From the NCBI RefSeq assembly GCF_029892045.1, contig NZ_CP120368.1, forward strand, positions 866,001 to 930,000: a DNA stretch of 64,000 nt. Reading direction: 5' to 3'. The notes below the pieces were generated by a model. That model was not told the DNA's origin. It made no database searches and saw only the letters and a program-made list of their open reading frames with translations. This DNA comes from Sinorhizobium numidicum (lineage in GTDB: Bacteria > Pseudomonadota > Alphaproteobacteria > Rhizobiales > Rhizobiaceae). The position numbers and the translations under genes are program-made. Positions 1-64,000 of the stretch are shown piece by piece (positions within the stretch are counted from its first letter, which is position 1; the number at the start of each line of letters is the position of its first letter).

Positions 1-762
1 GGCGCCATGGTGGTCACGACTTGCCTCGCGTTCGAGTTCCTGCGAGCCCGCTGGAACTGGTCGGCCTTGGGGGCGGCGACCGTGCTCTTGCCGCTCTTCT
101 CGTTGGAGTTCGTCTTTCTCGGCGCCAACATGCTGAAGATCCATGACGGCGGCTATGTGCCGATCCTGATCGCGGCGACCTTCATCATCGTCATGTGGAC
201 CTGGAAGCGCGGCACGGAAATCCTTCACGCCAAGACCCGCCATATCGACATTCCGCTGGCAAGCTTCGTCAAATCGATCGAGCGCAAGAGCGAGCATGCG
301 CCGGTCGCCGTGCCGGGTACCGCGATCTTTCTGACGAGCGATCCGGACTCGACGCCGGCCGCCTTGCTTCATAACATCAAGCACAACCACGTGCTGCACA
401 TGCAGAACTTCATCCTGACGATCCGCACCGCCAACACGCCGAGGGTGCCGAAGGAGGAGCGCGTCAGCGTACGGCCCCTGTCGGAGCGCTTCACGCTGCT
501 CGAAATGAAGTTCGGCTTCATGGAGACGCAGAACGTCTCGCAGGCGCTGGGCCTCTTTCGCAAGTCGGGCTTGAAGTTCGACATCATGTCGACGTCCTTC
601 TATCTCGGCCGCCGCAAGCTCGTGCCCGATGCCCAATCCGGCATGCCGCACTGGCAGGATCGCCTGTTCATCGCGCTCGCCAATGCGGCAATCGATCCTT
701 CGGACTATTTCCGCCTGCCGACGAACCGCGTCGTCGAACTCGGCTCGCACGTGATCATCTGA
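1..762 (+). CDS. kup: Kup-family potassium uptake protein, C-terminal part (5' end outside window)
   Basis: The reading frame is open from the first base of the window, so only about the last 253 residues are seen. It begins within the late membrane helices (a hydrophobic stretch ending FVFLGANML, then the helix YVPILIAATFIIVMWTW) and continues into the long cytoplasmic tail typical of Kup/HAK/KUP K+ importers, with the family-typical VPGTAIFLTSDP and LLHNIKHN strings. Kup proteins import K+ with protons at the inner membrane. The start and the selectivity region are not visible. It ends with an intact stop about 260 bp before the next gene on the same strand. Confidence 0.93.
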   Translation, partial: GAMVVTTCLAFEFLRARWNWSALGAATVLLPLFSLEFVFLGANMLKIHDGGYVPILIAATFIIVMWTWKRGTEILHAKTRHIDIPLASFVKSIERKSEHAPVAVPGTAIFLTSDPDSTPAALLHNIKHNHVLHMQNFILTIRTANTPRVPKEERVSVRPLSERFTLLEMKFGFMETQNVSQALGLFRKSGLKFDIMSTSFYLGRRKLVPDAQSGMPHWQDRLFIALANAAIDPSDYFRLPTNRVVELGSHVII

Positions 763-1021
763 CTTCCTTCCATCTCGCATCGGCGGTGAGTCAGCCGCAT
801 GTTCCAGTGATGAGGCATTAACCAAACATCAAGGTTAATGCATCATTTTTGACGCTCGAAGGCAGCGGTCACGGAGAGCCGTCCGATCGCTTCAAAGGCC
901 TAACGTTCCGCACGAAATCTTGCCGCTGGTCTTCGGCCGGCTTGCGAGAACGCGTGTCCGAGTAAGAGTTGCGTGGAGCCGATCGGTGCGTAAGAGTCAG
1001 AAGTTGCGTCACAAGTTTCGC

Positions 1022-2161
1022 ATGTCCTTCTCGGCCTGGACCGGGCCGGCAATCATCGGTCTGGCAATCTTTCTCAGCTTTCCTTCGGCGGTGGCCTATT
1101 CGGATCTGGCGACCTTCCTGGCCGGCATCAACCGCGGCGGCGAACGTTGGCGTATGTATCTGACCCAATCGCCGGCAGGTTCGCTCCACGAGGTCGAGAT
1201 GGTGTTCGCCGATCCGATCACCACCGGTGCGCTGGATGGTGGCGCCGGCATCAATCTGCCCGACGGTAGCCGCGTAGCGCTGACCGCGGAGACCAAGCAT
1301 CACGGGACGCCGGACGAAGACCGCGTCACGCGCAAGCTGAAAAAAGGGCGGATCGTTGCCGTCAGCCCGGTTACGCCGCCAAAGGATTTTACCGCCGGTT
1401 CGATCCTACAGCGCACGAGCTCATTGCTGGAGCCGGACTTCGACGGGGCCGAGAAGATGATCTTCGCGAAGCCGAAGATCAAAGGCAAGGAGATCGAGAT
1501 CGCCACGGCCTTCTACCGTAAGAAACCGCCGAAGACCGGTATCGGCGTTTCACCGATGCTCGCCAAGCTCGTCACCAACGACAAGGCCGACATTCTCGCA
1601 ACCGCCTATGTCCGGCCCGAGCCGGACTATGCGCGTGAATCGCCCTTCGATTCGATCCTGCGGGAAGACAAGAATGCCGGGCGCTTCATTCCGGAAATAG
1701 CCCCGGACGACCATGCCTGGGCGGCGACGCCGTTGCCCCCGACCGTTTTCAGTAAGGAAGAGCAGACCTGCCTGGCCGAAGGCATCTATTTCGAGGCACG
1801 CAGCGAGCCCGTGAAAGGGCAGGCAGCGGTCGCCCAGGTGATTCTCAACCGCGTCCGCAACCCGACCTACCCGAAGACGATCTGCGGCGTCGTCTACCAA
1901 AACAAGGCCTGGCGCAACCGCTGCCAATTCTCGTTCGCCTGCGACATGATCCGCGACCTGATCTATTCGCGCTCGCACTGGAAGACCGCCAAGGAAGTCG
2001 CGCTGGCCGTCACCGCCGGCAAGATCTGGCTGTCCGAAGTGGGCTCCGCAACGCACTATCACGCGACCTATGTGAGGCCAGCTTGGGCCAAGACCATGAA
2101 ACGGGTCGGCAAGATCGGACTGCACATCTTCTACCGCACCTATGGCGGCGGCTGGAGCTGA
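1022..2161 (+). CDS. SleB-like cell wall hydrolase, membrane-anchored or secreted
   Basis: A 379-residue protein. The N-terminus has one hydrophobic segment (residues about 5-25, GPAIIGLAIFLSFPSAVA) that is a signal or anchor. The middle (about 30-240) is unrecognised. Residues about 246-375 form a Hydrolase_2/SleB domain with CLAEGIYFEARSE, GQAAVAQVILNRV and paired cysteines; the Glu in YFEARSE is the expected catalytic acid. Family members cleave peptidoglycan, first known from spore cortex lysis and here presumably acting in wall remodelling. I chose the ATG at 1022 because it puts the hydrophobic segment at the N-terminus; the frame is open back to 920, so a longer start cannot be excluded. 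No strong Shine-Dalgarno is visible at either. Confidence 0.82.
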   Translation: MSFSAWTGPAIIGLAIFLSFPSAVAYSDLATFLAGINRGGERWRMYLTQSPAGSLHEVEMVFADPITTGALDGGAGINLPDGSRVALTAETKHHGTPDEDRVTRKLKKGRIVAVSPVTPPKDFTAGSILQRTSSLLEPDFDGAEKMIFAKPKIKGKEIEIATAFYRKKPPKTGIGVSPMLAKLVTNDKADILATAYVRPEPDYARESPFDSILREDKNAGRFIPEIAPDDHAWAATPLPPTVFSKEEQTCLAEGIYFEARSEPVKGQAAVAQVILNRVRNPTYPKTICGVVYQNKAWRNRCQFSFACDMIRDLIYSRSHWKTAKEVALAVTAGKIWLSEVGSATHYHATYVRPAWAKTMKRVGKIGLHIFYRTYGGGWS

Positions 2162-2323
2162 CCGGCGCGTTCGACTCCGTGCACGCGTAAGTCATGCGGC
2201 CGGTGCCCGAACACCGCGTACGGCAACGATTCCCGCTGCCGCTTTGTCGCAGCTTGCGGATTTAATCATTTAAGCCATTGATTTCTCTTCGAAACATTGT
2301 CCACGTCGAACGCTCTTCCATGC

Positions 2324-2352
2324 CTTGACTATACGGGTGCCTAAAACTATGT
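2324..2352 (+). promoter_or_regulatory. sigma70-type promoter of the F0 ATP synthase operon
   Basis: A -35 hexamer CTTGAC (2324-2329) is followed after exactly 17 bp by CTATGT (2347-2352). This is close to the alphaproteobacterial housekeeping consensus CTTGAC-N17-CTATAT. It lies about 100 bp upstream of the atpI GTG start and is the only good candidate in the 290 bp gap between the hydrolase and atpI. Confidence 0.7.
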
Positions 2353-2451
2353 TGCGCGCGACTTCAAATGGGGCCGAAGCGTGGCTTGGATACCGGCCGT
2401 TTGTATGACCGAGATCGCGTTCGACCGCGTGGGGCTGCAAAGGGGAGCCAT

Positions 2452-2811
2452 GTGACGGAGAAGCCGGAAGACAGTCTGGAAGCGCGGCTGAAGCGTCTTG
2501 GCGACGACATTGCGTCCAAGCGGACGGAAGAGTCGGAGGACGTCGAAGTTCGTGCCGCTGAAAGCCGCAAAGGCTATGCGGCGGCAATGAAGCTCTCGAG
2601 CGAGTTCATCGCCGCCATCGTGGTCGGGGCGTTTCTGGGCTATCTTTTGGACCATTTTGCGGGTACAGGGCCGTGGGGCATGATCGTCCTCCTGCTTCTC
2701 GGGTTCTGTGCCGGTGTTTTGAATGTGCTGCGTTCTGCCGGACTGGTGGCGACACCCGATCAGCGGAAAGACGGCCTTGGGAATGACAAGAAGGACGGAG
2801 GCGGCGTCTGA
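2452..2811 (+). CDS. atpI: ATP synthase accessory protein I
   Basis: A 119-residue protein with a charged N-terminal region and two membrane helices (FIAAIVVGAFLGYLLDHF and WGMIVLLLLGFCAGVLNVL), the standard AtpI layout. AtpI is a small membrane protein that assists assembly of the c-ring or divalent cation handling in F0. I chose the GTG at 2452 because AAAGGGGAG lies just upstream and the translation then begins VTEKPEDSLE. The frame is open to 2368, but that extension is Arg-rich and would leave the promoter at 2324-2352 almost no leader. It is first in the F0 operon, 60 bp before atpB. Confidence 0.88.
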   Translation: MTEKPEDSLEARLKRLGDDIASKRTEESEDVEVRAAESRKGYAAAMKLSSEFIAAIVVGAFLGYLLDHFAGTGPWGMIVLLLLGFCAGVLNVLRSAGLVATPDQRKDGLGNDKKDGGGV

Positions 2812-2871
2812 GGCGTCGCCCGGAAGAACACGGTTTCCGCTTGCGGGCGGGTAAAATGAAAGAGAAGCGCG

Positions 2872-3624
2872 GTGTCAAACGATCCGACCCACCAGTTCCT
2901 GGTCAATAAGATTGTCCCGATCGAGATTGGCGGACTTGACTTTTCCTTCACCAATGCGTCGCTGTTCATGGTTGCGACCGTCGGTGTTGCTGCCGGCTTC
3001 CTTTACCTGACTACATCGCAGCGCGGGCTGATCCCGACGCGCATGCAGTCGGTTTCGGAGATGTCGTACGAGTTCATCGCGTCGATGCTGCGCGAGGGCG
3101 CCGGCAGCCACGGAATGAAATTCTTTCCGATGGTCTTCTCGCTGTTCATGTTCATCCTGACGGCGAACCTGCTGGGGATGTTTCCCTATTTCTTCACCGT
3201 CACCAGCCAGATCATCGTGACGTTCGCTCTGGCCGTCTTCGTGATCGGCACGGTCATTCTCTACGGTTTCTATAAGCACGGCCTCGGCTTCCTGAAGCTT
3301 TTCGTGCCTCATGGCGTGCCCGGCGTGCTGCTGCCGCTGGTGGTGACGATTGAAATCATCTCATTCCTTTCCCGTCCCATCAGCCTTTCGGTCCGTCTGT
3401 TCGCCAACATGCTGGCCGGCCACATCACGCTGAAGGTCTTTGCGGGCTTCGTCACCTCGCTGAGCGCTCTCGGCGCGCTCGGCATCGGCGGTGCGATCCT
3501 GCCTCTCATCATGACCGTCGCTATCACCGGTCTCGAATTCCTCGTTTGCTTCCTCCAGGCCTATGTCTTTGCGGTGCTGACCTGCATGTACCTCAACGAT
3601 GCCGTCCACCCGGGAAGCCACTAG
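2872..3624 (+). CDS. atpB: F0F1 ATP synthase subunit a
   Basis: A 250-residue polytopic membrane protein, normal length for subunit a. It forms the proton half-channels next to the c-ring. The key segment [14 protein letters not shown] contains the essential Arg (E. coli R210 equivalent), and the last helices ([22 protein letters not shown]) match the conserved C-terminal region. The start is a GTG (MSNDPTHQF) preceded by AGAGAAG. It is the second gene of atpI-atpB-atpE-b'-b. Confidence 0.97.
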
Positions 3625-3709
3625 GGAATAACAGTCGCTGGCTTCCGGTCGGCCTAGCCGCCGAAAGCACAAATCCTAAGCCGCAACACCATTTCGAAGG
3701 AGTTCAATC

Positions 3710-3937
3710 ATGGAAGCGGAAGCAGCAAAGTTCATCGGTGCAGGTCTTGCATGCCTCGGTATGGCCGGCACGGCTCTCGGCCTCGGCAATATCTTCGGCA
3801 GCTATCTCTCCGGCGCGCTGCGCAACCCGTCGGCTGCTGACGGCCAGTTCGGCCGCCTCGTATTCGGCTTCGCCGTTACGGAAGCTCTGGGCATCTTCTC
3901 GCTGCTCGTAGCCCTGCTCCTCCTCTTCGCCGTCTAA
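3710..3937 (+). CDS. atpE: F0F1 ATP synthase subunit c
   Basis: A 75-residue hairpin proteolipid of two hydrophobic helices joined by the polar loop RNP (residues 38-40). The proton-carrying carboxylate is Glu58 in VTEALGIF. The first helix has the Gly/Ala-rich pattern needed for c-ring packing. A strong ribosome binding site (AAGGAG, 8 bp before the ATG) fits the high c-subunit stoichiometry. It lies 85 bp after atpB. Confidence 0.98.
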
Positions 3938-4007
3938 TAACGGATGAAGTTTCGGCCGCGGCCCTCAGGGTCGCGGCCGCGCATATTCTTGCACCTTGGA
4001 GGTGAGC

Positions 4008-4625
4008 ATGTTTGTGACCGCGGCTTATGCCCAGCAGTCGACCCCCACTGAAGGCGCCGAAACACACGATGCCACTGCGGCCGGTGAGGTGCACACCGAA
4101 ACGGGTGTGGCCCACGAAGGCGAGGCTGGCTCCGGCGTTTTCCCGCCCTTCGATTCGACCCATTTCGCATCGCAGCTGCTCTGGCTCGCGATCACGTTCG
4201 GCCTTTTCTATCTCCTGATGTCGAAGGTCATCATTCCGCGCATCGGCGGAATTCTTGAAACCCGCCATGACCGAATCGCGCAGGACCTCGATGAGGCCTC
4301 CCGCCTGAAGGGCGAGGCAGACGCCGCCATCGCAGCCTACGAGCAGGAACTCGCAAACGCCAAGGCCAAGGGCCACTCGATAGCGGACACTGCCCGCGAG
4401 GCCGTCAAAAGCAAGGCCAACGCCGAACGAGCCACTGTCGAAGCCGAGCTGGCGAAGAAGATCGCCACGGCCGAGGCGCGCATCGCCGATATTAAGACCA
4501 AGGCGCTTGCCGACGTCGGCGCGATCGCCGAGGACACGGCAGCCGCGGTCGTCAAGCAACTGATCGGCGGGACTGTCACCAAGACCGAGATCGCCGCGGC
4601 GGTCAAGTCGTCGGCAGGCAACTGA
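4008..4625 (+). CDS. atpF2: F0F1 ATP synthase subunit b'
   Basis: A 205-residue subunit of the peripheral stalk. A long Glu/Thr/His-rich N-terminal extension (residues about 8-48) precedes one membrane helix ([19 protein letters not shown]), followed by a long Ala/Glu/Lys-rich coiled coil. Photosynthetic and alphaproteobacterial ATP synthases use a b/b' heterodimer, and the next gene supplies b. I chose the ATG at 4008 with GGAGGTGAGC upstream; an in-frame TTG at 3996 would overlap that ribosome binding site. Confidence 0.93.
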
Positions 4626-4638
4626 GGAGCGACCAACC

Positions 4639-5124
4639 ATGGCACTTGATGCGACTTTTTACGCCCTCGTCGGCCTGATCCTCTTCTTCGCCCTCATCGC
4701 CTATCTGAAGGTTCCGGGCATGGTTGCCAGTGCGCTTGATGCGCGTGCCGACAAGATCGGCAACGAGCTTAAGGAAGCCAAGCGCCTGCGCGAAGAGGCG
4801 CAGAGCCTGGTCGCCGAATATCAGCGCAAGCGCAAGGATGCCGAAGCGGAAGCTGCCAGCATCGTCGCTGCGGCGCAGCGCGAAGCCGAAATGCTGACCG
4901 CGGAAGCCAAACAGAAGACCGAGGAATATGTCACGCGCCGCACGGCGCTTTCCGAGCAGAAGATCAAGCAGGCCGAAACCGACGCGATCAACGCGGTGCG
5001 TGCGGCTGCCGTCGACCTGGCGATCAGCGCGGCCGAGAAGGTGCTGGCGACCAAGACCGATGCCAGCGCTCAAGAGGCGCTCTTCAAGAAGACACTCGGC
5101 GAGGTCAAGACCCGCCTCATTTAA
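4639..5124 (+). CDS. atpF: F0F1 ATP synthase subunit b
   Basis: A 161-residue peripheral-stalk subunit with one N-terminal membrane helix (FYALVGLILFFALIAYL) and an uninterrupted charged helix (EAKRLREEAQSLVAEY and onward) that dimerises with b' and contacts F1. It starts 13 bp after the b' stop and is the last gene of the operon, followed by a rho-independent terminator. No F1 genes follow, as expected where F0 and F1 are encoded separately. Confidence 0.95.
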   Translation: MALDATFYALVGLILFFALIAYLKVPGMVASALDARADKIGNELKEAKRLREEAQSLVAEYQRKRKDAEAEAASIVAAAQREAEMLTAEAKQKTEEYVTRRTALSEQKIKQAETDAINAVRAAAVDLAISAAEKVLATKTDASAQEALFKKTLGEVKTRLI

Positions 5125-5151
5125 GTTTTGATCCGGTCTTGCGAATTCGAG

Positions 5152-5177
5152 AGCTCCGCTTCGGCGGGGCTTTTTTA
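5152..5177 (+). terminator. Rho-independent terminator of the F0 operon
   Basis: Stem AGCTCCGC (5152-5159) and GCGGGGCT (5164-5171) with a TTCG tetraloop, followed by a T run. It is located 28 bp after the atpF stop. The remaining 190 bp up to the 3' end of rnhB show no gene. Confidence 0.9.
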
Positions 5178-5368
5178 TTGGGATGTGACGTCTGGTGCCG
5201 GGCAGTATATGCGGCTGCCGTCCTGCTCGCCTTGACGTCATGCCGGCAGGCGGCACGACCGGGTTGCGCCCGGCAAACGCTCCCGCAAAATTTATGAGGT
5301 TCTGCGGCCGCGGCCTGGGTCCGCTATCTTGCATGCGAATCGCACGCGCGCCTTTTCGCGCGCCGGCG

Positions 5369-6019
5369 TTACGCCGTCCGAAACGGGCGAAAGGTTAGGC
5401 GATGCAGGGAACAGGGACCGTGGCTGTCGATCGCAGTGCGATGCTTCTCTGTTGCATAGCCCACATGCGTGGCAAAACCATAGAGGGGGAAGGTGGCATC
5501 GGCGCGCGCCATCATCCGGTCTCGGGTAACCTTGGCGACGATGGACGCGGCGGCGATCGACGCGGATCGGGAATCGCCCTTGACGATCGCCTTCGCATGG
5601 CAGGAAAGACCCTGAGGAACATCGCGGCCATCGATGAGCGCGAAACGTGCCGCGATCGCTAGGCCGTCGATGGCGCGCCGCATGGCGTCGAGACTTGCCT
5701 TGAGAATATCGGTGGTGTCGATATGCGTGGCCGAGGATGAGGCGATCGAGACCGTCGCCGTCGCCATGATCTCTTTGAACAGGACCTCGCGCTGTTCCGC
5801 GCTCAAGAGCTTGCTGTCGTTCAGTCCGGCCGGAATGAGATCGGGATCGAGAATGACAGCGGCTGCAACGACCGGACCAGCGAGCGGGCCGCGTCCGGCT
5901 TCATCCGCGCCCGCGATCGGCCAAAAACCGTCTCGGCGTGCGGCGAGTTCGAAGCTGAAGTCCGGAACTGGCAGCTCGAGAGGAAAAAGGGGGGAATCGG
6001 GCGATTTGCGACGTGACAT
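5369..6019 (-). CDS. rnhB: Ribonuclease HII
   Basis: A 216-residue enzyme that removes ribonucleotides and RNA primers from RNA/DNA duplexes using Mg2+ or Mn2+. The N-terminal [13 protein letters not shown] motif contains the first Asp-Glu metal ligands; LNDSK, the Asp in ALIDGRDVP and [14 protein letters not shown] follow in the expected order. Length is normal for the family. It lies downstream of, and in the same direction as, the radical SAM gene (start 7413), with a 236 bp gap. Confidence 0.95.
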
Positions 6020-6255
6020 GCGGGGGACCCTCGCATATTCGCCCGATTCCCTTCAAGCCCCCCGGTTCGATTGCGGCGGTGACCGGGAGGAAAACCAGCG
6101 CCATCCAGAGGCAGGGGAGGGCACCGGAGTCGAATTTTGCATGAAACCATTCCTGGACGTCCAAGTCCTGCACCGGGTATCGTTGATCCTCAACGCATCA
6201 GATTAAGCTCATTAGAGCGGACGCCTGGGGGAACGCCGATGCCTTCCTCGTCCCG

Positions 6256-7413
6256 CTAGAGCAGCGACAGTTGGACGCCCATCCCAAGCGGAGGCACAAA
6301 AATATCGTTCCGCAATTGCCGCCGGGTAAGATTGAGACCAAGTCGCTTGGCAGCGAGTTCGAAGCGGCGGCCGATCTGCCACGCATAGGGACCTGCCCCC
6401 TTCATGCGCTTGCCGAATTCGGCGTCATAGTCCTTGCCGCCGCGCATGGACCGGATGAGCGACATGACATGCCTGTAGCGGTCCGGATAGTTCCTCAAGA
6501 GCCAGTCCCGGAAAAGGGGGCTCACTTCGAATGGCAGACGCAAGAGCACGTAACTCGCTTCCGAGGCGCCCGCCGTCTTGGCTGAGTCGAGGACGCGCTC
6601 GATCTCGTGGTCGTTCAATGCGGGAATGATCGGGGCAACCAATACGCCGGCCGGAATGCCTGCTTCCGAGATTGCTCGAATGGCCTCGAGCCTCTTGGCC
6701 GGCGTCGACGCCCGCGGTTCCATGGTCCGCGCGAGTTTTCGGTCGAGCGTCGTCACCGAAATGCCGACCCGCGCCAGTCCTTTTTCCGCCATTGGGGCAA
6801 GAAGGTCGATATCGCGCGTCACCAGGGCCGATTTCGTGACGATCATCACCGGATGGTTGGCCGCCTTCAGGATTTCGAGAATCTGGCGCATGATCCGCCA
6901 CTCCTTCTCGATCGGCTGATAGGGATCCGTATTGGTGCCTATCGCGATCGGACGAACCTTGTAGTCAGGCCTTGCAAGTTCACGCTCCAGCAGGCGTGGC
7001 GCATCCGGCTTGGCAAAGAGCTTGGATTCGAAGTCGAGACCGGCCGAGAGCCCCATATAGGCGTGGGTTGGTCGGGCGAAACAATAGATGCAACCATGCT
7101 CGCAGCCGCGATAGGGATTGATCGAACGATCGAAGGAAATATCCGGAGACTCATTGCGCGTTATGATGGCCTTCGGCTTCTCGACCTGAACTTCGGTCTT
7201 GAACGGCGGCAGTTCCTCGATGCTTTGCCAACCATCATCGAAGACTTCACGCGTTGTGGGCTCGAAGCGTCCCGACATGTTGAGGCCGGCGCCACGCCCA
7301 CGGCGGCGGTCGATCTCAATCCTGACGCCACTTCCCTTGACGATCGCTTCGGCCATGTCTGCGGTATTGCCGGGCGCAAAAGCACCTTGCTTGAGTTGAG
7401 ACAGCTCGCTCAT
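6256..7413 (-). CDS. PA0069-family radical SAM protein (spore photoproduct lyase-like)
   Basis: A 385-residue radical SAM protein. The iron-sulfur motif CEHGCIYC sits in NPYRGCEHGCIYCFARP, with IGTNTDPYQPIEKEWRIMR and ISVTTLD downstream, the pattern of the PA0069/SplB-like group. Spore photoproduct lyase itself repairs UV lesions in DNA; the role of this bacterial subgroup is not established to my knowledge. I chose the ATG at 7413 (GGGAG eight bases upstream) over an in-frame GTG at 7437. An SOS-type LexA box lies about 70 bp upstream, hinting at damage-inducible expression. Confidence 0.85.
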   Translation of the reverse strand: MSELSQLKQGAFAPGNTADMAEAIVKGSGVRIEIDRRRGRGAGLNMSGRFEPTTREVFDDGWQSIEELPPFKTEVQVEKPKAIITRNESPDISFDRSINPYRGCEHGCIYCFARPTHAYMGLSAGLDFESKLFAKPDAPRLLERELARPDYKVRPIAIGTNTDPYQPIEKEWRIMRQILEILKAANHPVMIVTKSALVTRDIDLLAPMAEKGLARVGISVTTLDRKLARTMEPRASTPAKRLEAIRAISEAGIPAGVLVAPIIPALNDHEIERVLDSAKTAGASEASYVLLRLPFEVSPLFRDWLLRNYPDRYRHVMSLIRSMRGGKDYDAEFGKRMKGAGPYAWQIGRRFELAAKRLGLNLTRRQLRNDIFVPPLGMGVQLSLL

Positions 7414-7482
7414 CGGAAAATCTCCCAGGAACCGCACACTTGATTCCGTTTCGTCCTGATTATTTTCCTATCCCAGGAACGA

Positions 7483-7497
7483 GAACAAAGCAAGAAC
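7483..7497 (-). promoter_or_regulatory. Putative LexA (SOS) box, GAAC-N7-GAAC
   Basis: The plus strand reads GAAC-AAAGCAA-GAAC, so the minus strand reads GTTC-N7-GTTC, the direct-repeat LexA operator of alphaproteobacteria. It is 70 bp upstream of the radical SAM start on the minus strand and 104 bp upstream of the plus-strand gene at 7601. A further GAAC at 7477 lies out of the 11 bp register. The short motif can occur by chance, so this is a candidate only. Confidence 0.5.
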
Positions 7498-7600
7498 AAA
7501 ACATGGTGCGGCGCAGAACGTCGAAGAAGGAGAGATGGCCGAAGGGGCTTGCCGCCCAAAGGGTTGTGGCATTTGGCCGGGCAATACGCTAGGAACGATT

Positions 7601-8134
7601 ATGCTGACGATTATCATGGAGACACGGGATAACGAAGCGGAGCTGGCCCAGACGCTCTCGGCGCTTGTTGCCGGCGCGGTGGAGGGACTTGTCAGCGACG
7701 TCATCATCCTCGATCACGGGTCGAGCGACGGTTCGGTGCGCGTTGCCGATGCGGCCGGCTGCCGCTTCTGCCTCGATTGGGATCTCGGCGATATTCTTCG
7801 CTCGGCGCGCGGCGAGTGGCTGATGCTGCTGGAGCCGGGCGCTCGCCCCGTCGGACGCTGGGTGGATGAACTCGCGGAATACGTATCGCTCAACAAGAGT
7901 CCGGCACGGTTTTCTCCGTCGCGTATGCACAAACGCTCGTTTCTCAAACGCCTGTCACGCAAGACGCCACCGCTTGAGGCCGGCTTTTTGATGCGAAAAA
8001 GGGATGCGGTTGCGGTCGCGCGCGCCAACATGCGACTGAGCGACATCGCCAGCGGTCGGGCCGTGCGCAAGCTTGCCACCGAGCTCGTTCCGGCCTGGGT
8101 CGCTGCAGGCAATCGATCGGTCGAGCAAGCCTGA
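7601..8134 (+). CDS. Short glycosyltransferase family 2-like protein
   Basis: A 177-residue protein. The N-terminal 90 residues resemble the nucleotide-sugar half of a GT-A fold (MLTIIMETRDNEAELAQTL, then VIILDHGSSDGSVRVA and ARGEWLMLLEPGARP), but a full GT2 catalytic domain with DXD and QXXRW motifs is not visible. It may be a non-catalytic or minimal member of unknown substrate. The ATG at 7601 follows AGGAA; the frame is open to 7535 but that extension is not protein-like. It stands alone between the divergent radical SAM gene and the convergent moaB. Confidence 0.7.
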   Translation: MLTIIMETRDNEAELAQTLSALVAGAVEGLVSDVIILDHGSSDGSVRVADAAGCRFCLDWDLGDILRSARGEWLMLLEPGARPVGRWVDELAEYVSLNKSPARFSPSRMHKRSFLKRLSRKTPPLEAGFLMRKRDAVAVARANMRLSDIASGRAVRKLATELVPAWVAAGNRSVEQA

Positions 8135-8405
8135 CCGCAAGATGGGGCGTGCCTTGCGGCACCCCCGAAGCGACCCTCAAATAAACTTTTCTGGGAAATC
8201 TTTTGCTATGGATGCTCCACGTCGTTTTGTGGGCACCATGTCGTATAGCTACGTGGACCCCCCGGTTGGATGGTCCGGAAGGAGGCGTCTTCGCTTCGCT
8301 CGAAGTGGTCTGGTGATTTGCCTCTGCCGCTTCGCGCTTGGCTGACGAGGAGGAACATACAGCATTTATCTGTGGAAGGCTGTTCCAAAGGGAACATGTG
8401 GGTCG

Positions 8406-8948
8406 TCAGCCCCGCTTCAGATGTTCGTCCAGCCGCGGCATGATCTCTACGAAGTTGCAGGGCATGTGCCTGTAGTCGAGCTGCTGCTTCAGGATTCCGT
8501 CCCAGGCATCCCTGCAGGCACCCGGCGATCCGGGCAGGACGAAGATGAATGTGGCGTTGGCGACGCCGCCGGTTGCCCGTGATTGGATCGTCGAGGTGCC
8601 GATCTTCTCATAGGAGATCCGGTGAAACACTTCGGAAAATCCATCCATGCGCTTTTCGAAAAGCGGCTCCAGCGCTTCCGGCGTCACGTCGCGGCCGGTG
8701 AAACCAGTGCCGCCGGTGGTAATGATCACGTCGATGGCATCGTCCAGCGTCCAGGTTTTCACCTGATCATAAATCTTCTGCCGATCGTCGGGAACGATCG
8801 CGCGCGCTGCGAGCCGATGACCGGCCTCGCGTATCCGCGCCTCGAGCGTGTCGCCGGACCTGTCGTCCGCCGGCGTTCGCGTATCGGAGACGGTAAGAAC
8901 CGCAATACCCACCGGAATAAAGGCACGTGTTTCGTTGATCCCGGGCAT
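8406..8948 (-). CDS. moaB: Molybdenum cofactor biosynthesis protein B
   Basis: A 180-residue MoaB/MogA-fold protein that binds and adenylylates molybdopterin. Motifs seen: VLTVSDTR near residue 17, IITTGGTGFTGRDVTPEA (the TGGTG phosphate loop), and FVLPGSPGACRDAWD. The start at 8948 (MPGINETRAFIPV) lies 5 bp after the ispE stop, so it is the last gene of the TPR-ispE-moaB transcription unit. Molybdopterin and isoprenoid genes in one operon have no obvious functional link. Confidence 0.93.
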   Translation of the reverse strand: MPGINETRAFIPVGIAVLTVSDTRTPADDRSGDTLEARIREAGHRLAARAIVPDDRQKIYDQVKTWTLDDAIDVIITTGGTGFTGRDVTPEALEPLFEKRMDGFSEVFHRISYEKIGTSTIQSRATGGVANATFIFVLPGSPGACRDAWDGILKQQLDYRHMPCNFVEIMPRLDEHLKRG

Positions 8949-8953
8949 TGGCG

Positions 8954-9865
8954 TTATCCTTCTTTCCCTACCGTTCGAGCGGCGACAACGTACCATCCCG
9001 TATGAGCAGCGGAAATGCCCTCAGCGGCGCGTTCTGCGTCGTCGTCGCTGTCGAATAACCCGAAGCAAGTGGCGCCTGAGCCGGACATTCGAACGAGCCT
9101 CGCACCGGCGGCTTTCAATGCGCCCGAGACATCCCCGATCACCGGCTCAAGAGCTCGCGCAGGCGGTTCCAGATCGTTGCGCATGTTGGCCATCGCCGCG
9201 ATCCATTCCGCACGCGTTCTTGCGCTCCGCGGGAGGGCAAGCGGCGAATTCGTCTTCTCGACCAGCATCCGAAAGATCACCGGCGTCGAAACCGCGACGC
9301 GCGGATTGACAAGGATGATTGGAAAGGATGGAAGGCGCGGAATGGGGGTAGTCTCCTCGCCGATGCCCTTTGCAAGCAGCGGTCCGCCGTCGAGGCACAT
9401 CGGTACGTCGGCTCCGAGCTCGAGGGCGAGGCTCTTGAGCCTCGCCGGCGTCATTGATGCACCCCAGAAGGTCAATAGCCCACGAAGCGTCGCGGCCGCA
9501 TCCGCCGAGCCGCCGCCGACGCCCGATGCGATAGGCAGGTTTTTTTCGAGGTGGAGATGGACGGGGCTTGTCGCACGGCCCTCCGCCGTCAGCCCCCGGC
9601 GCAGCAGGTCGCGGGCGCGAAGAACGAGGTTGCCGCGCCTGTCATCCGCAGAAAGCGGCAAATCCTGTGAAAAGCGGCCCGAAACGGTAAAACGGTCGAT
9701 ATCAGCGGGTGCCAGACCGATCCGGTCACCGAAATCGGTAAAAGTGACCAGGCTTTCGAGAAGATGATGGCCGTCGGCACGTTGTCCGACGACATGCAGC
9801 GCCAGATTGATCTTGGCGGGCGCCGCATAGGTCAATGCGAAACCCGGAATTCCCTCTGCCTGCAT
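8954..9865 (-). CDS. ispE: 4-diphosphocytidyl-2-C-methyl-D-erythritol kinase
   Basis: A 303-residue GHMP kinase of the non-mevalonate isoprenoid pathway; it phosphorylates the 2-hydroxyl of CDP-methylerythritol. The N-terminal PAKINLALHVVG motif, the GHMP ATP loop GVGGGSADAAATL and the C-terminal VRMSGSGATCFGLF motif are all present. The ATG at 9865 is 7 bp after the stop of the upstream TPR gene, and the extended open frame to 10117 is a shadow of that gene. Other pathway enzymes in the window include dxs at 55952-57889. Confidence 0.95.
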   Translation of the reverse strand: MQAEGIPGFALTYAAPAKINLALHVVGQRADGHHLLESLVTFTDFGDRIGLAPADIDRFTVSGRFSQDLPLSADDRRGNLVLRARDLLRRGLTAEGRATSPVHLHLEKNLPIASGVGGGSADAAATLRGLLTFWGASMTPARLKSLALELGADVPMCLDGGPLLAKGIGEETTPIPRLPSFPIILVNPRVAVSTPVIFRMLVEKTNSPLALPRSARTRAEWIAAMANMRNDLEPPARALEPVIGDVSGALKAAGARLVRMSGSGATCFGLFDSDDDAERAAEGISAAHTGWYVVAARTVGKEG

Positions 9866-9872
9866 ATTGTTA

Positions 9873-11705
9873 TCAGGACTTTTTGCCCGGCGTCGCAGTC
9901 GCGGGACCAGCCTTCTTCGGCAGCTTGTCCTTGGCGTCCGCCGCGGCCGGAACCCGTTCCTTGAGCGGCGGCAGACCGTTTTCGATCTTCGCCTTGATCT
10001 TCGGAATTTCCGCTTCCTCGGGCTTGAGTTCCAAAGTTTGGTTCCACTGGAACACCGCTTCGAGCTTGCGGCCGACCCGCCAGTAGGCGTCGCCCAGGTG
10101 ATCGTTGATCGTCGCATCGCCGGCCAAAAGTTCGGCGGCGCGCTCCAGCTCCCTGACCGCCTCGTCGAAGCGGTTCATTCGGAAATAGGCCCATCCGAGC
10201 GAATCGACGATGTAGCCGTCGTCGGGCTTGAGCTCGACAGCCTTACGGATCATGTCGAGGCCCTCTTCGAGGTTCTTGTTCATGTCGACCCAGGAATAGC
10301 CGAGATAGTTCAGAACCTGCGGCTGGTCCGGATTGAGCTCCAGCGCCTTGCGGAAATTCGGCTCTGCCTTATCCCACATCTTCTGCCGTTCATAGGCGAT
10401 GCCGCGCTGGAAGAACACCGTCCAATCGCTGCGTTTCGGCACGGGGCCGATCGCTGCCACCGCCCGATCATAAACGTCGCCCATCTCCTTGTAGTCCTTG
10501 GCGTCGGAGAGCACGCTGCCATAGGCGAGATAATTGCGGATATTCTTCGGATCGACGTCGATCAGTGCCTTCAGATGCTTCTTCGCCTCGTCGACCTTGC
10601 CGATGCTGGCGAGGCTGAGGCCGAGTTGAAGTTCCGAGAGGCGGCGCATCGGCGAGTCTTCCGGAACGCTCTTGTAGAGAGCGATTGCCTCGTCGGGCTT
10701 CTTCAGGGTTTCCGCAATGCCGCCAAGCATGACGAGAATGTCCGCGCTTTCCGGATCAAGCCGGCGCGCCGTTTGCAAATAAAGCGACACAATGTCTTCC
10801 GCGCCCTCGCGGTTGAGTGCGCCGCCGATGGAGAAAAGTACGGCGGCGGCGCCCTGCACGGCGGTGCGCACCTGCTGCTCTTGCGGTTTGCCTTCTTCGA
10901 TGCTCTTTCTTAGCGCTTCCAGCGGCGTATAGTTGTTGACCAGGCCTTCGCCGACCGAAATCGTGTCCAGCGCCTTCTGCCTGTTGCCCTCGCGGGCTTC
11001 GAAACGCGCCAGCGCCTCGACGGAGCGCATGAACGTGTCCGGGGCGGCGCTGCCGCCCTCGCGGTCCAAAATGGCGTCGTTCAGTCTGGCGCGCGCGGTG
11101 GCCTTGTCGCCGGCTGCAAGCGCGATCGCTCCGGCATGATAATTCTTGAACACGCGGAACCATTCCGGCCCCTCGAGCGCCTTGATCTGCGCCAAGGCCT
11201 CCTTCGGCCTGCCTTGACCGAACTTCGCCCAGGCGGACAGAAGACTGTTCATCAGCCGGTCGAGATCGTTTGGACCTTCATACTTGAGCAGCTTTTGGGC
11301 GCTGCGGTATTCGCGCTTGCGGATCGCTTCGATCGCGCGGACCACCGTGGTGATCCTCTCGACGGCCGGATCGGCTTTCAGTTCCTCCGCGATCTTGGCG
11401 CCTTCGTCAAACTTGCCGCTCATCAGCAACGTGATCATCAGCCGCTGCTTGACGTCGTTGTTATTCGGCTCGAACCGCAATGCAGTCCGATAGAGCGCCG
11501 TTGCCGTTGCGAAGTCACGATCCACATCGGCCGTCCGAGCAGCAAGGAATGCGCCGGCAAAAGTGTTCACGGAACCTATGTCGAAAGGCTCGGCGTTCTC
11601 GACAGCCGCCTTTTCTTCAGCGAAGGCCTGCAGGCCGCCGGTCACCGATGCAAGGACCAGCATTGCCGCGCCGCTGAGGAGGCGAAGGAGTGTATTTTGC
11701 CGCAT
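9873..11705 (-). CDS. Secreted or outer-membrane-associated tetratricopeptide repeat protein
   Basis: A 610-residue protein with an N-terminal signal peptide (LLRLLSGAAMLVLASVTGGLQAFA, residues about 5-28) and TPR-type helical repeats through the rest, for example the repeats containing AEPNFRKALELNPDQPQVLNYLGYSWVD-like and AVELKPDDGYIVDSLGWAYF-like segments. The C-terminus is Lys/Ala/Pro-rich. TPRs are protein-interaction scaffolds; the partner is unknown. The start at 11705 is preferred because it places the signal peptide at the N-terminus, while the frame is open to 11819. It is the first gene of the unit leading into ispE and moaB. Confidence 0.85.
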   Translation of the reverse strand: MRQNTLLRLLSGAAMLVLASVTGGLQAFAEEKAAVENAEPFDIGSVNTFAGAFLAARTADVDRDFATATALYRTALRFEPNNNDVKQRLMITLLMSGKFDEGAKIAEELKADPAVERITTVVRAIEAIRKREYRSAQKLLKYEGPNDLDRLMNSLLSAWAKFGQGRPKEALAQIKALEGPEWFRVFKNYHAGAIALAAGDKATARARLNDAILDREGGSAAPDTFMRSVEALARFEAREGNRQKALDTISVGEGLVNNYTPLEALRKSIEEGKPQEQQVRTAVQGAAAVLFSIGGALNREGAEDIVSLYLQTARRLDPESADILVMLGGIAETLKKPDEAIALYKSVPEDSPMRRLSELQLGLSLASIGKVDEAKKHLKALIDVDPKNIRNYLAYGSVLSDAKDYKEMGDVYDRAVAAIGPVPKRSDWTVFFQRGIAYERQKMWDKAEPNFRKALELNPDQPQVLNYLGYSWVDMNKNLEEGLDMIRKAVELKPDDGYIVDSLGWAYFRMNRFDEAVRELERAAELLAGDATINDHLGDAYWRVGRKLEAVFQWNQTLELKPEEAEIPKIKAKIENGLPPLKERVPAAADAKDKLPKKAGPATATPGKKS

Positions 11706-11865
11706 ATCAAACCTTTCATTGCCAGTGGTCCGGCCCGCCGTTCCATCGCTGGTTGTTCCGGAATCATCGGAAGTTGCCGGACACAAGTCTTGAAGAATAG
11801 AATGGCTTTTTTGGCGCAACGCGGCAAGAAATTCCTCCGGGGAGTATCAATCCGCGGTCCGGCGT

Positions 11866-12882
11866 TCAGCTCACGCGATCAATGCAGAAATCGATCACCT
11901 CGACTAGCGCCGACTTCCATGGAGAGGCCGGCAGCGGGGCGAGTGCATCCCGCGCAATCGTGCCGTAATGCTGGGCCCGTGCGATCGTGTCGGTCAGTCC
12001 GCCATAGCGGCGGATAAGGCCGAGCGCCTTCTCGAGGTTTGCTGCACTGCTGACGCCGCCTTCGATCGCTTCGCGCCAGAAGGCACGATCCTCTGGAGTG
12101 CCGCGGCGGTAGGAGAGAATAACCGGCAGCGTGATCTTGCCCTCTCGGAAGTCGTCACCGACATTTTTGCCGAGGTCCCTCGACGAGCCGCCGTAGTCGA
12201 GGACGTCGTCGACCAACTGGAAGGCCAGACCGAGATTCATGCCATAGGATTTCAGCGCATTGCGGTTGGACTTGCTCGTTGCCGCAACGATCGGGCCGAC
12301 CTCGGAGGCTGCTGCGAAGAGCGCGGCGGTTTTGGCACGGATGACCTGCAGATAATCGTCTTCGGTCGTTTCCATGTTCTTGGCGACGGAAAGCTGCAGG
12401 ACCTCGCCTTCGGCGATCACCGAGGCTGCAGTCGAAAGCACGTCGAGCGCGTCGAGCGAGCCGACGTCGACCATCATGCGGAATGCCTGCCCGAGCAGGA
12501 AGTCTCCGACGAGCACGCTTGCCTGATTGCCCCAGATCGTCCGCGCCGTCGATTTGCCGCGCCTGAGATCGCTTTCATCGACCACGTCGTCGTGCAGAAG
12601 GGTTGCGGTGTGCATGAATTCGACGCTGGTGGCGAGCTTTATGTGGGCATCGCCTTCGTAACCGAACATCGAGGCGGCAGCGAGCGTCAACATCGGCCGC
12701 AGGCGCTTGCCACCCGAGGAGATCAGGTGATTGGCGACCTCCGGGATCATCTGCACGTCGGAGCCGGCTTTGGAGAGAATGAGCTGGTTGACCCGCTCCA
12801 TATCGGACAAAGTGAGGTCGACGAGCGGCTTCACAGACGCCTGTTTGTTTTTATTGTCTTCCAGCGGTATCACTACGCCCAA
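11866..12882 (-). CDS. ispB: Polyprenyl (probably octaprenyl/decaprenyl) diphosphate synthase
   Basis: A 338-residue trans-prenyltransferase that extends FPP with IPP to make the quinone side chain. Both Asp-rich motifs are intact: DDVVDE in LLHDDVVDESDLRRGK and DDVLD in FQLVDDVLDYGG; GGKRLRP (IPP binding) is near residue 50. The start is inferred to be the TTG at 12882 (GVVIPLEDNKNKQ follows), with CAGGAG eight bases upstream; no ATG exists nearby. Chain length cannot be read from the sequence with certainty. It is transcribed divergently from the DUF2007 gene. ubiA at 33213 would use its product. Confidence 0.9.
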   Translation of the reverse strand: MGVVIPLEDNKNKQASVKPLVDLTLSDMERVNQLILSKAGSDVQMIPEVANHLISSGGKRLRPMLTLAAASMFGYEGDAHIKLATSVEFMHTATLLHDDVVDESDLRRGKSTARTIWGNQASVLVGDFLLGQAFRMMVDVGSLDALDVLSTAASVIAEGEVLQLSVAKNMETTEDDYLQVIRAKTAALFAAASEVGPIVAATSKSNRNALKSYGMNLGLAFQLVDDVLDYGGSSRDLGKNVGDDFREGKITLPVILSYRRGTPEDRAFWREAIEGGVSSAANLEKALGLIRRYGGLTDTIARAQHYGTIARDALAPLPASPWKSALVEVIDFCIDRVS

Positions 12883-12913
12883 CGCCCGGACTCCTGTTTC
12901 GTTGCGGTTTCGA

Positions 12914-12942
12914 CAATAGAAAGAGGGCAATCGGGCGGCAAG
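12914..12942 (-). promoter_or_regulatory. Candidate sigma70 promoter for ispB
   Basis: On the minus strand CTTGCC (complement of 12937-12942) and CTATTG (complement of 12914-12919) are separated by 17 bp, a fair match to CTTGAC-N17-CTATAT. It ends about 32 bp before the TTG start of ispB. Confidence 0.45.
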
Positions 12943-12991
12943 AGGCGAATTGCTCCGCCTCATGGAAATTGAAACAGGAAAACCGAGCCGT

Positions 12992-13213
12992 ATGAAGGAA
13001 CTGATCCGCACCAACGACGCCGTGCTTCTCTCTTTTGCGGAGAGCCTGATGAAGGATGCCGGCATTGCCTGCCTCATCGCCGATCGGGACATGAGCATCC
13101 TCGAAGGCTCGCTCGGGCTCCTGCCGCGCCGTTTTCTGGTCGCAGAAGATGATGCGGAGGCAGCCCGGCGCATCCTTGTCGATGCGGGTCTCGAGAAGGA
13201 ATTGCGGCCGTGA
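12992..13213 (+). CDS. DUF2007 domain-containing small protein
   Basis: A 73-residue soluble protein that is almost entirely one DUF2007 domain: MKELIRTNDAVLLSFAESLMKDAGI followed by CLIADRDMS and LPRRFLVAEDDAEAARRIL. Family members are thought to be PII-like signal or substrate-binding folds, but no function is established. The ATG at 12992 follows CAGGAAAACC. It is divergent from ispB and 52 bp upstream of the methyltransferase gene, probably in one transcript with it. Confidence 0.82.
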   Translation: MKELIRTNDAVLLSFAESLMKDAGIACLIADRDMSILEGSLGLLPRRFLVAEDDAEAARRILVDAGLEKELRP

Positions 13214-13265
13214 TCTCAATGATTGCGCGAGGCGGCTGCGACACGTGGGCAAGACGAGCCATATC

Positions 13266-14039
13266 ATGACTGTGACGTCCGAAACGGTGGACGCGTTCCA
13301 CCGTGGCAGATTCCATCTGGTCCAGCCGAGCGGTCGGGGCCACCGTTCCGGCATGGACGCGATGTTGGTTGCCTCTCTCGTTTCCTGCGATGGCCCCTGC
13401 CGCGTCGCCGATCTCGGCGCGGGCGCCGGCGCGGCGGGAATGGCGGTCGCCTCGCGTCTGGAACGAGCCGAGGTGCTGCTCGTCGAGCGTTCGGCGGTCA
13501 TGGCGAGCTTTGCCCGCCGCAGCCTCGCCTTGCCGGAGAACGCCCGCTTTGCCTCAAGGATTGCCGTACTTGAAGCGGACGTTTCGCTGAACGGCAAGGC
13601 GCGCGCGGCCGCCGGCCTGCCGGATGAGACTTTCGATCACGTGATCATGAACCCGCCTTTCAACGATGCCGCCGACCGCCGGACGCCGGACTCCCTCAAG
13701 GAAGAAGCCCACGCGATGAGCGAAGGCCTCTTCGAGACCTGGATCAAGACGGCGGGGGCGATCATGAAGCCGGGGGGACAATTGTCTTTGATCGCACGAC
13801 CGGAATCGATTGCCGAGATCGTCATGGCCTGCGGCCGGCGCTTCGGCGGGATCGAGATAACGCCGCTTTTGCCGCGCGCCGGCGAAAACGCCGTACGGAT
13901 TCTGGTGACCGCGATCAAGCAGAGCCGCAAGCGATTGACGCTCCGCGCGCCGCTGATCATGCACGGCGAGGGAACGCATCACTTTTCTCCGGAGGTGGAT
14001 GATCTCAACAACGGCCGCGCCGCCTATCGGCGCCGATGA
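13266..14039 (+). CDS. SAM-dependent methyltransferase, TrmN6/YfiC type
   Basis: A 257-residue class I methyltransferase. ADLGAGAGAAGMAVAS is the SAM-binding loop and IMNPPFND is the N6-adenine methyltransferase NPPF motif, as in the enzyme that methylates adenine 37 of tRNA1(Val). The N-terminal part has DAFHRGRFHLVQPSGRGHRSGMDA-type residues (in two pieces: FHRGRFHLVQP and GHRSGMDAML), a pattern usual for this family. The start at 13266 was chosen as the first ATG after the preceding gene that yields the full domain. Exact substrate is inferred from the family. Confidence 0.82.
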   Translation: MTVTSETVDAFHRGRFHLVQPSGRGHRSGMDAMLVASLVSCDGPCRVADLGAGAGAAGMAVASRLERAEVLLVERSAVMASFARRSLALPENARFASRIAVLEADVSLNGKARAAAGLPDETFDHVIMNPPFNDAADRRTPDSLKEEAHAMSEGLFETWIKTAGAIMKPGGQLSLIARPESIAEIVMACGRRFGGIEITPLLPRAGENAVRILVTAIKQSRKRLTLRAPLIMHGEGTHHFSPEVDDLNNGRAAYRRR

Positions 14040-14117
14040 TTAACGGTAAGTGTGGCATTGCGTTTGCGGCGGCAGTGCATACATGCAGTGATAAAGTCGT
14101 GTCGGACAGGAGTTGAA

Positions 14118-14984
14118 ATGGCCGGGTTCTTGAAAAGGCTGGTGCCGAAGCGTTTTCGCAGGGACGGGGTGACCATCCCGGCAATCCGGCTGCATGGCGC
14201 TATCATGGCCGGCGGCGGCCAGTTGCGTCCGGTTCTCAATCTTGCGACCGTCGCCCCGCTCCTTGAAAAGGCCTTCTCGGCCACGGACGCTCCGGCCGTC
14301 GCCATTTCTATCAATTCGCCCGGCGGCTCGCCGGTGCAGTCCCGCCTGATCTACCAGCGCATCCGCGATCTCGCGGAAGAGAAGAAGAAGCGCGTCCTGA
14401 TCTTCGTCGAGGATGTGGCAGCCTCCGGTGGCTACATGATTGCGCTTGCCGGCGACGAGATCATCGCCGACCCAACTTCGATTGTCGGCTCGATCGGCGT
14501 GGTCTCCGGCGGTTTCGGCTTTCCGGAACTGCTGAAAAAGATCGGCGTCGAGCGGCGGGTGTATACGGCTGGAGAAAACAAGGTCGTGCTCGACCCGTTC
14601 CAGCCGGAAAAAGAAAGAGATGTCGAGTTTCTAAAGGGTCTGCAACTCGAAATCCACGACACGTTTATCCAGATGGTCAAGGCCCGGCGCGGATCGCTGC
14701 TTGCCGATCATCCCGATATTTTCTCCGGTCTTTTCTGGACGGGGCGGCGCGGTCAGGAACTCGGCCTCATTGACGGTCTCGGCGACATGCGCGGCGAAGT
14801 AAAGAAACGGTACGGAACAAGGGCTCGCCTCGAACTGATCCAGCCGGCACGCAGCCTTTTCGGCCGGCGCCAACCCGGTGCGGCGGTAGCGGCGGCGATT
14901 GCCGCGCCCTTCGCGGCATCAGCGGCGGCCGGTCTTGTCGAAGCGATCGAGGAAAGAGCGCTGTGGGCGCGCTTCGGGCTTTGA
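14118..14984 (+). CDS. S49 family serine peptidase (SppA/SohB-like)
   Basis: A 288-residue protease of the signal peptide peptidase A clan. INSPGGSPVQSRLIYQRI, then EDVAASGGYMIALAGDEI (nucleophile Ser near residue 103) and IVGSIGVVSGGF are seen; the Lys general base expected in this family is plausible within the region FWTGRRGQELGLIDGLGD or earlier but cannot be fixed by eye. There is no clear N-terminal membrane helix, but the C-terminus holds an Ala-rich hydrophobic segment (AAVAAAIAAPFAASAAAGL). The ATG at 14118 is preceded by AGGAGTTGAA. Confidence 0.9.
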   Translation: MAGFLKRLVPKRFRRDGVTIPAIRLHGAIMAGGGQLRPVLNLATVAPLLEKAFSATDAPAVAISINSPGGSPVQSRLIYQRIRDLAEEKKKRVLIFVEDVAASGGYMIALAGDEIIADPTSIVGSIGVVSGGFGFPELLKKIGVERRVYTAGENKVVLDPFQPEKERDVEFLKGLQLEIHDTFIQMVKARRGSLLADHPDIFSGLFWTGRRGQELGLIDGLGDMRGEVKKRYGTRARLELIQPARSLFGRRQPGAAVAAAIAAPFAASAAAGLVEAIEERALWARFGL

Positions 14985-15045
14985 ACCGGCAGTTTTTCCG
15001 CCGATGCCCGTCTTGTTTTCAGGCCGCGATCACGCCGCATCTGGT

Positions 15046-15086
15046 CAGGCGCGCAAGGCCGCTGTAACACTTTGAAGCGCTGCATC
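15046..15086 (+). repeat. Partial RIME-like intergenic element
   Basis: This stretch matches the centre of the fuller element at 34200-34304 (CGCGCAA...CGCTGTA.CACTTTGA then a GCTGCAT/GCTACAT end) in the same orientation, but lacks both outer palindromes. It lies between the S49 peptidase and the small membrane protein genes. Confidence 0.6.
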
Positions 15087-15127
15087 TCCTCTTGAGCATG
15101 GCCGAGGAAGCATGCAGAGGAGGAACC

Positions 15128-15322
15128 ATGCTGCAGATCATCCTGCTCCTCATCATCGGTCTCGTCGCCTGGATCGGATACCGCAAGTTCATTGCTGACG
15201 CCGAGAAGCTGACGCGTCAGCGTGAGCGTTTGCGTCGCGAGAAAGAGACCGGCGCCAATGGAACGCTAGTCAAGGATCCGAAGACGGGAGAATACCGACT
15301 GAAACGCGATGACGAGGAATGA
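15128..15322 (+). CDS. Small single-pass membrane protein
   Basis: A 64-residue protein with one N-terminal membrane helix ([18 protein letters not shown]) followed by a basic helix ([14 protein letters not shown]) and the tail [29 protein letters not shown] directly upstream fixes the ATG at 15128. The short tail resembles a region common in small Rhizobiales membrane proteins of unknown function. It lies 104 bp before glyQ on the same strand. Confidence 0.75.
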
Positions 15323-15426
15323 TAGCCGATCCACCAGGACGGAAGGAGGATCGGGCAAGACGCTTGACCCTTCACGTGCGACATGGCACCTGTCCCGCAA
15401 ATTTTGAAGAATTCGGACGTGATCTT

Positions 15427-16389
15427 ATGAGCAGCGCATCCCTCCCGGACCATTTGAACCCGAAGCGTTCTTTTCAGGCTCTGATCCTGATGCTGCACAA
15501 CTACTGGGCCGACAAGGGCTGCGCCGTGCTTCAGCCGTACGACATGGAAGTCGGCGCCGGCACATTCCATCCCGCGACCACCCTGCGCGCGCTCGGACCG
15601 AAGCCCTGGCGTGCGGCCTATGTCCAGCCGTCGCGCCGTCCGACCGACGGCCGCTATGGAGAGAACCCGAACCGGCTTCAGCACTATTATCAGTATCAGG
15701 TTATTCTGAAGCCGAACCCGTCCAATCTGCAGGAGCTCTATCTCGGCTCGCTCGAGGCGATCGGCCTCGATCCGCTTCTGCATGACATCCGCTTCGTCGA
15801 GGACGACTGGGAAAGCCCGACGCTCGGCGCATGGGGTCTTGGCTGGGAATGCTGGTGCGATGGCATGGAAGTCTCGCAGTTCACCTATTTCCAGCAGGTC
15901 TGCGGCATCGAGTGCTCGCCGGTTTCCGGTGAACTGACCTATGGCCTCGAGCGGCTGGCCATGTATGTACAGGGCGTCGACAATGTCTATGACCTGAACT
16001 TCAACGGCCGCGAAGGCGCCGAGAAGATCAGCTATGGCGATGTGTTCCTGCAGGCCGAGCAGGAATATTCCCGGCACAATTTCGAATATGCCAATACCGC
16101 GATGCTTCATCAGCATTTCATAGACGCTGAGAAGGAGTGCCTTGCGCTGCTTGCCGCCGGTGCGCCCGGTGATGCCAGCAACAACCGCCTGCACAAATGC
16201 GTCTTTCCCGCCTATGACCAGTGCATCAAGGCAAGCCACGTCTTCAATCTGTTGGATGCCCGCGGCGTGATTTCCGTGACGGAGCGTCAGAGCTACATCC
16301 TGCGCGTGCGAACGCTGGCGAAAGCCTGCGGCGAGGCCTTCCTGCTGACCGATGCCGGTGGCGCCAACTGGAACAAGGAAGCGGCCTGA
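15427..16389 (+). CDS. glyQ: Glycyl-tRNA synthetase alpha subunit
   Basis: A 320-residue subunit of the tetrameric (alpha2beta2) bacterial GlyRS; it carries the class II active site that makes glycyl-adenylate. Conserved stretches seen are [54 protein letters not shown] (in two parts) and [15 protein letters not shown]. The start at 15427 matches the usual N-terminus. Its partner glyS lies 3.1 kb downstream, separated by a LemA/DUF2207 pair and an opposite-strand small gene. Confidence 0.97.
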
Positions 16390-16674
16390 TCACGAGACCA
16401 GGCGGATTTTCCGTCCGCATGGCAAGGTGGTGGGCCGATTTGCTGAGGGCCGCGCGTCGGAAGACGAGGCGCCGTGTTGCAGGCAGAACAACTCGCTCCC
16501 ATCGAGCCGCCACATCGGCTCCACCCTCAGAGATGCGCCGCTCGACAACTCGCCCGCATAGATTTGCAGAGCGCGCCGGACTCCGCTCGGCCGCTCGATG
16601 GGTACTGCGCTCGCATGGGCGGTGAAGAGAGCCGCGAAGGCGATGGCGTTGATGAGAGTTGCGAGTGACGTCAT
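16390..16674 (-). CDS. Possible small secreted protein of unknown function
   Basis: A 94-residue frame on the opposite strand, immediately abutting the glyQ stop. Its first 23 residues (MTSLATLINAIAFAALFTAHASA) are a convincing signal peptide with an AxA cleavage site, and the remainder includes YAGELSSGASLRVEPMWRLD and two Cys/His-containing segments. I do not recognise a family. Competing overlapping frames on both strands make this call uncertain; the signal peptide is the main argument. Confidence 0.45.
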   Translation of the reverse strand: MTSLATLINAIAFAALFTAHASAVPIERPSGVRRALQIYAGELSSGASLRVEPMWRLDGSELFCLQHGASSSDARPSANRPTTLPCGRKIRLVS

Positions 16675-16923
16675 GGTCTTGTCTTCGGTGCTGCGGTTGT
16701 TCGATGCTTTGACTATCGCCCATCAACAGCCGCTCCGCGGTTACCGGCGGAACAGCCGAAGACCTCGGCCGAGCGCATGACCGTTCCCGCAAAGCTTTCA
16801 GCGCGAGCCTGTCCGAACGGCGATCCTGCAAACTTGTGATCGGCTGCGGGATTGGTGCAGAAATGCCTTTGAAGCTGCAAAGCCGGTGCTAATCTCCGGC
16901 GGGTTCTCAAGAGAGGGGTTTTC

Positions 16924-17472
16924 ATGATCGGACTGGCAATCGGCGTCGCCGTGATCCTTTATCTGGTTTTCGTCTACAACGGTCTCGTCAAGGCGCGGCA
17001 GGTCGCCGAAGAGGCTTGGTCCGGCATCGACGTGCAATTGAAGCGGCGCGCCGATCTCATCCCCAATTTGATCGAGACGGTAAAAGGCTACGCGGCCCAC
17101 GAGAAATCGACGCTCGAGGAGGTTGTCGCGCTACGCAACCGGGCGCAGGCGGTGCCGGAGGGCGACGTCGCCGGCCGGGCGGCTGTTGAGGGTGCACTCT
17201 CGCAGGCGCTTGGACGGCTCTTCGCGCTCGCCGAAGCCTATCCGGATCTGAAGGCCAACGAGAATTTCGCGGAGCTCCAAGGTTCGCTGGAGACGATCGA
17301 AGGGGAGATCCAGATGTCGCGCCGCTATTATAACGGTGCGGCCCGCGATCTTAACGTCAAGGTCGAGAGCTTTCCGTCCAATCTGATCGCCAATGTCTTC
17401 CGCTTTGCCAAGGCCGGTTATTTCGAGATCGCCAATGAGGCCGATCGCGCGGTGCCGTCGGTCAAATTCTGA
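16924..17472 (+). CDS. lemA: LemA family protein
   Basis: A 182-residue LemA protein: an N-terminal membrane helix (IGLAIGVAVILYLVFVYNGLV) followed by a long helical bundle (EEAWSGIDVQLKRRADLIPNL in pieces, then YAAHEKSTLEEVVALRN and YNGAARDLN.KVESFPSNLIA). Function is not firmly known; it is usually encoded next to a DUF2207 or TPM-domain membrane protein, as here (the next gene begins 15 bp downstream). AGAGAGGGG precedes the ATG. Confidence 0.93.
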   Translation: MIGLAIGVAVILYLVFVYNGLVKARQVAEEAWSGIDVQLKRRADLIPNLIETVKGYAAHEKSTLEEVVALRNRAQAVPEGDVAGRAAVEGALSQALGRLFALAEAYPDLKANENFAELQGSLETIEGEIQMSRRYYNGAARDLNVKVESFPSNLIANVFRFAKAGYFEIANEADRAVPSVKF

Positions 17473-17487
17473 CGGCCGGAAAAGGAA

Positions 17488-19428
17488 ATGGCGATGAGGC
17501 GGCTTTCCGCGGCGCTTGCGCTCGTTCTTCTCATTCTTGCTTCGCCAATGAGCGTGTCGGCGGAAGAAATAATCTCTTCCTTTCATTCGGTCATTGACGT
17601 CGCCAAGGACGGCACGCTCTCGGTCACCGAGACGATCACCGCCAATGTCGAAGGTAGTCAGATCCGGCGCGGCATCTATCGTGATTTCCCTTTAACCTTC
17701 CTCGATGCGAACGGCCATCGGAGCAGGGTGGATTTCCGTCTCGTGTCGGTCGAACGCGATGGTGAAGACGAAGAGTACCGTACGGAATCGATTGGCGGCG
17801 GTATCCGAATCTATACCGGGAAGGCGGATGTCTTCCTGCCGCGCGGCGAGCATACCTTCCAGATCACCTACGAGACCGGCCGGCAGATACGCTTCTTCGC
17901 CGATCATGACGAACTCTACTGGAATGTGACCGGAACCGAATGGGCTTTTCCGATCGAGGAAGCGACGGCGACTGTGAACTTGCCGGAAGGGATAAAGGCC
18001 CAAGCCCTCAACGTCTTCACCGGCAGCTATGGTGCCACGGGCAAGGATGCGCGGGCGGTGGAGGAGGGAGACGAGCTCTTCTTCGCGACAACGCGCAGGC
18101 TGCATCCGCAGGAGGGACTGACCATCGCGATCAAGCTGCCGAAGGGCAGCATCGATCGGCCGAACGCGTCGCAACAGAATATCTGGTGGTTGCGCGACCA
18201 CATGGCCCTCGTCATCGCCGGCGCCGGCCTGATCGTCGTCACGCTTTATTATGGACGCGCTTGGGTTCGCGTCGGCCGCGATCCGGCCCGCGGGGTCATG
18301 GTGCCGCGCTGGGACGCCCCTGATGGCATTTCGCCGGCGCTCGTTAATTATATCGACAATAAGGGCTTCTCCGGACAGGGCTGGACGGCATTCTCCGCCG
18401 CAGCGCTCAATCTAGCCGTCAAGGGACATATCGTCCTTGAGGATTTGAAGCACGCCATCGTTATCGCCGCGACGGGCAAGGGCGGCGGAGAGAAACTGCC
18501 GGCCGGCGAGGCGGCACTGATGAAGGCGGTTGCCGCCGCCGGCGGCAAGCTCACGGTCGACCGGGCAAACGGCAAGAAGGTCGAGGCGGCGGGGGCCGGT
18601 TTTCGCAGTTCTATAGAGCGGGAACATCGCGGCAAATATTACCGTGCCAACATCGGCTGTATCATCGGCGGCGTGTTGCTCTCGCTCATCGCACTCGCTG
18701 CGCTTTTCATCTTCGGCGACCTCAGCGAGGACAGCATTCCGCTTGTGATCGTGCCGGTCCTCATCGCCTTTTTCGTTTCGATCTTTGCGGTAGCGTTCGG
18801 CAAGTCTTTCCGGCGCGGATCGAGCCTCGCGCGCCGGATTCTGTCTGTCGTGGTGCTCGCCTTCATCGGCTTCGTGCTTTTCACGATCATTTCCAGCATT
18901 CTCGCGGTCGTCATTTTCTCGGCGACTGAACTCGATGAACTGCCGCTTCTCTTCGCGATCGGCGGCATCGTCCTGATCAACGTGCTTTTTTTCTATTTGA
19001 TGGGCGCTCCGACGCCGCTTGGCACGCGCATGATGGATGGCATCGATGGGCTTCGGCAATATATGACGCTCGCCGAGAAGGACCGGATGAACATGCAGGG
19101 CGCACCGGAAATGTCGCCTCGGCATTTCGAGACGCTTCTGCCCTATGCCGTTGCGCTGGGTGTGGAAAAGCCCTGGACAGAGGCCTTCGATCGCTGGCTG
19201 GTGGCGGCTGTCGCCGCTGGCGCGGCCGCCTACGCGCCGGGCTGGTACCACGGCGACGATTTCGGGCCAGGTTCCTTCAGCGACAGGATCGGCGGTTTTG
19301 CCGGTTCCATGGCCGATACCATGACGGCTTCGCTGCCGCCGCCCCCCAAGAGTTCATCATCGGGTTTTTCTTCCGGCGGAGGTTTTTCCGGCGGCGGCGG
19401 TGGTGGGGGCGGCGGCGGCGGCTGGTAG
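17488..19428 (+). CDS. DUF2207 domain membrane protein with Gly-rich C-terminus
   Basis: A 646-residue protein. A signal peptide (residues about 1-25, ending VSAEE) leads an extracytoplasmic DUF2207 domain (about 26-225; [13 protein letters not shown] [12 protein letters not shown] and [18 protein letters not shown]). One membrane helix follows (about 232-250), then a cytoplasmic region, two or three helices around 387-490, and a C-terminal domain ending in a run of Gly and Ser with Phe spacers. The low-complexity tail is common in this family. It forms a two-gene operon with lemA and probably a complex with it; the molecular role is unknown. Confidence 0.88.
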
Positions 19429-19519
19429 GCTCAATTTCCTCGCCGCACTTGATGACATTTTCGCCAGAGCTTGCTAAGTCCGCCGCAACCGTCCGGAACA
19501 GGAACAAAGTCGTACGTCC

Positions 19520-21685
19520 ATGCCCGATCTTCTTATCGAACTGCGCTCCGAAGAAATTCCCGCCCGCATGCAGCGCAAGGCGGCGGGCGACCTGAAGAAG
19601 CTTCTGACGGACGCGTTGGTCGAGGCGGGCCTGACCTATGAAGGCGCGCGCGAATACTGGACGCCCCGTCGGCTGACGCTCGATATTCGTGGCCTGAACG
19701 CACGCTCCGCCGATATCCGTGAAGAACGCAAGGGACCGCGTACCGACGCAAACGAAAAGGCGATTGAGGGCTTTCTGCGTGGCGCTGGCCTTTCCTCCAT
19801 CAGCGAAGCGCATGTGCACCGCGACCCGAAGAAGGGCGATTTTTACGTCGCCCACATTCTCAAGCCCGGCCGGCCGGCGGAGGAGATCGTTGCCGAGGTG
19901 ATGCCGGCGATCATCGGCAATTTCCCCTGGCCGAAATCGATGCGCTCCGGTGCCGCCTCGGCCAAACCGGGAAGCCTGCGCTGGGTGCGGCCGCTGCAAT
20001 CGATCGTCTGCACCTTCGGTCCGGAGACCGACGAAACGAGGGTGATTCCCTTCGAGGTCGACGGCATCGTTGCCGGAAACGTCACTTACGGCCATCGCTT
20101 CCATGCGCCGGAGGCGATCACCGTTCGCCGCTTCGCCGACTATGCCGACAAGCTCGAAAGGGCGAAGGTCGTGATCGACGCCGAGCGCCGCAAGCAGATC
20201 ATCGCCGCCGATGCCCACAACGTGGCCTTCGCCAGCGGACTGGAACTTGTCGAGGACGAAGCTCTGCTCGAAGAAGTGTCGGGACTGGTCGAATGGCCGC
20301 AGGTGCTGATGGGGAGCTTCGAGGAAAGTTATCTCGAAATTCCGTCTGAAATCATCCGGTTGACGATCAAGACCAACCAGAAATGTTTCGTCACGCGGCG
20401 GCCGGGTGCCGAGACGCTCTCGAACAAATTCATTCTCGTTTCGAATATCGAGGCCAAGGATAGCGGCAAGGAAATCGTCCACGGCAACGGCAAGGTCGTG
20501 CGCGCGCGTCTTTCGGATGCGGCACACTTCTGGAAGCGTGACCAGGGCGATCTGCCGGATCTCGACACTTTGAGGTCATCGGCCGAGAAGTTCGGATTGG
20601 ACCTAAAGAAGCCGCTCGACCAGCGGATGGCGAAGCTCGACGCGTTGAACGTAACCTTCCACGCCAAACTCGGGACGCAGGGCGAACGGGTCGCCCGCAT
20701 CCGTTCCTTGGCCGCTGAACTCGCCAAGGTTACCGATGCAGATGCCGCGCTGGTTGATCGTGCGGTCGTGCTCGCAAAAGCAGATCTGCGCACCGAAGCC
20801 GTCGGCGAGTTTCCTGAGCTTCAGGGCATCATGGGCCATAAATATGCGGTGCTGCAGGGAGAGAGCGCCGCAGTCGCCAACGCGATCGAGGATCACTATA
20901 AGCCACAGGGCCCCTCAGACCGTGTGCCGACCGAACCGGTATCGGTGACGGTCGCGCTTGCTGACAAGCTCGACATGCTCGTCGGCTTCTGGGCGATCGA
21001 CGAAAAGCCGACTGGCTCGAAGGACCCTTACGCGCTGCGCCGCGCTGCGCTCGGCGTGATCCGGCTCATTCTCGAAGGCAAGGCGCGCTTGCCGCTCCTG
21101 CCGCTCTTCAATATCGCTCTGGCGGGCCTTAAGGCGAAGCGGGCCGATGTGGCCGGCGACATTTCCGCAGACCTTCTGGCCTTCTTCCACGATCGCCTAA
21201 AGGTCTATCTGCGCGATCTCGGAGCGCGCTACGACCTGATAGACGCGGTGCTGACGCCGGAAGCCGACGATCTGTTGATGATTGCACGACGCGTCGAGGC
21301 GCTGACGGCCTTCATCACGGCGGAGGAGGGCAAGAATCTCCTGGCAGGCACCAAACGCGCCACGCAGATCCTCGCCGCCGAGGAGAAGAAGGGCACGGAA
21401 GTCGCCGCTTTAGTGGACGAGAAGCTGTTCAGGCTCGATGCCGAAAGGACACTTCACGCCTCCATCAAGATCGCCTCCGGCGACGCGCGCGAAGCCATCG
21501 TCAAGGAGGATTTCCGCTCGGCCATGGAGGCGCTCTCCAGACTGCGCGAGCCGGTCGACGAGTTCTTCAATGACGTGCTCGTCAATGACGAGGATGCGGC
21601 GATTCGCGCCAACCGCCTGGCGCTGCTGGGGCTCATCCGCACGGCGACCGGCGAGGTTGCGGATTTCTCGAAGATCGCGGGATAG
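19520..21685 (+). CDS. glyS: Glycyl-tRNA synthetase beta subunit
   Basis: A 721-residue GlyRS beta subunit, which binds tRNA(Gly) and complements the alpha catalytic subunit. The N-terminus [17 protein letters not shown] is typical, with [36 protein letters not shown] and [15 protein letters not shown] following in order, and a C-terminal anticodon-binding-like region. It starts 91 bp after the DUF2207 gene. A RIME-like remnant follows the stop. Confidence 0.97.
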
Positions 21686-21706
21686 CAAGCGCGATCAGCC
21701 TTGTGG

Positions 21707-21770
21707 CTACTGCATGATCTCCTTAAATCGGAGCCGATTTAAGGAGAAAAGACGCACGGCGCTGTAGAGC
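21707..21770 (-). repeat. Truncated, inverted RIME-like element
   Basis: Read on the minus strand this is ACAGCGCCGTGCGTCTTTTC fused directly to the palindrome CCTTAAATCGG-CTCCGATTTAAGG and the end ATGCAGTAG. Compared with the copy at 34200-34304 it is inverted and lacks the middle third (the CGCTGTAGCACTTTGA part). It lies just after the glyS stop. Confidence 0.7.
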
Positions 21771-21839
21771 CATCCGCTCGCGAGGGCGGACGGCCGCTTT
21801 CCGTCGACAACCGGGGAGAACTGTCCTATCTCCTTTATT

Positions 21840-22754
21840 ATGACGAGCGGCAATCCGAGCGCAGGCGCAGGTGTCATCGACCCTCCGGCCCTTGAGAGGC
21901 ATGGCGATTGGATAGCCGTGGCCGACGATGCCGTCCCGTTCGAGCGCATCGAAGCGTTCTTTGCCGGGCGTGCCTATGAGCCGCACCGGCACGATACCTA
22001 TGCGATCGGCCAGACGCTCTCCGGCGTTCAGAGTTTCCGCTATCGCGGAGCCGACCGTTCGAGCCTTCCCGGCAAAACGATGGTGCTGCATCCTGATGAG
22101 TTGCATGATGGCCGCGCCGGTGGCGACGATGGCTTTCGTTACCGTATGGTCTATATCGAACCGGCTGCGATACAGGACGTCCTTGGCGGCCGTCCCTTGC
22201 CCTTCATCAAGGACGGCATTTCCTCCGATCCGCGCCTCTTTACCGCGGTTCGCTCATTGCTTCCGGCGACGGAAGCGCGGATCGAGATGCTGGAGTTCGA
22301 CGACGGTCTCTTCGAACTTGCGCACGCGCTCGAAGCGGCGGCCGGTGAACCTCCGAAGAGGGGAGGAGCGCTTGACTATCGCGCCGCCGAAAGGGCCCGC
22401 CTTTATCTCCATGATTTGCCCGAGGGTATCGTAACGTTGGAGACGCTCGAGGCGATCAGCGGTCGGGATCGCTGGAATCTCAGCCGCGACTTCCGCCGAT
22501 TGTTCGGCACAAGCCCCTATCGCTATTTGGTGCAGCGGCGTCTCGAGGCCGTGAAGGCCGACCTACGGCGGGGAGCACCCGCTGCCGAGGCCGCGCTTGA
22601 TGCCGGCTTTGCCGACCAGGCGCATATGAGCCGCCATTTCAAGAAGGCTTTCGGCGTTCCGCCCGGGCGCTGGTTGCGTATGACGGGCAGTTCGCCGGTC
22701 GACCTGGAATTGCGAAACGGGCCAATTGCCCGTCTTCACGATCGTTCAAGATAA
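21840..22754 (+). CDS. AraC family transcriptional regulator
   Basis: A 304-residue regulator with an N-terminal AraC-type cupin ligand domain (YEPHRHDTYAIGQTLSGVQ in pieces; GKTMVLHPDELHDG) and a C-terminal pair of helix-turn-helix motifs (LETLEAISGRDRWNLSRDFR and AALDAGFADQAHMSRHFKKAFG with the downstream PGRW). The ligand is unknown. It is followed on the same strand by a cupin protein and a LysE-type exporter, its likely targets. The start is not marked by a clear ribosome binding site, and an ATG at 21900 is a possible alternative. Confidence 0.87.
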   Translation: MTSGNPSAGAGVIDPPALERHGDWIAVADDAVPFERIEAFFAGRAYEPHRHDTYAIGQTLSGVQSFRYRGADRSSLPGKTMVLHPDELHDGRAGGDDGFRYRMVYIEPAAIQDVLGGRPLPFIKDGISSDPRLFTAVRSLLPATEARIEMLEFDDGLFELAHALEAAAGEPPKRGGALDYRAAERARLYLHDLPEGIVTLETLEAISGRDRWNLSRDFRRLFGTSPYRYLVQRRLEAVKADLRRGAPAAEAALDAGFADQAHMSRHFKKAFGVPPGRWLRMTGSSPVDLELRNGPIARLHDRSR

Positions 22755-22804
22755 ATCGCCTGAACCGCCATATCCTCCGCGAAAAATGACAGGAGGAAAC
22801 GGCA

Positions 22805-23185
22805 ATGGACATGCCCAAGCGCACCTATGCTCCAATCAATTTCGGCGACAAGCTGGCGCAGTTCACCGACCGATGGCAGCCGCGCGTGATCGCCGAACTC
22901 AATGACTATCAGTTCAAGATCGTTCGCATCGAAGGCGATTTCGTTTGGCATGATCATCCGGAAACGGACGAGGCCTTCATCGTTCTGGAGGGCACGCTTC
23001 GGATCGATTTCCGCGATGGCGCGGTGACGATTGGTCCGGGCGAAATGTACATCGTGGCGAAGGGCGTCGAGCACAAGCCCTATGCGGCGAGCGAAGTGAA
23101 GATGCTGCTCATCGAGCCGCGCGGCGTTCTGAACACCGGCCATGCGGGTGGCGAGCGCACCGCTCGTAACGACGTCTGGATCTGA
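22805..23185 (+). CDS. Small cupin-domain protein
   Basis: A 126-residue single cupin. WHDHPETDEAFIVLEG contains the metal-binding His-His-Glu set of cupin motif 1, and PGEMYIVAKGVEHKPYA contains the His of motif 2. AGGAGGAAACGGCA precedes the ATG. Similar stand-alone cupins include isomerases, dioxygenases and sensors; I cannot choose. It sits 50 bp after the AraC gene and 7 bp before the LysE gene, so the three are probably co-regulated. Confidence 0.85.
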   Translation: MDMPKRTYAPINFGDKLAQFTDRWQPRVIAELNDYQFKIVRIEGDFVWHDHPETDEAFIVLEGTLRIDFRDGAVTIGPGEMYIVAKGVEHKPYAASEVKMLLIEPRGVLNTGHAGGERTARNDVWI

Positions 23186-23192
23186 GCGTGCC

Positions 23193-23789
23193 ATGACCGA
23201 CGATCTGGTGCTCCTGATTGCAGCGGCGTTGCCGCTCATGGGCAGTCCCGGGCCGGCGACACTCAGCCTTGCCGGCATGGGTGCCGCTCATGGTGTCCGG
23301 CGCAGTGCTCGATACGCCGCAGGCATCAATCTCGGCACGGTCGCCGTCGTGTTGCTGATCGCAACGGGCGTCACTGCGATGATCCTGGGCCTGCCCGCAA
23401 TGAGGATGACGATTGCGGTTCTCGCCGGGTTCTACATGCTCTATCTGGCGTGGCACATCGCTACTGCGCCGCCCCTCGCGGCGAGCGACCCTGGCTCGCA
23501 CACGCCCTCGTTCGTCGGAGGTTTTGCACTTGCGATCGCGAATCCCAAGGCCTATGCCGCGATCGGCGCCATCTATGTCGGAAGCACGATCGAGGCCGGG
23601 AATGCCGCTTCAGCCACCATCGCAAAAATTCTGGTTCTTGTGCTCGTCGCCATAACCGTGAACACGGTTTGGCTCGCCGTCGGCGCCGCCATCGCCTCCA
23701 CACTGCGCGATCCCGCAAAAGCGCGTATCGTCAACCTGGTCTTCGCCGTACTGCTGCTCGCCTCAGTCGCATGGGCATTTCTGAGATAG
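23193..23789 (+). CDS. LysE/RhtB family amino-acid exporter
   Basis: A 198-residue inner-membrane protein with about six helices. The family signature is visible at the N-terminus (ALPLMGSPGPATLSLAGMGAAHG, in which GSPGPATL matches the G-x-x-x-G-P-x-x-x consensus) and in GFALAIANPKAYAAIGAIY. Members export amino acids or homoserine-type compounds. The ATG at 23193 is 7 bp after the cupin stop; the frame is open to 23142 inside the cupin gene. Substrate unknown. Confidence 0.88.
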   Translation: MTDDLVLLIAAALPLMGSPGPATLSLAGMGAAHGVRRSARYAAGINLGTVAVVLLIATGVTAMILGLPAMRMTIAVLAGFYMLYLAWHIATAPPLAASDPGSHTPSFVGGFALAIANPKAYAAIGAIYVGSTIEAGNAASATIAKILVLVLVAITVNTVWLAVGAAIASTLRDPAKARIVNLVFAVLLLASVAWAFLR

Positions 23790-23830
23790 CCCCCTTGAGC
23801 AGACGAGGGCCGGGCGGCTATGAGGATCAT

Positions 23831-24337
23831 ATGACCGCCCGGATTCTCGTCAGTGCCTGTCTCATGGGCCACGCGGTGCGCTACGACGGCGCATCGAAGC
23901 CGTTGCTTCACCCGGTGATCGATCGCTGGCAACGGGAAGGGCGGCTCGTCACCATCTGTCCCGAGATTTCGGCAGGCATGCCGGTTCCGCGCCCTCCCGC
24001 GGAGATCGAAGGCGGAAAAACGGGGGTCGACGTGCTTTCCGGCCAGGCTCGCGTTCTCGAAAAGACCGGTGGAGACGTAACGGCCGAATTTCGTCGTGCC
24101 GCCGAAAACGCCCTTTCACTCGCGCGCGAAACGAACTGCCGGTTTGCGCTGTTGATTGACGGCAGCCCGTCCTGCGGCTCCGGCTTCATCTATAACGGCA
24201 GCTTCAATGGCGAGCGTCTTGCGGGAGAGGGAGTGACGGCCGCGCTGCTACGCCAGAACGGCATTGAGGTCTATTCCGACCGGGAGATCGAGGCTCTGAT
24301 CGTCAGACTTGAAGGCGAAGGCAACGGCTGCCCCTAA
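23831..24337 (+). CDS. DUF523 family protein
   Basis: A 168-residue protein. The N-terminal ILVSACLMGHAVRYDG, CPEISAGMPVPRPPAEI and DGSPSCGSGFIYNG blocks with conserved cysteines mark the DUF523 family, sometimes proposed to bind an iron-sulfur cluster, with no known reaction. GAGGATCAT precedes the ATG at 23831. It follows the LysE gene by 41 bp and may be part of the same unit. A bidirectional hairpin lies just after the stop. Confidence 0.83.
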   Translation: MTARILVSACLMGHAVRYDGASKPLLHPVIDRWQREGRLVTICPEISAGMPVPRPPAEIEGGKTGVDVLSGQARVLEKTGGDVTAEFRRAAENALSLARETNCRFALLIDGSPSCGSGFIYNGSFNGERLAGEGVTAALLRQNGIEVYSDREIEALIVRLEGEGNGCP

Positions 24338-24339
24338 AA

Positions 24340-24372
24340 GATTACGCCCCTGCTTCTCTCAGGGGCGCAATC
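24340..24372. terminator. Bidirectional intrinsic terminator between convergent genes
   Basis: Stem GATTACGCCCCTG (24340-24352) and CAGGGGCGCAATC (24360-24372) with a 7 nt loop. The minus strand is followed by TCTTTTA, so it best serves the minus-strand gene at 24455-24979; it also lies right after the plus-strand DUF523 stop. Confidence 0.75.
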
Positions 24373-24454
24373 TCTCGCCATTGCAGCGAATTGCCCGTCA
24401 GCCTTGAAAATCAGGGGTCGGCTGACTGGGGCAGGGAACATAAATTATATGGGC

Positions 24455-24979
24455 TTAATCTAGCCGAAGTGCGAAATCGGACGGATCAAATTCTCGTGAG
24501 CTGTTGTCCGCCATTGACGCCGCAACGGGCTCTGCGCGCGAAATTGGCTGTATGGCGGCGGTGGTCGCCGCCCGGTCGATTTCCGCGGAGACCGTGTCCT
24601 GCGTCAGCGACTGAGAGGGGCCGCTGCCGGTCGCGGCATTCGCCATTGTCGGCTGGGCGGATTTCATTGCCGCTGCCTTGATGGCATCCTCCGATGCCTT
24701 GCTGACGAAGACGACCGGCGATCCGCCGAGCCAGGCTTCAGTGCGCACGGACTTCACCTCTCCGCCGATTTCCTTGAATTCCACCCGCTCGGTGCCCGGT
24801 GCGAGATCGGGCACGACGTAGGAAGATTTCTTTTTTGGCTTCAACGGCGGGCAGCTTGCACAAGAAATCGCGGCGACGCTGGAATTCACGGCCTTGCCCG
24901 AACCCACATCCTCGATCGACGACGCTGCCGCAGTGCCGGAAGCAAGCGCGAAGGCGGCGGTGATCAACAGGGCGCGCAT
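24455..24979 (-). CDS. Secreted small protein, similar to rhizobial proteins labelled HPE1-like
   Basis: A 174-residue protein with a clear signal peptide (MRALLITAAFALASGTAAAS). The mature part has a CASCPPLKPKKKSSYVVP motif (two Cys) and RTEAWLGGSPVVFVSKASEDAI, followed by an Ala/Ser-rich low-complexity tail. From memory, such proteins in Rhizobiaceae are automatically called plant virulence effector HPE1-like; I cannot verify that, and function is unknown. The start codon is preceded by GAGGAGAAATCA. It is convergent with the DUF523 gene. Confidence 0.72.
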   Translation of the reverse strand: MRALLITAAFALASGTAAASSIEDVGSGKAVNSSVAAISCASCPPLKPKKKSSYVVPDLAPGTERVEFKEIGGEVKSVRTEAWLGGSPVVFVSKASEDAIKAAAMKSAQPTMANAATGSGPSQSLTQDTVSAEIDRAATTAAIQPISRAEPVAASMADNSSREFDPSDFALRLD

Positions 24980-25082
24980 TGATTTCTCCTCGATATTATC
25001 GAGGGCAAGAATAGGCGTCCTCCCTTACCTTCCCGTCATGAGAATTGGTAAAAATTGAATCATGCCGCCATTTCTGCGGAAG

Positions 25083-26354
25083 TCAGGCGCGTTCGCGCTC
25101 AACGGCGCGCCAGCCGATGTCGTGGCGATAGAAGCCGTTCTCCCAGGAAATGCCGCTGAGGACGGCATAGGCTGCGTCCTTCGCATCGCTGACGCTTTCT
25201 CCCATGGCGGTGACGTTCAGCACGCGCCCTCCGCAGGCAACCAGTTGGCCGTCCTTTATCGCTGTCCCTGCATGGAACACCTTCGTCGTCGCAGACGGAT
25301 CGGGCAAAGCGGTGATCGGTGTGTTCTTCTCGTAAGTGCCCGGGTAGCCTTTCGAGGCCATCACCACTGTGAGCGCCGCCTCGTCTCGCCATTCGATGTT
25401 CATGCCGCCAAGCGTTCCGGTCGCGGCTGCATAGAGCAGCGGCAGCAGATCACTTTTCATCCGCATCATCAGCACCTGGCATTCGGGGTCGCCGAAGCGG
25501 ACATTGTATTCGATGAGTTCCGGTCCCTTTGCGGTGATCATCAGCCCGGCGAAGAACACTCCGGTGAAGGGATAGCCGCTCTCGGCCATGCCGCGCATCG
25601 TCGGTTGGATGATTTCCTTCATCGTCCGCTCGACCATTTCAGCCGACATTACCGGCGCCGGCGAATAGGCGCCCATGCCGCCGGTGTTCGGCCCCGTATC
25701 GCCATCGCCGACGCGCTTATGATCCTGCGCCGAGGCGAGCGGCAGCGCGCTCTCGCCGTCGCAGAGGCAGAAGAAACTTGCCTCCTCGCCATCGAGATAG
25801 GCTTCAACGACGACTTCCGCGCCGGCTGAGCCGAAGGCACCCGCGAAGCACTCGTCGACGGCCGCAAGCGCCTCGTCGAGCGTCATCGCGACGGTAACGC
25901 CCTTGCCGGCAGCAAGGCCGTCGGCCTTGATGACGATCGGCGCACCATGCTCGCGGATATAGGCCTTGGCAGGTGCGGCCTCAGTGAAGCGGTCATAGGC
26001 GCCGGTCGGGATTCCATATTTGGCGCAGAGGTCCTTGGTGAACCCCTTGGAACCTTCAAGCTGAGCTGCGGCAGCCGAAGGACCGAACACCGGAATTTTG
26101 GCGGCGCGAAGGACGTCTGCGAGACCGGCGACGAGCGGCGCCTCGGGGCCGACGACGACGAAGTCGATCGCCTCCCGGCGGCAAAACGCGGCAACGGCCT
26201 CGTGATTTTCGGTGTCAAGCGCAACGATTGTCGCTTCTTCGGCGATGCCCGGATTGCCGGGGGCGGCATAAAGCGCAGTCAGTTCCGGCGACTGCGCGAT
26301 TTTCCATGCAAGTGCATGTTCGCGTCCGCCCGATCCGATCAGAAGAACCTTCAT
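25083..26354 (-). CDS. purD: Phosphoribosylamine-glycine ligase (GAR synthetase)
   Basis: A 423-residue ATP-grasp enzyme, step two of de novo purine synthesis: phosphoribosylamine + glycine + ATP. The N-terminus has [16 protein letters not shown], then [27 protein letters not shown] (ATP-grasp) and [15 protein letters not shown] (Mg2+ site). Length is normal. It is the only purine gene in the window. A weak candidate promoter (CTTGAC-N17-CTAACC) lies upstream. Confidence 0.97.
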
Positions 26355-26389
26355 TGCCAGCCCCCGCCATCAGATAAGTGTTGCGCTGC

Positions 26390-26418
26390 GGTTAGGACGG
26401 CAGGCCGGTCGGGTCAAG
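26390..26418 (-). promoter_or_regulatory. Candidate promoter for purD
   Basis: On the minus strand a perfect CTTGAC (complement of 26413-26418) is followed after 17 bp by CTAACC (complement of 26390-26395). The -35 is ideal; the -10 matches only half of CTATAT. It lies 36 bp upstream of the purD ATG. Confidence 0.35.
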
Positions 26419-26453
26419 AAAAAAGCGGCCGGTGGCATAAATTGGTGAAGCCG

Positions 26454-28832
26454 TCAGGCCAGAGCGGCAGCAGCCGGCCAGGCGACGAGTTCTTCGGTCG
26501 CCGGCCCCTCAGGGGAGCACACCGTTCGCGTCAAGGCCCAGATCGCCAGATCGTCCAGTGAAAGGGGTTTGCTGATCAGATATCCCTGAAACCGATCGCA
26601 GCCGGCAGCAGTGAGCATGGCCAACTTCTCCGGCGTATCCACTCCCTCGCCGACTACCGCCATGTCTTTTGCATGGCAGAGTGCGATCACCGCTTGGAGC
26701 ACGGGAAGCGATTGTGAGGCCGCCAGGTTTGAAACCAGGGCCCTGTCCAGCTTGATGGTGTCCGCGGCATAGTCAATGATCTGCTGCACCGAGGTGTAGC
26801 CGGCGCCAAAATCGTCGATCGAAAGACGGAAACCTTGCCGCCGCAATTCCTCGATATTCCGGTGCAATTGATCGCTGACTTTGACGGCAAAGGTTTCCGT
26901 GAGCTCGATATCGATCGATTGCGGTTGAATCCCGTGGCGCGTCAGGCGGTCGGAAAAATAATCGCTGATTGATCGCGAGTGCAGTTCGGCCGAAGAGATA
27001 TTGATCGCCAACACCGTTTGCGGTCCAAAAAGGGATTTCAACTGGGCGCAATCGGACATCGCCTTGTCGATGACCCACCAGTCGATCTTGGTGAAGAGGC
27101 CGGAGCTCTCGGCGATCGGCACGAATTCGTCCGGCGTGACGCTGCCGAGCACGGGCGAGTGCCAACGCAAAAGAGCTTCGCAGCCGGTGACTTGACCGAG
27201 TGCGTCCACGATCGGCATGTAGACGAGGCGAAACTGCTCGTCGGGATCGAGCGAGCGCAATTCCTCCTGAATTTGGCGCAAACGGGTACGCTTGTCGTTG
27301 ATCGCGCGCGAAAACCGGGCGGAACGGTTCTTGCCGCCGCTCTTTGCCTGGTACATCGCGGCGTCGGCATTGGAAATCAGTTCGGCGATTGTAGATGCGT
27401 CGTCCGGACAGATGGCCGCACCGATACTTGCGGTCACCGGATAGCGCCTGCCCGACACTTCGAAGCCGCCGTCAAACAGGGCGAGGATTGCAGCGGATAT
27501 TTCCCGTACCGTACCGTCTCCTGGCCTCGAACGCACAAGAACCGCAAATTCGTCGCCCGATAAACGCGCGAGGATCGCCGGCTTCTGTCCTCGCTTTCGG
27601 GTGATGGTGTCGACACTGTCCGCAATCCGTGCGGCCAGTGTTTTCAAAAGGTCGTCGCCGACGTTGTGGCCGTGCTTGTCATTGACGAACTTGAAATTAT
27701 CGATGTCGATGAACAGCAGGCTGCGTTTTTCACCGGCGGCGATCGCCTCGCCAACGGCGGTGGCGGCAAGCATGTTGAAGTGCGCACGGTTGCTGATGCC
27801 GGTGAGCGTGTCCGTCCAGGAGCTTTGCTGTACGAGCTGCAGCGAATGAACCGACTGGCGATGTAGTTCGCGGATGTTCTGGGTCAGACGGCCGATCTCT
27901 CCGGCTTCCTTCACATCCGCGATGTCGTCGCGGGCACCGGCCATGACTGCCATGACGTTGGCGTCGAGCGTCGCGATCGGGCCGGTAATGAAGCGGCGGA
28001 TCAGCACGATAATCAGGCAGATGGAGAAGAGACTCATAACCAGAGCGCCGAGAGCGAGCAGCACTTTCTGGCGCAGCATCTGGTTGTTGAAATGCGCATC
28101 GGAAATTGTGAGCGTCGCATGGAGCGATGGACCAAGAGGCACGCTTGCCGAAAGGTTGTCGGTTATTGCCAGGGGCCAGGGCTGCAGAACGATGTCGGCG
28201 CCATATTCCTTTTTCAAGGCGGCCTGCATGTCGAGGAAGCGGTCGGGTTGCACCGCCACTTGCATCAGCAGCGCGCTTGCCTTGGCACTCGGCATCGGGC
28301 GTCCGAAGGTGATCGGATCGACGAACAGCGAGTAGACGATTCTGGGCCGATCGCCGGCGCCGTGAAGATAGGTCCAGTCGCCAAGCTTGGAGCGTCTGGT
28401 CAATTGCCTGGCAAGCTCGACCTGCGCCTGGTCGATCTCGGCGAACGGATCCCAGCTGTTTTCGAAATAGTATTCGGTTTCCAGTTTCGAATTGAAAATG
28501 ACAAACGAGACGAAGCCCATCGGGTCGTCCGAGAGTGATTTTACGCTCTCCTGCAGGCCCACCCCGAGTGCGTTGGCGCGATAGCTCCTGTCTGTCTCGG
28601 AGACGAACTGACGCAGCGCATTGCCGTTCAGCAAAGCATTGAGGAAGCCCTTGCTTCGCCGAACCTCGTTCTGGAAGACGGCGGCGGTATGCTCGAGCCG
28701 TTGCGATAGCTTGGCGTGCTCGAGCGCGCGGATCGATCTACTCTGGGCGATGTGAACAGAAAAGGCCGCGAGAAGATAGCCCGCCAGCACCACAGGAAAG
28801 ATAAGGATGAGCGCGCGTTTGCCGAGGGTCAC
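26454..28832 (-). CDS. Membrane GGDEF-EAL protein (diguanylate cyclase/phosphodiesterase) with periplasmic sensor domain
   Basis: A 792-residue protein: helix 1 (about 8-28), periplasmic domain (29-256), helix 2 (257-279), HAMP-like linker (280-335), GGDEF (about 336-505) and EAL (about 530-785). The cyclase motif is SGDEF (425-429), an accepted variant, with FIDIDNFKFVND upstream; the RxxD inhibitory site is absent. The phosphodiesterase part has EALLRW (552-557), NISS, ELTE, DDFGAGYTS, IKLD and EGVD, so both activities look possible. The GTG start overlaps the stop of the upstream binding-protein gene by 4 bp (GTGA), so translation is coupled. The pairing recalls MbaA with NspS. Confidence 0.93.
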   Translation of the reverse strand: MTLGKRALILIFPVVLAGYLLAAFSVHIAQSRSIRALEHAKLSQRLEHTAAVFQNEVRRSKGFLNALLNGNALRQFVSETDRSYRANALGVGLQESVKSLSDDPMGFVSFVIFNSKLETEYYFENSWDPFAEIDQAQVELARQLTRRSKLGDWTYLHGAGDRPRIVYSLFVDPITFGRPMPSAKASALLMQVAVQPDRFLDMQAALKKEYGADIVLQPWPLAITDNLSASVPLGPSLHATLTISDAHFNNQMLRQKVLLALGALVMSLFSICLIIVLIRRFITGPIATLDANVMAVMAGARDDIADVKEAGEIGRLTQNIRELHRQSVHSLQLVQQSSWTDTLTGISNRAHFNMLAATAVGEAIAAGEKRSLLFIDIDNFKFVNDKHGHNVGDDLLKTLAARIADSVDTITRKRGQKPAILARLSGDEFAVLVRSRPGDGTVREISAAILALFDGGFEVSGRRYPVTASIGAAICPDDASTIAELISNADAAMYQAKSGGKNRSARFSRAINDKRTRLRQIQEELRSLDPDEQFRLVYMPIVDALGQVTGCEALLRWHSPVLGSVTPDEFVPIAESSGLFTKIDWWVIDKAMSDCAQLKSLFGPQTVLAINISSAELHSRSISDYFSDRLTRHGIQPQSIDIELTETFAVKVSDQLHRNIEELRRQGFRLSIDDFGAGYTSVQQIIDYAADTIKLDRALVSNLAASQSLPVLQAVIALCHAKDMAVVGEGVDTPEKLAMLTAAGCDRFQGYLISKPLSLDDLAIWALTRTVCSPEGPATEELVAWPAAAALA

Positions 28833-29869
28833 TGGAAATTCGCCAATGTGCTGATGATCCGTCGGCGCGCCTGCACCGAAGGAACGGAGAGTTCCTGTTG
28901 GTATTGGCTTTTTGCCAGAATTTCGGGTGGCGGATAGATTTCCGGATCGGAGCGCGTCGCCTTGGGAAGCAACGCCAAAGCCGCACTGCTCGTGGTCGGC
29001 ATAGTCAGCGCCATCGCGTTTGCGGCCGCGCTCTCCGCCGAGCCGATGAAGTCGAGAAACTCAAGCGCGCGCCGCTTGTTTGGCGACGCCGAATTCGCCG
29101 CCAGGCAATCGACCCAGGAAAGCGTGCCTTCATTCGGGACCGAATAGCGCCACAGCCCGGACACGCCCACCTTGTCGTTGAGCACATGCTGATCGCCGCT
29201 ATAGCCGAGGGCCATATGGATGTCGTCGCCGAGTACCGGGTCCTGGATCGACGTGATTGCATAATCATAAGTCAAGACGAACGGCGCCTGTTTCTTCATG
29301 AGATCGAATGCGGCCTTCAGCGTTTCGTTGTCGTTGGCATTGATGGAGGTGCCGAGCAGCATCAACGGCGGCACGAATGCCTCGGTGTGATCGCTGATCA
29401 TGGCGATATGTTTCTTGAGCGCAGATGCCGGGCGCATCAGATCCTGCCAGGAGGTCGGTGGCCGCGTGATGACATCGGAACGATAGAGAATGCCTACGGT
29501 GCCCCAAAAATAAGGCAGGCCGAATCCCGCACAGCGCTTGCGCCATTCCGGCGCGTAGTCCTTGAGGGAAGGCACGTTCGTTTCGGCGAGCGGCGCGAGA
29601 ATGCCTCTTCTGCCGAAAAGTGCTGCCGCGTTTTCGCCGACGACGACCAGATCTATGTTGCTGCTCGGATTCGCGAGGATCTCGTCTCGGGCATCGCCGC
29701 TGTCATAGTTGATCTGACGAATGGCAACGCCGGTTTTCTCCATCCAACGGTCGACGACCTTCTGGTCGATATAGGATTCCCAGATAAGCAGGTTGAGTGT
29801 TTCGGCACGGCTCGGTGACGTCCAAATCAGCGTCGCCACCAAAACGGAAATAGCCGTGCACCCCCTCAT
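28829..29869 (-). CDS. PotD/NspS-like periplasmic binding protein without transporter
   Basis: A 346-residue protein with a signal peptide (residues 1-22, ending PSRA). The mature start ETLNLLIWESYIDQKVVDRW and YFWGTVGILYRSDVI, plus DIHMALGYSGD, follow the polyamine-type (PotD) binding-protein pattern with aromatic and acidic pocket residues. AGGGG precedes the ATG at 29869. No permease or ATPase gene is adjacent; the next gene in the operon, overlapping by 4 bp, is the membrane GGDEF-EAL protein. I infer it serves as ligand sensor for that enzyme rather than in uptake. Ligand uncertain. Confidence 0.88.
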   Translation of the reverse strand: MRGCTAISVLVATLIWTSPSRAETLNLLIWESYIDQKVVDRWMEKTGVAIRQINYDSGDARDEILANPSSNIDLVVVGENAAALFGRRGILAPLAETNVPSLKDYAPEWRKRCAGFGLPYFWGTVGILYRSDVITRPPTSWQDLMRPASALKKHIAMISDHTEAFVPPLMLLGTSINANDNETLKAAFDLMKKQAPFVLTYDYAITSIQDPVLGDDIHMALGYSGDQHVLNDKVGVSGLWRYSVPNEGTLSWVDCLAANSASPNKRRALEFLDFIGSAESAAANAMALTMPTTSSAALALLPKATRSDPEIYPPPEILAKSQYQQELSVPSVQARRRIISTLANFQ

Positions 29870-30030
29870 TCTCAGCCCCTGCTCGAACCCCCATTCACCG
29901 ACGGTAGCTGCCAATAATTTATGAATGATTACGGCGGTGCGAGCGCCGAGGCACAGCTTTTCGAATGCACTCGATAGTGGCTGCGGAACGCTCCGAAGAG
30001 CGCCCGCTGTCGTCGCTTCAGCGCATGATT

Positions 30031-31227
30031 TTATCGTGCCGGTATTTTCGGCAGGAAGACGGTGAAGATGCCGAGCAGTGGCAGATAGGAGCAGATGCGA
30101 TAGACGAACTCGATGCCGTGGCTGTCGGCAAAGATGCCGAGCACCGCGGCGCCCATGCCGCCGAAGCCGAAGGCGAAACCGAAGAAGACGCCCGCGATGA
30201 GCCCCACGCGACCGGGTACGAGCTCCTGCGCGAAAACGACGATCGCGGAAAAAGCCGATGAGAAGATCAAGCCGATGACGATGCTGAGCACGCCTGTCCA
30301 GAACAGGTTCGCATAGGGAAGCAGAAGCGCGAACGGGATAACGCCGAGGATCGAGAACCAGATGACGAAGCGCGCGCCATACCGGTCGCCGATTGGCCCG
30401 CCGAGGAAGGTGCCGGCAGCCGCCGACCCAAGAAACAGGAACAACATCAGCTGCGCCTGCTGCACGCTGGTGCCGAACTTTTCAATGACGAAAAAGGTGA
30501 AGTAGCTGGAAACACTGGCGAGGTAGACATTCTTTGTTGCCGTCAGCAGCACGAGGATCGCGACCGCCCACAGGACGCGGGCCCTCGGCAGGGGCAGCGC
30601 GCGGCTGGGCGCGGAGCGGCTCATCGTCGTGCGGCGATGCCGCACGTACCACGTGCTGACCCAGGAAAGCACGAAGAAGCCGATGATTGCGACGATCGAA
30701 AACCAGGCAAGGCTGCCTTGGCCGAATGGGATGACGATGAAGGCGGCGAGCAGCGGCCCCGCCGCGCTGCCGGCATTTCCTCCGACCTGGAACAATGACT
30801 GAGCCAAACCATGGCGGCCGCCCGAGGCGAGCCGGGCGACGCGGGAGGATTCCGGATGGAAGATGGCCGAACCCACGCCGATCAGGCTTGCCGCCACCAG
30901 TAGCATCCAGAAGTGATCGGCATTAGCGAGAAGGACGAGTCCAGAGCAGGTCGAAAGCATGGCGACGGGGAGCGAATAGGGGAGCGCCCACCGATCGGTG
31001 ACGATGCCGACCGCCGGCTGCAACATCGAGGCCGTCACTTGAAAGGTGAAGGTCAGGAGGCCGATCTGGACGAAATCGAGAGCGTAATTCTCCTTGAGCA
31101 GCGGGTAAATCGCCGTCAGCAGCGACTGCATGATGTCGTTCAGCATGTGGCAGAAGCTGACGGCAAGGATGACGGAGAAAGCTGTCTTTTCCGGGCTGAT
31201 GCCGCCCGCGGACGTAACCGATGCCAT
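30031..31227 (-). CDS. MFS transporter, fosmidomycin-resistance (Fsr) type
   Basis: A 398-residue transporter with about 12 helices. FCHMLNDIMQSLLTAIYPLLKENYALDF near the N-terminus (split: CHMLNDIMQSLL and YALDFVQIGLLTFTFQ) is characteristic of the Fsr group, which also has GVGSAIFHPESSRVARLASGG-type residues (seen as SAIFHPESSRVARLA). Fsr exports fosmidomycin in E. coli; the natural substrate is unknown. The ATG at 31227 follows AAGGAACATCTC. The AraC gene is divergent with 109 bp between the starts. Confidence 0.87.
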   Translation of the reverse strand: MASVTSAGGISPEKTAFSVILAVSFCHMLNDIMQSLLTAIYPLLKENYALDFVQIGLLTFTFQVTASMLQPAVGIVTDRWALPYSLPVAMLSTCSGLVLLANADHFWMLLVAASLIGVGSAIFHPESSRVARLASGGRHGLAQSLFQVGGNAGSAAGPLLAAFIVIPFGQGSLAWFSIVAIIGFFVLSWVSTWYVRHRRTTMSRSAPSRALPLPRARVLWAVAILVLLTATKNVYLASVSSYFTFFVIEKFGTSVQQAQLMLFLFLGSAAAGTFLGGPIGDRYGARFVIWFSILGVIPFALLLPYANLFWTGVLSIVIGLIFSSAFSAIVVFAQELVPGRVGLIAGVFFGFAFGFGGMGAAVLGIFADSHGIEFVYRICSYLPLLGIFTVFLPKIPAR

Positions 31228-31336
31228 GAGATGTTCCTTCCGAACGGCCCGCTGTCGGAACCTTCCGTTCATCTCTAGCCCGCTTGCTGCTGGCCTGCTT
31301 TTGTGATTTGGTCTAGTTCTTTCGCGAGTGGGCCAC

Positions 31337-32152
31337 ATGGCGAAACCCGATCAACATTATCTGCCGGCGCTGCCGGATGCGGACCATTTCAGAAGTCTGG
31401 AATGGATTGAGCAGGCGAATGTCCCCGTTCTGGCAATCGGGCGGGATTATGGCTCCGGGCTGATCGTACCCCTTCACAGCCACAGCCGCACTCAGCTCTG
31501 GTGGGCGCGCTCCGGAGTTGTACTGGTGCATACGGCAGGCGGACGATGGATGATTCCTCCTGGCCATGCCCTGCTCATCCCCGCCGGCATGGAACATTCG
31601 GCTGAGATGGTGAGCGACGTGCGGATGCATTCGATCTACATCTCGTCGGCGATGAACCGGGCTCGCCGGCCTTTGGTGCTGGAGATCACCGCTCTTGTCG
31701 GCAGCCTCATCGACGAACTCGTCGGTCTTGAGAACGAAACGACATCGGACCGGCGCGAGCAACTGATCACGGATTTGTTGCTCGAGGAAATTCCACGCCT
31801 TAAGGAGCGGCCGCTCGGTCTGCCGTTTCCACAGGACCGCAGGCTCGCCGCCCTCTGCCGGCAATTTTTGAAAGCGCCTTCGGCAAACGCCAATACCGAT
31901 GAGTGGGCTGCACGCCTGGGCATCAGCCGCCGTTCTTTCACGCGGCTATTCCGGCGCGAGATGGGCATCAGCTTCGTCACTTGGCGCCAGCAGGCCTGCA
32001 TCTTCGCCTCGTTGCCGCGCATTGCCGATGGCGAACCGGTTACCACCGTGGCGCTCGATGCCGGCTATGACAATGTCGCCGCGTTCACCACCATGTTTCG
32101 CCGGATGCTAGGCGCGCCGCCGAGCCTCTATCTCCGCGGCCAGCAGACGTGA
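31337..32152 (+). CDS. AraC family transcriptional regulator with cupin domain
   Basis: A 271-residue regulator: an N-terminal cupin (VPLHSHSRTQLWWARSGVV in parts; PGHALLIPAGMEHSAEM) and a C-terminal AraC helix-turn-helix (DEWAARLGISRRSFTRLFRREMG and VALDAGYDNVAAFTTMFRR with LGAPPSLY). It is divergent from the Fsr-like MFS gene and is the probable local regulator of it. The ATG at 31337 is preferred; an in-frame GTG at 31328 precedes it. Confidence 0.9.
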   Translation: MAKPDQHYLPALPDADHFRSLEWIEQANVPVLAIGRDYGSGLIVPLHSHSRTQLWWARSGVVLVHTAGGRWMIPPGHALLIPAGMEHSAEMVSDVRMHSIYISSAMNRARRPLVLEITALVGSLIDELVGLENETTSDRREQLITDLLLEEIPRLKERPLGLPFPQDRRLAALCRQFLKAPSANANTDEWAARLGISRRSFTRLFRREMGISFVTWRQQACIFASLPRIADGEPVTTVALDAGYDNVAAFTTMFRRMLGAPPSLYLRGQQT

Positions 32153-32320
32153 TTGAATCGGGCATGCCATGGAAACCGAAAGCTGAATTGACCTGGTTAA
32201 CCGAATCGTAGGAACACGTCGCCGATAAGCGATTGCCGTGCCAAATCAAGCCGCTCCCCTTCTTCGTGCATCGGCACGTTCCAAGTTCGTGCCGCCGAAT
32301 GATTCATCCGGAGTTGTTCC

Positions 32321-33126
32321 TTGCGTATCCGTATTGCTTTCCTTTTGTCTGGAGCTTTTCTTTTCACGGCTGGTGCCGCTTCGGCCGGCGACGGCTCCTA
32401 TTTCTGGTCGGGCGACTGGTATTTGAAGGTCGGTGCCACCGGTTTTCTCGGTCCGAAATACGAAGGCGCTTCGAAACGGATGTTTCAGGCCGCGCCCCTC
32501 GTCTCTCTCGGGAGGGCGGGCAGCACGGTGCGCTTCTCGTCGCGCAACGACAACATGTCCTATGCGCTTATCGATCAGGGTGGCTTTCGCGCCGGTGTTG
32601 CCGCCAAGCTGATCTTCGGTCGCGACGCCGATACGTCCAGTGACCTCAAAGGGCTGGACCCGGTCAAGTTCGGCGGGGAGCTCGGCGGCTTCGCTGAGGT
32701 CTATCCCACGGACTGGATGCGCATCCGCGCCGAAGTCCGCCAGGGTATCCGCAGCCACCATGGCATCGTCGCCGACGTTGCCGCCGATGCATTCGTCGAT
32801 GTCAGCAGCAATGTCCGCGTTTCCGCCGGCCCGCGTGTGACCGCGGCCACGAGCGACTATTTCGACGCCTATTACGGCGTGAATGCCGCCGAATCCGCCG
32901 CATCGGGCCTCAGCACCTATAATCCGCATGGCGGTATTCATTCCGCCGGTGTTGGCGCTGCGATCACTTGGGCGGCGACAGAGAAGCTGGAAGCCGGCGC
33001 TATGCCGAATATCGGCGGCTGATGGGCGCCGCCGCGGATTCGAGCCTTGTGCGCGAACGTGGCAGCCGCAATCAGTTGCTCGTCGGTGTCACCGCGACCT
33101 ACCGTTTCGACTTCACCCTTCCTTGA
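32321..33126 (+). pseudogene. mipA: MipA/OmpV family outer-membrane protein, frameshifted near the C-terminus
   Basis: TTG at 32321 (GGAG eight bases upstream) opens a signal peptide (FLLSGAFLFTAGAASA) and an OmpV/MipA beta-barrel (DWYLKVGATGFLGPKYEGA, GLDPVKFGGELGGFAEV). The frame stops at 33022 after 233 residues with MPNIGG. From 33001 the -1 frame continues as YAEYRRLMGAAADSSLVRERGSRNQLLVGVTATYRF, ending at 33126; this is the normal C-terminal pair of strands. One missing base near GGCGCTATG would restore 268 residues. The protein as encoded lacks the terminal strand needed for barrel insertion. A real mutation or a sequencing error are both possible. Confidence 0.85.
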
Positions 33127-33165
33127 TCGCTGGACGGAAGATTGCGCGAATGATTGCAGGCGCCT

Positions 33166-33193
33166 GACCGCTGGAACTTGACCGCTGGAACTT
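33166..33193 (+). repeat. 14 bp tandem duplication
   Basis: GACCGCTGGAACTT occurs twice head to tail (33166-33179 and 33180-33193), between the frameshifted mipA and the ubiA ribosome binding site. Confidence 0.9.
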
Positions 33194-33212
33194 GCGCGGT
33201 CAAACAGGAGCC

Positions 33213-34172
33213 ATGAACACTTCGTCCGCCGAACACGGGCGCGTACATGACGCGCCGTCCAACAACTGGGTCTACCGGGTATTGCCGCGCGCGCTCTGGC
33301 CCTATGCGCAGCTCGCCCGCTGGGACAGGCCGATCGGCTGGCAATTGCTGATGTGGCCGTGCCTCTGGTCTGTCGCACTGGCCGCGGGAACGGCAGCTTC
33401 TCTCGGCAGCTTCTCTCCGGAGCGCTTCGTCTTTCACGTGTTTCTCTTCATCGCCGGCGCGATCGCCATGCGCGGCGCTGGCTGCACCTACAATGATATC
33501 GTGGACCATGACATCGATATGGAAGTGGCGCGTACCCGCTCGCGCCCGCTGCCTTCCGGTCGCGTCACGCGTTTTGGGGCCAAAGCCTTCATGGTGCTGC
33601 AGGCCTTGGCGGGACTTATCATTCTCTTGCAGTTCAACGGCTTTACCATTTTCCTCGGCATCCTGTCGCTTGCGCTGGTGGCGATCTATCCGTTTGCAAA
33701 GCGCTTCACGGATTGGCCGCAACTGTTCCTGGGCCTCGCATTTTCCTGGGGCGCCGTCATGGGCTGGGCGGCGGAATTCGGCGAACTGGCTCTCGCCTCG
33801 ATAATCCTCTACGGCGCCGCCATTGCTTGGACCATCGGTTACGATACGATCTATGCCTATCAGGATAGGGAAGATGACGAACTGATCGGCGTCCGCTCGA
33901 CCGCACGCCGCTTCGGCGACAATCCAAGGCCCTGGCTGATCGGGCTCTATGGGCTGGCCGTTCTCCTGATATTTTTCGCATTCCTCGCCGCGGGCGCCGG
34001 CTTCTTCGCCTATGCGGCCCTTGTCGTGGCGGCCGTGATGCTCGGCTATCAGATCCTGGTCTTAAACATCCACGATCCGCTACAGTGCCTTGCATTGTTC
34101 AAGTTCAACGGCATCATCGGCCTCATCGTCTTCGCGGGGCTCGTGCTGGCGCTTCTCGTGCGCCTGATATGA
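33213..34172 (+). CDS. ubiA: 4-hydroxybenzoate polyprenyltransferase
   Basis: A 319-residue integral membrane prenyltransferase that attaches the polyprenyl chain to 4-hydroxybenzoate in ubiquinone synthesis. Both Asp-rich motifs are intact: NDIVDHDID (within CTYNDIVDHDIDMEVARTRSRP, seen in pieces) and DTIYAYQDREDDELIGVRS. Multiple helices follow. The ATG at 33213 is preceded by CAGGAGCC. It is 87 bp downstream of the frameshifted mipA; the chain donor would come from the ispB-like enzyme at 11866-12882. Confidence 0.96.
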   Translation: MNTSSAEHGRVHDAPSNNWVYRVLPRALWPYAQLARWDRPIGWQLLMWPCLWSVALAAGTAASLGSFSPERFVFHVFLFIAGAIAMRGAGCTYNDIVDHDIDMEVARTRSRPLPSGRVTRFGAKAFMVLQALAGLIILLQFNGFTIFLGILSLALVAIYPFAKRFTDWPQLFLGLAFSWGAVMGWAAEFGELALASIILYGAAIAWTIGYDTIYAYQDREDDELIGVRSTARRFGDNPRPWLIGLYGLAVLLIFFAFLAAGAGFFAYAALVVAAVMLGYQILVLNIHDPLQCLALFKFNGIIGLIVFAGLVLALLVRLI

Positions 34173-34199
34173 AAAACCTTCCGAGAGCTCCGGAGGATT

Positions 34200-34304
34200 T
34201 ACAGCGCTGTACGTCCTTTCAGACGCGCAAAAGTCGCTGTAGCACTTTGATTTGCTACATGTTTTTCTTAAATCGGACTCCGATTTAAGGAAAACATGCG
34301 GTAG
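34200..34304 (+). repeat. RIME-like element, longest copy in the window
   Basis: A 105 bp intergenic element with two palindromes: ACAGCGCTGT at the start and CTTAAATCGGACTCCGATTTAAG near the end (in parts CTTAAATCGGA and TCCGATTTAAG), joined by CGCTGTAGCACTTTGATTTGC. Partial copies lie at 15046-15086 and 21707-21770. This resembles what I remember as RIME1, an element restricted to Rhizobiaceae. It lies directly after ubiA. Confidence 0.75.
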
Positions 34305-34361
34305 TGGATTTCAACTCGGCTAGCGCTCTTCAGGCGCGGTTGACCCGAGCCAGACTGCTTT

Positions 34362-34466
34362 TCAAGCCCAGCTCGGTTCGGCATCCGCCTTGCGCCGCTC
34401 GGCAGCGATGAAATTACGAATCACGGCCCGAAGGGCGACGAGGGTAGCGAGCAGGTGCTTGCGCAT
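34362..34466 (-). CDS. Possible 34-residue small protein
   Basis: A 34-residue frame (MRKHLLATLVALRAVIRNFIAAERRKADAEPSWA) preceded by AAGGAGATACCG, a near-ideal ribosome binding site. It begins with a hydrophobic/amphipathic helix followed by a basic and acidic tail. The longer open frame to 34607 has no such site. No family is recognised, and a chance open frame is possible. Confidence 0.4.
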   Translation of the reverse strand: MRKHLLATLVALRAVIRNFIAAERRKADAEPSWA

Positions 34467-34604
34467 CGGTATCTCCTTCATGTGTGCGCCGCTTATGGCA
34501 CGATGAACGCCTACCTGCTGTTTCTGCAGTAACACGTCGGAGAGACCGATCATCGAACTTGCCGGCGATGACGCCGGCGGCAATCGAGACCTTGTACTTA
34601 CATA

Positions 34605-34639
34605 CAAGAAGCCGGCCGCAGGGAACGGCCGGCTTCTTG
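34605..34639 (-). terminator. Intrinsic terminator after the 34663-35229 gene
   Basis: A perfect 14 bp stem (CAAGAAGCCGGCCG at 34605-34618 with CGGCCGGCTTCTTG at 34626-34639, loop of 7). The minus strand continues into TATG rather than a long U run, so efficiency is uncertain. It lies 24 bp beyond the stop of the minus-strand gene. Confidence 0.75.
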
Positions 34640-34662
34640 CACTGGAGATAGAAAAACGTCGA

Positions 34663-35229
34663 TCAGCGCCGGGCGATGATTTCGCGCCCGTCGATCTTCA
34701 TCTGGACGCCGAGCGTGCCTGTCGACCGGCGTACGAGAAAGCGCGGCCGGCGTTCGGCGAAAAAGGAGTGGCGGCGGCGCGGCTTCACCGCCGCGGTGCG
34801 GACTTCGCCGAGATGCTCCTCGAGCGGCCGGGCGACGCCGTCCGCTTCGACCATCAGCATGGGAGTGCGATAGGCTTCGGCCCAGGCGCGCCAGTCGGCG
34901 GCGATGTCGGAAAGGTCGTGGGCGACGAGCAGCGGAATGCAGAGATCCGGATCATCGTGATGGAGTTCTAGCGTCACTGTAACCTCCCCGTCCCCATGGT
35001 CGATGGCCCGCGCTGCGACACCCTTGAACGCTCTTGCAGGCAAGGCGATCGAAAGCGGCAAACCGCTGGATGGTAACACCTTGCGCAGCACAGCGCCACG
35101 CTCGTCGAGATTAATGGTCACTTTGCCCACATGCCCGCGCAGGGCGTAAGTTGCCTGCTGCGGAAAACGCTTCGGGTCGAGCCTCAGCGTGTTTTCAACC
35201 CATGCCGGTTGAGTGAGTGTATTGCGCAT
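34663..35229 (-). CDS. Uncharacterized rhizobial protein (possibly DUF6101)
   Basis: A 188-residue soluble protein with no signal peptide or helix spans. It begins MRNTLTQPAWVENTLRLDPKRFPQQ and has GKVTINLDERGAVLRKVLPSSG-type strands (VTINLDERGAVLRK), ALPARAFKGVAARA and VTLELHHDDPDLCIPLLVAHDL, ending in a basic segment (RRRHSFFAERRPRFLVRR). The layout suggests a beta-rich domain plus a basic tail. I do not know its function; the family name is from memory. It is monocistronic, with a terminator after it and the DUF1217 gene divergent. Confidence 0.78.
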   Translation of the reverse strand: MRNTLTQPAWVENTLRLDPKRFPQQATYALRGHVGKVTINLDERGAVLRKVLPSSGLPLSIALPARAFKGVAARAIDHGDGEVTVTLELHHDDPDLCIPLLVAHDLSDIAADWRAWAEAYRTPMLMVEADGVARPLEEHLGEVRTAAVKPRRRHSFFAERRPRFLVRRSTGTLGVQMKIDGREIIARR

Positions 35230-35542
35230 TTTCAATCGCCCTTGTTTTCCTTGAGAGCCGGTTCCCGGTCTTCTCGTCGGGACTTTTCGTCCTCTATGGG
35301 CAGGAGGATAGGCGGCCGCTCTTCCGGACGGCTTAAAAATCGCGGTTAAAAAAACTTTGCATCTGCCGATGGTTAGCAAAAACCGACCCGCCAAGGTTTC
35401 TCCTTCGTCAACGAAACCGCGGGCATTTTTTTAGAGCCGCGCAAACGAGCGCTCGAAAAGCCACGCACAAGTCCCCCGTGAGATCATGCGGCGTCAGAAT
35501 TCCGTTTCGACGGGAATATGGATAGATCGACAGGGCAGCGGC
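35230..35542. other. 313 bp divergent intergenic region
   Basis: This region separates the minus-strand 188-residue gene from the plus-strand DUF1217 gene. It is relatively AT-rich around 35330-35435 (runs of A and a T7 tract after CCGCGGGCA). I found no confident promoter hexamers, sigma54 site or operator and no gene in it. Confidence 0.5.
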
Positions 35543-37720
35543 ATGGTTTCGACCTATATCGACTACAATCTCATCACCCGCGACATGAGAACCAGTCTCA
35601 ACCGTGTGTCGCTTCAGCCGTTGGTCGCCCGCGAAGCGGAATACTATAAGGCCAATATCGGCAAGGTGGCTTCTGTCGACGAGTTTCTCGACGACTATCG
35701 GCTTTACTCCTATGCGATGAAGGCTCACGGGCTTGAGGATATGACCTATGCGGTCGCCTTCATGCGCAAGGTGCTGGAAAGCGATCTCAAGGACGACAAC
35801 AGCTTCGCCAACCGTCTGACAGACGAGCGCTATCGCAATTTCGCCGAAGCGTTCAGTTTCGGCGCGTCAACCGCCGTTGCCCAGACCGATGCCCAGACGG
35901 ATGCGCTGATCGGTCTCTACAGCGAGACCATCGCCAACCAGTCTGACGTGGTCAATGCCGAGACGAACTATTACAATGCGGTGATCGACACTGTCGCGGA
36001 TGTGGACCAGTTCCTGGGCAACGAGCGTCTTCGAACCTACGCGATGAAGGCTTTCGGTCTCGATCCCAGATACACATCCTATTCCCATTTGAGACAGATT
36101 CTGACGAGCGACGTCAGCGACCCGAACAGCTACGTCAACAAGCTCGGCAGCAGTAACGCTCTAAACCTGGCAAACGCGTTCAATTTTGCGACTGATGGAA
36201 GCCTTCCGACGGGCACCCTGCCGCAGGACTCGGCCCAAAAGAGCGCAATCAACGAAAGCTACACCCTGAACGGCAGCGACCACGTGACCTCCGCTGCTGC
36301 ACTCCTCAACAAGGCCTATTATGAGGCAAAGATCGGCAGCATAACGACGATCACGCAATTGAAGGCCGATACCCGTCTGTTCAATTACGTGGTGACGGCG
36401 TTCGGCCTTCCGGCGAGCACCTTGACGACGACCTTCGAAAACATTCTGACGAGCGATCTCAACGATCCGAACAGTTACGCCAATACAATGGGTGGGGAAT
36501 ACAACGCCGAGTACAAGGCCATGGCCGCCGCGTTCAATTTCCAGACCGACGGCACGCTCGCCAGCGGCGACAGCGCCCAGACCGCGGCGCAGATCACCAC
36601 CACGTCCGACGGCTACATGATCCATTACAACGACAAGGATGACGCCGCGGACGAGGCGCTGATTGCGCGTTTCAAGATGCTGATCAACACGCTGACCAGC
36701 GTCGACGACCTGCTCAGCGATTCGAGCATGATGAATCTGACCTTGCGCGCCTTCGGCCTCGAAGATGAAGACGACAGCGTGCGCAAGCTGAGAAGAGTTC
36801 TGACGAGCGACCTTAGCGATCCTGACAGCTACGCCAATTCGCTCAGGGACGAGCGTTACGTGAAGCTCGCCAAGGCTTTCAATTTTCAGCCGGACGGCAC
36901 ACTCGGCGCACCGAAGCTCGCGCAGTCCGAGGCGGAAATCCTCAACACATCGAAATCCTACGTCATCGAAAAGAGCCGCTTCGGCACGGAGGAGGACAAG
37001 ACCAAGGCGCAGGAAGAGGCCAAATACTACAGCGCCGAGATCGAGAAGATCGAGACGCTCGACGACTTTCTCGGAAACCGCCGGCTGGTCGACTTCGTCC
37101 TTCTCGCCGCCGGCATCGATCCCGAAACAGTCGAGACCAGCTATATCGAGGAGATGTTTATCTCCGACCTCGATGATCCGGAAAGCTTCATCAATACCGA
37201 AAGCGACACGCGCTACCGTGAAATCGTGGCCTCCTTCAATTTCGATACGGAGGGCAAGCTGCTTCGCGGAACAGCGGGCGAGATCCAGACCCGACGCGGC
37301 ATCATTTCCACGATGGATCTTTATCTGAACCAGACGCTGGAAGAAAATGCCGGGGAAGACAATGCCGGCGTGCGCCTGGCGCTTTATTTCAAGCGCATGG
37401 CTTCGGACGTCAACACCGCCTATGACTTGCTCGCCGACAATGCCTTGATGCAGGTCGTCCGCACCGCTTTCAGCATCCCCCAGGAGATGGCGAGTTCCGA
37501 CATCGACGTGCAGGCTGAATATATCAAACGCGTTCTGGATATCGAGGATCTGCACGATCCAGAGAAGCTCGAAAAGCTACTGCAGCGATTTACCGCGCTC
37601 TATGACGTCGAGAACAACACCGACGTTTCGCCCGCCGCCACCATTCTTTCCGGTGGCAGCGGCTTCGGGATCAGCGCTGATACGCTGATGCAGCTCACGC
37701 AGCTCAGATTGGGCGGCTAG
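35543..37720 (+). CDS. DUF1217 repeat protein (flagellum-associated family)
   Basis: A 725-residue, strongly acidic, helix-rich protein made of about six imperfect repeats of 80-120 residues. Each has YY-x-A-x-I-x-x-I/V near the start, a ...DFL or DQFL...L..YAMKAFGL segment, ...LTSDLxDPxSYxN and AFNFxxDGxL, e.g. ILTSDVSDPNSY, ILTSDLNDPNSY, VLTSDLSDPDSY and MFISDLDDPESF. The last repeat is the most diverged. DUF1217 genes often accompany flagellar genes in Rhizobiales, but none are adjacent here. The ATG at 35543 starts MVSTYIDYNLITRDM; the frame is open to 35486. The stop lies inside the repeat element starting at 37717. Confidence 0.82.
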   Translation: MVSTYIDYNLITRDMRTSLNRVSLQPLVAREAEYYKANIGKVASVDEFLDDYRLYSYAMKAHGLEDMTYAVAFMRKVLESDLKDDNSFANRLTDERYRNFAEAFSFGASTAVAQTDAQTDALIGLYSETIANQSDVVNAETNYYNAVIDTVADVDQFLGNERLRTYAMKAFGLDPRYTSYSHLRQILTSDVSDPNSYVNKLGSSNALNLANAFNFATDGSLPTGTLPQDSAQKSAINESYTLNGSDHVTSAAALLNKAYYEAKIGSITTITQLKADTRLFNYVVTAFGLPASTLTTTFENILTSDLNDPNSYANTMGGEYNAEYKAMAAAFNFQTDGTLASGDSAQTAAQITTTSDGYMIHYNDKDDAADEALIARFKMLINTLTSVDDLLSDSSMMNLTLRAFGLEDEDDSVRKLRRVLTSDLSDPDSYANSLRDERYVKLAKAFNFQPDGTLGAPKLAQSEAEILNTSKSYVIEKSRFGTEEDKTKAQEEAKYYSAEIEKIETLDDFLGNRRLVDFVLLAAGIDPETVETSYIEEMFISDLDDPESFINTESDTRYREIVASFNFDTEGKLLRGTAGEIQTRRGIISTMDLYLNQTLEENAGEDNAGVRLALYFKRMASDVNTAYDLLADNALMQVVRTAFSIPQEMASSDIDVQAEYIKRVLDIEDLHDPEKLEKLLQRFTALYDVENNTDVSPAATILSGGSGFGISADTLMQLTQLRLGG

Positions 37721-37824
37721 AGCATCCCGCTTTCAAGCGGAGCCGCTGGAACCGGACAAGATGCTCTAGAATCCAATGTGCTAGAGCGTCCTTTGTGCGT
37801 TCACTTGAACGCACGGCGCTCTAG
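37717..37824 (+). repeat. RIME2-like palindromic element, copy 1
   Basis: About 108 bp containing two palindromic halves: CTAGAGCATC...GATGCTCTAG and CTAGAGCGTCC...GGCGCTCTAG, the latter with GTGCGTTCACTTGAACGCAC inside. It is about 90% identical by eye to 43982-44085. The stop codon of the DUF1217 gene (TAG, 37718-37720) is part of it. A degenerate relative lies near 49330. Confidence 0.85.
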
Positions 37825-37862
37825 CGCCGAACCGATTTCCTGCACCGCTTACCAAGCGGATT

Positions 37863-39296
37863 TCAATCCTCCCGCAACACCTTGCCGGGATTCATGATGC
37901 CGGCCGGATCGAAGGCGTGCTTGATGCGTTGCATCAGCTCGAGTTCGATCGCCGGTCGGATTTTCGCGAGCTCATCGCGCTTCAGCTGACCGATGCCGTG
38001 TTCGGCCGAGATCGAGCCGTTATGTTTGAGCACGATCGCGTGGACGATGGCGTTGATCTCCCGCCACCGCCCGAGGAAGGCCTGCTTGTCTGCGCCGACC
38101 GGCTGCGAGATGTTGTAGTGGATGTTGCCGTCGCCCACATGACCGAAGGCGCAGATGCGTGCGCCGGGTATGGCCGTCATGACTGCGGCATCCGCCTCGG
38201 CCATGAAAGCGGGAATGCTCGATACCGGAACCGATACGTCATGCTTGATCGAGCCGCCTTCGGGCTTCTGTGCCGGCGACATGCTCTCGCGCATATGCCA
38301 CAGCGCCTTGCATTTGGCTTCGCTCGTTGCGATGACGGCGTTTTCTATGAGGCCATCGTCGGCCGCCGCCTCGAGCAGGTTCTGGATTATCCGCTCCGCA
38401 CTCTCAGCGGACTCCGAGGTCGAGACATCGATCAGAACGTACCAGGGATGCGACGTTTCCATCGGATCGTGAACCCCGGGAATGTGCCGGGTCGTGAATT
38501 CTATGCCGAGCCTCGGCATCAGCTCGAAGCCGGTCAGGGCAGGACCGCAGAGGCTTGAGGCGCGCTCGAAAAGGGCGAGCGCATCTTCGACGCTCTTGAG
38601 GCCCGCAAATGCGACCTGATGGCCGAGCGGCTTCGGAAACAGCTTTAGCACGGCTCCGGTTATGACCCCGAGGGTTCCCTCGGCGCCGATGAAGAGGTCA
38701 CGGAGATCGTAGCCGGTATTGTCCTTCTTCAGCCGTCGCAACCCGTCCCAGATCTCCCCCGTCGGAAGCACGACTTCCAGCCCGAGGCAAAGCTGTCGCA
38801 TGTTGCCGTAGGCAAGTACGGCGGTGCCGCCTGCATTGGTCGAGAGATTGCCGCCGATCCGTGCCGATCCTTCCGAACCGAGCGAAAGGGGGAATAGTCG
38901 GCCATTGTCGTCCGCGGCTTTCTGGATGTCGGCGAGGATGCAACCGGCATCGGCGACGATGACATTGCCGACTGGATCGATATCACGGATGCGGTTCAGC
39001 CGCTCGAGCGAGAGGACGACGTCGGCTTTTCCTTCACGCGGGATCTGCCCGGCCACATGCCCGGTATTACCGCCCTGCGGAACGATTGCCGTGCGGGTCC
39101 GGCTGGCGAGCTGCAGGATGCGCGAAACTTCAGCGACCGCACCGGGCCGCAATACGAGAGGCGTCGTGCCGCGATAGAGCCCGCGCGACTCGACGAGATA
39201 AGGCGCCGTCTCTGACGGACCGGTGAGGGCATTGCCGGGGCCGACGATCTCGGTGAAGGAGGTGATCAGTTCGGGAGAAGGAATAATGGTCGTCAT
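37863..39296 (-). CDS. FAD-linked 2-hydroxyacid dehydrogenase (GlcD/D-lactate dehydrogenase type)
   Basis: A 477-residue flavoprotein. The N-terminal FAD domain has VPQGGNTGHVAGQIP (pyrophosphate loop) and GGNLSTNAGGTAVLAYG; the C-terminal FAD-oxidase domain has FGHVGDGNIHYNIS and SISAEHGIGQLKRDEL. This is the D-lactate, D-2-hydroxyglutarate or glycolate dehydrogenase group; substrate cannot be chosen from sequence. It is followed by nothing in the same operon; the start is 42 bp downstream of the tsaC stop, so the two may be co-transcribed. Confidence 0.9.
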   Translation of the reverse strand: MTTIIPSPELITSFTEIVGPGNALTGPSETAPYLVESRGLYRGTTPLVLRPGAVAEVSRILQLASRTRTAIVPQGGNTGHVAGQIPREGKADVVLSLERLNRIRDIDPVGNVIVADAGCILADIQKAADDNGRLFPLSLGSEGSARIGGNLSTNAGGTAVLAYGNMRQLCLGLEVVLPTGEIWDGLRRLKKDNTGYDLRDLFIGAEGTLGVITGAVLKLFPKPLGHQVAFAGLKSVEDALALFERASSLCGPALTGFELMPRLGIEFTTRHIPGVHDPMETSHPWYVLIDVSTSESAESAERIIQNLLEAAADDGLIENAVIATSEAKCKALWHMRESMSPAQKPEGGSIKHDVSVPVSSIPAFMAEADAAVMTAIPGARICAFGHVGDGNIHYNISQPVGADKQAFLGRWREINAIVHAIVLKHNGSISAEHGIGQLKRDELAKIRPAIELELMQRIKHAFDPAGIMNPGKVLRED

Positions 39297-39338
39297 GGCC
39301 TCTGCCTTGGATCAGGATGATTTATTCGTTGGAGCGCC

Positions 39339-40316
39339 TCATCCCGCTCTAGGGGCAGCCGCCCGTTGCAGGCGATCGACAATCGCTTCGCCAAGTCCCT
39401 CGGCCGGGATCGGGCCGAAGGCGATGGTCGCAGCGCCGCTTGCATCCGCCTTTTTCATATAATCGAAGAGGTTGGCGGCCGCCTCCCGAAGATTGCCCGC
39501 CGGGCTGAGCTCGAGCACGATCGCCGCCTCGCTTTCGCCGGGAAGCGGCTTTCCGCCGAAACGGATCAGCGCTTCTCCCTGTCGGACGTCTTCGGCATTC
39601 AGCCGTACGGCGGCGCCCGGCGCGTAATGCGAAGCGAGCATGCCCGGCGCTTCGATCGCCGCGCCGGCGGTTTCCGAACGCTCGACCGTAAGGCCGGTAA
39701 GTGCCTCGACCTCCGCCACGTCGAGCCCGCCTGGCCGCAGCAGCCGGAGCTTCCGATCATCGAGCTTGATGATCGTCGACTCAAGGCCGATCTGCGCGGG
39801 GCCTGCATCGAGAATAAGCTTGAGCTTGGATCCGAGATCCGCTTCCACATGGGCCGCACTAGTCGGGCTGATCTTGCCGGACGTATTCGCGCTCGGCGCC
39901 GCGAGCGGTCGTCCGAAACGGGCGATCACCTGCCGCGAAAAGCCATCCGGCATGCGGATGCCGAGCGTATCGAGACCGGCGGACGCGAGCGCATGGACGG
40001 TACTCTCCGGCCGCTGCCGCAGGATCAAGGTAAGAGGGCCGGGCCAGAAGACTTCCGCCAGGCGCCGCGAAATCGGATCGAATTCGACGTGCTTCTCGGC
40101 CATCGCAATGTCCGAAACATGGCAGATCAAAGGATTGAAGCGCGGCCGCCCTTTCATCTCGTAAATGTGGCTGATCGCGTCGGCATTGGTGGCATCGGCA
40201 GCAAGGCCATAGACCGTTTCCGTCGGGATCGCGACCGGTTCGCCTTCGGAAAGTATGGCGCAGGCTCTCTCGATCGCCCGATCCGGCTCGATGCGCGTGT
40301 CGATGATTTCGGCCAT
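39339..40316 (-). CDS. tsaC: L-threonylcarbamoyladenylate synthase (Sua5 type)
   Basis: A 325-residue enzyme that makes threonylcarbamoyl-AMP for the t6A37 tRNA modification from threonine, bicarbonate and ATP. GEPVAIPTETVYGLAADATN at the N-terminus (in pieces), PLAAPSANTSGKISPTSA and LLRPGGLDV are the YrdC-domain motifs. The extra C-terminal 100 residues are the Sua5 domain, so this is the long Sua5 form rather than short TsaC. The start gives the usual N-terminus. Confidence 0.94.
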   Translation of the reverse strand: MAEIIDTRIEPDRAIERACAILSEGEPVAIPTETVYGLAADATNADAISHIYEMKGRPRFNPLICHVSDIAMAEKHVEFDPISRRLAEVFWPGPLTLILRQRPESTVHALASAGLDTLGIRMPDGFSRQVIARFGRPLAAPSANTSGKISPTSAAHVEADLGSKLKLILDAGPAQIGLESTIIKLDDRKLRLLRPGGLDVAEVEALTGLTVERSETAGAAIEAPGMLASHYAPGAAVRLNAEDVRQGEALIRFGGKPLPGESEAAIVLELSPAGNLREAAANLFDYMKKADASGAATIAFGPIPAEGLGEAIVDRLQRAAAPRAG

Positions 40317-40394
40317 GGCGTTTCCATTCCTTTCCGACGCTTCCTTAAAGGAGGTGTCGCGAAAACAGAACGATTTTCTGCGTGCGAGGGCTGG

Positions 40395-40994
40395 TCAGAG
40401 GTTGCGGATGATTTTGCGCAGCGCCTCGTCTGCGGCGCCGAGCATCAGCACGTTCTTGAGCGCTATCATCGGATCCTGTGTGCGGAAGATCAGTCCGTTG
40501 CCGCGAACGTAGCGATTGACGACCATGTGCCGATCATAGGCGTCGGGTTCGATGGCGACGGCGAAATACATGCGCGAATAGCCCGGCTGTATTCGATCGA
40601 AGAAATGCGTCTCGTCACCAAGCTCGGAGAAAAAGTTCGCAAAGTAGAAGGCCCAGGTGACCTCTCGCGAGTGGGCCAGATGCGTTCTGGCGCCGGTCAC
40701 ATGGCAGTAACCAAGGTGAGGACTGTTGGCGAGCGTCCGGTGAAAGATCATCTTTGGAAAGCGGATCGAAGCATGGAAGCTGTTGATCCGCTTGTGGGTC
40801 GTCTCGCCGGCTGCCGTCAGTTTGCGTCCGGTCCGCTCCGCGACTTCGTCATGTGTCAGATAGCGCCGCTGCTCGGCTATCCAGTGGCGGCGCCGATCGA
40901 TGCGGCCCGTCCTCAGGAACTCGGTATGGATTGCAGCCTTTGGTGCCAGGGCGGGTGCCCTTTCGGCCGCGTCGTAATATCTGAGCTTTGCCAT
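40395..40994 (-). CDS. Uncharacterized conserved rhizobial protein
   Basis: A 199-residue soluble protein, basic, without signal peptide. It contains RKLTAAGETTHKRINSFHASI, then FHRTLANSPHLGYCHVTGARTHLAHSREVTWAFYFANFFSELGD in shorter conserved blocks, FDRIQPGYSRMYFAVAIEP and DRHMVVNRYVRGNGLIFRT. Many His residues and aromatic residues are conserved-looking, but I recognise no catalytic motif. It is the most upstream gene of the minus-strand group with tsaC and the FAD enzyme (78 bp gap). Function unknown. Confidence 0.75.
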   Translation of the reverse strand: MAKLRYYDAAERAPALAPKAAIHTEFLRTGRIDRRRHWIAEQRRYLTHDEVAERTGRKLTAAGETTHKRINSFHASIRFPKMIFHRTLANSPHLGYCHVTGARTHLAHSREVTWAFYFANFFSELGDETHFFDRIQPGYSRMYFAVAIEPDAYDRHMVVNRYVRGNGLIFRTQDPMIALKNVLMLGAADEALRKIIRNL

Positions 40995-41291
40995 CGACGT
41001 TAATGCGCCACCCTGCCGGTGAAACGGTTGATCCGTTAGCGGATGCTAAGTGATCAGGGTTAATGAATGTTTTCCGCCGGGGCGCGCTCGATGCGGGTGT
41101 CGCAAAAGGGCGAGCCTCTTTCGCAGCCGAGACTGCGCTGCCGAAAAAATCGCCAATTGCTCAAGTTTTCCGCTATCGCGTTGTTTACAAATGGAAAATA
41201 TCATTTCTTACATGACGCGCAGATGCCGGAATATCTGTCGTCTTTCTGGAAACGGATGTCGCGAACCGGCAGTTGTCAAGGCTATCCGCCG
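40995..41291. other. Intergenic region upstream of the cobalamin riboswitch
   Basis: A stretch of about 297 bp between the divergent 199-residue gene and the riboswitch. It must contain the promoter of the gbcAB transcript. I saw no strong CTTGAC-N17-CTAT match and no open frame I would call. Confidence 0.5.
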
Positions 41292-41482
41292 GCTTAGATA
41301 CCCACACTCAAGGTGCCGCCTTAGGGAGGGCGGAGAATTGGGAAGCCGGTCAAATCCCGGCGCTGCCCCCGCAACGGTGGTGGAGCAAAAAGCCTCGGCA
41401 CAAGGCCACTGGACAAATCGGTCCGGGAAGGCGCCGGGCTGGTCCTTCGTGGACTGCTCCAGAGCCCGGAAACCAGCCTTGA
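41292..41482 (+). ncRNA. Cobalamin (B12) riboswitch
   Basis: The aptamer shows the core GAAGCCGGTCAAATCCCGGC followed by GCTGCCCCCGCAACGG, then GGCCACTG, and the 3' B12-box AGAGCCCGGAAACCAGCC at 41461-41478. The order and orientation are correct for a plus-strand RNA. Downstream, CTGGTT (41500-41505) can pair with AACCAG of the B12-box, and a hairpin (GGAACCA...TGGTTCC, 41524-41566, with a GC-rich inner stem) precedes the gbcA start; there is no T run. It sits about 123 bp ahead of gbcA and should repress gbcAB when B12 is plentiful. Confidence 0.93.
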
Positions 41483-41605
41483 AGCGAAATCAACCGTAAC
41501 TGGTTGCGGCGGGCAGCCGGATCGGAACCACATGGCGCGCCGGCGTCATCGCCGGCGTTTGGTTCCTGTCCTGCCTCTCCGAAACGTGGCGAATGAGGAT
41601 GGGAC

Positions 41606-42850
41606 ATGGACATTCAGAACGACATGCTGCGCAAGCTGAAAAGCCGCCGCAACGGGTACAGCCTCGACCGGGCTTTCTATATCGACCCCGACTATTACCG
41701 CCAGGATCTGGAGCATATCTGGTACAAGGATTGGCTCTTCATCGGCCATGATTGCGAAATCCCAAGAGCCGGGAATTATTTTACGGTCCAGGTCGGCGAC
41801 TATCCGATTGTCGTCGTTCGCGACCGGCAGGGGACCATCCGGGCGCTGCACAACTCCTGTCGCCACCGCGGCTCGCGCGTCTGCGCGCAGCAGAAGGGCT
41901 CTTCGGCCAAACTCGTCTGTCCCTATCATCAATGGACCTACGAACTCGACGGCAGGCTGCTTTTCGCGCGGCAGATGCCCGAGGGCTTCGACCCCGCCCA
42001 GCACAGCCTGAAGCCGGTGCACTGCGAGACCGTTGGAGGATATATCTTCATCAGCCTCGCCGACCAGCCCATGGATTTTCAGCCCTTCCGCGACATGGCG
42101 GCAGGCTATCTCGCGCCGCATCGCCTTGGCGAAACCAAGGTCGCCTACGAGAGCACCATCGTCGAGAAGGGCAACTGGAAGCTCGTCTGGGAGAACAATC
42201 GCGAGTGCTACCACTGTGCCGCCAACCATCCGGAGCTCTGCCGGACGTACCCCGAGGCTCCGACGGTCACCGGCGTTCAGGCCTCGATGGACGATCCGGA
42301 AATTGCCGCCCATTGGGCGCAATGCGAGGCAGCGGGGCTGCCAAGCGCTTTCAAGATCTCGCCGACCGGCCAGTTCCGCACGACGAGAATGCCGTTGATC
42401 AACGACGCCGAGAGCTACACCATGTCGGGTGAGAAGGCCGTCCGTAAGCAGCTTTCCGCCGACGTCAACGCGAGCCGGATCGGCACGCTGCTTCTCTTCC
42501 ACTACCCGACGACCTGGAACCACGTGCTCGGCGACCACGCGATCACCTTCCGCGTCTTGCCGCTGGGGCCCGAATTGACTGAGGTCACGACCAAATGGCT
42601 GGTCAACAAGGATGCGATCGAAGGCGTCGATTACACGATCGAGGAACTCACCCATGTCTGGACGGAAACCAACGATCAGGACCGCCGTATCGTTGAGGAG
42701 AATGCCTTCGGCATCCGCTCGCCGGCTTATGAGCCCGGTCCCTATTCGGCCGAGCACGAGGGGGGCGTGATGCAGTTCGTCGAATGGTATTCGAACTTCA
42801 TGCAGAACCGCCTTCAGGGCGCTGCCGCTCCTCTCTCGCGGGTGGCATGA
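41606..42850 (+). CDS. gbcA: Rieske-type glycine betaine demethylase oxygenase
   Basis: A 414-residue Rieske non-haem iron oxygenase. The Rieske site is CRHRGS...CPYHQW (CxH-x17-CxxH), and the iron-binding helix has NRECYHCAANHPELCR. The sequence is very like Pseudomonas GbcA as I remember it (YKDWLFIGHDCEIPRAGNYF, TMSGEKAVRK, DHAITFRV, EHEGGVMQFVEWY). It would oxidatively demethylate glycine betaine to dimethylglycine with O2 and electrons from the partner reductase. GAGGATGGGAC precedes the ATG. It is the first gene after the B12 riboswitch and directly precedes gbcB (3 bp gap). Confidence 0.88.
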   Translation: MDIQNDMLRKLKSRRNGYSLDRAFYIDPDYYRQDLEHIWYKDWLFIGHDCEIPRAGNYFTVQVGDYPIVVVRDRQGTIRALHNSCRHRGSRVCAQQKGSSAKLVCPYHQWTYELDGRLLFARQMPEGFDPAQHSLKPVHCETVGGYIFISLADQPMDFQPFRDMAAGYLAPHRLGETKVAYESTIVEKGNWKLVWENNRECYHCAANHPELCRTYPEAPTVTGVQASMDDPEIAAHWAQCEAAGLPSAFKISPTGQFRTTRMPLINDAESYTMSGEKAVRKQLSADVNASRIGTLLLFHYPTTWNHVLGDHAITFRVLPLGPELTEVTTKWLVNKDAIEGVDYTIEELTHVWTETNDQDRRIVEENAFGIRSPAYEPGPYSAEHEGGVMQFVEWYSNFMQNRLQGAAAPLSRVA

Positions 42851-42853
42851 CCC

Positions 42854-43948
42854 ATGGAAATGGCCGCCTCCTTCCGCCATTTCGATGAACTGCATCCCTG
42901 GATCGATCGCCAGCACATGCTTGAGTGCACTTCGACGGTTGCCGAGACTGCGGATGTGATGACTTTCACGTTCCGGTCCGACAAACCGGCCTGGTTCCGT
43001 TATCTGCCGGGACAGTTCGTGACGCTTGAACTGCCCGTCGGCGAGGAGTCGGTGATGCGCACCTATACTCTATCGTCCTCGCCCTCGCGTCCGCTCTCGG
43101 TGGCCGTCACGGTTAAGGCCCAGGCGGACAGCGTCGGTACGCGCTGGATGTTCGACAATCTGAAGCCGGGCATGACGCTGAAAGCGCTCGGGCCGCTCGG
43201 CGATTTCAGCTTCGTCCGCCATCCGGGCGAAAAATATCTTTTCGTTTCGGCCGGTTCCGGCATCACCCCGATGATGTCGATGACGCGCTGGATGGGAGAT
43301 TGCGCACCGGAAACGGATGTTACCTTCATTTCCTGCGCGAGACGGCCGGACGATCTTCTGTTCAAATCCGAGCTTGAAGTTCTCGCCCGTCAGATGCCGC
43401 GGCTCAATCTCGGCTTTCTGGTGGAGGGACACGAGGCACGCCACGGTTGGCACGGATTGCGCGGCCGCATCGATGCGACGAAGCTGCCGCTGCTTGCGCC
43501 GGATTTCCTGGAGAGAACCGTCTTTTGCTGCGGTCCCGAGCCCTTCATGCGAGGTGTGAGGGAAATGCTGAAGGCGTCGGGTTTCGAGATGGCGCGTTAC
43601 CATCAGGAAAGCTTCCAGCCGGCGGCCGCACCCGCCGCCGAGGAGCTTGCCGTCCGCGCTGGGCCGGCCGCAGGCGCTCCGGTCGAGGCCGCACGGTTGA
43701 CTTTCACCATGAGCGGCAAGGAGGTCACAGCCGTTCCGGGCCAGACGATCCTTCAGACGGCGCGCGTCAATGGAGTGAGGATCGGCGCCGCCTGCGAAGG
43801 GGGCATCTGCGGCACGTGCCGGGTGAAGAAGATTTCCGGCGATGTCGAGATGACCCACAACGGCGGCATTCTCGATGACGAGATCGAGGAAGGCTATATC
43901 CTCGCCTGCTGTTCCCGGCCGGTCAGCGATGTGCAGATCGAAGCTTGA
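42854..43948 (+). CDS. gbcB: Electron-transfer reductase of the betaine demethylase (FAD, NAD, 2Fe-2S)
   Basis: A 364-residue hybrid: an FAD domain (RTYTLSSSPSRPLSVAV-type, near 70-85), an NAD(P) domain (FVSAGSGITPMMSMTRWMG in parts; FCCGPEPFMRGVREML) and a C-terminal plant-type ferredoxin with CEGGICGTC and a distant ACCS cysteine. This matches GbcB, which passes electrons from NADH to GbcA. It starts 3 bp after the gbcA stop (ATGACCCATG), so the two are one translational unit under the riboswitch. Confidence 0.9.
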   Translation: MEMAASFRHFDELHPWIDRQHMLECTSTVAETADVMTFTFRSDKPAWFRYLPGQFVTLELPVGEESVMRTYTLSSSPSRPLSVAVTVKAQADSVGTRWMFDNLKPGMTLKALGPLGDFSFVRHPGEKYLFVSAGSGITPMMSMTRWMGDCAPETDVTFISCARRPDDLLFKSELEVLARQMPRLNLGFLVEGHEARHGWHGLRGRIDATKLPLLAPDFLERTVFCCGPEPFMRGVREMLKASGFEMARYHQESFQPAAAPAAEELAVRAGPAAGAPVEAARLTFTMSGKEVTAVPGQTILQTARVNGVRIGAACEGGICGTCRVKKISGDVEMTHNGGILDDEIEEGYILACCSRPVSDVQIEA

Positions 43949-43981
43949 TCGAGCTTTAAAAGTCGGAGCGGAACGCGGGCG

Positions 43982-44085
43982 CTAGAGCATCCCGCTTTCA
44001 AGCGGAACCGCTGGAAGCGGGATGCTCTAGAATCTAGAGTGCTAGAGCGTCCTTTGTGCGTTCACTTGAACGCACGGCGCTCTAG
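43982..44085 (+). repeat. RIME2-like palindromic element, copy 2
   Basis: A second copy of the 37717-37824 element with the same two palindromes and a nearly identical GTGCGTTCACTTGAACGCAC core. It separates gbcB from the convergent GH25 gene, and its last bases include the GH25 stop (complement of 44082-44084). Confidence 0.85.
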
Positions 44086-45143
44086 CGGCGCTCGGTCTGA
44101 TAGGGCAAGCGCGCCTCCGCCGCCTTCACGCTGATGGTGCCGGTGACCGTCATGTCGACGCCGGTGCCTGATCCGCTCTCGGCCCCGGCACGGCTGATGA
44201 GCAATGGCTGCGCGAAGGAGGCGACGGCGGTGGCGCCCGTCATTTGCGCGGCGCCGGCTTTGGCGGAGGCGACAACCGTCAGGACCGGCGGTTTTTCCGG
44301 CAGCAGCGTACCGCTGGCCCAGACAGCCTTCAGTGCTGCGACGGGCATGGCCGCGACGTTCACGTCAATGTCGTTGAGTGTGCCCGGCACGCGGTAGGGG
44401 CAGCGTTTCTTGCCGCAATTATGCGCAGACGAGAATTGCCACAGCGCATAGCTGTTCCAGTTGCCCAGCGGAAAAACCTTGCGGATATCGGGTTTATAGC
44501 GCGCATACCAGAGCGGAAGGCGCGAAAGCAGCCGATGCTTGAACCGGTTGGCGGCGATGTGCTTCGCCGTTATGTGGTTGGTATAGAGGATCGGATAGCG
44601 GCCGGTGCGCGCTTTGATATGGCCGGCGAAGATCGCCGCGTCGTCGAGAGACATGTATTTGTCCGGATCGATACCTTCGATGTCGAGGACCATCATCTCG
44701 TCGTCGCGCGGGTCCGCGTAGTCGAGGAAGTGATTGGCCTGATCGACCGGGTTGCCGGGCCGGGCCAAATGATATGCACCCCAGAGCAGGCCGTGAGAAC
44801 GGGCAATCATTCGGCGGGTCTGGTAGAGTTCCCGGCTGACCGCATATTTGCGCCACATCGTCTTGCAATGGGCGACCGTATCGCCGCCATGGTCGCCGGT
44901 GCAGGTGAAGCTTTCCGGCAGGCCGTCGGAGGCTTTTGCGATGAAGCCGGAAATCCGCTTATCCTTCAGCATCGCTTCCCAGTCGATGCTGTTCATCTCG
45001 TAAGCGTCGACGATGATCGCGTTCTGGCGCTGCTTCCACGGCTCGACGTCACTCGCGCGTGCGCTCGCCGCCGCGAAGGTCAGGCCCACAAGGGCCGCCA
45101 GGCGCAAGATCATCCCCGAAATCGAGAGTCCCCGCTTTTCCAT
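44082..45143 (-). CDS. GH25 family lysozyme-like protein
   Basis: A 353-residue protein with a signal peptide (MILRLAALVGLTFAAASARA near residues 11-30). The GH25 fold is suggested by IIVDAYEMNSIDWEAM, GFIAKASDG, WGAYHLARPGNPVDQANHFLDY in pieces, MMVLDIEG (catalytic Asp and Glu), YPILYTNH and NSYALWQFSS. The Asp/Glu pair looks intact. The C-terminal region (about 240-353) is Ala/Val-rich and of unknown role. It would cleave peptidoglycan or bind it. The repeat at 43982-44085 supplies its stop codon. Confidence 0.87.
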   Translation of the reverse strand: MEKRGLSISGMILRLAALVGLTFAAASARASDVEPWKQRQNAIIVDAYEMNSIDWEAMLKDKRISGFIAKASDGLPESFTCTGDHGGDTVAHCKTMWRKYAVSRELYQTRRMIARSHGLLWGAYHLARPGNPVDQANHFLDYADPRDDEMMVLDIEGIDPDKYMSLDDAAIFAGHIKARTGRYPILYTNHITAKHIAANRFKHRLLSRLPLWYARYKPDIRKVFPLGNWNSYALWQFSSAHNCGKKRCPYRVPGTLNDIDVNVAAMPVAALKAVWASGTLLPEKPPVLTVVASAKAGAAQMTGATAVASFAQPLLISRAGAESGSGTGVDMTVTGTISVKAAEARLPYQTERR

Positions 45144-45341
45144 TCTCTGAGATTGCCGACATTAGGGTTAAAAGGTCGTGAATCTCAGCCCCTGTGCTGA
45201 TCCTGCGCGAGACGGCCGCTTCTGTACATAGACCTGCGGCGGCAAAGTAGCCGTCGAGTTCGGCTCTGGATTGTGATCTCGCCGGCGGTTTTGTCCGTTA
45301 TGTGCGCGGGCCGGCAGCTTCGCCGCCCGCTCCATCGACTT

Positions 45342-46331
45342 CTAGAGGATGCCGATACGCTTGAGGATCATCCAGGCAAGTCCCATCGAAAGGGCAATGA
45401 ACAGCCCTGCATAGAGCGTGCCGCTCCCGCCGGCGAAGGGCAGGGCGCCCGTGTTCATGCCGAAGAAACCGGTCACCAGGGTGGCCGGCAACAGGAACGC
45501 CGTCATCAGCGACAGGATGTAGAGATGGCGGTTGGTCTCAGAGGAGATCTTGCTATCGATTTCCTCGTGCAGGAGCCTCGCTCGTTCCTGAAGCGCAAAC
45601 ACATCGCGGTCGACGGCCTCCAGCCGATCGGAAAGCCGCTCGGCCGCGTCGATGAATCCCGGTGGCACCTCGTCATCCTCCGAGGCCGCCGCGCGCCGCA
45701 GCAGGGCGAGGGTGGTTCTCAGGTGCCGGTGCAACCGCACCACAGTTCGGCGCAACGGCGCGAGCCCGGGCTGCTGCCTGTGTTCCGCCTCGCCGTAGAC
45801 GCGGTCCTCGATGACGTTGAGCTCTTCCGTCAGCTCGAGCACCAACGAGATCAATGTGCGTTGGAACTCGATGACGAGCATCTCGAAGAGATCGATCGGC
45901 CGGCTGCATCTGGCGTTCTTTTCAACGGCCGCCTTCACCCGGTCGATGCTGCGCAGCGGATGCAGGCGCGTGGTGATGACGAGCCTGTCGCTGACCGCAA
46001 AATGCAGCCAGCCGATCGTTTTGGTGACCGTGTCGAAGGTTCGCTCGAAATCGACCACGGTACCGTGCACGACATCTTCCGAAACGGTTATCGCCGCCTG
46101 GGTGTCATGGCTGGTGAGCGTCGCGATTGCTGCCTGCGGCAGATTGGCGATACGCTCGATCAGCGCGGGCGTGCGCGCATCGCTGAGCGCCAGATGCATC
46201 CAGAGCCAGCCCTCGCTCGCCTGGAGACTATCGACGGACGAATCGGCGGAGATGCGCTGGCATCGGTTTTCGCCGGGAAAAAACCGGTAAGCCCAGACGA
46301 GGCCAGGTATCTCGGGGGAAATCAGGTTCAT
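45342..46331 (-). CDS. CorA/ZntB family divalent-cation transporter
   Basis: A 329-residue membrane protein. A large cytoplasmic N-terminal domain is followed by two C-terminal helices (LYILSLMTAFLLPATLVTGFFGMNTG and GTLYAGLFIALSMGLAWMIL in pieces), with the signature GMNTG at the loop. GMN is the CorA selectivity motif; the ZntB group is usually called for this length and topology and exports Zn2+ or imports with protons. Ion specificity is not readable. It ends 198 bp from the divergent GH25 gene. Confidence 0.87.
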   Translation of the reverse strand: MNLISPEIPGLVWAYRFFPGENRCQRISADSSVDSLQASEGWLWMHLALSDARTPALIERIANLPQAAIATLTSHDTQAAITVSEDVVHGTVVDFERTFDTVTKTIGWLHFAVSDRLVITTRLHPLRSIDRVKAAVEKNARCSRPIDLFEMLVIEFQRTLISLVLELTEELNVIEDRVYGEAEHRQQPGLAPLRRTVVRLHRHLRTTLALLRRAAASEDDEVPPGFIDAAERLSDRLEAVDRDVFALQERARLLHEEIDSKISSETNRHLYILSLMTAFLLPATLVTGFFGMNTGALPFAGGSGTLYAGLFIALSMGLAWMILKRIGIL

Positions 46332-46627
46332 CGGGAGTGCCTTAGACCGCGAGGATTTTGACTTGAATCAACCCAAAATTCCTAGGCCTATCGATTCAAA
46401 TAAGGAGAGCGGGATCCGCGCGGAAAACCGTTCACACTTTTCCTTAATCCCGCTCGAGCGGCCGTTTGAGACGGCTTCTATTCGTCTTCAATGACAGTTT
46501 TGTTACACTCATTTGCTGCAAGCGCTGGCACGCATCTCAGCATTGACGTTTACGTAAAAATCAATAGGCTCGGCACGTGAAGAGTGCGCGTCGTCTACGA
46601 TGGCCGCGACTGCACGGGAGGAACATT
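46332..46627. other. 296 bp upstream region of the acyl-CoA dehydrogenase operon
   Basis: A divergent region between the CorA-like gene and the acyl-CoA dehydrogenase. It holds the palindrome at 46542-46565 described separately and AT-rich stretches near 46370-46520, but no confident promoter hexamer pair was found. Confidence 0.5.
46542..46565. promoter_or_regulatory. LiuR-like palindromic operator
   Basis: ATTGACGTTTACGTAAAAATCAAT: a perfect core TTTACGTAAA flanked by ATTGA and TCAAT. This resembles the operator of LiuR (a MerR-type regulator of branched-chain amino acid and acyl-CoA catabolism). It lies 63 bp upstream of the acyl-CoA dehydrogenase ATG. No MerR-type regulator gene is in the window. 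Confidence 0.5.
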
Positions 46628-48409
46628 ATGTACAAGGCGCCAATTGACGAGATTGCATTCACCCTGAAGCATGTGGCCGGCATGGACGGTGCTCTGACCG
46701 CGGGCAGATTCGGCGAACTCGGCGAAGATCTCGTCGATGCGATCCTTTCGGAAGCGGGTCGTTTTGCAACGGAAGAGATAGCGCCTCTCGCCGAGATTGG
46801 CGACCGGCAGGGCGCACGCCTGATTGATGGGGCTGTCCAGACGCCCGAGGGCTGGCGCGACCTCTATCGCAATTGGATCGGCGGCGGGTGGAATGGTCTG
46901 ACGGCACCGGAGGCCTTCGGCGGACAGAACCTGCCGCACATGCTGCATGTCGCCGCGATGGAAATGTGGAACGGCGGCTCGATGGCCTTCGCCCTCGCTC
47001 CCACGCTGACCATGGGTGCTATCGAGGCGTTGGAAAAACACGGCTCCGACGCTCTGAAGGCAACTTTTCTCGGGAAGATGGTTTCGGGCGAATGGATGGG
47101 GACCATGAATCTGACGGAGCCGAATGCCGGCTCCGACCTAGGCGCGCTCAAGACCCGCGCTGAACGCCGCGCGGACGGCAGCTACCGCATTTTCGGCCAG
47201 AAGATCTTCATTACCTGGGGCGAGCACGACTTTACCGATAACATCATCCATTTCGTGCTGGCGCGATTGCCCGATGCGCCACCCGGCACGAAAGGAATTT
47301 CGCTATTTCTTGTGCCGAAATTCCTCGTCAACACGGATGGCACGCTCGGTGCCCGCAACGATCTCTTTTGCCACTCGCTTGAGCACAAGCTTGGCATCCA
47401 TGGATCGCCGACCTGCACCATGATCTACGGCGACGGCAGGTTCGGTGCGGAGAAGGGAGCGATCGGTTATCTCATCGGCGAGGAACATCGCGGGCTCGCC
47501 TGCATGTTCACGATGATGAACAATGCCCGGCTTGCCGTGGGGATACAAGGGGTCGCCATCGCCGAAGCCGCTACCCAGAAGGCGATTGCCTACGCCAAGG
47601 AGCGTACGCAGGGCAGGGCGCCCGGATGGAGCGGTGAAGGCATGAGCCCGATCATCGAGCATCCGGATATCGCCCGCACATTGCTGACGATGAAGGCGCT
47701 GACCCAAGGGTCGCGTGCCATCGCCTACGCCTGCGCACACGCAGTCGACATGGCGCACGCCAGCCGGGGCGACGAAGCCCGTCATTGGCAGGAACGCTCA
47801 AGCCTGCTGACCCCGATTGCCAAGTCCTTCGCAACCGATGCCGGCGTCGATGTCGCCTCGATGGGCATTCAGGTGCATGGCGGCATGGGCTTCATCGAGG
47901 AAACCGGGGCGGCCCGGTACCTGCGCGACGCGCGAATCGCACCGATCTATGAAGGCACCAACGGTATCCAGGCGATCGATCTCGTCATCCGCAAGTTGCC
48001 GCAGTCCGACGGCGCTCATGTGCGCGGTTTCATTGGTGAACTCGGCCAGGTCGCCGCTGCCGTCAGGGCATCGAACAGGCAGGGATTTGGCGAGACGGCA
48101 TCGCGGCTCGACGCTGCGATCGCCGATCTCGCGGCGACGACCGAATGGCTGCTGGCAGCGCTGGGAAGCGAAAAACTCGCCGATGCACTCTCCGGCGCCA
48201 CCCCCTATCAGCGCCTGTTCGGTCTGGTGCTGACCGGCGTCTATCTCGCCAAGGGAGGGCTCGCCGAAGCCGGCGATGGAAAGCAGGATGCGCGCATCAG
48301 CCTCTGCCGCTTCGCCGCGGAAAATCTTTTGGCAGAGACAGCCGCGCTCAGAGACCGTGTCGTCAATGGCGCGGAGAGCCTTGCAACCGCCCGCGCCGTT
48401 CTCAATTGA
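46628..48409 (+). CDS. Acyl-CoA dehydrogenase (extended type)
   Basis: A 593-residue acyl-CoA dehydrogenase, longer than the classical 380-residue form and with a C-terminal extension. Motifs: MNLTEPNAGSDLGALKT (FAD and substrate loop), QKIFITWGEHD, HGGMGFIEETGAARYLRDARI and PIYEGTNGIQAIDL, the latter containing the catalytic-region Glu. It introduces a 2,3 double bond in an acyl-CoA. GGGAGGAAC precedes the ATG. It is followed after 10 bp by the crotonase gene and is likely regulated by the LiuR-like site upstream. Confidence 0.92.
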   Translation: MYKAPIDEIAFTLKHVAGMDGALTAGRFGELGEDLVDAILSEAGRFATEEIAPLAEIGDRQGARLIDGAVQTPEGWRDLYRNWIGGGWNGLTAPEAFGGQNLPHMLHVAAMEMWNGGSMAFALAPTLTMGAIEALEKHGSDALKATFLGKMVSGEWMGTMNLTEPNAGSDLGALKTRAERRADGSYRIFGQKIFITWGEHDFTDNIIHFVLARLPDAPPGTKGISLFLVPKFLVNTDGTLGARNDLFCHSLEHKLGIHGSPTCTMIYGDGRFGAEKGAIGYLIGEEHRGLACMFTMMNNARLAVGIQGVAIAEAATQKAIAYAKERTQGRAPGWSGEGMSPIIEHPDIARTLLTMKALTQGSRAIAYACAHAVDMAHASRGDEARHWQERSSLLTPIAKSFATDAGVDVASMGIQVHGGMGFIEETGAARYLRDARIAPIYEGTNGIQAIDLVIRKLPQSDGAHVRGFIGELGQVAAAVRASNRQGFGETASRLDAAIADLAATTEWLLAALGSEKLADALSGATPYQRLFGLVLTGVYLAKGGLAEAGDGKQDARISLCRFAAENLLAETAALRDRVVNGAESLATARAVLN

Positions 48410-48419
48410 GGAAAACCCC

Positions 48420-49172
48420 ATGACTGACCACGTGCTCGTAGAACGGCCGGAGGCCTCTCCCGGTGTCCAGGTCATCCGTTTCAACCGGCCGGAGAAGAAG
48501 AACGCCATCACGCGCGAGATGTACGCCAAGATGACGAAGGCACTGACGGTCGCCGGAGAAGATCCCGCTGTCCGTGTGACTGCCTTCCTCGGAACGGAAG
48601 GGTGTTTTTCGGCCGGCAACGACATGGCCGATTTCCTGACCTTTGCCATGGGCGGCAGTATGGGAGGCGAAGTTCTGGACTTCCTCCAGGCGCTCGCGGG
48701 CGCGGCGAAGCCCGTTGTTTCCGGGGTCGATGGATTGGCGATCGGCATCGGTACGACGATCCATCTGCATTGCGATCTCACAGTGGCTTCCGCCCGTTCG
48801 GTTTTCAGGACTCCTTTTGTCGACCTGGCGCTCGTTCCGGAAGCCGCCTCAAGCCTGATTGCACCGCGCATCATGGGGCATCAGCGCGCTTTTGCGCTTT
48901 TGGCAGCCGGTGAGCCGCTTGAGGCCGCCAGTGCGCTGGACGCCGGACTGATCTGGAAAGTTGTCGACGAGGATACCGTGGAAACCGAAACGCTCTCGCT
49001 CGCAGCGCGCCTCGCCAAGAAGCCGCCGGAGGCGCTGCGCATTGCACGCGATCTCATCCGCGGCGACCGCAAGGATGTCCTCGCGCGGATCGACGAGGAG
49101 GCGGCGCACTTTTCGGCGCAATTGAAGAGCGCCGAAGCGCGTGCCGCTTTCGAGGCATTCATGCGCCGCTAG
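48420..49172 (+). CDS. Enoyl-CoA hydratase/isomerase family protein
   Basis: A 250-residue crotonase-fold protein. NRPEKKNAI near the N-terminus and GCFSAGNDMADF (oxyanion-hole loop) are typical. In the active-site region the Glu144 equivalent of hydratases appears to be Phe (TPFVDLALVPEAASS), while a Glu164-like residue is present in VPEAASS. This pattern is more like the isomerase branch (delta3-delta2 enoyl-CoA isomerase) than a full hydratase. It is co-transcribed with the upstream acyl-CoA dehydrogenase. Confidence 0.85.
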   Translation: MTDHVLVERPEASPGVQVIRFNRPEKKNAITREMYAKMTKALTVAGEDPAVRVTAFLGTEGCFSAGNDMADFLTFAMGGSMGGEVLDFLQALAGAAKPVVSGVDGLAIGIGTTIHLHCDLTVASARSVFRTPFVDLALVPEAASSLIAPRIMGHQRAFALLAAGEPLEAASALDAGLIWKVVDEDTVETETLSLAARLAKKPPEALRIARDLIRGDRKDVLARIDEEAAHFSAQLKSAEARAAFEAFMRR

Positions 49173-49541
49173 GACCGAAGTTCGGGTGCAGGCATCCTGA
49201 ATTTCTATCTGTCAATTTTAATCGGTTCTTAAATAGCAATCGCTAGCGTCCGGCCGCAGTAGGCCTTCCCTCGGAGCAGCCGGCCTTAGGTGCAATCACT
49301 GGCGCCTAAGGGCTGCTCTGAATGAAAGGCGCTGGAGCGTCGTCCGTGTGTTCACCGGAACTTGCGGCGGTTCGGCGCCGGCCCCGGCGGCATGAGGCAT
49401 GGCCGGCATCGCCCTCGCGGCATGTCCACTCGGTTTCCCGGCATTTCTCCAGTCGCTCCGGCGATCGGTCCGTCGCGTACGGGAAAACCCTTACGAGCTC
49501 ATGTCGCCGAAAAACGCCGGCCATTCCCGAGGAGCCCTATT
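49173..49541. other. 369 bp intergenic region with palindromic repeat
   Basis: Between the crotonase gene and the mcpU-like gene. It has a long hairpin at 49274-49318 (GAGCAGCC...GGCTGCTC, with an inner CTTAGGTGC/GCGCCTAAG stem) and, at about 49330-49376, a degenerate relative of the RIME2-like element (GCTGGAGCGTCGTCCGTGTGTTCAC). No promoter or gene is confidently seen. Confidence 0.6.
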
Positions 49542-51641
49542 TTGTCCAAACGATCGAACCTCATGACGCGCATCCTTCTTGCGGCGTCCTGCGTTGTCGT
49601 CGGTGCCTTCGCAGGTTTTTCCGTCTATATCGATGCGCTTCAGCGTGACACGACCACGAAGGCAGTCGAGGAGAATATTTCCTCTTCCGGCAACCAGGCA
49701 GCTCAGAGCGTCGCCAACTGGCTGAACGGCCGGGTGACGTTGACCGCCATGGCGGCGGATGCGGCCGGCAGCGCCTCCGACGAAGCCGGCATCCTGGCCG
49801 CGTTGAAGAATGACGTTCTTACCGGCGAGTTCATGTCCACCTATGTCGGCAATGAAGCGGGCAAGTTCATTACGTGGCCCGAGATGCCGCTGCCGGAAGG
49901 CTACGACCCGCGCCAACGCCCCTGGTATCAGCAGGCGGTGAAGGCCGATGCTCGCGTTCTCACCGAGCCTTATATCGACGCGTCGAGCGGCGACGTCATC
50001 ATCAGCGCAGCTGTTCCGGTCAAGCATGACGGCAAGCTTTATGGCGTGGCCGCGAGCGACTTCTCCCTGAAGACCCTGGTCTCCATGATCAACGATATCG
50101 ATGTCGGCAGCAAAGGTTTCGCGTTTCTCGCGAGCAAGGACGGGCAGATCCTCGTCCATCCGGATGCAAAGCTCGTGACGAAGACGCTCGCTGACGCCTT
50201 CCCGGTCGATACGCCGGTGATCGGCAGCGGCATCATGCATAGCGAGCTTGACGGCAAATCGATGCTGGTAAGCTTCGTGCCGGTGCAGGGACTTCCATCG
50301 GTCGAATGGTATGTCGGCTTCGCCCTCGATGCGGACGTCGCCTATTCGGCGATCAGCCAGTTCCGCGTGGCCGCGACCGTCGCGACGCTTCTCGCCGTCG
50401 GTGCCATGATCGTCTTTCTCGCGACCCTTCTCAGCCGTCTCGTCATCCGCCCGGTGACCGACATGACGGGTGCGATGGAGAAGCTTGCCGCCGGCAATCT
50501 CGCTGTTGCGATTCCGGGGGAAGAGCGCCGGGACCAGATCGGCTCAATGGCGGCGGCGGTTGCCGTTTTCCGCGCCAATGCGGTCGAACGGGTTCGGCTT
50601 GAAGAAGAAGCGGATGCCAACCGCTCGCTGTCGGAACGTGAACGCCTCGAGCGCGAAGCACAGAAGGCTCGCGATGCGGCGGACGTGCAGCATGCAGTCG
50701 AAGCGCTGGCGACGGGCCTCGGCCGGCTCGCGGACGGCGATCTCGCCTATCGCATCGACAGCCCGTTCGCCGATCGCCTCGATCGTCTCAGGGACGACTT
50801 CAACAATTCGGTCGCCAGGCTGCACGATACGCTGTGTGCGGTCGGCACCAATGCACGCGCCATCGATGCCGGCGCCAGCGAGATCCGCTCTGCCGCCGAC
50901 GATCTTGCCCGCCGCACCGAACAGCAGGCGGCTTCTGTCGAGGAAACTGCTGCAGCGCTCGAGGAAATCACCACCACTGTCAAGGACTCGGCGCACCGAG
51001 CAGAGGAAGTCGGTGCGCTCGTCGCCCGCACCCGTGAAGGGGCGGAAAAGTCCGGCGAAGTGGTGCAGAACGCCGTCCACGCGATGCACGCAATCGAAAA
51101 ATCATCCGGCGAGATCTCGAACATCATCGGCGTCATCGACGACATCGCCTTCCAGACCAACCTCTTGGCGCTGAATGCCGGCGTCGAAGCCGCCCGCGCG
51201 GGCGAGGCCGGCAAGGGCTTTGCCGTCGTCGCTCAGGAAGTGCGCGAGCTCGCCCAGCGTTCGGCCAATGCCGCGAAGGAAATCAAGGCGTTGATCACTA
51301 CCTCCGGCGAACAGGTGCGCTCCGGCGTGACGCTCGTCGGCGACACCGGCAAAGCGCTGGAAGCAATCGTCGCCGAGGTTCAGGAGATCAACAAGCACGT
51401 AAGCGCGATCGTCACCGCGACTCGCGAACAGTCAACCGGGCTCCAGGAGATCAACACGGCCGTCAACACCATGGACCAGGGTACGCAGCAGAACGCGGCC
51501 ATGGTCGAGGAACAGACGGCGGCAAGCCACGGTCTTGCCCAGGAAGCGGCTGCGCTCAATGCGCTGCTCGCACAGTTCAAACTTGGAGACATACTGGCGT
51601 CCGCCAGCCCGGCCAAGAGCCATCGCCGCCGCGCGGCCTGA
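49542..51641 (+). CDS. mcpU: Methyl-accepting chemotaxis protein, McpU-like amino acid receptor
   Basis: A 699-residue chemoreceptor. Helix 1 is at residues about 8-30, then a periplasmic double-Cache domain with [12 protein letters not shown] and [16 protein letters not shown], the aromatic/Arg/Asp set that binds the ligand alpha-amino and carboxyl groups. Helix 2, HAMP and a signalling domain with [17 protein letters not shown] and [17 protein letters not shown] follow. In Sinorhizobium meliloti, McpU senses proline and other amino acids; this gene is probably its ortholog by context. The TTG at 49542 follows GAGGAG by 7 bp; the ATG at 49563 is an alternative. Confidence 0.9.
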
Positions 51642-51666
51642 TGCCGCCTCCGTTGGCAACAGGAAG

Positions 51667-51699
51667 GGTCCGGCCAGCCGCCGGGCCTTTCTTATTTTT
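51667..51699 (+). terminator. Intrinsic terminator of the mcpU-like gene
   Basis: Stem GGTCCGGC (51667-51674) and GCCGGGCC (51680-51687) followed by TTTCTTATTTTT. The T-rich end overlaps the 3' end of the convergent rlmD-like gene, including its stop codon. Confidence 0.75.
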
Positions 51700-52939
51700 C
51701 GAGCGTTGCGACCGCCTCGACATGGGCCGACCAGAGAAACTGGTCGATCGGCGTCACCGATGTGATGCGGTAGCCCGCGGCAACGAGGATCGAGAGATCC
51801 CGTGCAAGCGTCACGGGGTTGCAGGAGACTGCGGCGATTTTTTTGACGCTCGAGCGGGCGAGCTCATGGCATTGCGCTTCGGCTCCGGCGCGCGGCGGAT
51901 CGAAAACGACGGCGTCGAAGACCTTCAACTCCTGCACCATCATCGGTCGGCGGAAAAGGTCTCGCTTCTCGATGGTTATGGGTTTCAGCCCTTGCGTCTT
52001 GCGGGCCGCAAAGTCGAGCGCCTTCAAGGCCTTGTCTTCGCTTTCGACGGCGTGGACCCGCGCTGTCCGCGCGATCCTGAGTGCGAAGGTGCCGATGCCT
52101 GAAAAGAGATCGGCGACGCGCTTTGATTTGCCGACGTGGCCCAGCACGCGTTCGGCCATTGCCTCTTCGGCCTCGCGGGTCGCCTGAGTGAAACTCCCGG
52201 GCGGCGGAGAGACAGTTACACCGCCGAAGCCGATCGCCGGCTTGACGGGCTCGACGATGATCTCGCCGTTCAGGCTGACGCGGGCAATGCCGCGCTCACC
52301 CAAGACCGTCTCGACTGTCGTGCGCCTCTGCTTGTCGCTGAGCTTGATACCTTCAGCGGCCAAATCGAGCCCGGTCTCCGTCTCAAGCACGGTGATGCGG
52401 AACGGCTCGGCGCTCGACGCCATGGCGGCGGCGATCCTGCGGATGGTCGCGAGCCGCGAGACGATGCCCGGGCTCGTGATGGGACATTCGCTGATCGCGA
52501 CGATATGGTGGCTCTCCGCCTGGTTGTAGCCGAGGAGCAGTTCCTTCTCAGTTCGCCGGGCGGTAAACACGACGCGGCGGCGCTCACCCGGTCGGGCGAT
52601 GATCAGCGGGCCAACCTCCGGCGTCAGACCTTTCGACTTCAATGCATCGATGACGAGGCTGCGCTTGAACGCGTGATAGAGTTCGTCGGAAGCGTGTTGC
52701 AGCGTACAGCCGCCGCAAGTGCCGTTGACGCCCTCGGGTCCGAAGTGGCGACATTTCGGTTCGACCCGCTGAGGGGAAGCCTCCTTCAGCGACATCAGCG
52801 TGCCGTGCGTCCTGTCGACCGCGAGGGTCACCGTCTCGCCGGGCAACGTGAAGGCTGCATAGACGTGGCCGGTTTCCGTCTGCGCGACGCCGTCGCCTTG
52901 CGCGCCCAGCCGACTGATCTTCACGGTTTCCGTGCTCAT
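51692..52939 (-). CDS. rlmD: 23S rRNA (uracil-C5) methyltransferase, RlmD/TrmA type
   Basis: A 415-residue class I SAM methyltransferase. An N-terminal TRAM-like region has an Fe4S4 cysteine cluster (CRHFGPEGVNGTCGGCTLQH). The C-terminal catalytic domain has VADLFSGIGTFAL, VFDPPRAGAEAQ and AVSCNPVTLARDL, where the Cys is the nucleophile. It makes m5U in 23S rRNA; the exact site follows the family rather than direct evidence. It overlaps tlyA by 4 bp (ATGA, 52936-52939), so both RNA-methyltransferase genes are co-transcribed. Confidence 0.9.
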   Translation of the reverse strand: MSTETVKISRLGAQGDGVAQTETGHVYAAFTLPGETVTLAVDRTHGTLMSLKEASPQRVEPKCRHFGPEGVNGTCGGCTLQHASDELYHAFKRSLVIDALKSKGLTPEVGPLIIARPGERRRVVFTARRTEKELLLGYNQAESHHIVAISECPITSPGIVSRLATIRRIAAAMASSAEPFRITVLETETGLDLAAEGIKLSDKQRRTTVETVLGERGIARVSLNGEIIVEPVKPAIGFGGVTVSPPPGSFTQATREAEEAMAERVLGHVGKSKRVADLFSGIGTFALRIARTARVHAVESEDKALKALDFAARKTQGLKPITIEKRDLFRRPMMVQELKVFDAVVFDPPRAGAEAQCHELARSSVKKIAAVSCNPVTLARDLSILVAAGYRITSVTPIDQFLWSAHVEAVATLEK

Positions 52940-53691
52940 GGCTTTCTTCCCGCGAGAAGAAATTCGCTGTTGCCGTCGCCGCCCGCGATCGGCGAGGGGA
53001 TGAGTCCGAGGCTCTGCCAGCCCATGTCCTCCACAAGCCAGCGTTCGAGCTCGGCCGCCACCGCCGGCGCGCTCTCCGGATCCTTGAGCAGACCGGCCTT
53101 GCTGATCGCGTCGCGACCGGCCTCGAACTGCGGCTTGACGAGCAGGACGCAGTGCGAGCCGGGCTCGGCCATGTCGAGCGCGGGCGGCAGCGCCAGTTTC
53201 AACGAGATGAAGGATACATCGGAAACGACGAAGGTGATGCTGCGGTCGCCGATATCCTCAGTCGTCATCGCTCGGGCGTTTAGCCCCTCGATATTGGTGA
53301 CGCGAGGATCTTGCGCAACGCGCGGATGTATCTGCCCGTGACCGACATCGACGGCAACCACATGGGCAGCCCCTCTCTTTAGCAGCACCTCGGTGAATCC
53401 ACCCGTCGACGCACCGATGTCGAGACAGGTTTTGCCCGAGGGGTCGAGCCCGAAATGGTCGAGCGCGGCGACGAGCTTCAGCGCCGCGCGGGACACATAG
53501 GCCTGTGCCGGGTCGTCGATGGTGATCGCAACGCCTTCGGCGAAAGTCGTGGCGGGTTTGGTCACGGTGCGACCATCGACCTTGACGGTTCCGCGCTGGA
53601 TCGCGTCACGCGCGCGGGCGCGGCTGGCGACGAGGCCCTTGTTTAGAAGCAATTGATCGAGGCGGATCATGACGTGCATTTCATTGGACAT
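52936..53691 (-). CDS. tlyA: TlyA family rRNA (cytidine-2'-O) methyltransferase
   Basis: A 251-residue protein with an N-terminal S4 RNA-binding domain (RLDQLLLNKGLVASRARARDAI) and a RrmJ-like methyltransferase domain (CLDIGASTGGFTEVLLKRGA, VVAVDVGHGQ, VSDVSFISLK, LVKPQFEAGRD). TlyA methylates 2'-OH of cytidines in rRNA; in mycobacteria its loss gives capreomycin resistance. The start at 53691 is the longest; MIRLDQ at residue 8 is another option. Confidence 0.92.
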   Translation of the reverse strand: MSNEMHVMIRLDQLLLNKGLVASRARARDAIQRGTVKVDGRTVTKPATTFAEGVAITIDDPAQAYVSRAALKLVAALDHFGLDPSGKTCLDIGASTGGFTEVLLKRGAAHVVAVDVGHGQIHPRVAQDPRVTNIEGLNARAMTTEDIGDRSITFVVSDVSFISLKLALPPALDMAEPGSHCVLLVKPQFEAGRDAISKAGLLKDPESAPAVAAELERWLVEDMGWQSLGLIPSPIAGGDGNSEFLLAGRKP

Positions 53692-53947
53692 GGTCCGTCA
53701 TGGCGCGTCATGCGGCGTATTGCAAGGGAGCGGGATAAGCGCCTTTGGATTAAGCGAAATTTAAGTCAAAAAATGCGAATCTTTCAGGGCTGGCAAAGCT
53801 CCCTCCCGACGAACCATGAACGGTTCCGTCCTCTGCCATATCCAATGATGCCTTTGGCGCGACCCGAAGCGGCTGGCCGTCTCCCACGGCACCGATCGGG
53901 TTGCGCTGCCCGATCCGCGTGTGTCCCTGAAACAGGATTCCACCTCA

Positions 53948-55878
53948 ATGTCTCTAAAAAACATTCCCCTTAGTCGCAAACTCGGCCTGACTTTTTGCGG
54001 CCTTATCGCACTCTTCCTGACCGTATCCGCGGTCGTCTATTGGAAAGCCGAACTCGCCAGGCAGTCGTCCGCCCGACAGAGCCAATCCGCCCGGCTCGTC
54101 AACCTCATCGATGAGGCTTCTCAGGCCATGCTGGAGCAGGCGGTCAATCTTCGAGGCTTCCTGCTCTTCCGCAGCGACAGCACCTATAATGACGTCTTCG
54201 CAAATCGCGAGCGCATGGGAAAAAATATCGCTGCCGCTCGCGAGACGGCCGCCGGCGAAACGCGATTGCTGGCCCTAATCGACAATATGCAGAAGGCTGC
54301 CGACGTCTATTTCAACGAACTCGCCAAACCGCAGCTGGAGGCGCGTCGCACGACCGAAATGCCGATCCTCGAGGTCATCGAGATCGGGCGCAACGCATCC
54401 AAGGGACAGCTTGACGCGTTTCGTGAGGCTGCTGCCCAGATCAAGGAAAAGGCACGTGGTTGGTCGGCCGAGCAGCAGGACCTTCAGGCAAACGCCACAT
54501 CGGTCCTCATGGCGGCTCTCGGCCTCGGCGCCGTCGCGGCAACCGTGGTGGCGGCCCTGATGGCCTGGATGCTTTCCCGGACGATCGTGCGGCCGATCGT
54601 CGGCATGACCGGCGCAATGGGCCGCCTTGCCGGCGGTGATCACGATATCGACGTGCCCGCCCTCGACCGCGAGGACGAAGTCGGTCAGATGGCCCGTGCG
54701 GTGCTCGTGTTCCGGCAGGCTGCGATCGAGAAGCTCAGGCTCTCCGGCGAAACCGAAAAGATGCGCAGCGCGGCCGAAGCCGAACGCAGCCGTAGCGATG
54801 CGGACAGGGCTCGCGAGGCCGCTGAAATCCGAGTTGCGATGGAAGCGCTTGGCAGCGGGCTTGCGGCTCTCGCCGAGGGCAATATTGCCCACCGGATCGA
54901 GGTGCCGTTCGCCGAGCGCCTCGATGCCCTGCGCATGGATTTCAACCAGTCGCTGGAGAAGCTTCAGGCAACTCTTCGTGCCGTCGGCGAAAACGCCGGT
55001 GCGATCAATGCGGGCGCCAATGAAATTCGCGAAGCCGCAAATGACCTGGCGAGACGCACAGAGCAGCAGGCCGCTTCCGTCGAGGAGACGGCGGCGGCGT
55101 TGGAGGAGATCACCACGACGGTGCGCGATTCGACCAAGCGCGCGGAGGATGCAGGCGTTCTGGTCGATCGCACCCGAGCGGGAGCGGAAAAATCCGGCGA
55201 TGTCGTCCGCCGCGCCGTCAGTGCCATGCATGAGATCGAAAAGTCGTCCGGGGAGATCTCCAACATCATCGGCGTTATCGATGACATTGCTTTCCAGACC
55301 AATCTCCTCGCGCTGAATGCCGGCGTCGAGGCCGCACGCGCTGGCGAAGCGGGCAAGGGCTTTGCGGTCGTGGCGCAGGAAGTTCGCGAGCTCGCCCAGC
55401 GCTCGGCCAACGCGGCCAAGGAGATCAAGGCCCTGATCATGATGTCCGGCGAACAGGTTCGCGCCGGCGTGCACACCTCGTCGGCCAGACGGGCGAGGCC
55501 CTCGAAACGATCGTGACCGAGGTGCGCGAGATCAATCAGCACGTGAGCGCCATCGTCACGGCAGCACGCGAGCAGTCGACCGGACTGCAGGAGATCAATA
55601 TGGCCGTCAATTCGATGGATCAGAGCACGCAGCAGAATGCGGCAATGGTCGAGCAGTCAACCGCCGCGAGCCACGGACTCGCGCGCGAGGCCGCAGCTCT
55701 GGATCAGCTCATTTCACAATTCAAGCTGGGCCGCCGTCTCGAAACGACTGCGGCGGTGACGAGCGCTTCAGCGGCATCGAAGCCGATTGCTTCTCCTGCC
55801 CGACTGCTCAGCCAAAAAGTGGCGAGATCGTTCGGTTCTGCGGCGGCGGCGCAAAGCCAGGATTGGACCGAGTTCTGA
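53948..55878 (+). pseudogene. Methyl-accepting chemotaxis protein with C-terminal frameshift
   Basis: A chemoreceptor with helix 1 (residues about 11-32), a small periplasmic helical-bundle domain, helix 2 (about 184-208), HAMP and MCP signal domain. The frame runs normally through [22 protein letters not shown], then after about 508 residues becomes [14 protein letters not shown] and stops at 55516. The alternative frame continues [14 protein letters not shown]..., to a stop at 55878, ending QDWTEF. Removing two bases (AC in CACAC, 55471-55475) restores 642 residues. The lost part holds methylation helix 2 and a CheR-type pentapeptide. Start chosen at 53948; a GTG at 53921 is an alternative. 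Confidence 0.87.
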
Positions 55879-55905
55879 TGGCGTCCTGACGATCTTGCCT
55901 AACGC

Positions 55906-55938
55906 GAAGGCCCGGCGAAAATGTCGGGCCTTCTTCTT
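55906..55938. terminator. Bidirectional intrinsic terminator
   Basis: Stem GAAGGCCCG (55906-55914) and CGGGCCTTC (55925-55933), then TTCTT on the plus strand. It lies between the receptor and the convergent dxs 3' end. Confidence 0.78.
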
Positions 55939-55951
55939 GAAGTAGAATGCC

Positions 55952-57889
55952 TCAGCCCGCCGCGCCGAGGCCAACCGCGTGCTTCTGGCCGAGCGCCTGG
56001 AACACGGTCGAGACGATGCCTGCGCGATCGAGGCCTGCGCGAGCGTACATCGCTTCCGGTTTTGCCTGTTCCATCCAGACGTCGGGCATCACCATCGGCC
56101 GCACCTTAAGGCCGCCGTCGAGCAGGCCCTCTTCGGCAAGGAAATGCAGTACCTGGCTCGCAAAGCCGCCGATCGCGCCTTCCTCGATAGTGATCAAGAC
56201 CTCGTGGTGGCGGGCGAGCTGACGGACCAGATCATGATCGAGAGGCTTAGCAAATCGCGCGTCGGCGACCGTTGTCGAGAGGCCGGAGGCGTCGAGGTCT
56301 TCGGCCGCCTGCAGACAGTCTGCAAGCCGGGTGCCGAATGAAAGCAGCGCTACCTTCGTTCCCTCCTTGACGATGCGGCCCTTGCCGATCTGAAGGATCT
56401 CGCCGCGCTCCGGCAGTTCGACGCCCACACCTTCACCACGCGGATAACGGAAGGAAATCGGCCCTTCGTCGTAGGCCGCGGCGGTGCGCACCATATGCTT
56501 CAACTCCGCCTCGTCGGCAGCAGCCATCACAACGAAGCCGGGCAGGGTGGCAAGGTAAGTCGTGTCGAAGGAGCCGGCATGCGTCGGCCCGTCGGCGCCG
56601 ACGAAGCCGGCGCGATCGATCGGGAACCGGACGGGCAGGCCCTGGATCGCCACGTCATGAACGACCTGATCATAGGCGCGCTGCAGGAAGGTCGAATAGA
56701 GTGCGGCGAAGGGCCTGTAGCCTTCGGCGGCGAGCCCTGCGGCGAAGGTCACGGCGTGTTGCTCGGCGATACCGACATCGAAGCAGCGTGACGGATGAAC
56801 GGCCGCAAACCTGTCGAGACCGGTGCCGGTCGGCATCGCTGCGGTGATCGCGACGATCTTGTCGTCGAGGCTTGCTTCCTGGGTGAGCGCTTCGGCAAAG
56901 ACCGAGGTATAGGCTGGGGCATTCGGCTTTGCCTTGGCCTGCGCGCCGGTGATCACATCGAACTTGTTGACGCCGTGGTATTTGTCGGCGGCGGCTTCCG
57001 CCGGCGGATAGCCCTTGCCCTTCTGCGTCACCACATGAATCAGCACTGGCCCTTTGGCATTGTCGCGAACGTTGCGGAGCACCGGCAGCAGATGGTCGAA
57101 GGAGTGCCCGTCGATCGGCCCGATATGGTAGAAGCCCATTTCCTCGAAGATGGTGCCGCCGGTGACGTAGCCGCGTGCATGCTCGACGGCCCGGGTGATC
57201 GCCCGGTCGACGGTCTTGCCGAGATAGGCGGTAAGCTTCTTGCCGACTTCGCGGATACCCATGTAGGTCCGCCCGGAAGCAAGCCGCGCGAGATAGGCGC
57301 TCATCGCGCCTGTCGGCGGCGCGATCGACATGTCGTTGTCGTTGAGGATGACGATCAGGCGGGCATCGAGTGCTCCGGCATTGTTGAGCGCTTCGAAGGC
57401 CATGCCGGCCGACATGGCGCCATCGCCGATCACCGCGATGACATTGCGGGCCTTGCCGTCGAGGTCGGCGGCGACGGCCATGCCAAGACCGGCAGAGATC
57501 GACGTCGAGGAATGCGCGGCACCGAAGGGATCATACTCGCTTTCAGCGCGCCGGGTGAAGCCGGAGAGGCCGCCTTCCTGGCGCAGTGTGCGGATACGGT
57601 CGCGCCGCCCGGTCAGGATCTTGTGCGGATAGCACTGGTGGCCGACGTCGAATATCAGCCGGTCGTCGGGTGTGTTGAAAATCTTATGGATGGCGATCGT
57701 CAATTCGACCACGCCGAGGCCGGCGCCGAGATGGCCGCCGGTGCGTGACACCGCATCGATCATTTCCGCGCGCACTTCGCTTGCCAGTTGCGGCAAGTCC
57801 CTGTCGTCGATCTTCTTCAGATCGGCGGGGAACTTAACCTTATCAAGCAAGGGAGTCGCCGGCATCGGATTGGTTGGCAGTTGTGTCAC
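55952..57889 (-). CDS. dxs: 1-Deoxy-D-xylulose-5-phosphate synthase
   Basis: A 645-residue thiamine-diphosphate enzyme, first committed step of the non-mevalonate isoprenoid pathway: pyruvate + glyceraldehyde-3-phosphate to DXP. Motifs: [46 protein letters not shown] with the Mg/TPP-binding region, [15 protein letters not shown] and [16 protein letters not shown] at 57889 ([18 protein letters not shown] follows) has GAGG eight bases upstream; the ATG at 57865 has no ribosome binding site. It pairs functionally with ispE, though the two are 46 kb apart. Confidence 0.95.
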
Positions 57890-57980
57890 GCTGCATGCCT
57901 CGTGCGCACCGAAGGACGGCGCGCGAATGTTGATGGGTCCGTTAGAACGGCTGTTTAGACGCAATCGTCGTTGAATGCAA

Positions 57981-58009
57981 AATTAGGCTTTCCTGCGTCT
58001 TCAACCAAG
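57981..58009 (-). promoter_or_regulatory. Candidate promoter of dxs
   Basis: On the minus strand CTTGGT (complement of 58004-58009) and CTAATT (complement of 57981-57986) are 17 bp apart, a moderate match to CTTGAC-N17-CTATAT, about 92 bp ahead of the dxs start. Confidence 0.4.
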
Positions 58010-58022
58010 AGCTTAACGAAAA

Positions 58023-58946
58023 TTACCTTTCGGGCAAAGGCACGAACTCTTCCTCATCCCCCGGCACGATCTCGAAGCGCCCGGTGCGCCACTCTTCCTT
58101 GGCCTTATCGATCCGCTCCTTGGAGGAGGAAACGAAGTTCCACCAGATGTGACGCGGCGAAGCCAGGCTAGCACCCCCGAAGAGCATCACGTGGCAACCC
58201 TTTGCGCCGGCAGTGATGGTGATTTCATCCCCCGGCCGGAAAACGAGAAGCTGATTGTCGGCGAAATGATCGCCGGCGATGATCGCTTCGCCGGAAAGAA
58301 TATAAAGCGCGCGTTCCTCCCAATTGGCGGCGAAGGGCGCGCTTCTGCCCGCCTCGATCGCCAGATCGACATAGATCGTGTCGGTGAAGACGGAGACCGG
58401 CGAGCTTCCGCCTTCAAAATTGCCGATGACCACCCGCGCCCGAACGCCGCCGTCGGCAAGATGGGGCAGCATGTGTTCTTCAGTGTGATCGAAGACGGGA
58501 TCGATCTCTTCCTTGCCGTCGGGGAGTGCCAGCCAGGTTTGCAGTCCAGAGAGCGAGCGTTCATGGCCGCGCTGGTTTTCCGGCGAGCGCTCGGAATGCA
58601 CGATGCCGCGCCCGGCGGTCATCAGGTTCACGTCACCGGGACGGATCACCATCTCGGTGCCGAGGCTGTCACGATGCTTTATCTCGCCGTCGAAGAGATA
58701 GGTGACGGTCGAAAGACCGATATGCGGATGCGGGCGGACATCGATTGCCTCGCCCGCCCGAAGCAGCGCCGGTCCCATACGATCGAAGAAAATGAAGGGG
58801 CCGACGAGGCGGCGCCTCGCCGTCGGCAACGCTCGGCGCACCTGCAGGCCGCCGATGTCACTGGTGCGTGGAATGATGAGGTGCTCGATGGCATCACAGG
58901 CGGGTTTGTCGCCGGCGAGCGGATCGGGACCAGGAAAGAAGGACAT
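58023..58946 (-). CDS. Pirin family protein
   Basis: A 307-residue bicupin. RPHPHIGLSTVTYLFDGEIKHRDSLG in pieces (RPHPHIGLS, HRDSLG) and MTAGRGIVHSERSP give the metal-binding His and Glu residues of the N-terminal cupin. Pirins have quercetinase or regulatory roles; the substrate here is unknown. It follows the dxs gene on the same strand upstream, with its stop about 134 bp from dxs, and is probably separate. Confidence 0.9.
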   Translation of the reverse strand: MSFFPGPDPLAGDKPACDAIEHLIIPRTSDIGGLQVRRALPTARRRLVGPFIFFDRMGPALLRAGEAIDVRPHPHIGLSTVTYLFDGEIKHRDSLGTEMVIRPGDVNLMTAGRGIVHSERSPENQRGHERSLSGLQTWLALPDGKEEIDPVFDHTEEHMLPHLADGGVRARVVIGNFEGGSSPVSVFTDTIYVDLAIEAGRSAPFAANWEERALYILSGEAIIAGDHFADNQLLVFRPGDEITITAGAKGCHVMLFGGASLASPRHIWWNFVSSSKERIDKAKEEWRTGRFEIVPGDEEEFVPLPER

Positions 58947-59054
58947 GGCAGTCGCTCCCGTTGGTGGGCGTTCCGGTTGAAACTAGCGGTAAACCCCTCA
59001 ACGCGGTAGCGGCTCTTCGAAGACGCAGCGTTTCCGGTTTCAAGCCTTTGCCGC

Positions 59055-59312
59055 TCACTGCTCTGCGTCGAGCGGCTCCACGCCCTGCGGTCTGCCCGCA
59101 CGATCGAGGCGGATTTTCTCGATACGGTCCTCGGCCGCCTTCAACAGCGTCTCGCAATGCTTCTTCAAAGCCTCGCCGCGCTCGTAGATTTCGATGGACT
59201 TGTCGAGCGCGACATCGCCGCGTTCAAGCGCGGAGACGATGCGTTCCAGTTCTTCGACCGCCTGCTCGAAGGAGAGGGTAGAAACGTCCGGTTGCTGGAT
59301 GCTGGTGTCCAT
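59055..59312 (-). CDS. xseB: Exodeoxyribonuclease VII small subunit
   Basis: An 85-residue helical protein with [42 protein letters not shown] in typical XseB blocks ([24 protein letters not shown]). It is the small subunit that binds XseA in single-strand DNA degradation; xseA is not in the window. Its start is 3 bp after the stop of the histone-deacetylase-like gene, so it is co-transcribed. Confidence 0.94.
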
Positions 59313-59315
59313 GAA

Positions 59316-60248
59316 TTACCCTCTCAGAAGTCTCAAGATATGCATGCCGGCCGACTCGGCGAGCCCCTGCAGATCGTAGCCGCCCTCGAGCAGGCTGACG
59401 ACACGGTGGCCGGCGCTTTTACTGGCCATGTCCATGAGGCGCCCGGTGGCCCAGTCGAAGTCTTCGGCAACAAGGTTGATCTGGGCCAGCGGATCGCGAT
59501 GGTGAGCGTCGAAGCCGGCGGAAACCAGAATGAAGTCGGGTCGGAAATTGTCGAGCGCGGCGAGCACGCGGCTGCGGAAGGCATCGCGGAAATGCTCGCT
59601 GCCGCTGTTTGGCGACAGCGGCGCGTTTACGATGTTGTGCTTGACCCCGGTCTCGTCCTTGGCGCCGGTGCCCGGATAGAGCGGCATCTGGTGAGTGGAA
59701 CAGAAGAGCACTGACGGATCGTCCCAGAAGATGTCCTGTGTGCCGTTGCCGTGGTGAACGTCCCAGTCGACGATGGCGACCCGCTCCGCGCTATGCGCCT
59801 TCTGTGCGTGGCGCGCGGCGATCGCCACCGTGTTGAAGAAGCAGAAGCCCATCGCCTTGTCCTTTTCGGCGTGGTGCCCCGGCGGGCGGGCCGCGACGAA
59901 GGCGTTATCGGCCCCGCCGGAGAAGACCGCGTCCACGGCAGCAACCGCACCGCCGATCCCTGTCAAGGCTGCCTCAAGGCTCAGCGGACTGGCATAGGTG
60001 TCCGCTTCGATCTGGTTTATATCGTCGCCGTCCGGGATCGCGCGCTTGATCGACCGCAGATGCTCTTCCGTATGGGCGAGCAGCACCAAATCTTCATCGC
60101 TTTTCAACGCCTCCAGGCGCTTGAGCTCCGTAAAATTCGGGTGCTCCAGCGCAAGGTTCAGCGCCTTCAGCCGATCCGGCCGCTCAGGGTGCCCCTCCGG
60201 AACCTTGTGTTCCAGGAAAACTGGGTTTTCGTAAAAATGCGTGGTCAT
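59316..60248 (-). CDS. Histone deacetylase superfamily protein (acetoin utilisation/amidohydrolase type)
   Basis: A 310-residue arginase/deacetylase fold enzyme. Conserved blocks are RPPGHHAEKDKAMGFCFFN, IVDWDVHHGNGTQDIFWDD and LVSAGFDAHHRDPL, with the Asp-His-Asp zinc ligands visible (D and H in DWDVHHGN, D in GFDAHH). In bacteria these act on acetylated small molecules or polyamines rather than histones. It is the first gene of the unit with xseB. Confidence 0.92.
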   Translation of the reverse strand: MTTHFYENPVFLEHKVPEGHPERPDRLKALNLALEHPNFTELKRLEALKSDEDLVLLAHTEEHLRSIKRAIPDGDDINQIEADTYASPLSLEAALTGIGGAVAAVDAVFSGGADNAFVAARPPGHHAEKDKAMGFCFFNTVAIAARHAQKAHSAERVAIVDWDVHHGNGTQDIFWDDPSVLFCSTHQMPLYPGTGAKDETGVKHNIVNAPLSPNSGSEHFRDAFRSRVLAALDNFRPDFILVSAGFDAHHRDPLAQINLVAEDFDWATGRLMDMASKSAGHRVVSLLEGGYDLQGLAESAGMHILRLLRG

Positions 60249-60311
60249 GCCCGGAAACTAGTGCGCGAACGGTCAGAGGTCCATGGCGGAACACCGTGAA
60301 AGTGTCGATTT

Positions 60312-61280
60312 TCAACAGCGCGGATCGAGCAGGATCTTGCCGTTGCGAAGCGGGTCGGCCTGATGCGCCAACGCATCGGCAAGCCGGCTTAACGGGTAGG
60401 TTGCGGCCATCGGGCTTGCGAAAAGGCCGTCGCGCAGGCCAGCGAAGCTCCGCGCAAAGGCCGCTTCAATCGCTTGGCGATCGGCCGAATGCACCCAGGT
60501 CCTGAGCCAGAGGTAGGCGAAAAGGACGCCGGAGCGGCGGCTGATTGCCGCCTGCGGCACCGGCACGCCGCTGAGCGCCCCATATTGGATGAAGGTCCCG
60601 CCGGGGCGAACGGAGCGGCTGATCAGCTCGCCGGCCAGCCCGCCGCCGACGGCATCGAGTACGGCGTCGAAGTCGATGTGCGGGGGAAGGTCGCTCCCGT
60701 CGCTCACAATCACGCGGTGAGCATTGCCAAGACGGACGCGGCTTTTTTCGCTGCGAAGGATTGCCGTCGGCGCCATGCCTTCGAGAGCCAACAGCCTCAA
60801 CAACATTCCGCCGATCGCAGAGCCGGCAGCGGTCACGGCGACGCTGCGCCCCTCGAGCGAACCGAAATGCGTCCGCAAGGCTTCGATAAGCCGAAGCGCG
60901 GTTAGCGGATTGACGTAGCACGCGGCGGCCTGTTCGTCGGTTATATCGTCCGGCACACGGAAGCACCATTCGGCCGGGCGTATGAGGAATTGCTGCCATA
61001 GGCCGCTTGCCCCGATCGGAAGGACGCGGTCCCCCGGCCTCAGATCTCGCACGCCCGGTCCAACGCGGCTGATAACGCCGACGCCTTCGAAGCCGGGCAC
61101 GAAGGGCAGTTCGGTGCGGGCGCGATAGGCGCCGGTCACGGGAATGAGGTCGGACGGGTTGATCGCCGCGAGCGATATCGCGATCTCGATCTCGCCGGCA
61201 GCCGGGGCCACGCGCTCGGCATCCACAAGTTCGATGACTTGTTCGGGATCGCCAAACTGTCTAACGAGGGTGGAGAGCAT
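60312..61280 (-). CDS. Zinc-type alcohol dehydrogenase/quinone oxidoreductase family protein
   Basis: A 322-residue medium-chain reductase. Motifs: FVPGFEGVGVISRVGPGVRDLRPGDRV, AAACYVNPLTALRLI and VAVTAAGSAIGGMLLRLLA (NADP-binding region). No structural-zinc Cys set is visible, so it belongs with the zinc-independent quinone or enoyl reductase-like group. The ATG at 61280 follows GAGGCCCCTTGCC; it is 15 bp from the divergent thioesterase start. Substrate unknown, but the neighbourhood suggests CoA or lipid metabolism. Confidence 0.85.
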   Translation of the reverse strand: MLSTLVRQFGDPEQVIELVDAERVAPAAGEIEIAISLAAINPSDLIPVTGAYRARTELPFVPGFEGVGVISRVGPGVRDLRPGDRVLPIGASGLWQQFLIRPAEWCFRVPDDITDEQAAACYVNPLTALRLIEALRTHFGSLEGRSVAVTAAGSAIGGMLLRLLALEGMAPTAILRSEKSRVRLGNAHRVIVSDGSDLPPHIDFDAVLDAVGGGLAGELISRSVRPGGTFIQYGALSGVPVPQAAISRRSGVLFAYLWLRTWVHSADRQAIEAAFARSFAGLRDGLFASPMAATYPLSRLADALAHQADPLRNGKILLDPRC

Positions 61281-61295
61281 GGCAAGGGGCCTCGC

Positions 61296-61697
61296 ATGGA
61301 CGGCACGCATCGGGAAAATGTCACGGAAATCCGCATTCCTTTTCGCGATATAGACATGCACGGGCATATGCACAATGCGGCCTATTACGCGCATGCGGAA
61401 GCAGCACTCGCCAATCTGTGGCGGCATCGGCCGGCGGTAAAGGGCGAGCCTGCCTATCTCGTTCGCCGTTCAGCCTGCGTCTACCATCGAGGACTGCGTT
61501 TCGACGAGCCGGCCAGGTTCACGGTAAGTGTCGCGAAGGTCGGCGGCAGTTCCTTAAGCTTCGCCGTGCGGGTCGAGGCGGCCGACCAGCTGTCGGCGGA
61601 GGTCGAAATCGTCTGGGTCGCCGTCGATCCCGTTCGCCACAGACCCTTGCCGGTTCCCGCCGCTACCCGCGAATGGCTTACGGCTTACATGGCCTGA
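61296..61697 (+). CDS. Hotdog-fold acyl-CoA thioesterase
   Basis: A 133-residue 4HBT-type thioesterase. FRDIDMHGHMHNAAYYAHAEAAL holds the expected Asp and Asn residues of the 4-hydroxybenzoyl-CoA thioesterase-like active site. The ATG at 61296 is preceded by AAGGGGCCTCGC. It is divergent from the alcohol dehydrogenase gene with 15 bp between starts and overlaps the 3' end of the thiolase gene by 13 bp (convergent). Confidence 0.85.
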   Translation: MDGTHRENVTEIRIPFRDIDMHGHMHNAAYYAHAEAALANLWRHRPAVKGEPAYLVRRSACVYHRGLRFDEPARFTVSVAKVGGSSLSFAVRVEAADQLSAEVEIVWVAVDPVRHRPLPVPAATREWLTAYMA

Positions 61698-62884
61698 TCC
61701 GGCCGCAGGCTGCGGACATGGGCAACGATCCCCATGCCGCCGCCGACACCCATCATCGCGAGGCCCTCCGCCTGTGATGGGACGGCAAGCATCTGCGAGA
61801 ACAACCGGACGATAAGAATGGCGCCCGAAGCGCCGTAGGGATGGCCGAGCGCAATGGCGCCACCGTCGAGATTGACGCGCGCGGGGTGAATGTCGAGCTG
61901 GTCGAGGCTGCCGAGGACCTGCGAGGCGAACGCCTCGTTGAATTCGATGAAGTTCATATTTGCTATGTCGAGCGCGGGGTTGCGCGCGCGAAGCCGCGCC
62001 ATCGCAGGGACGGGACCAAGCCCGAGCAGGTTCGGGTCGACGCCCGCCGCCGCCGCATCGACGAATTCGAGCGCAAAGGGAACGCCGAGCCGCCGCGCCT
62101 CGGCGAGATTGGTCACCAGCACCATGGCAGCCCCGTCATTGATCGGGCAGGCATTTCCGGCGGTGACGGTGCCGTTCTTGACGAAGACCGGCTTCAGCCG
62201 GGCGAGCGTCTCAGCGGAGGCGTTTGCGCGGGGGCATTCGTCCCTTGCGACAATACCGGCAGGTGTCGCCACCGGCACGATCTCACGCGCGAACCTGTCC
62301 GCCGCTTCGGCCGCGACGGCGCGCCGATGGCTTTCCAGGGCGAACTGGTCCTGCCGTTCCCGCGAAATGCGGCAGACTGCGGCGACGTTCTCGGCCGCAA
62401 CGCCCATGTCCGGGTCGCCGATGAAATCAGGCGCCATCCGCGCGCGCTTCACCGGCTGAAGCTCTTCGCCACGCGCAAGTGGCGGCCGAAGCCGGACGTG
62501 GGCGCGGCTGGCGCTTTCCGTGCCGCCGGCAAGATAAAACCGACCCGCGCCGGCCTGAATCTGGCGTGCCGCAAGCACGATGGCTTCGAGCCCGGAGCCG
62601 CATTGGCGATCGACGGTGACACCCGGGATGGAAACGGGCAAGCGGGCTTCGAGAGCGGCGAGGCGGGCGAGATTGCCGGCGCTGTTGGCGGCGTTGCCGA
62701 TGAGCACGTCATCGATCTCGGCGCTGCCGATGCCGGTGCTGGCGACGATCTTCTCGATCAGCAAGGCAGCAAGGCTTGCCGGCTCGATCGTGGCGAGGCT
62801 GCCGTTGACGCGGCCGACCGGTGTGCGCAGCGCTGCGATGATGACCGGCGTGCGCGCCGGATCAGACGAGACGTTCAAGGGCAC
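61685..62884 (-). CDS. Thiolase family protein lacking the second catalytic cysteine
   Basis: A 399-residue thiolase. The nucleophilic Cys is in DRQCGSGLEAI, the NEAFA motif (FIEFNEAFASQVL) and GHPYGASGA (His) are present, but the C-terminal CxGGG motif reads GVGGGMG, so the Cys general acid/base is replaced by Gly. It therefore may be a thiolase-like or non-standard thiolase. It overlaps the AMP-ligase gene by 23 bp and is presumably co-expressed with it. Product and direction of reaction are unknown. Confidence 0.88.
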   Translation of the reverse strand: MPLNVSSDPARTPVIIAALRTPVGRVNGSLATIEPASLAALLIEKIVASTGIGSAEIDDVLIGNAANSAGNLARLAALEARLPVSIPGVTVDRQCGSGLEAIVLAARQIQAGAGRFYLAGGTESASRAHVRLRPPLARGEELQPVKRARMAPDFIGDPDMGVAAENVAAVCRISRERQDQFALESHRRAVAAEAADRFAREIVPVATPAGIVARDECPRANASAETLARLKPVFVKNGTVTAGNACPINDGAAMVLVTNLAEARRLGVPFALEFVDAAAAGVDPNLLGLGPVPAMARLRARNPALDIANMNFIEFNEAFASQVLGSLDQLDIHPARVNLDGGAIALGHPYGASGAILIVRLFSQMLAVPSQAEGLAMMGVGGGMGIVAHVRSLRPDQAM

Positions 62885-64000
62885 GGTTTCCCTCCGCGAT
62901 CCATTGCCGCAGCTCCTTGGCGGCGATCTTGCCGGAGGACGTCATCGGCATCTCGCGGCAGAGCCAGACCTTTCGCGGGTGCTTGTAGCGCGGCAGGGCG
63001 GCGGCAAGATGACGCTCCAGCGCCTCGCGTTCAAAGCCGCTTCCGTTTGGCTGGATCACGGCGGCAAGCTCACTGCCAAGATCGGGATGGTCGAGCCCGA
63101 GGACCAGAACAGCGCGGCTGCAACCGCCGGCCATGATCGCTGCTTCGACCTCGGAGGGATAGATATTATTGCCGCCCGAGAGCACCATGCCGCCCGCGCG
63201 TCCGATGAGATGCAGCGTGCCGTCGCCGTCGAGAAAGCCGAGGTCTCCGACAGTTGCGCGAGCGCCTTGCCGAAGGAAGCCGGTGCCGTCGGCGCCAGCA
63301 ATGTAGCCATCGGATATCAGTTCGCTCTCGACGAAGATCGTGCCCGTTTCGCCTGGAGGAAGACTGTTGCCTGCGTCATCAAGGATCGCCAGCCGAACGC
63401 CAGGGAAAGCCTTGCCGACTGCGGTCGGCGTGTGGTTGTCCATTGCCCCGGAAACACTGATGAAACCAAGCTCGGAAGCGCCGTAATATTCGGTAACCTC
63501 CGCCGTAGGAAAGGCGCGGCTTGCCGCCTTTCGATCCGTAGGCGTGAGCTTGGCGCCGGCGACGGTGATCTTTTCGACGGAGCTCGACTGGTAGCCTTCC
63601 GATAGGTCGCAAAGCCGTCGCAACATCGTCGGCACCAGCACGAGCCGCTTGGCTTGTGCTGCTTGGATCGCAGTGAGTGCCTGGCGCGCTTCGAAATGGC
63701 GGGTGCCGATGAACTCGGCTCCGGCCGTCAAACTTTCGGCAAGCGCATAGAGGGCTAGGCCGTGTGCCAGTGGGCCGGGCGCATAAGTCTTCGTTTCCGG
63801 TCCGATGCCGAAAAAGCCCTGACCGATCTTGAGACTGAGGCGCCAGGACCTGCGGTCGCGGATGATCGCCTTCGGTTCGCCGGTAGTGCCGGATGTGGAG
63901 ACGATGAGGAAGGGTTCAGCGCCGTTGCCGATCGGGAGGAGGGGTGCACTATCGAAGCTGCCATCGACAAGATGACCTTGTCCCGTGGCGAGCACATCAA
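62862..64000 (-). CDS. AMP-forming acyl-CoA synthetase/ligase (5' end outside window)
   Basis: The C-terminal roughly 378 residues of an adenylate-forming enzyme. Visible motifs: ISTSGTTGEPKAIIRD (P-loop; read as VSTSGTTGEPK), YYGASELGFIS, TVGDLGFLDGDG and MTSSGKIAAKEL with the catalytic Lys. It would activate a carboxylate as acyl-AMP and transfer it to CoA; which acid is unknown. The frame is open past 63995, so the start and N-terminal region are not seen. It overlaps the thiolase gene by 23 bp and belongs to the lipid/CoA cluster. Confidence 0.88.
   Translation of the reverse strand, partial: DVLATGQGHLVDGSFDSAPLLPIGNGAEPFLIVSTSGTTGEPKAIIRDRRSWRLSLKIGQGFFGIGPETKTYAPGPLAHGLALYALAESLTAGAEFIGTRHFEARQALTAIQAAQAKRLVLVPTMLRRLCDLSEGYQSSSVEKITVAGAKLTPTDRKAASRAFPTAEVTEYYGASELGFISVSGAMDNHTPTAVGKAFPGVRLAILDDAGNSLPPGETGTIFVESELISDGYIAGADGTGFLRQGARATVGDLGFLDGDGTLHLIGRAGGMVLSGGNNIYPSEVEAAIMAGGCSRAVLVLGLDHPDLGSELAAVIQPNGSGFEREALERHLAAALPRYKHPRKVWLCREMPMTSSGKIAAKELRQWIAEGNRALERLV

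Follow-up and report, generated by a model that had tools for sequence, protein, structure and literature searches.

A Sinorhizobium numidicum copy of the NspS-MbaA pair with a binding pocket differing from those of close relatives

Gene pair and its neighbourhood

The window analysed here, a stretch of 64,000 nucleotides of the S. numidicum genome, carries on its minus strand an nspS-like gene (28829..29869, with the start codon ATG at 29869), which encodes a periplasmic polyamine-type solute-binding protein of 346 aa, and an mbaA-like gene (26454..28832, start codon GTG), which encodes a GGDEF-EAL membrane protein of 792 aa. Both frames are open, and they share the tetranucleotide GTGA (28829..28832, minus strand), in which the nspS stop TGA (28831-28829) runs into the mbaA start GTG (28832-28830); the 4-bp overlap of a PotD/PotF-like binding protein gene with a GGDEF-EAL gene, pointed out in the preliminary description, is therefore real. 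For the S. meliloti pair, an overlap of 3 bp is given (PMC9993111). GTGA is found at the junction in 40 of the 42 named loci and in all 30 genus loci fetched (S. numidicum’s own counted), which places the pair arrangement beyond chance. In the genus loci, which hold mbaA only to residue 500, nspS and mbaA residues 1-500 are open, except for a shifted mbaA frame in L107.

Downstream of the pair lies purD (25083..26354, minus strand), used as a synteny marker only, and upstream an MFS transporter gene (30031..31224, minus strand) stands where S. meliloti has fsr (smc00990); it is a conserved neighbour, and its membership in the sensor is at most possible. The gene order fsr-nspS-mbaA-purD is found in nearly all of the 42 named relatives. 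Run on the ten neighbours of the pair in the interval 21.8-34.2 kb, Pfam returned AraC, cupin, LysE, 2-thiouracil desulfurase, no match, PurD, MFS, AraC, MipA and UbiA. None of these is an ABC permease or ATPase, and among the ten ORFs the reported absence of such genes holds.

The predicted order of MbaA is a first transmembrane segment, a periplasmic dCACHE-like domain, a second transmembrane segment (TM2), a HAMP-like stretch, an SGDEF diguanylate cyclase and an EAL phosphodiesterase. Two hydrophobic stretches (3-30 and 255-289) were detected, and Pfam scored GGDEF at 122 bits and EAL at 205 bits. The motifs SGDEF (425-429), EALLRW (552-557), ELTE (643-646) and DDFGAGYTS (673-681) are all present, as expected if both the cyclase and the phosphodiesterase motifs are intact, and the RxxD inhibitory site is indeed missing from its expected position in the stretch ahead of SGDEF, VDTITRKRGQKPAILARLSGDEF. 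In the EAL domain, residue 539 is a Met shared by all 21 aligned relatives, at a position where Gln is typical of EAL domains.

No sensor family was detected by the Pfam scan in the periplasmic domain of MbaA, which is modelled as a dCACHE/LuxQ-like domain; the match to dCACHE sensors of known structure extends along the full periplasmic part, and LuxQ is among the fold matches. In the accessible text of the literature found on the MbaA periplasmic domain and dCACHE, no fold is given for this domain. HAMP had no Pfam match in S. numidicum MbaA and was matched in 2 of 18 relatives (best E 0.0072). One vibrio-like MbaA scored 22 bits for HAMP, short of the cut-off of 25; for S. meliloti MbaA, HAMP was reported by Prosite (PMC9993111).

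Relation to published sensors

In S. meliloti, the orthologous genes smc00991/smc00992 received the name NspS-MbaA in a 2023 study that also examined them by mutation and charted the pair across Sinorhizobium/Ensifer (PMC9993111). The earlier uncertainty as to whether such a pair has been described in rhizobia is thereby resolved, and a novel system is ruled out, since the S. meliloti pair is published. An insertion in S. meliloti nspS, which is expected to put mbaA out of action as well, altered how biofilm and EPS respond to some polyamines (PMC9993111). PMC12095868 mentions that NspS-MbaA affects symbiotic efficiency, with the paper of 2023 and “results not shown” as its sources; from the S. 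numidicum sequence, a role in symbiosis is at most possible. The S. meliloti system is like that of S. numidicum in the fsr-nspS-mbaA order, overlapping genes, SGDEF, EAL, lack of RxxD and topology (PMC9993111), and MbaA residues 1-330 of the S. meliloti cluster P0127 are 83% identical to those of S. numidicum. The V. cholerae NspS-MbaA shares the pair architecture and the overlapping genes, whereas its MbaA has EVL (PMC9993111) in contrast to EAL in S. numidicum; identity between the S. meliloti and V. cholerae proteins is about 32% for NspS and about 31% for MbaA (PMC9993111).

We are confident that the S. numidicum pair is an NspS-MbaA sensor-transducer. The assignment to this type, already proposed from the sequence, is upheld by synteny with the S. 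meliloti pair, by the tree of NspS against the Pot side and by the modelled dCACHE-like domain. Directly supported are the gene pair with its predicted domain order and intact motifs, its orthology from both synteny and sequence, and the dCACHE-like model. Points against this reading are the pocket residues S32 and G78, the Met at EAL position 539, the missing Pfam match for HAMP, and the four vibrio-like genomes in which an MbaA-like protein has no NspS gene beside it. The pair is a Sinorhizobium copy of a published sensor, and what is new is a pocket differing from those of close relatives.

In the mechanism we propose, NspS would be exported to the periplasm and close its two lobes around a polyamine or a similar cation. 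Its bound or closed state would govern its docking on the MbaA dCACHE-like domain, much as LuxP docks on LuxQ, and docking would be relayed by TM2 and the HAMP-like helix to the cyclase (SGDEF) and phosphodiesterase (EAL) domains, shifting the balance of c-di-GMP synthesis versus breakdown; without productive docking, MbaA would be mainly a phosphodiesterase. The presumed likeness to LuxP-LuxQ consists in the docking of a binding protein on a tandem-PAS/dCACHE periplasmic domain, LuxP being from a different binding-protein family and LuxQ being a histidine kinase.

NspS and the periplasmic part of MbaA seemed to diverge together on the named loci, but this co-divergence failed once the genus loci were added, and it was dropped as support. 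For 38 of the 42 named loci (L017, L018, L047 and L048 were excluded because of their frame or absent neighbours, and none of the 38 has the DFDD pocket type described below), the partial correlation of NspS with the periplasmic part given the cytoplasmic part was 0.47, and -0.08 the other way. For 29 of the 30 genus loci (L107 left out), it was 0.37 (periplasmic given GGDEF) versus 0.42 (GGDEF given periplasmic). Because all 67 loci gave 0.16 for the periplasmic versus 0.34 for the GGDEF part, co-divergence is not counted here. The periplasmic part also correlates more strongly with fsr (0.96) than with nspS (0.84).

Binding pocket of NspS and its possible ligand

The N-terminus of NspS, MRGCTAISVLVATLIWTSPSRA, is signal-peptide-like by eye; the hydropathy cut flagged no stretch in the protein. 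NspS matches the Pfam families SBP_bac_8 (98 bits), SBP_bac_6 and SBP_bac_1, and its scores on the NCBIfam models PotF (90 bits versus a cut-off of 636) and PotD (89 bits versus 582) are so far under the cut-offs that an equivalog of either is ruled out. Thirteen core positions, including the aromatic box and key carboxylates (W30, E31, D59, E79, C113, E163, Y203, Y223, D226, W240, W252, D254 and C255), are identical in 71 of 72 loci, and the variable pocket positions in S. numidicum are S32, Y55, G58 and G78, giving the type SYGG.

At positions 32/55/58/78, the 30 genus loci comprise SYGG (12), AFDD (9), DFDD (8) and AFGG (1), and the 42 named loci, which share species with the former set, comprise SYGG (34), AFDD (4) and one each of AYGG, SYSG, AFGG and QYGN. 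D58 and D78 are found only together in both sets. S. numidicum NspS differs at 32, 55, 58 and 78 from the S. medicae type, DFDD, found in S. medicae (P0027) and in cluster P0015 (named from Sinorhizobium sp. KGO-5); the type of S. meliloti NspS is inferred from these two and from the statement in PMC9993111 that the V. cholerae contacts are conserved.

Positions 32 and 78 are equivalent to PotF 39 and 85, as counted on the alignment, with residue roles taken from PMC8666671. S. numidicum has Ser in place of Asp39 of PotF, a position that is Asp in at least 96% of PotF relatives (PMC8666671), and Gly in place of S85, where the S. medicae-type and Vibrio proteins have Asp. V. cholerae NspS has eight residues predicted to contact norspermidine (W41, D70, D90, F131, Y233, D236, W261 and D263). 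Mapped via vibrio relatives and not the V. cholerae sequence, seven of them fall on identical residues (W30, D59, F121, Y223, D226, W252 and D254), and D90 would fall on G78, the choice of 78 over E79 resting on a constant numbering offset.

Identity of the MbaA periplasmic part to that of S. numidicum is 80-82% in six of the eight DFDD loci, 82-84% in SYGG loci and 68-74% in AFDD loci. Comparison of the DFDD and SYGG sequences thus indicates that the pocket type changed on a similar MbaA partner. The order of changes was perhaps stepwise, with S/A32 and Y/F55 followed by D58 and D78 together and then by D32; the tree branch under this order is weakly supported (86/65). Because of S32 and G78, the ligand of S. 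numidicum NspS is not transferable from S. meliloti and a polyamine is less certain, although a polyamine ligand is plausible. We advance only tentatively the idea that the pocket of an otherwise conserved pair was re-tuned within the genus, so that Sinorhizobium species would read different host or soil polyamines via the same c-di-GMP circuit, S. numidicum having an acid-poor version.

It is possible, if rather unlikely, that the same circuit responds to another ligand, the S32/G58/G78 pocket sensing a cation of lower charge or another shape than the one sensed in S. meliloti or V. cholerae, e.g., a diamine-sized, agmatine-like or plant-derived amine. Such a ligand would fit the substitutions at the PotF Asp39 and 85 positions, the discrete pocket types with their joint D58 and D78, and the occurrence of DFDD and SYGG on similar MbaA periplasmic parts. 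However, the core is nearly invariant, E31, D59 and E79 could substitute, and Ala32 with F55 also occurs outside Sinorhizobium (P0060), which suggests that the pocket sites may drift.

Signalling and transport proteins

We consider it very improbable that MbaA is a constitutive phosphodiesterase to which NspS binding is irrelevant, as in a decaying or decoupled system: four vibrio-like genomes have an MbaA-like protein without an adjacent NspS gene, and shifted frames occur in the copies of L047, L017 and L107, but both genes are open in S. numidicum, as are the genus loci except L107 mbaA, and the overlap is conserved.

In the tree, a branch of 100/99 separates 26 NspS-side rows from 7 Pot-type rows, and the phylogenetic check suggested in the preliminary description puts S. 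numidicum NspS on the NspS side. By prior labels NspS was not one clade (2 changes), with two proteins labelled “other” falling inside; both precede another GGDEF-EAL gene. The locus was read for 12 of the 26 rows (S. numidicum, L048, G587, G298, G356, G066, G142, G326, G098, G307 and the second proteins of G066 and G252), and every one lies directly before a GGDEF-EAL gene; the remaining 14 are protein records without gene context.

The cysteine pair C113/C255 occurs in 120/120 among the matches listed (of 193), in 90/90 of P0241-P0330 and in 1/29 of P0331-P0359, the cut between NspS-type and transport-type at P0330/P0331 being placed by score. Within the hit lists compared, these sequences indicate that the pair separates the two types. 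In the literature found on NspS with disulfide, cysteine and polyamine, no title or abstract opening had it as a topic. PotD, PotF, SpuD and SpuE are like NspS in fold, aromatic box and key carboxylates, whereas the Pot-type rows are without C113/C255 and stand on the opposite side of the tree; Pot-type proteins are encoded with transporters where examined, and no transporter of this kind is among the ten neighbours scanned around the S. numidicum pair. Many entries among the matches listed are named “ABC transporter substrate-binding protein”.

A role as an ABC transporter part was rejected on the lack of a permease or ATPase among the neighbours scanned and on the closest NspS paralog, which has its own transporter operon (L125). 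The least probable reading is that NspS serves, or also serves, an ABC transporter encoded elsewhere, the overlap reflecting mere co-expression: its PotD/PotF-like sequence and fold and the 41 SBP_bac_8 matches in the genome, which make orphan transporters possible, speak for this, while the 100/99 branch, the position of all 12 read loci and the paralog’s operon speak against it.

The S. numidicum finding confirms the published rhizobial NspS-MbaA system and adds to it the dCACHE-like MbaA model, the C113/C255 mark and the sinorhizobial pocket types. Annotators may be able to use the cysteine pair as a simple mark for telling signalling NspS from transport PotD/PotF proteins, which are mixed up in databases. 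Should the pocket types prove to bind different ligands, the genus would represent a natural mutant series, partly on a very similar partner enzyme, for studying how a binding protein moves from one signal molecule to another and whether polyamines of the host drive this change.

The NspS/MbaA pair and its published counterparts

Read from ORFs and Pfam matches, the pair runs from 29869 to 26454 on the minus strand: the first gene (28829-29869) encodes an NspS-like polyamine-type binding protein of 346 aa, the second (26454-28832) an MbaA-like membrane GGDEF-EAL protein of 792 aa, and the two overlap by a shared GTGA. Re-reading of ORFs and sequence bore out the coordinates, overlap and motifs of the preliminary description, and its claim that no permease or ATPase gene lies nearby holds for the ten neighbouring ORFs scanned (0/10 with an ABC permease or ATPase). 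According to hydropathy, two membrane stretches of MbaA flank a periplasmic part of ~225 residues. At MbaA residue 539 (window 26454-28832) the EAL domain reads YMP, with Met in all of 21 aligned relatives; Gln is the usual residue at this position. An AraC-type regulator gene (31328-32152) is divergent from the fsr-like gene, fsr being the MFS-type gene upstream of nspS.

The idea of an NspS/MbaA-type sensor is sound, and the doubt whether such a pair had been described in rhizobia is settled: the orthologous S. meliloti pair (smc00991, nspS; smc00992, mbaA) was named in 2023, with overlap, SGDEF, missing RxxD, EAL, HAMP and topology all on record (PMC9993111). The window pair is a member of this already published system. 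In S. meliloti 1021, biofilm and EPS are reduced by putrescine and spermine; in the nspS mutant, where mbaA is expected to be absent too, both remained high under these polyamines, although some polyamines still cut biofilm by 15-25% (PMC9993111). The same source reports the pair in 222/16,076 proteobacterial genomes, including Sinorhizobium and Ensifer, with synteny mostly kept; fsr (smc00990) is described in PMC12095868.

Conservation of the locus and splitting of the pair

Window NspS is 81% identical to that of S. psoraleae, 80% to S. terangae and 70% to S. medicae. For MbaA, compared over residues 1-330, identity is 85% with S. terangae and 83% with S. meliloti. The source belongs to Sinorhizobium but is a species other than S. 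meliloti. Among 42 named loci the GTGA junction is kept in 40, while the fetched stretch contains fsr in 40 and the downstream neighbour purD in 41. The exceptions are Ectorhizobium (L048; different neighbours, longer overlap), Rhizobium sp. RCAM05350 (L047; both genes in several or shifted frames, through either decay or assembly error) and L018, which starts past fsr. An NspS ortholog occurs in 32/33 genomes of the genus and the junction in 30/30 genus loci fetched; the sole genome lacking the ortholog (G673, 85% complete) has no MbaA match either. A one-base frame shift in mbaA near residue 377, either real or a sequencing error, was seen in S. fredii USDA 205 (L017) and another Sinorhizobium-genus genome (L107).

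The MbaA N-terminal alignment, searched against three taxon draws, matched 25/398 phylum genomes at E <= 0.001, 12 of them long (at least 92 bits, own genome included) and 13 at <= 33 bits, chiefly over the membrane-HAMP part. The order draw gave 9/297 matches (two long, own genome and G587; seven weak), and the family draw 18/151 (16 long, two weak only).

Four of the 12 long phylum matches (G182, G252, G332, G352) retain the enzyme without an adjacent binding protein, and therefore the pair can be split. In these Vibrio-like loci (L115, L116, L118 and L117, respectively) mbaA follows, by eye, a chorismate mutase/prephenate dehydratase-like gene with no nspS between; G066, G098 and G326, of the same genus code, have nspS at that spot. 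A genome-wide search found eight weaker relatives in G182, G332 and G352; the six included in the tree all fall on its Pot side, and two were left unplaced; in G252 a second NspS-like protein adjoins a GGDEF-EAL gene of its own.

Family marks and pocket of NspS

In the binding-protein tree (33 rows), a branch with 100/99 support separates seven Pot-type transport binding proteins from NspS and two additional binding proteins (G066, G252), each of them directly upstream of a GGDEF-EAL gene. Two vibrio-like genomes carry, immediately upstream of a GGDEF-EAL gene, a divergent second binding protein that has the NspS cysteine pair (L134:4541-8002, L135:4574-8038). The closest paralog in the own genome (three contigs, 6.72 Mb) lies at C2:747 kb (L125:5278-9423) in a complete binding protein-ATPase-permease-permease operon by Pfam.

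Counted as protein records, with gene context read for loci, C113 and C255 occur together in 120/120 proteins among the matches listed (best 120 of 193). Within the best 120 of 576, they occur in 90/90 proteins P0241-P0330, gamma-proteobacterial as far as names among the matches listed show, versus 1/29 lower-scoring proteins P0331-P0359, the sole carrier, P0331, being the top-scoring of these 29. This pair appears to mark the NspS family; a C113-C255 disulfide is our guess.

Counted on the alignment to PotF, window NspS residues 30, 32, 78, 80, 81, 226, 252 and 254 correspond to PotF 37, 39, 85, 87, 88, 247, 276 and 278, whose roles are given in PMC8666671. Thirteen core positions are identical in 71/72 loci, from two sets with species in common. 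Positions 32/55/58/78 vary in sets: S-Y-G-G in the window, A-F-D-D in S. fredii and S. americanum, D-F-D-D in S. medicae and cluster P0015, and A-F-G-G in S. glycinis; D58 and D78 (window numbering) are found in the named Vibrio NspS P0270, P0308 and P0323. The V. cholerae contacts were placed by a constant numbering offset (W41 to 30, D70 to 59) and through vibrio relatives; D90 would then be position 78, so that window NspS would lack this contact, and seven of the eight predicted contacts are probably retained.

Co-divergence and signalling

Over 38 named loci, NspS distances still correlate with those of the MbaA periplasmic part once purD (0.42), fsr (0.43) or the cytoplasmic part (0.47, versus -0.08 for the reverse) is allowed for; raw correlations are nearly equal (purD 0.82, periplasmic part 0.84). 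Over 67 loci, with genus loci added, the periplasmic link is gone (0.16 versus 0.34 for the GGDEF part), because six of eight DFDD loci join an NspS ~72% identical to the window's to a periplasmic domain 80-82% identical, unlike the AFDD loci (domain 68-74%). These six (L098, L099, L104, L108, L109, L112), with DFDD-type NspS next to a window-like periplasmic domain, represent discordant histories of two overlapping genes; they could be explained by re-tuning of the pocket while the partner stayed the same, and also by interspecies recombination.

In V. cholerae, NspS binding raises MbaA cyclase activity, partly even when NspS is empty, and phosphodiesterase activity is maximal if NspS is unable to bind (PMC8967002). 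The S. meliloti authors proposed that MbaA acts as a phosphodiesterase with NspS empty or holding putrescine, diaminopropane or spermine (PMC9993111). The split pair and the mbaA frame shifts in L017 and L107 count against the sensor-pair reading. The best-supported chain, which for the window species we infer throughout, is that a ligand would bind NspS, NspS would dock on the dCACHE-like domain of MbaA, and the signal would pass to the HAMP-like helix and set the SGDEF/EAL balance.
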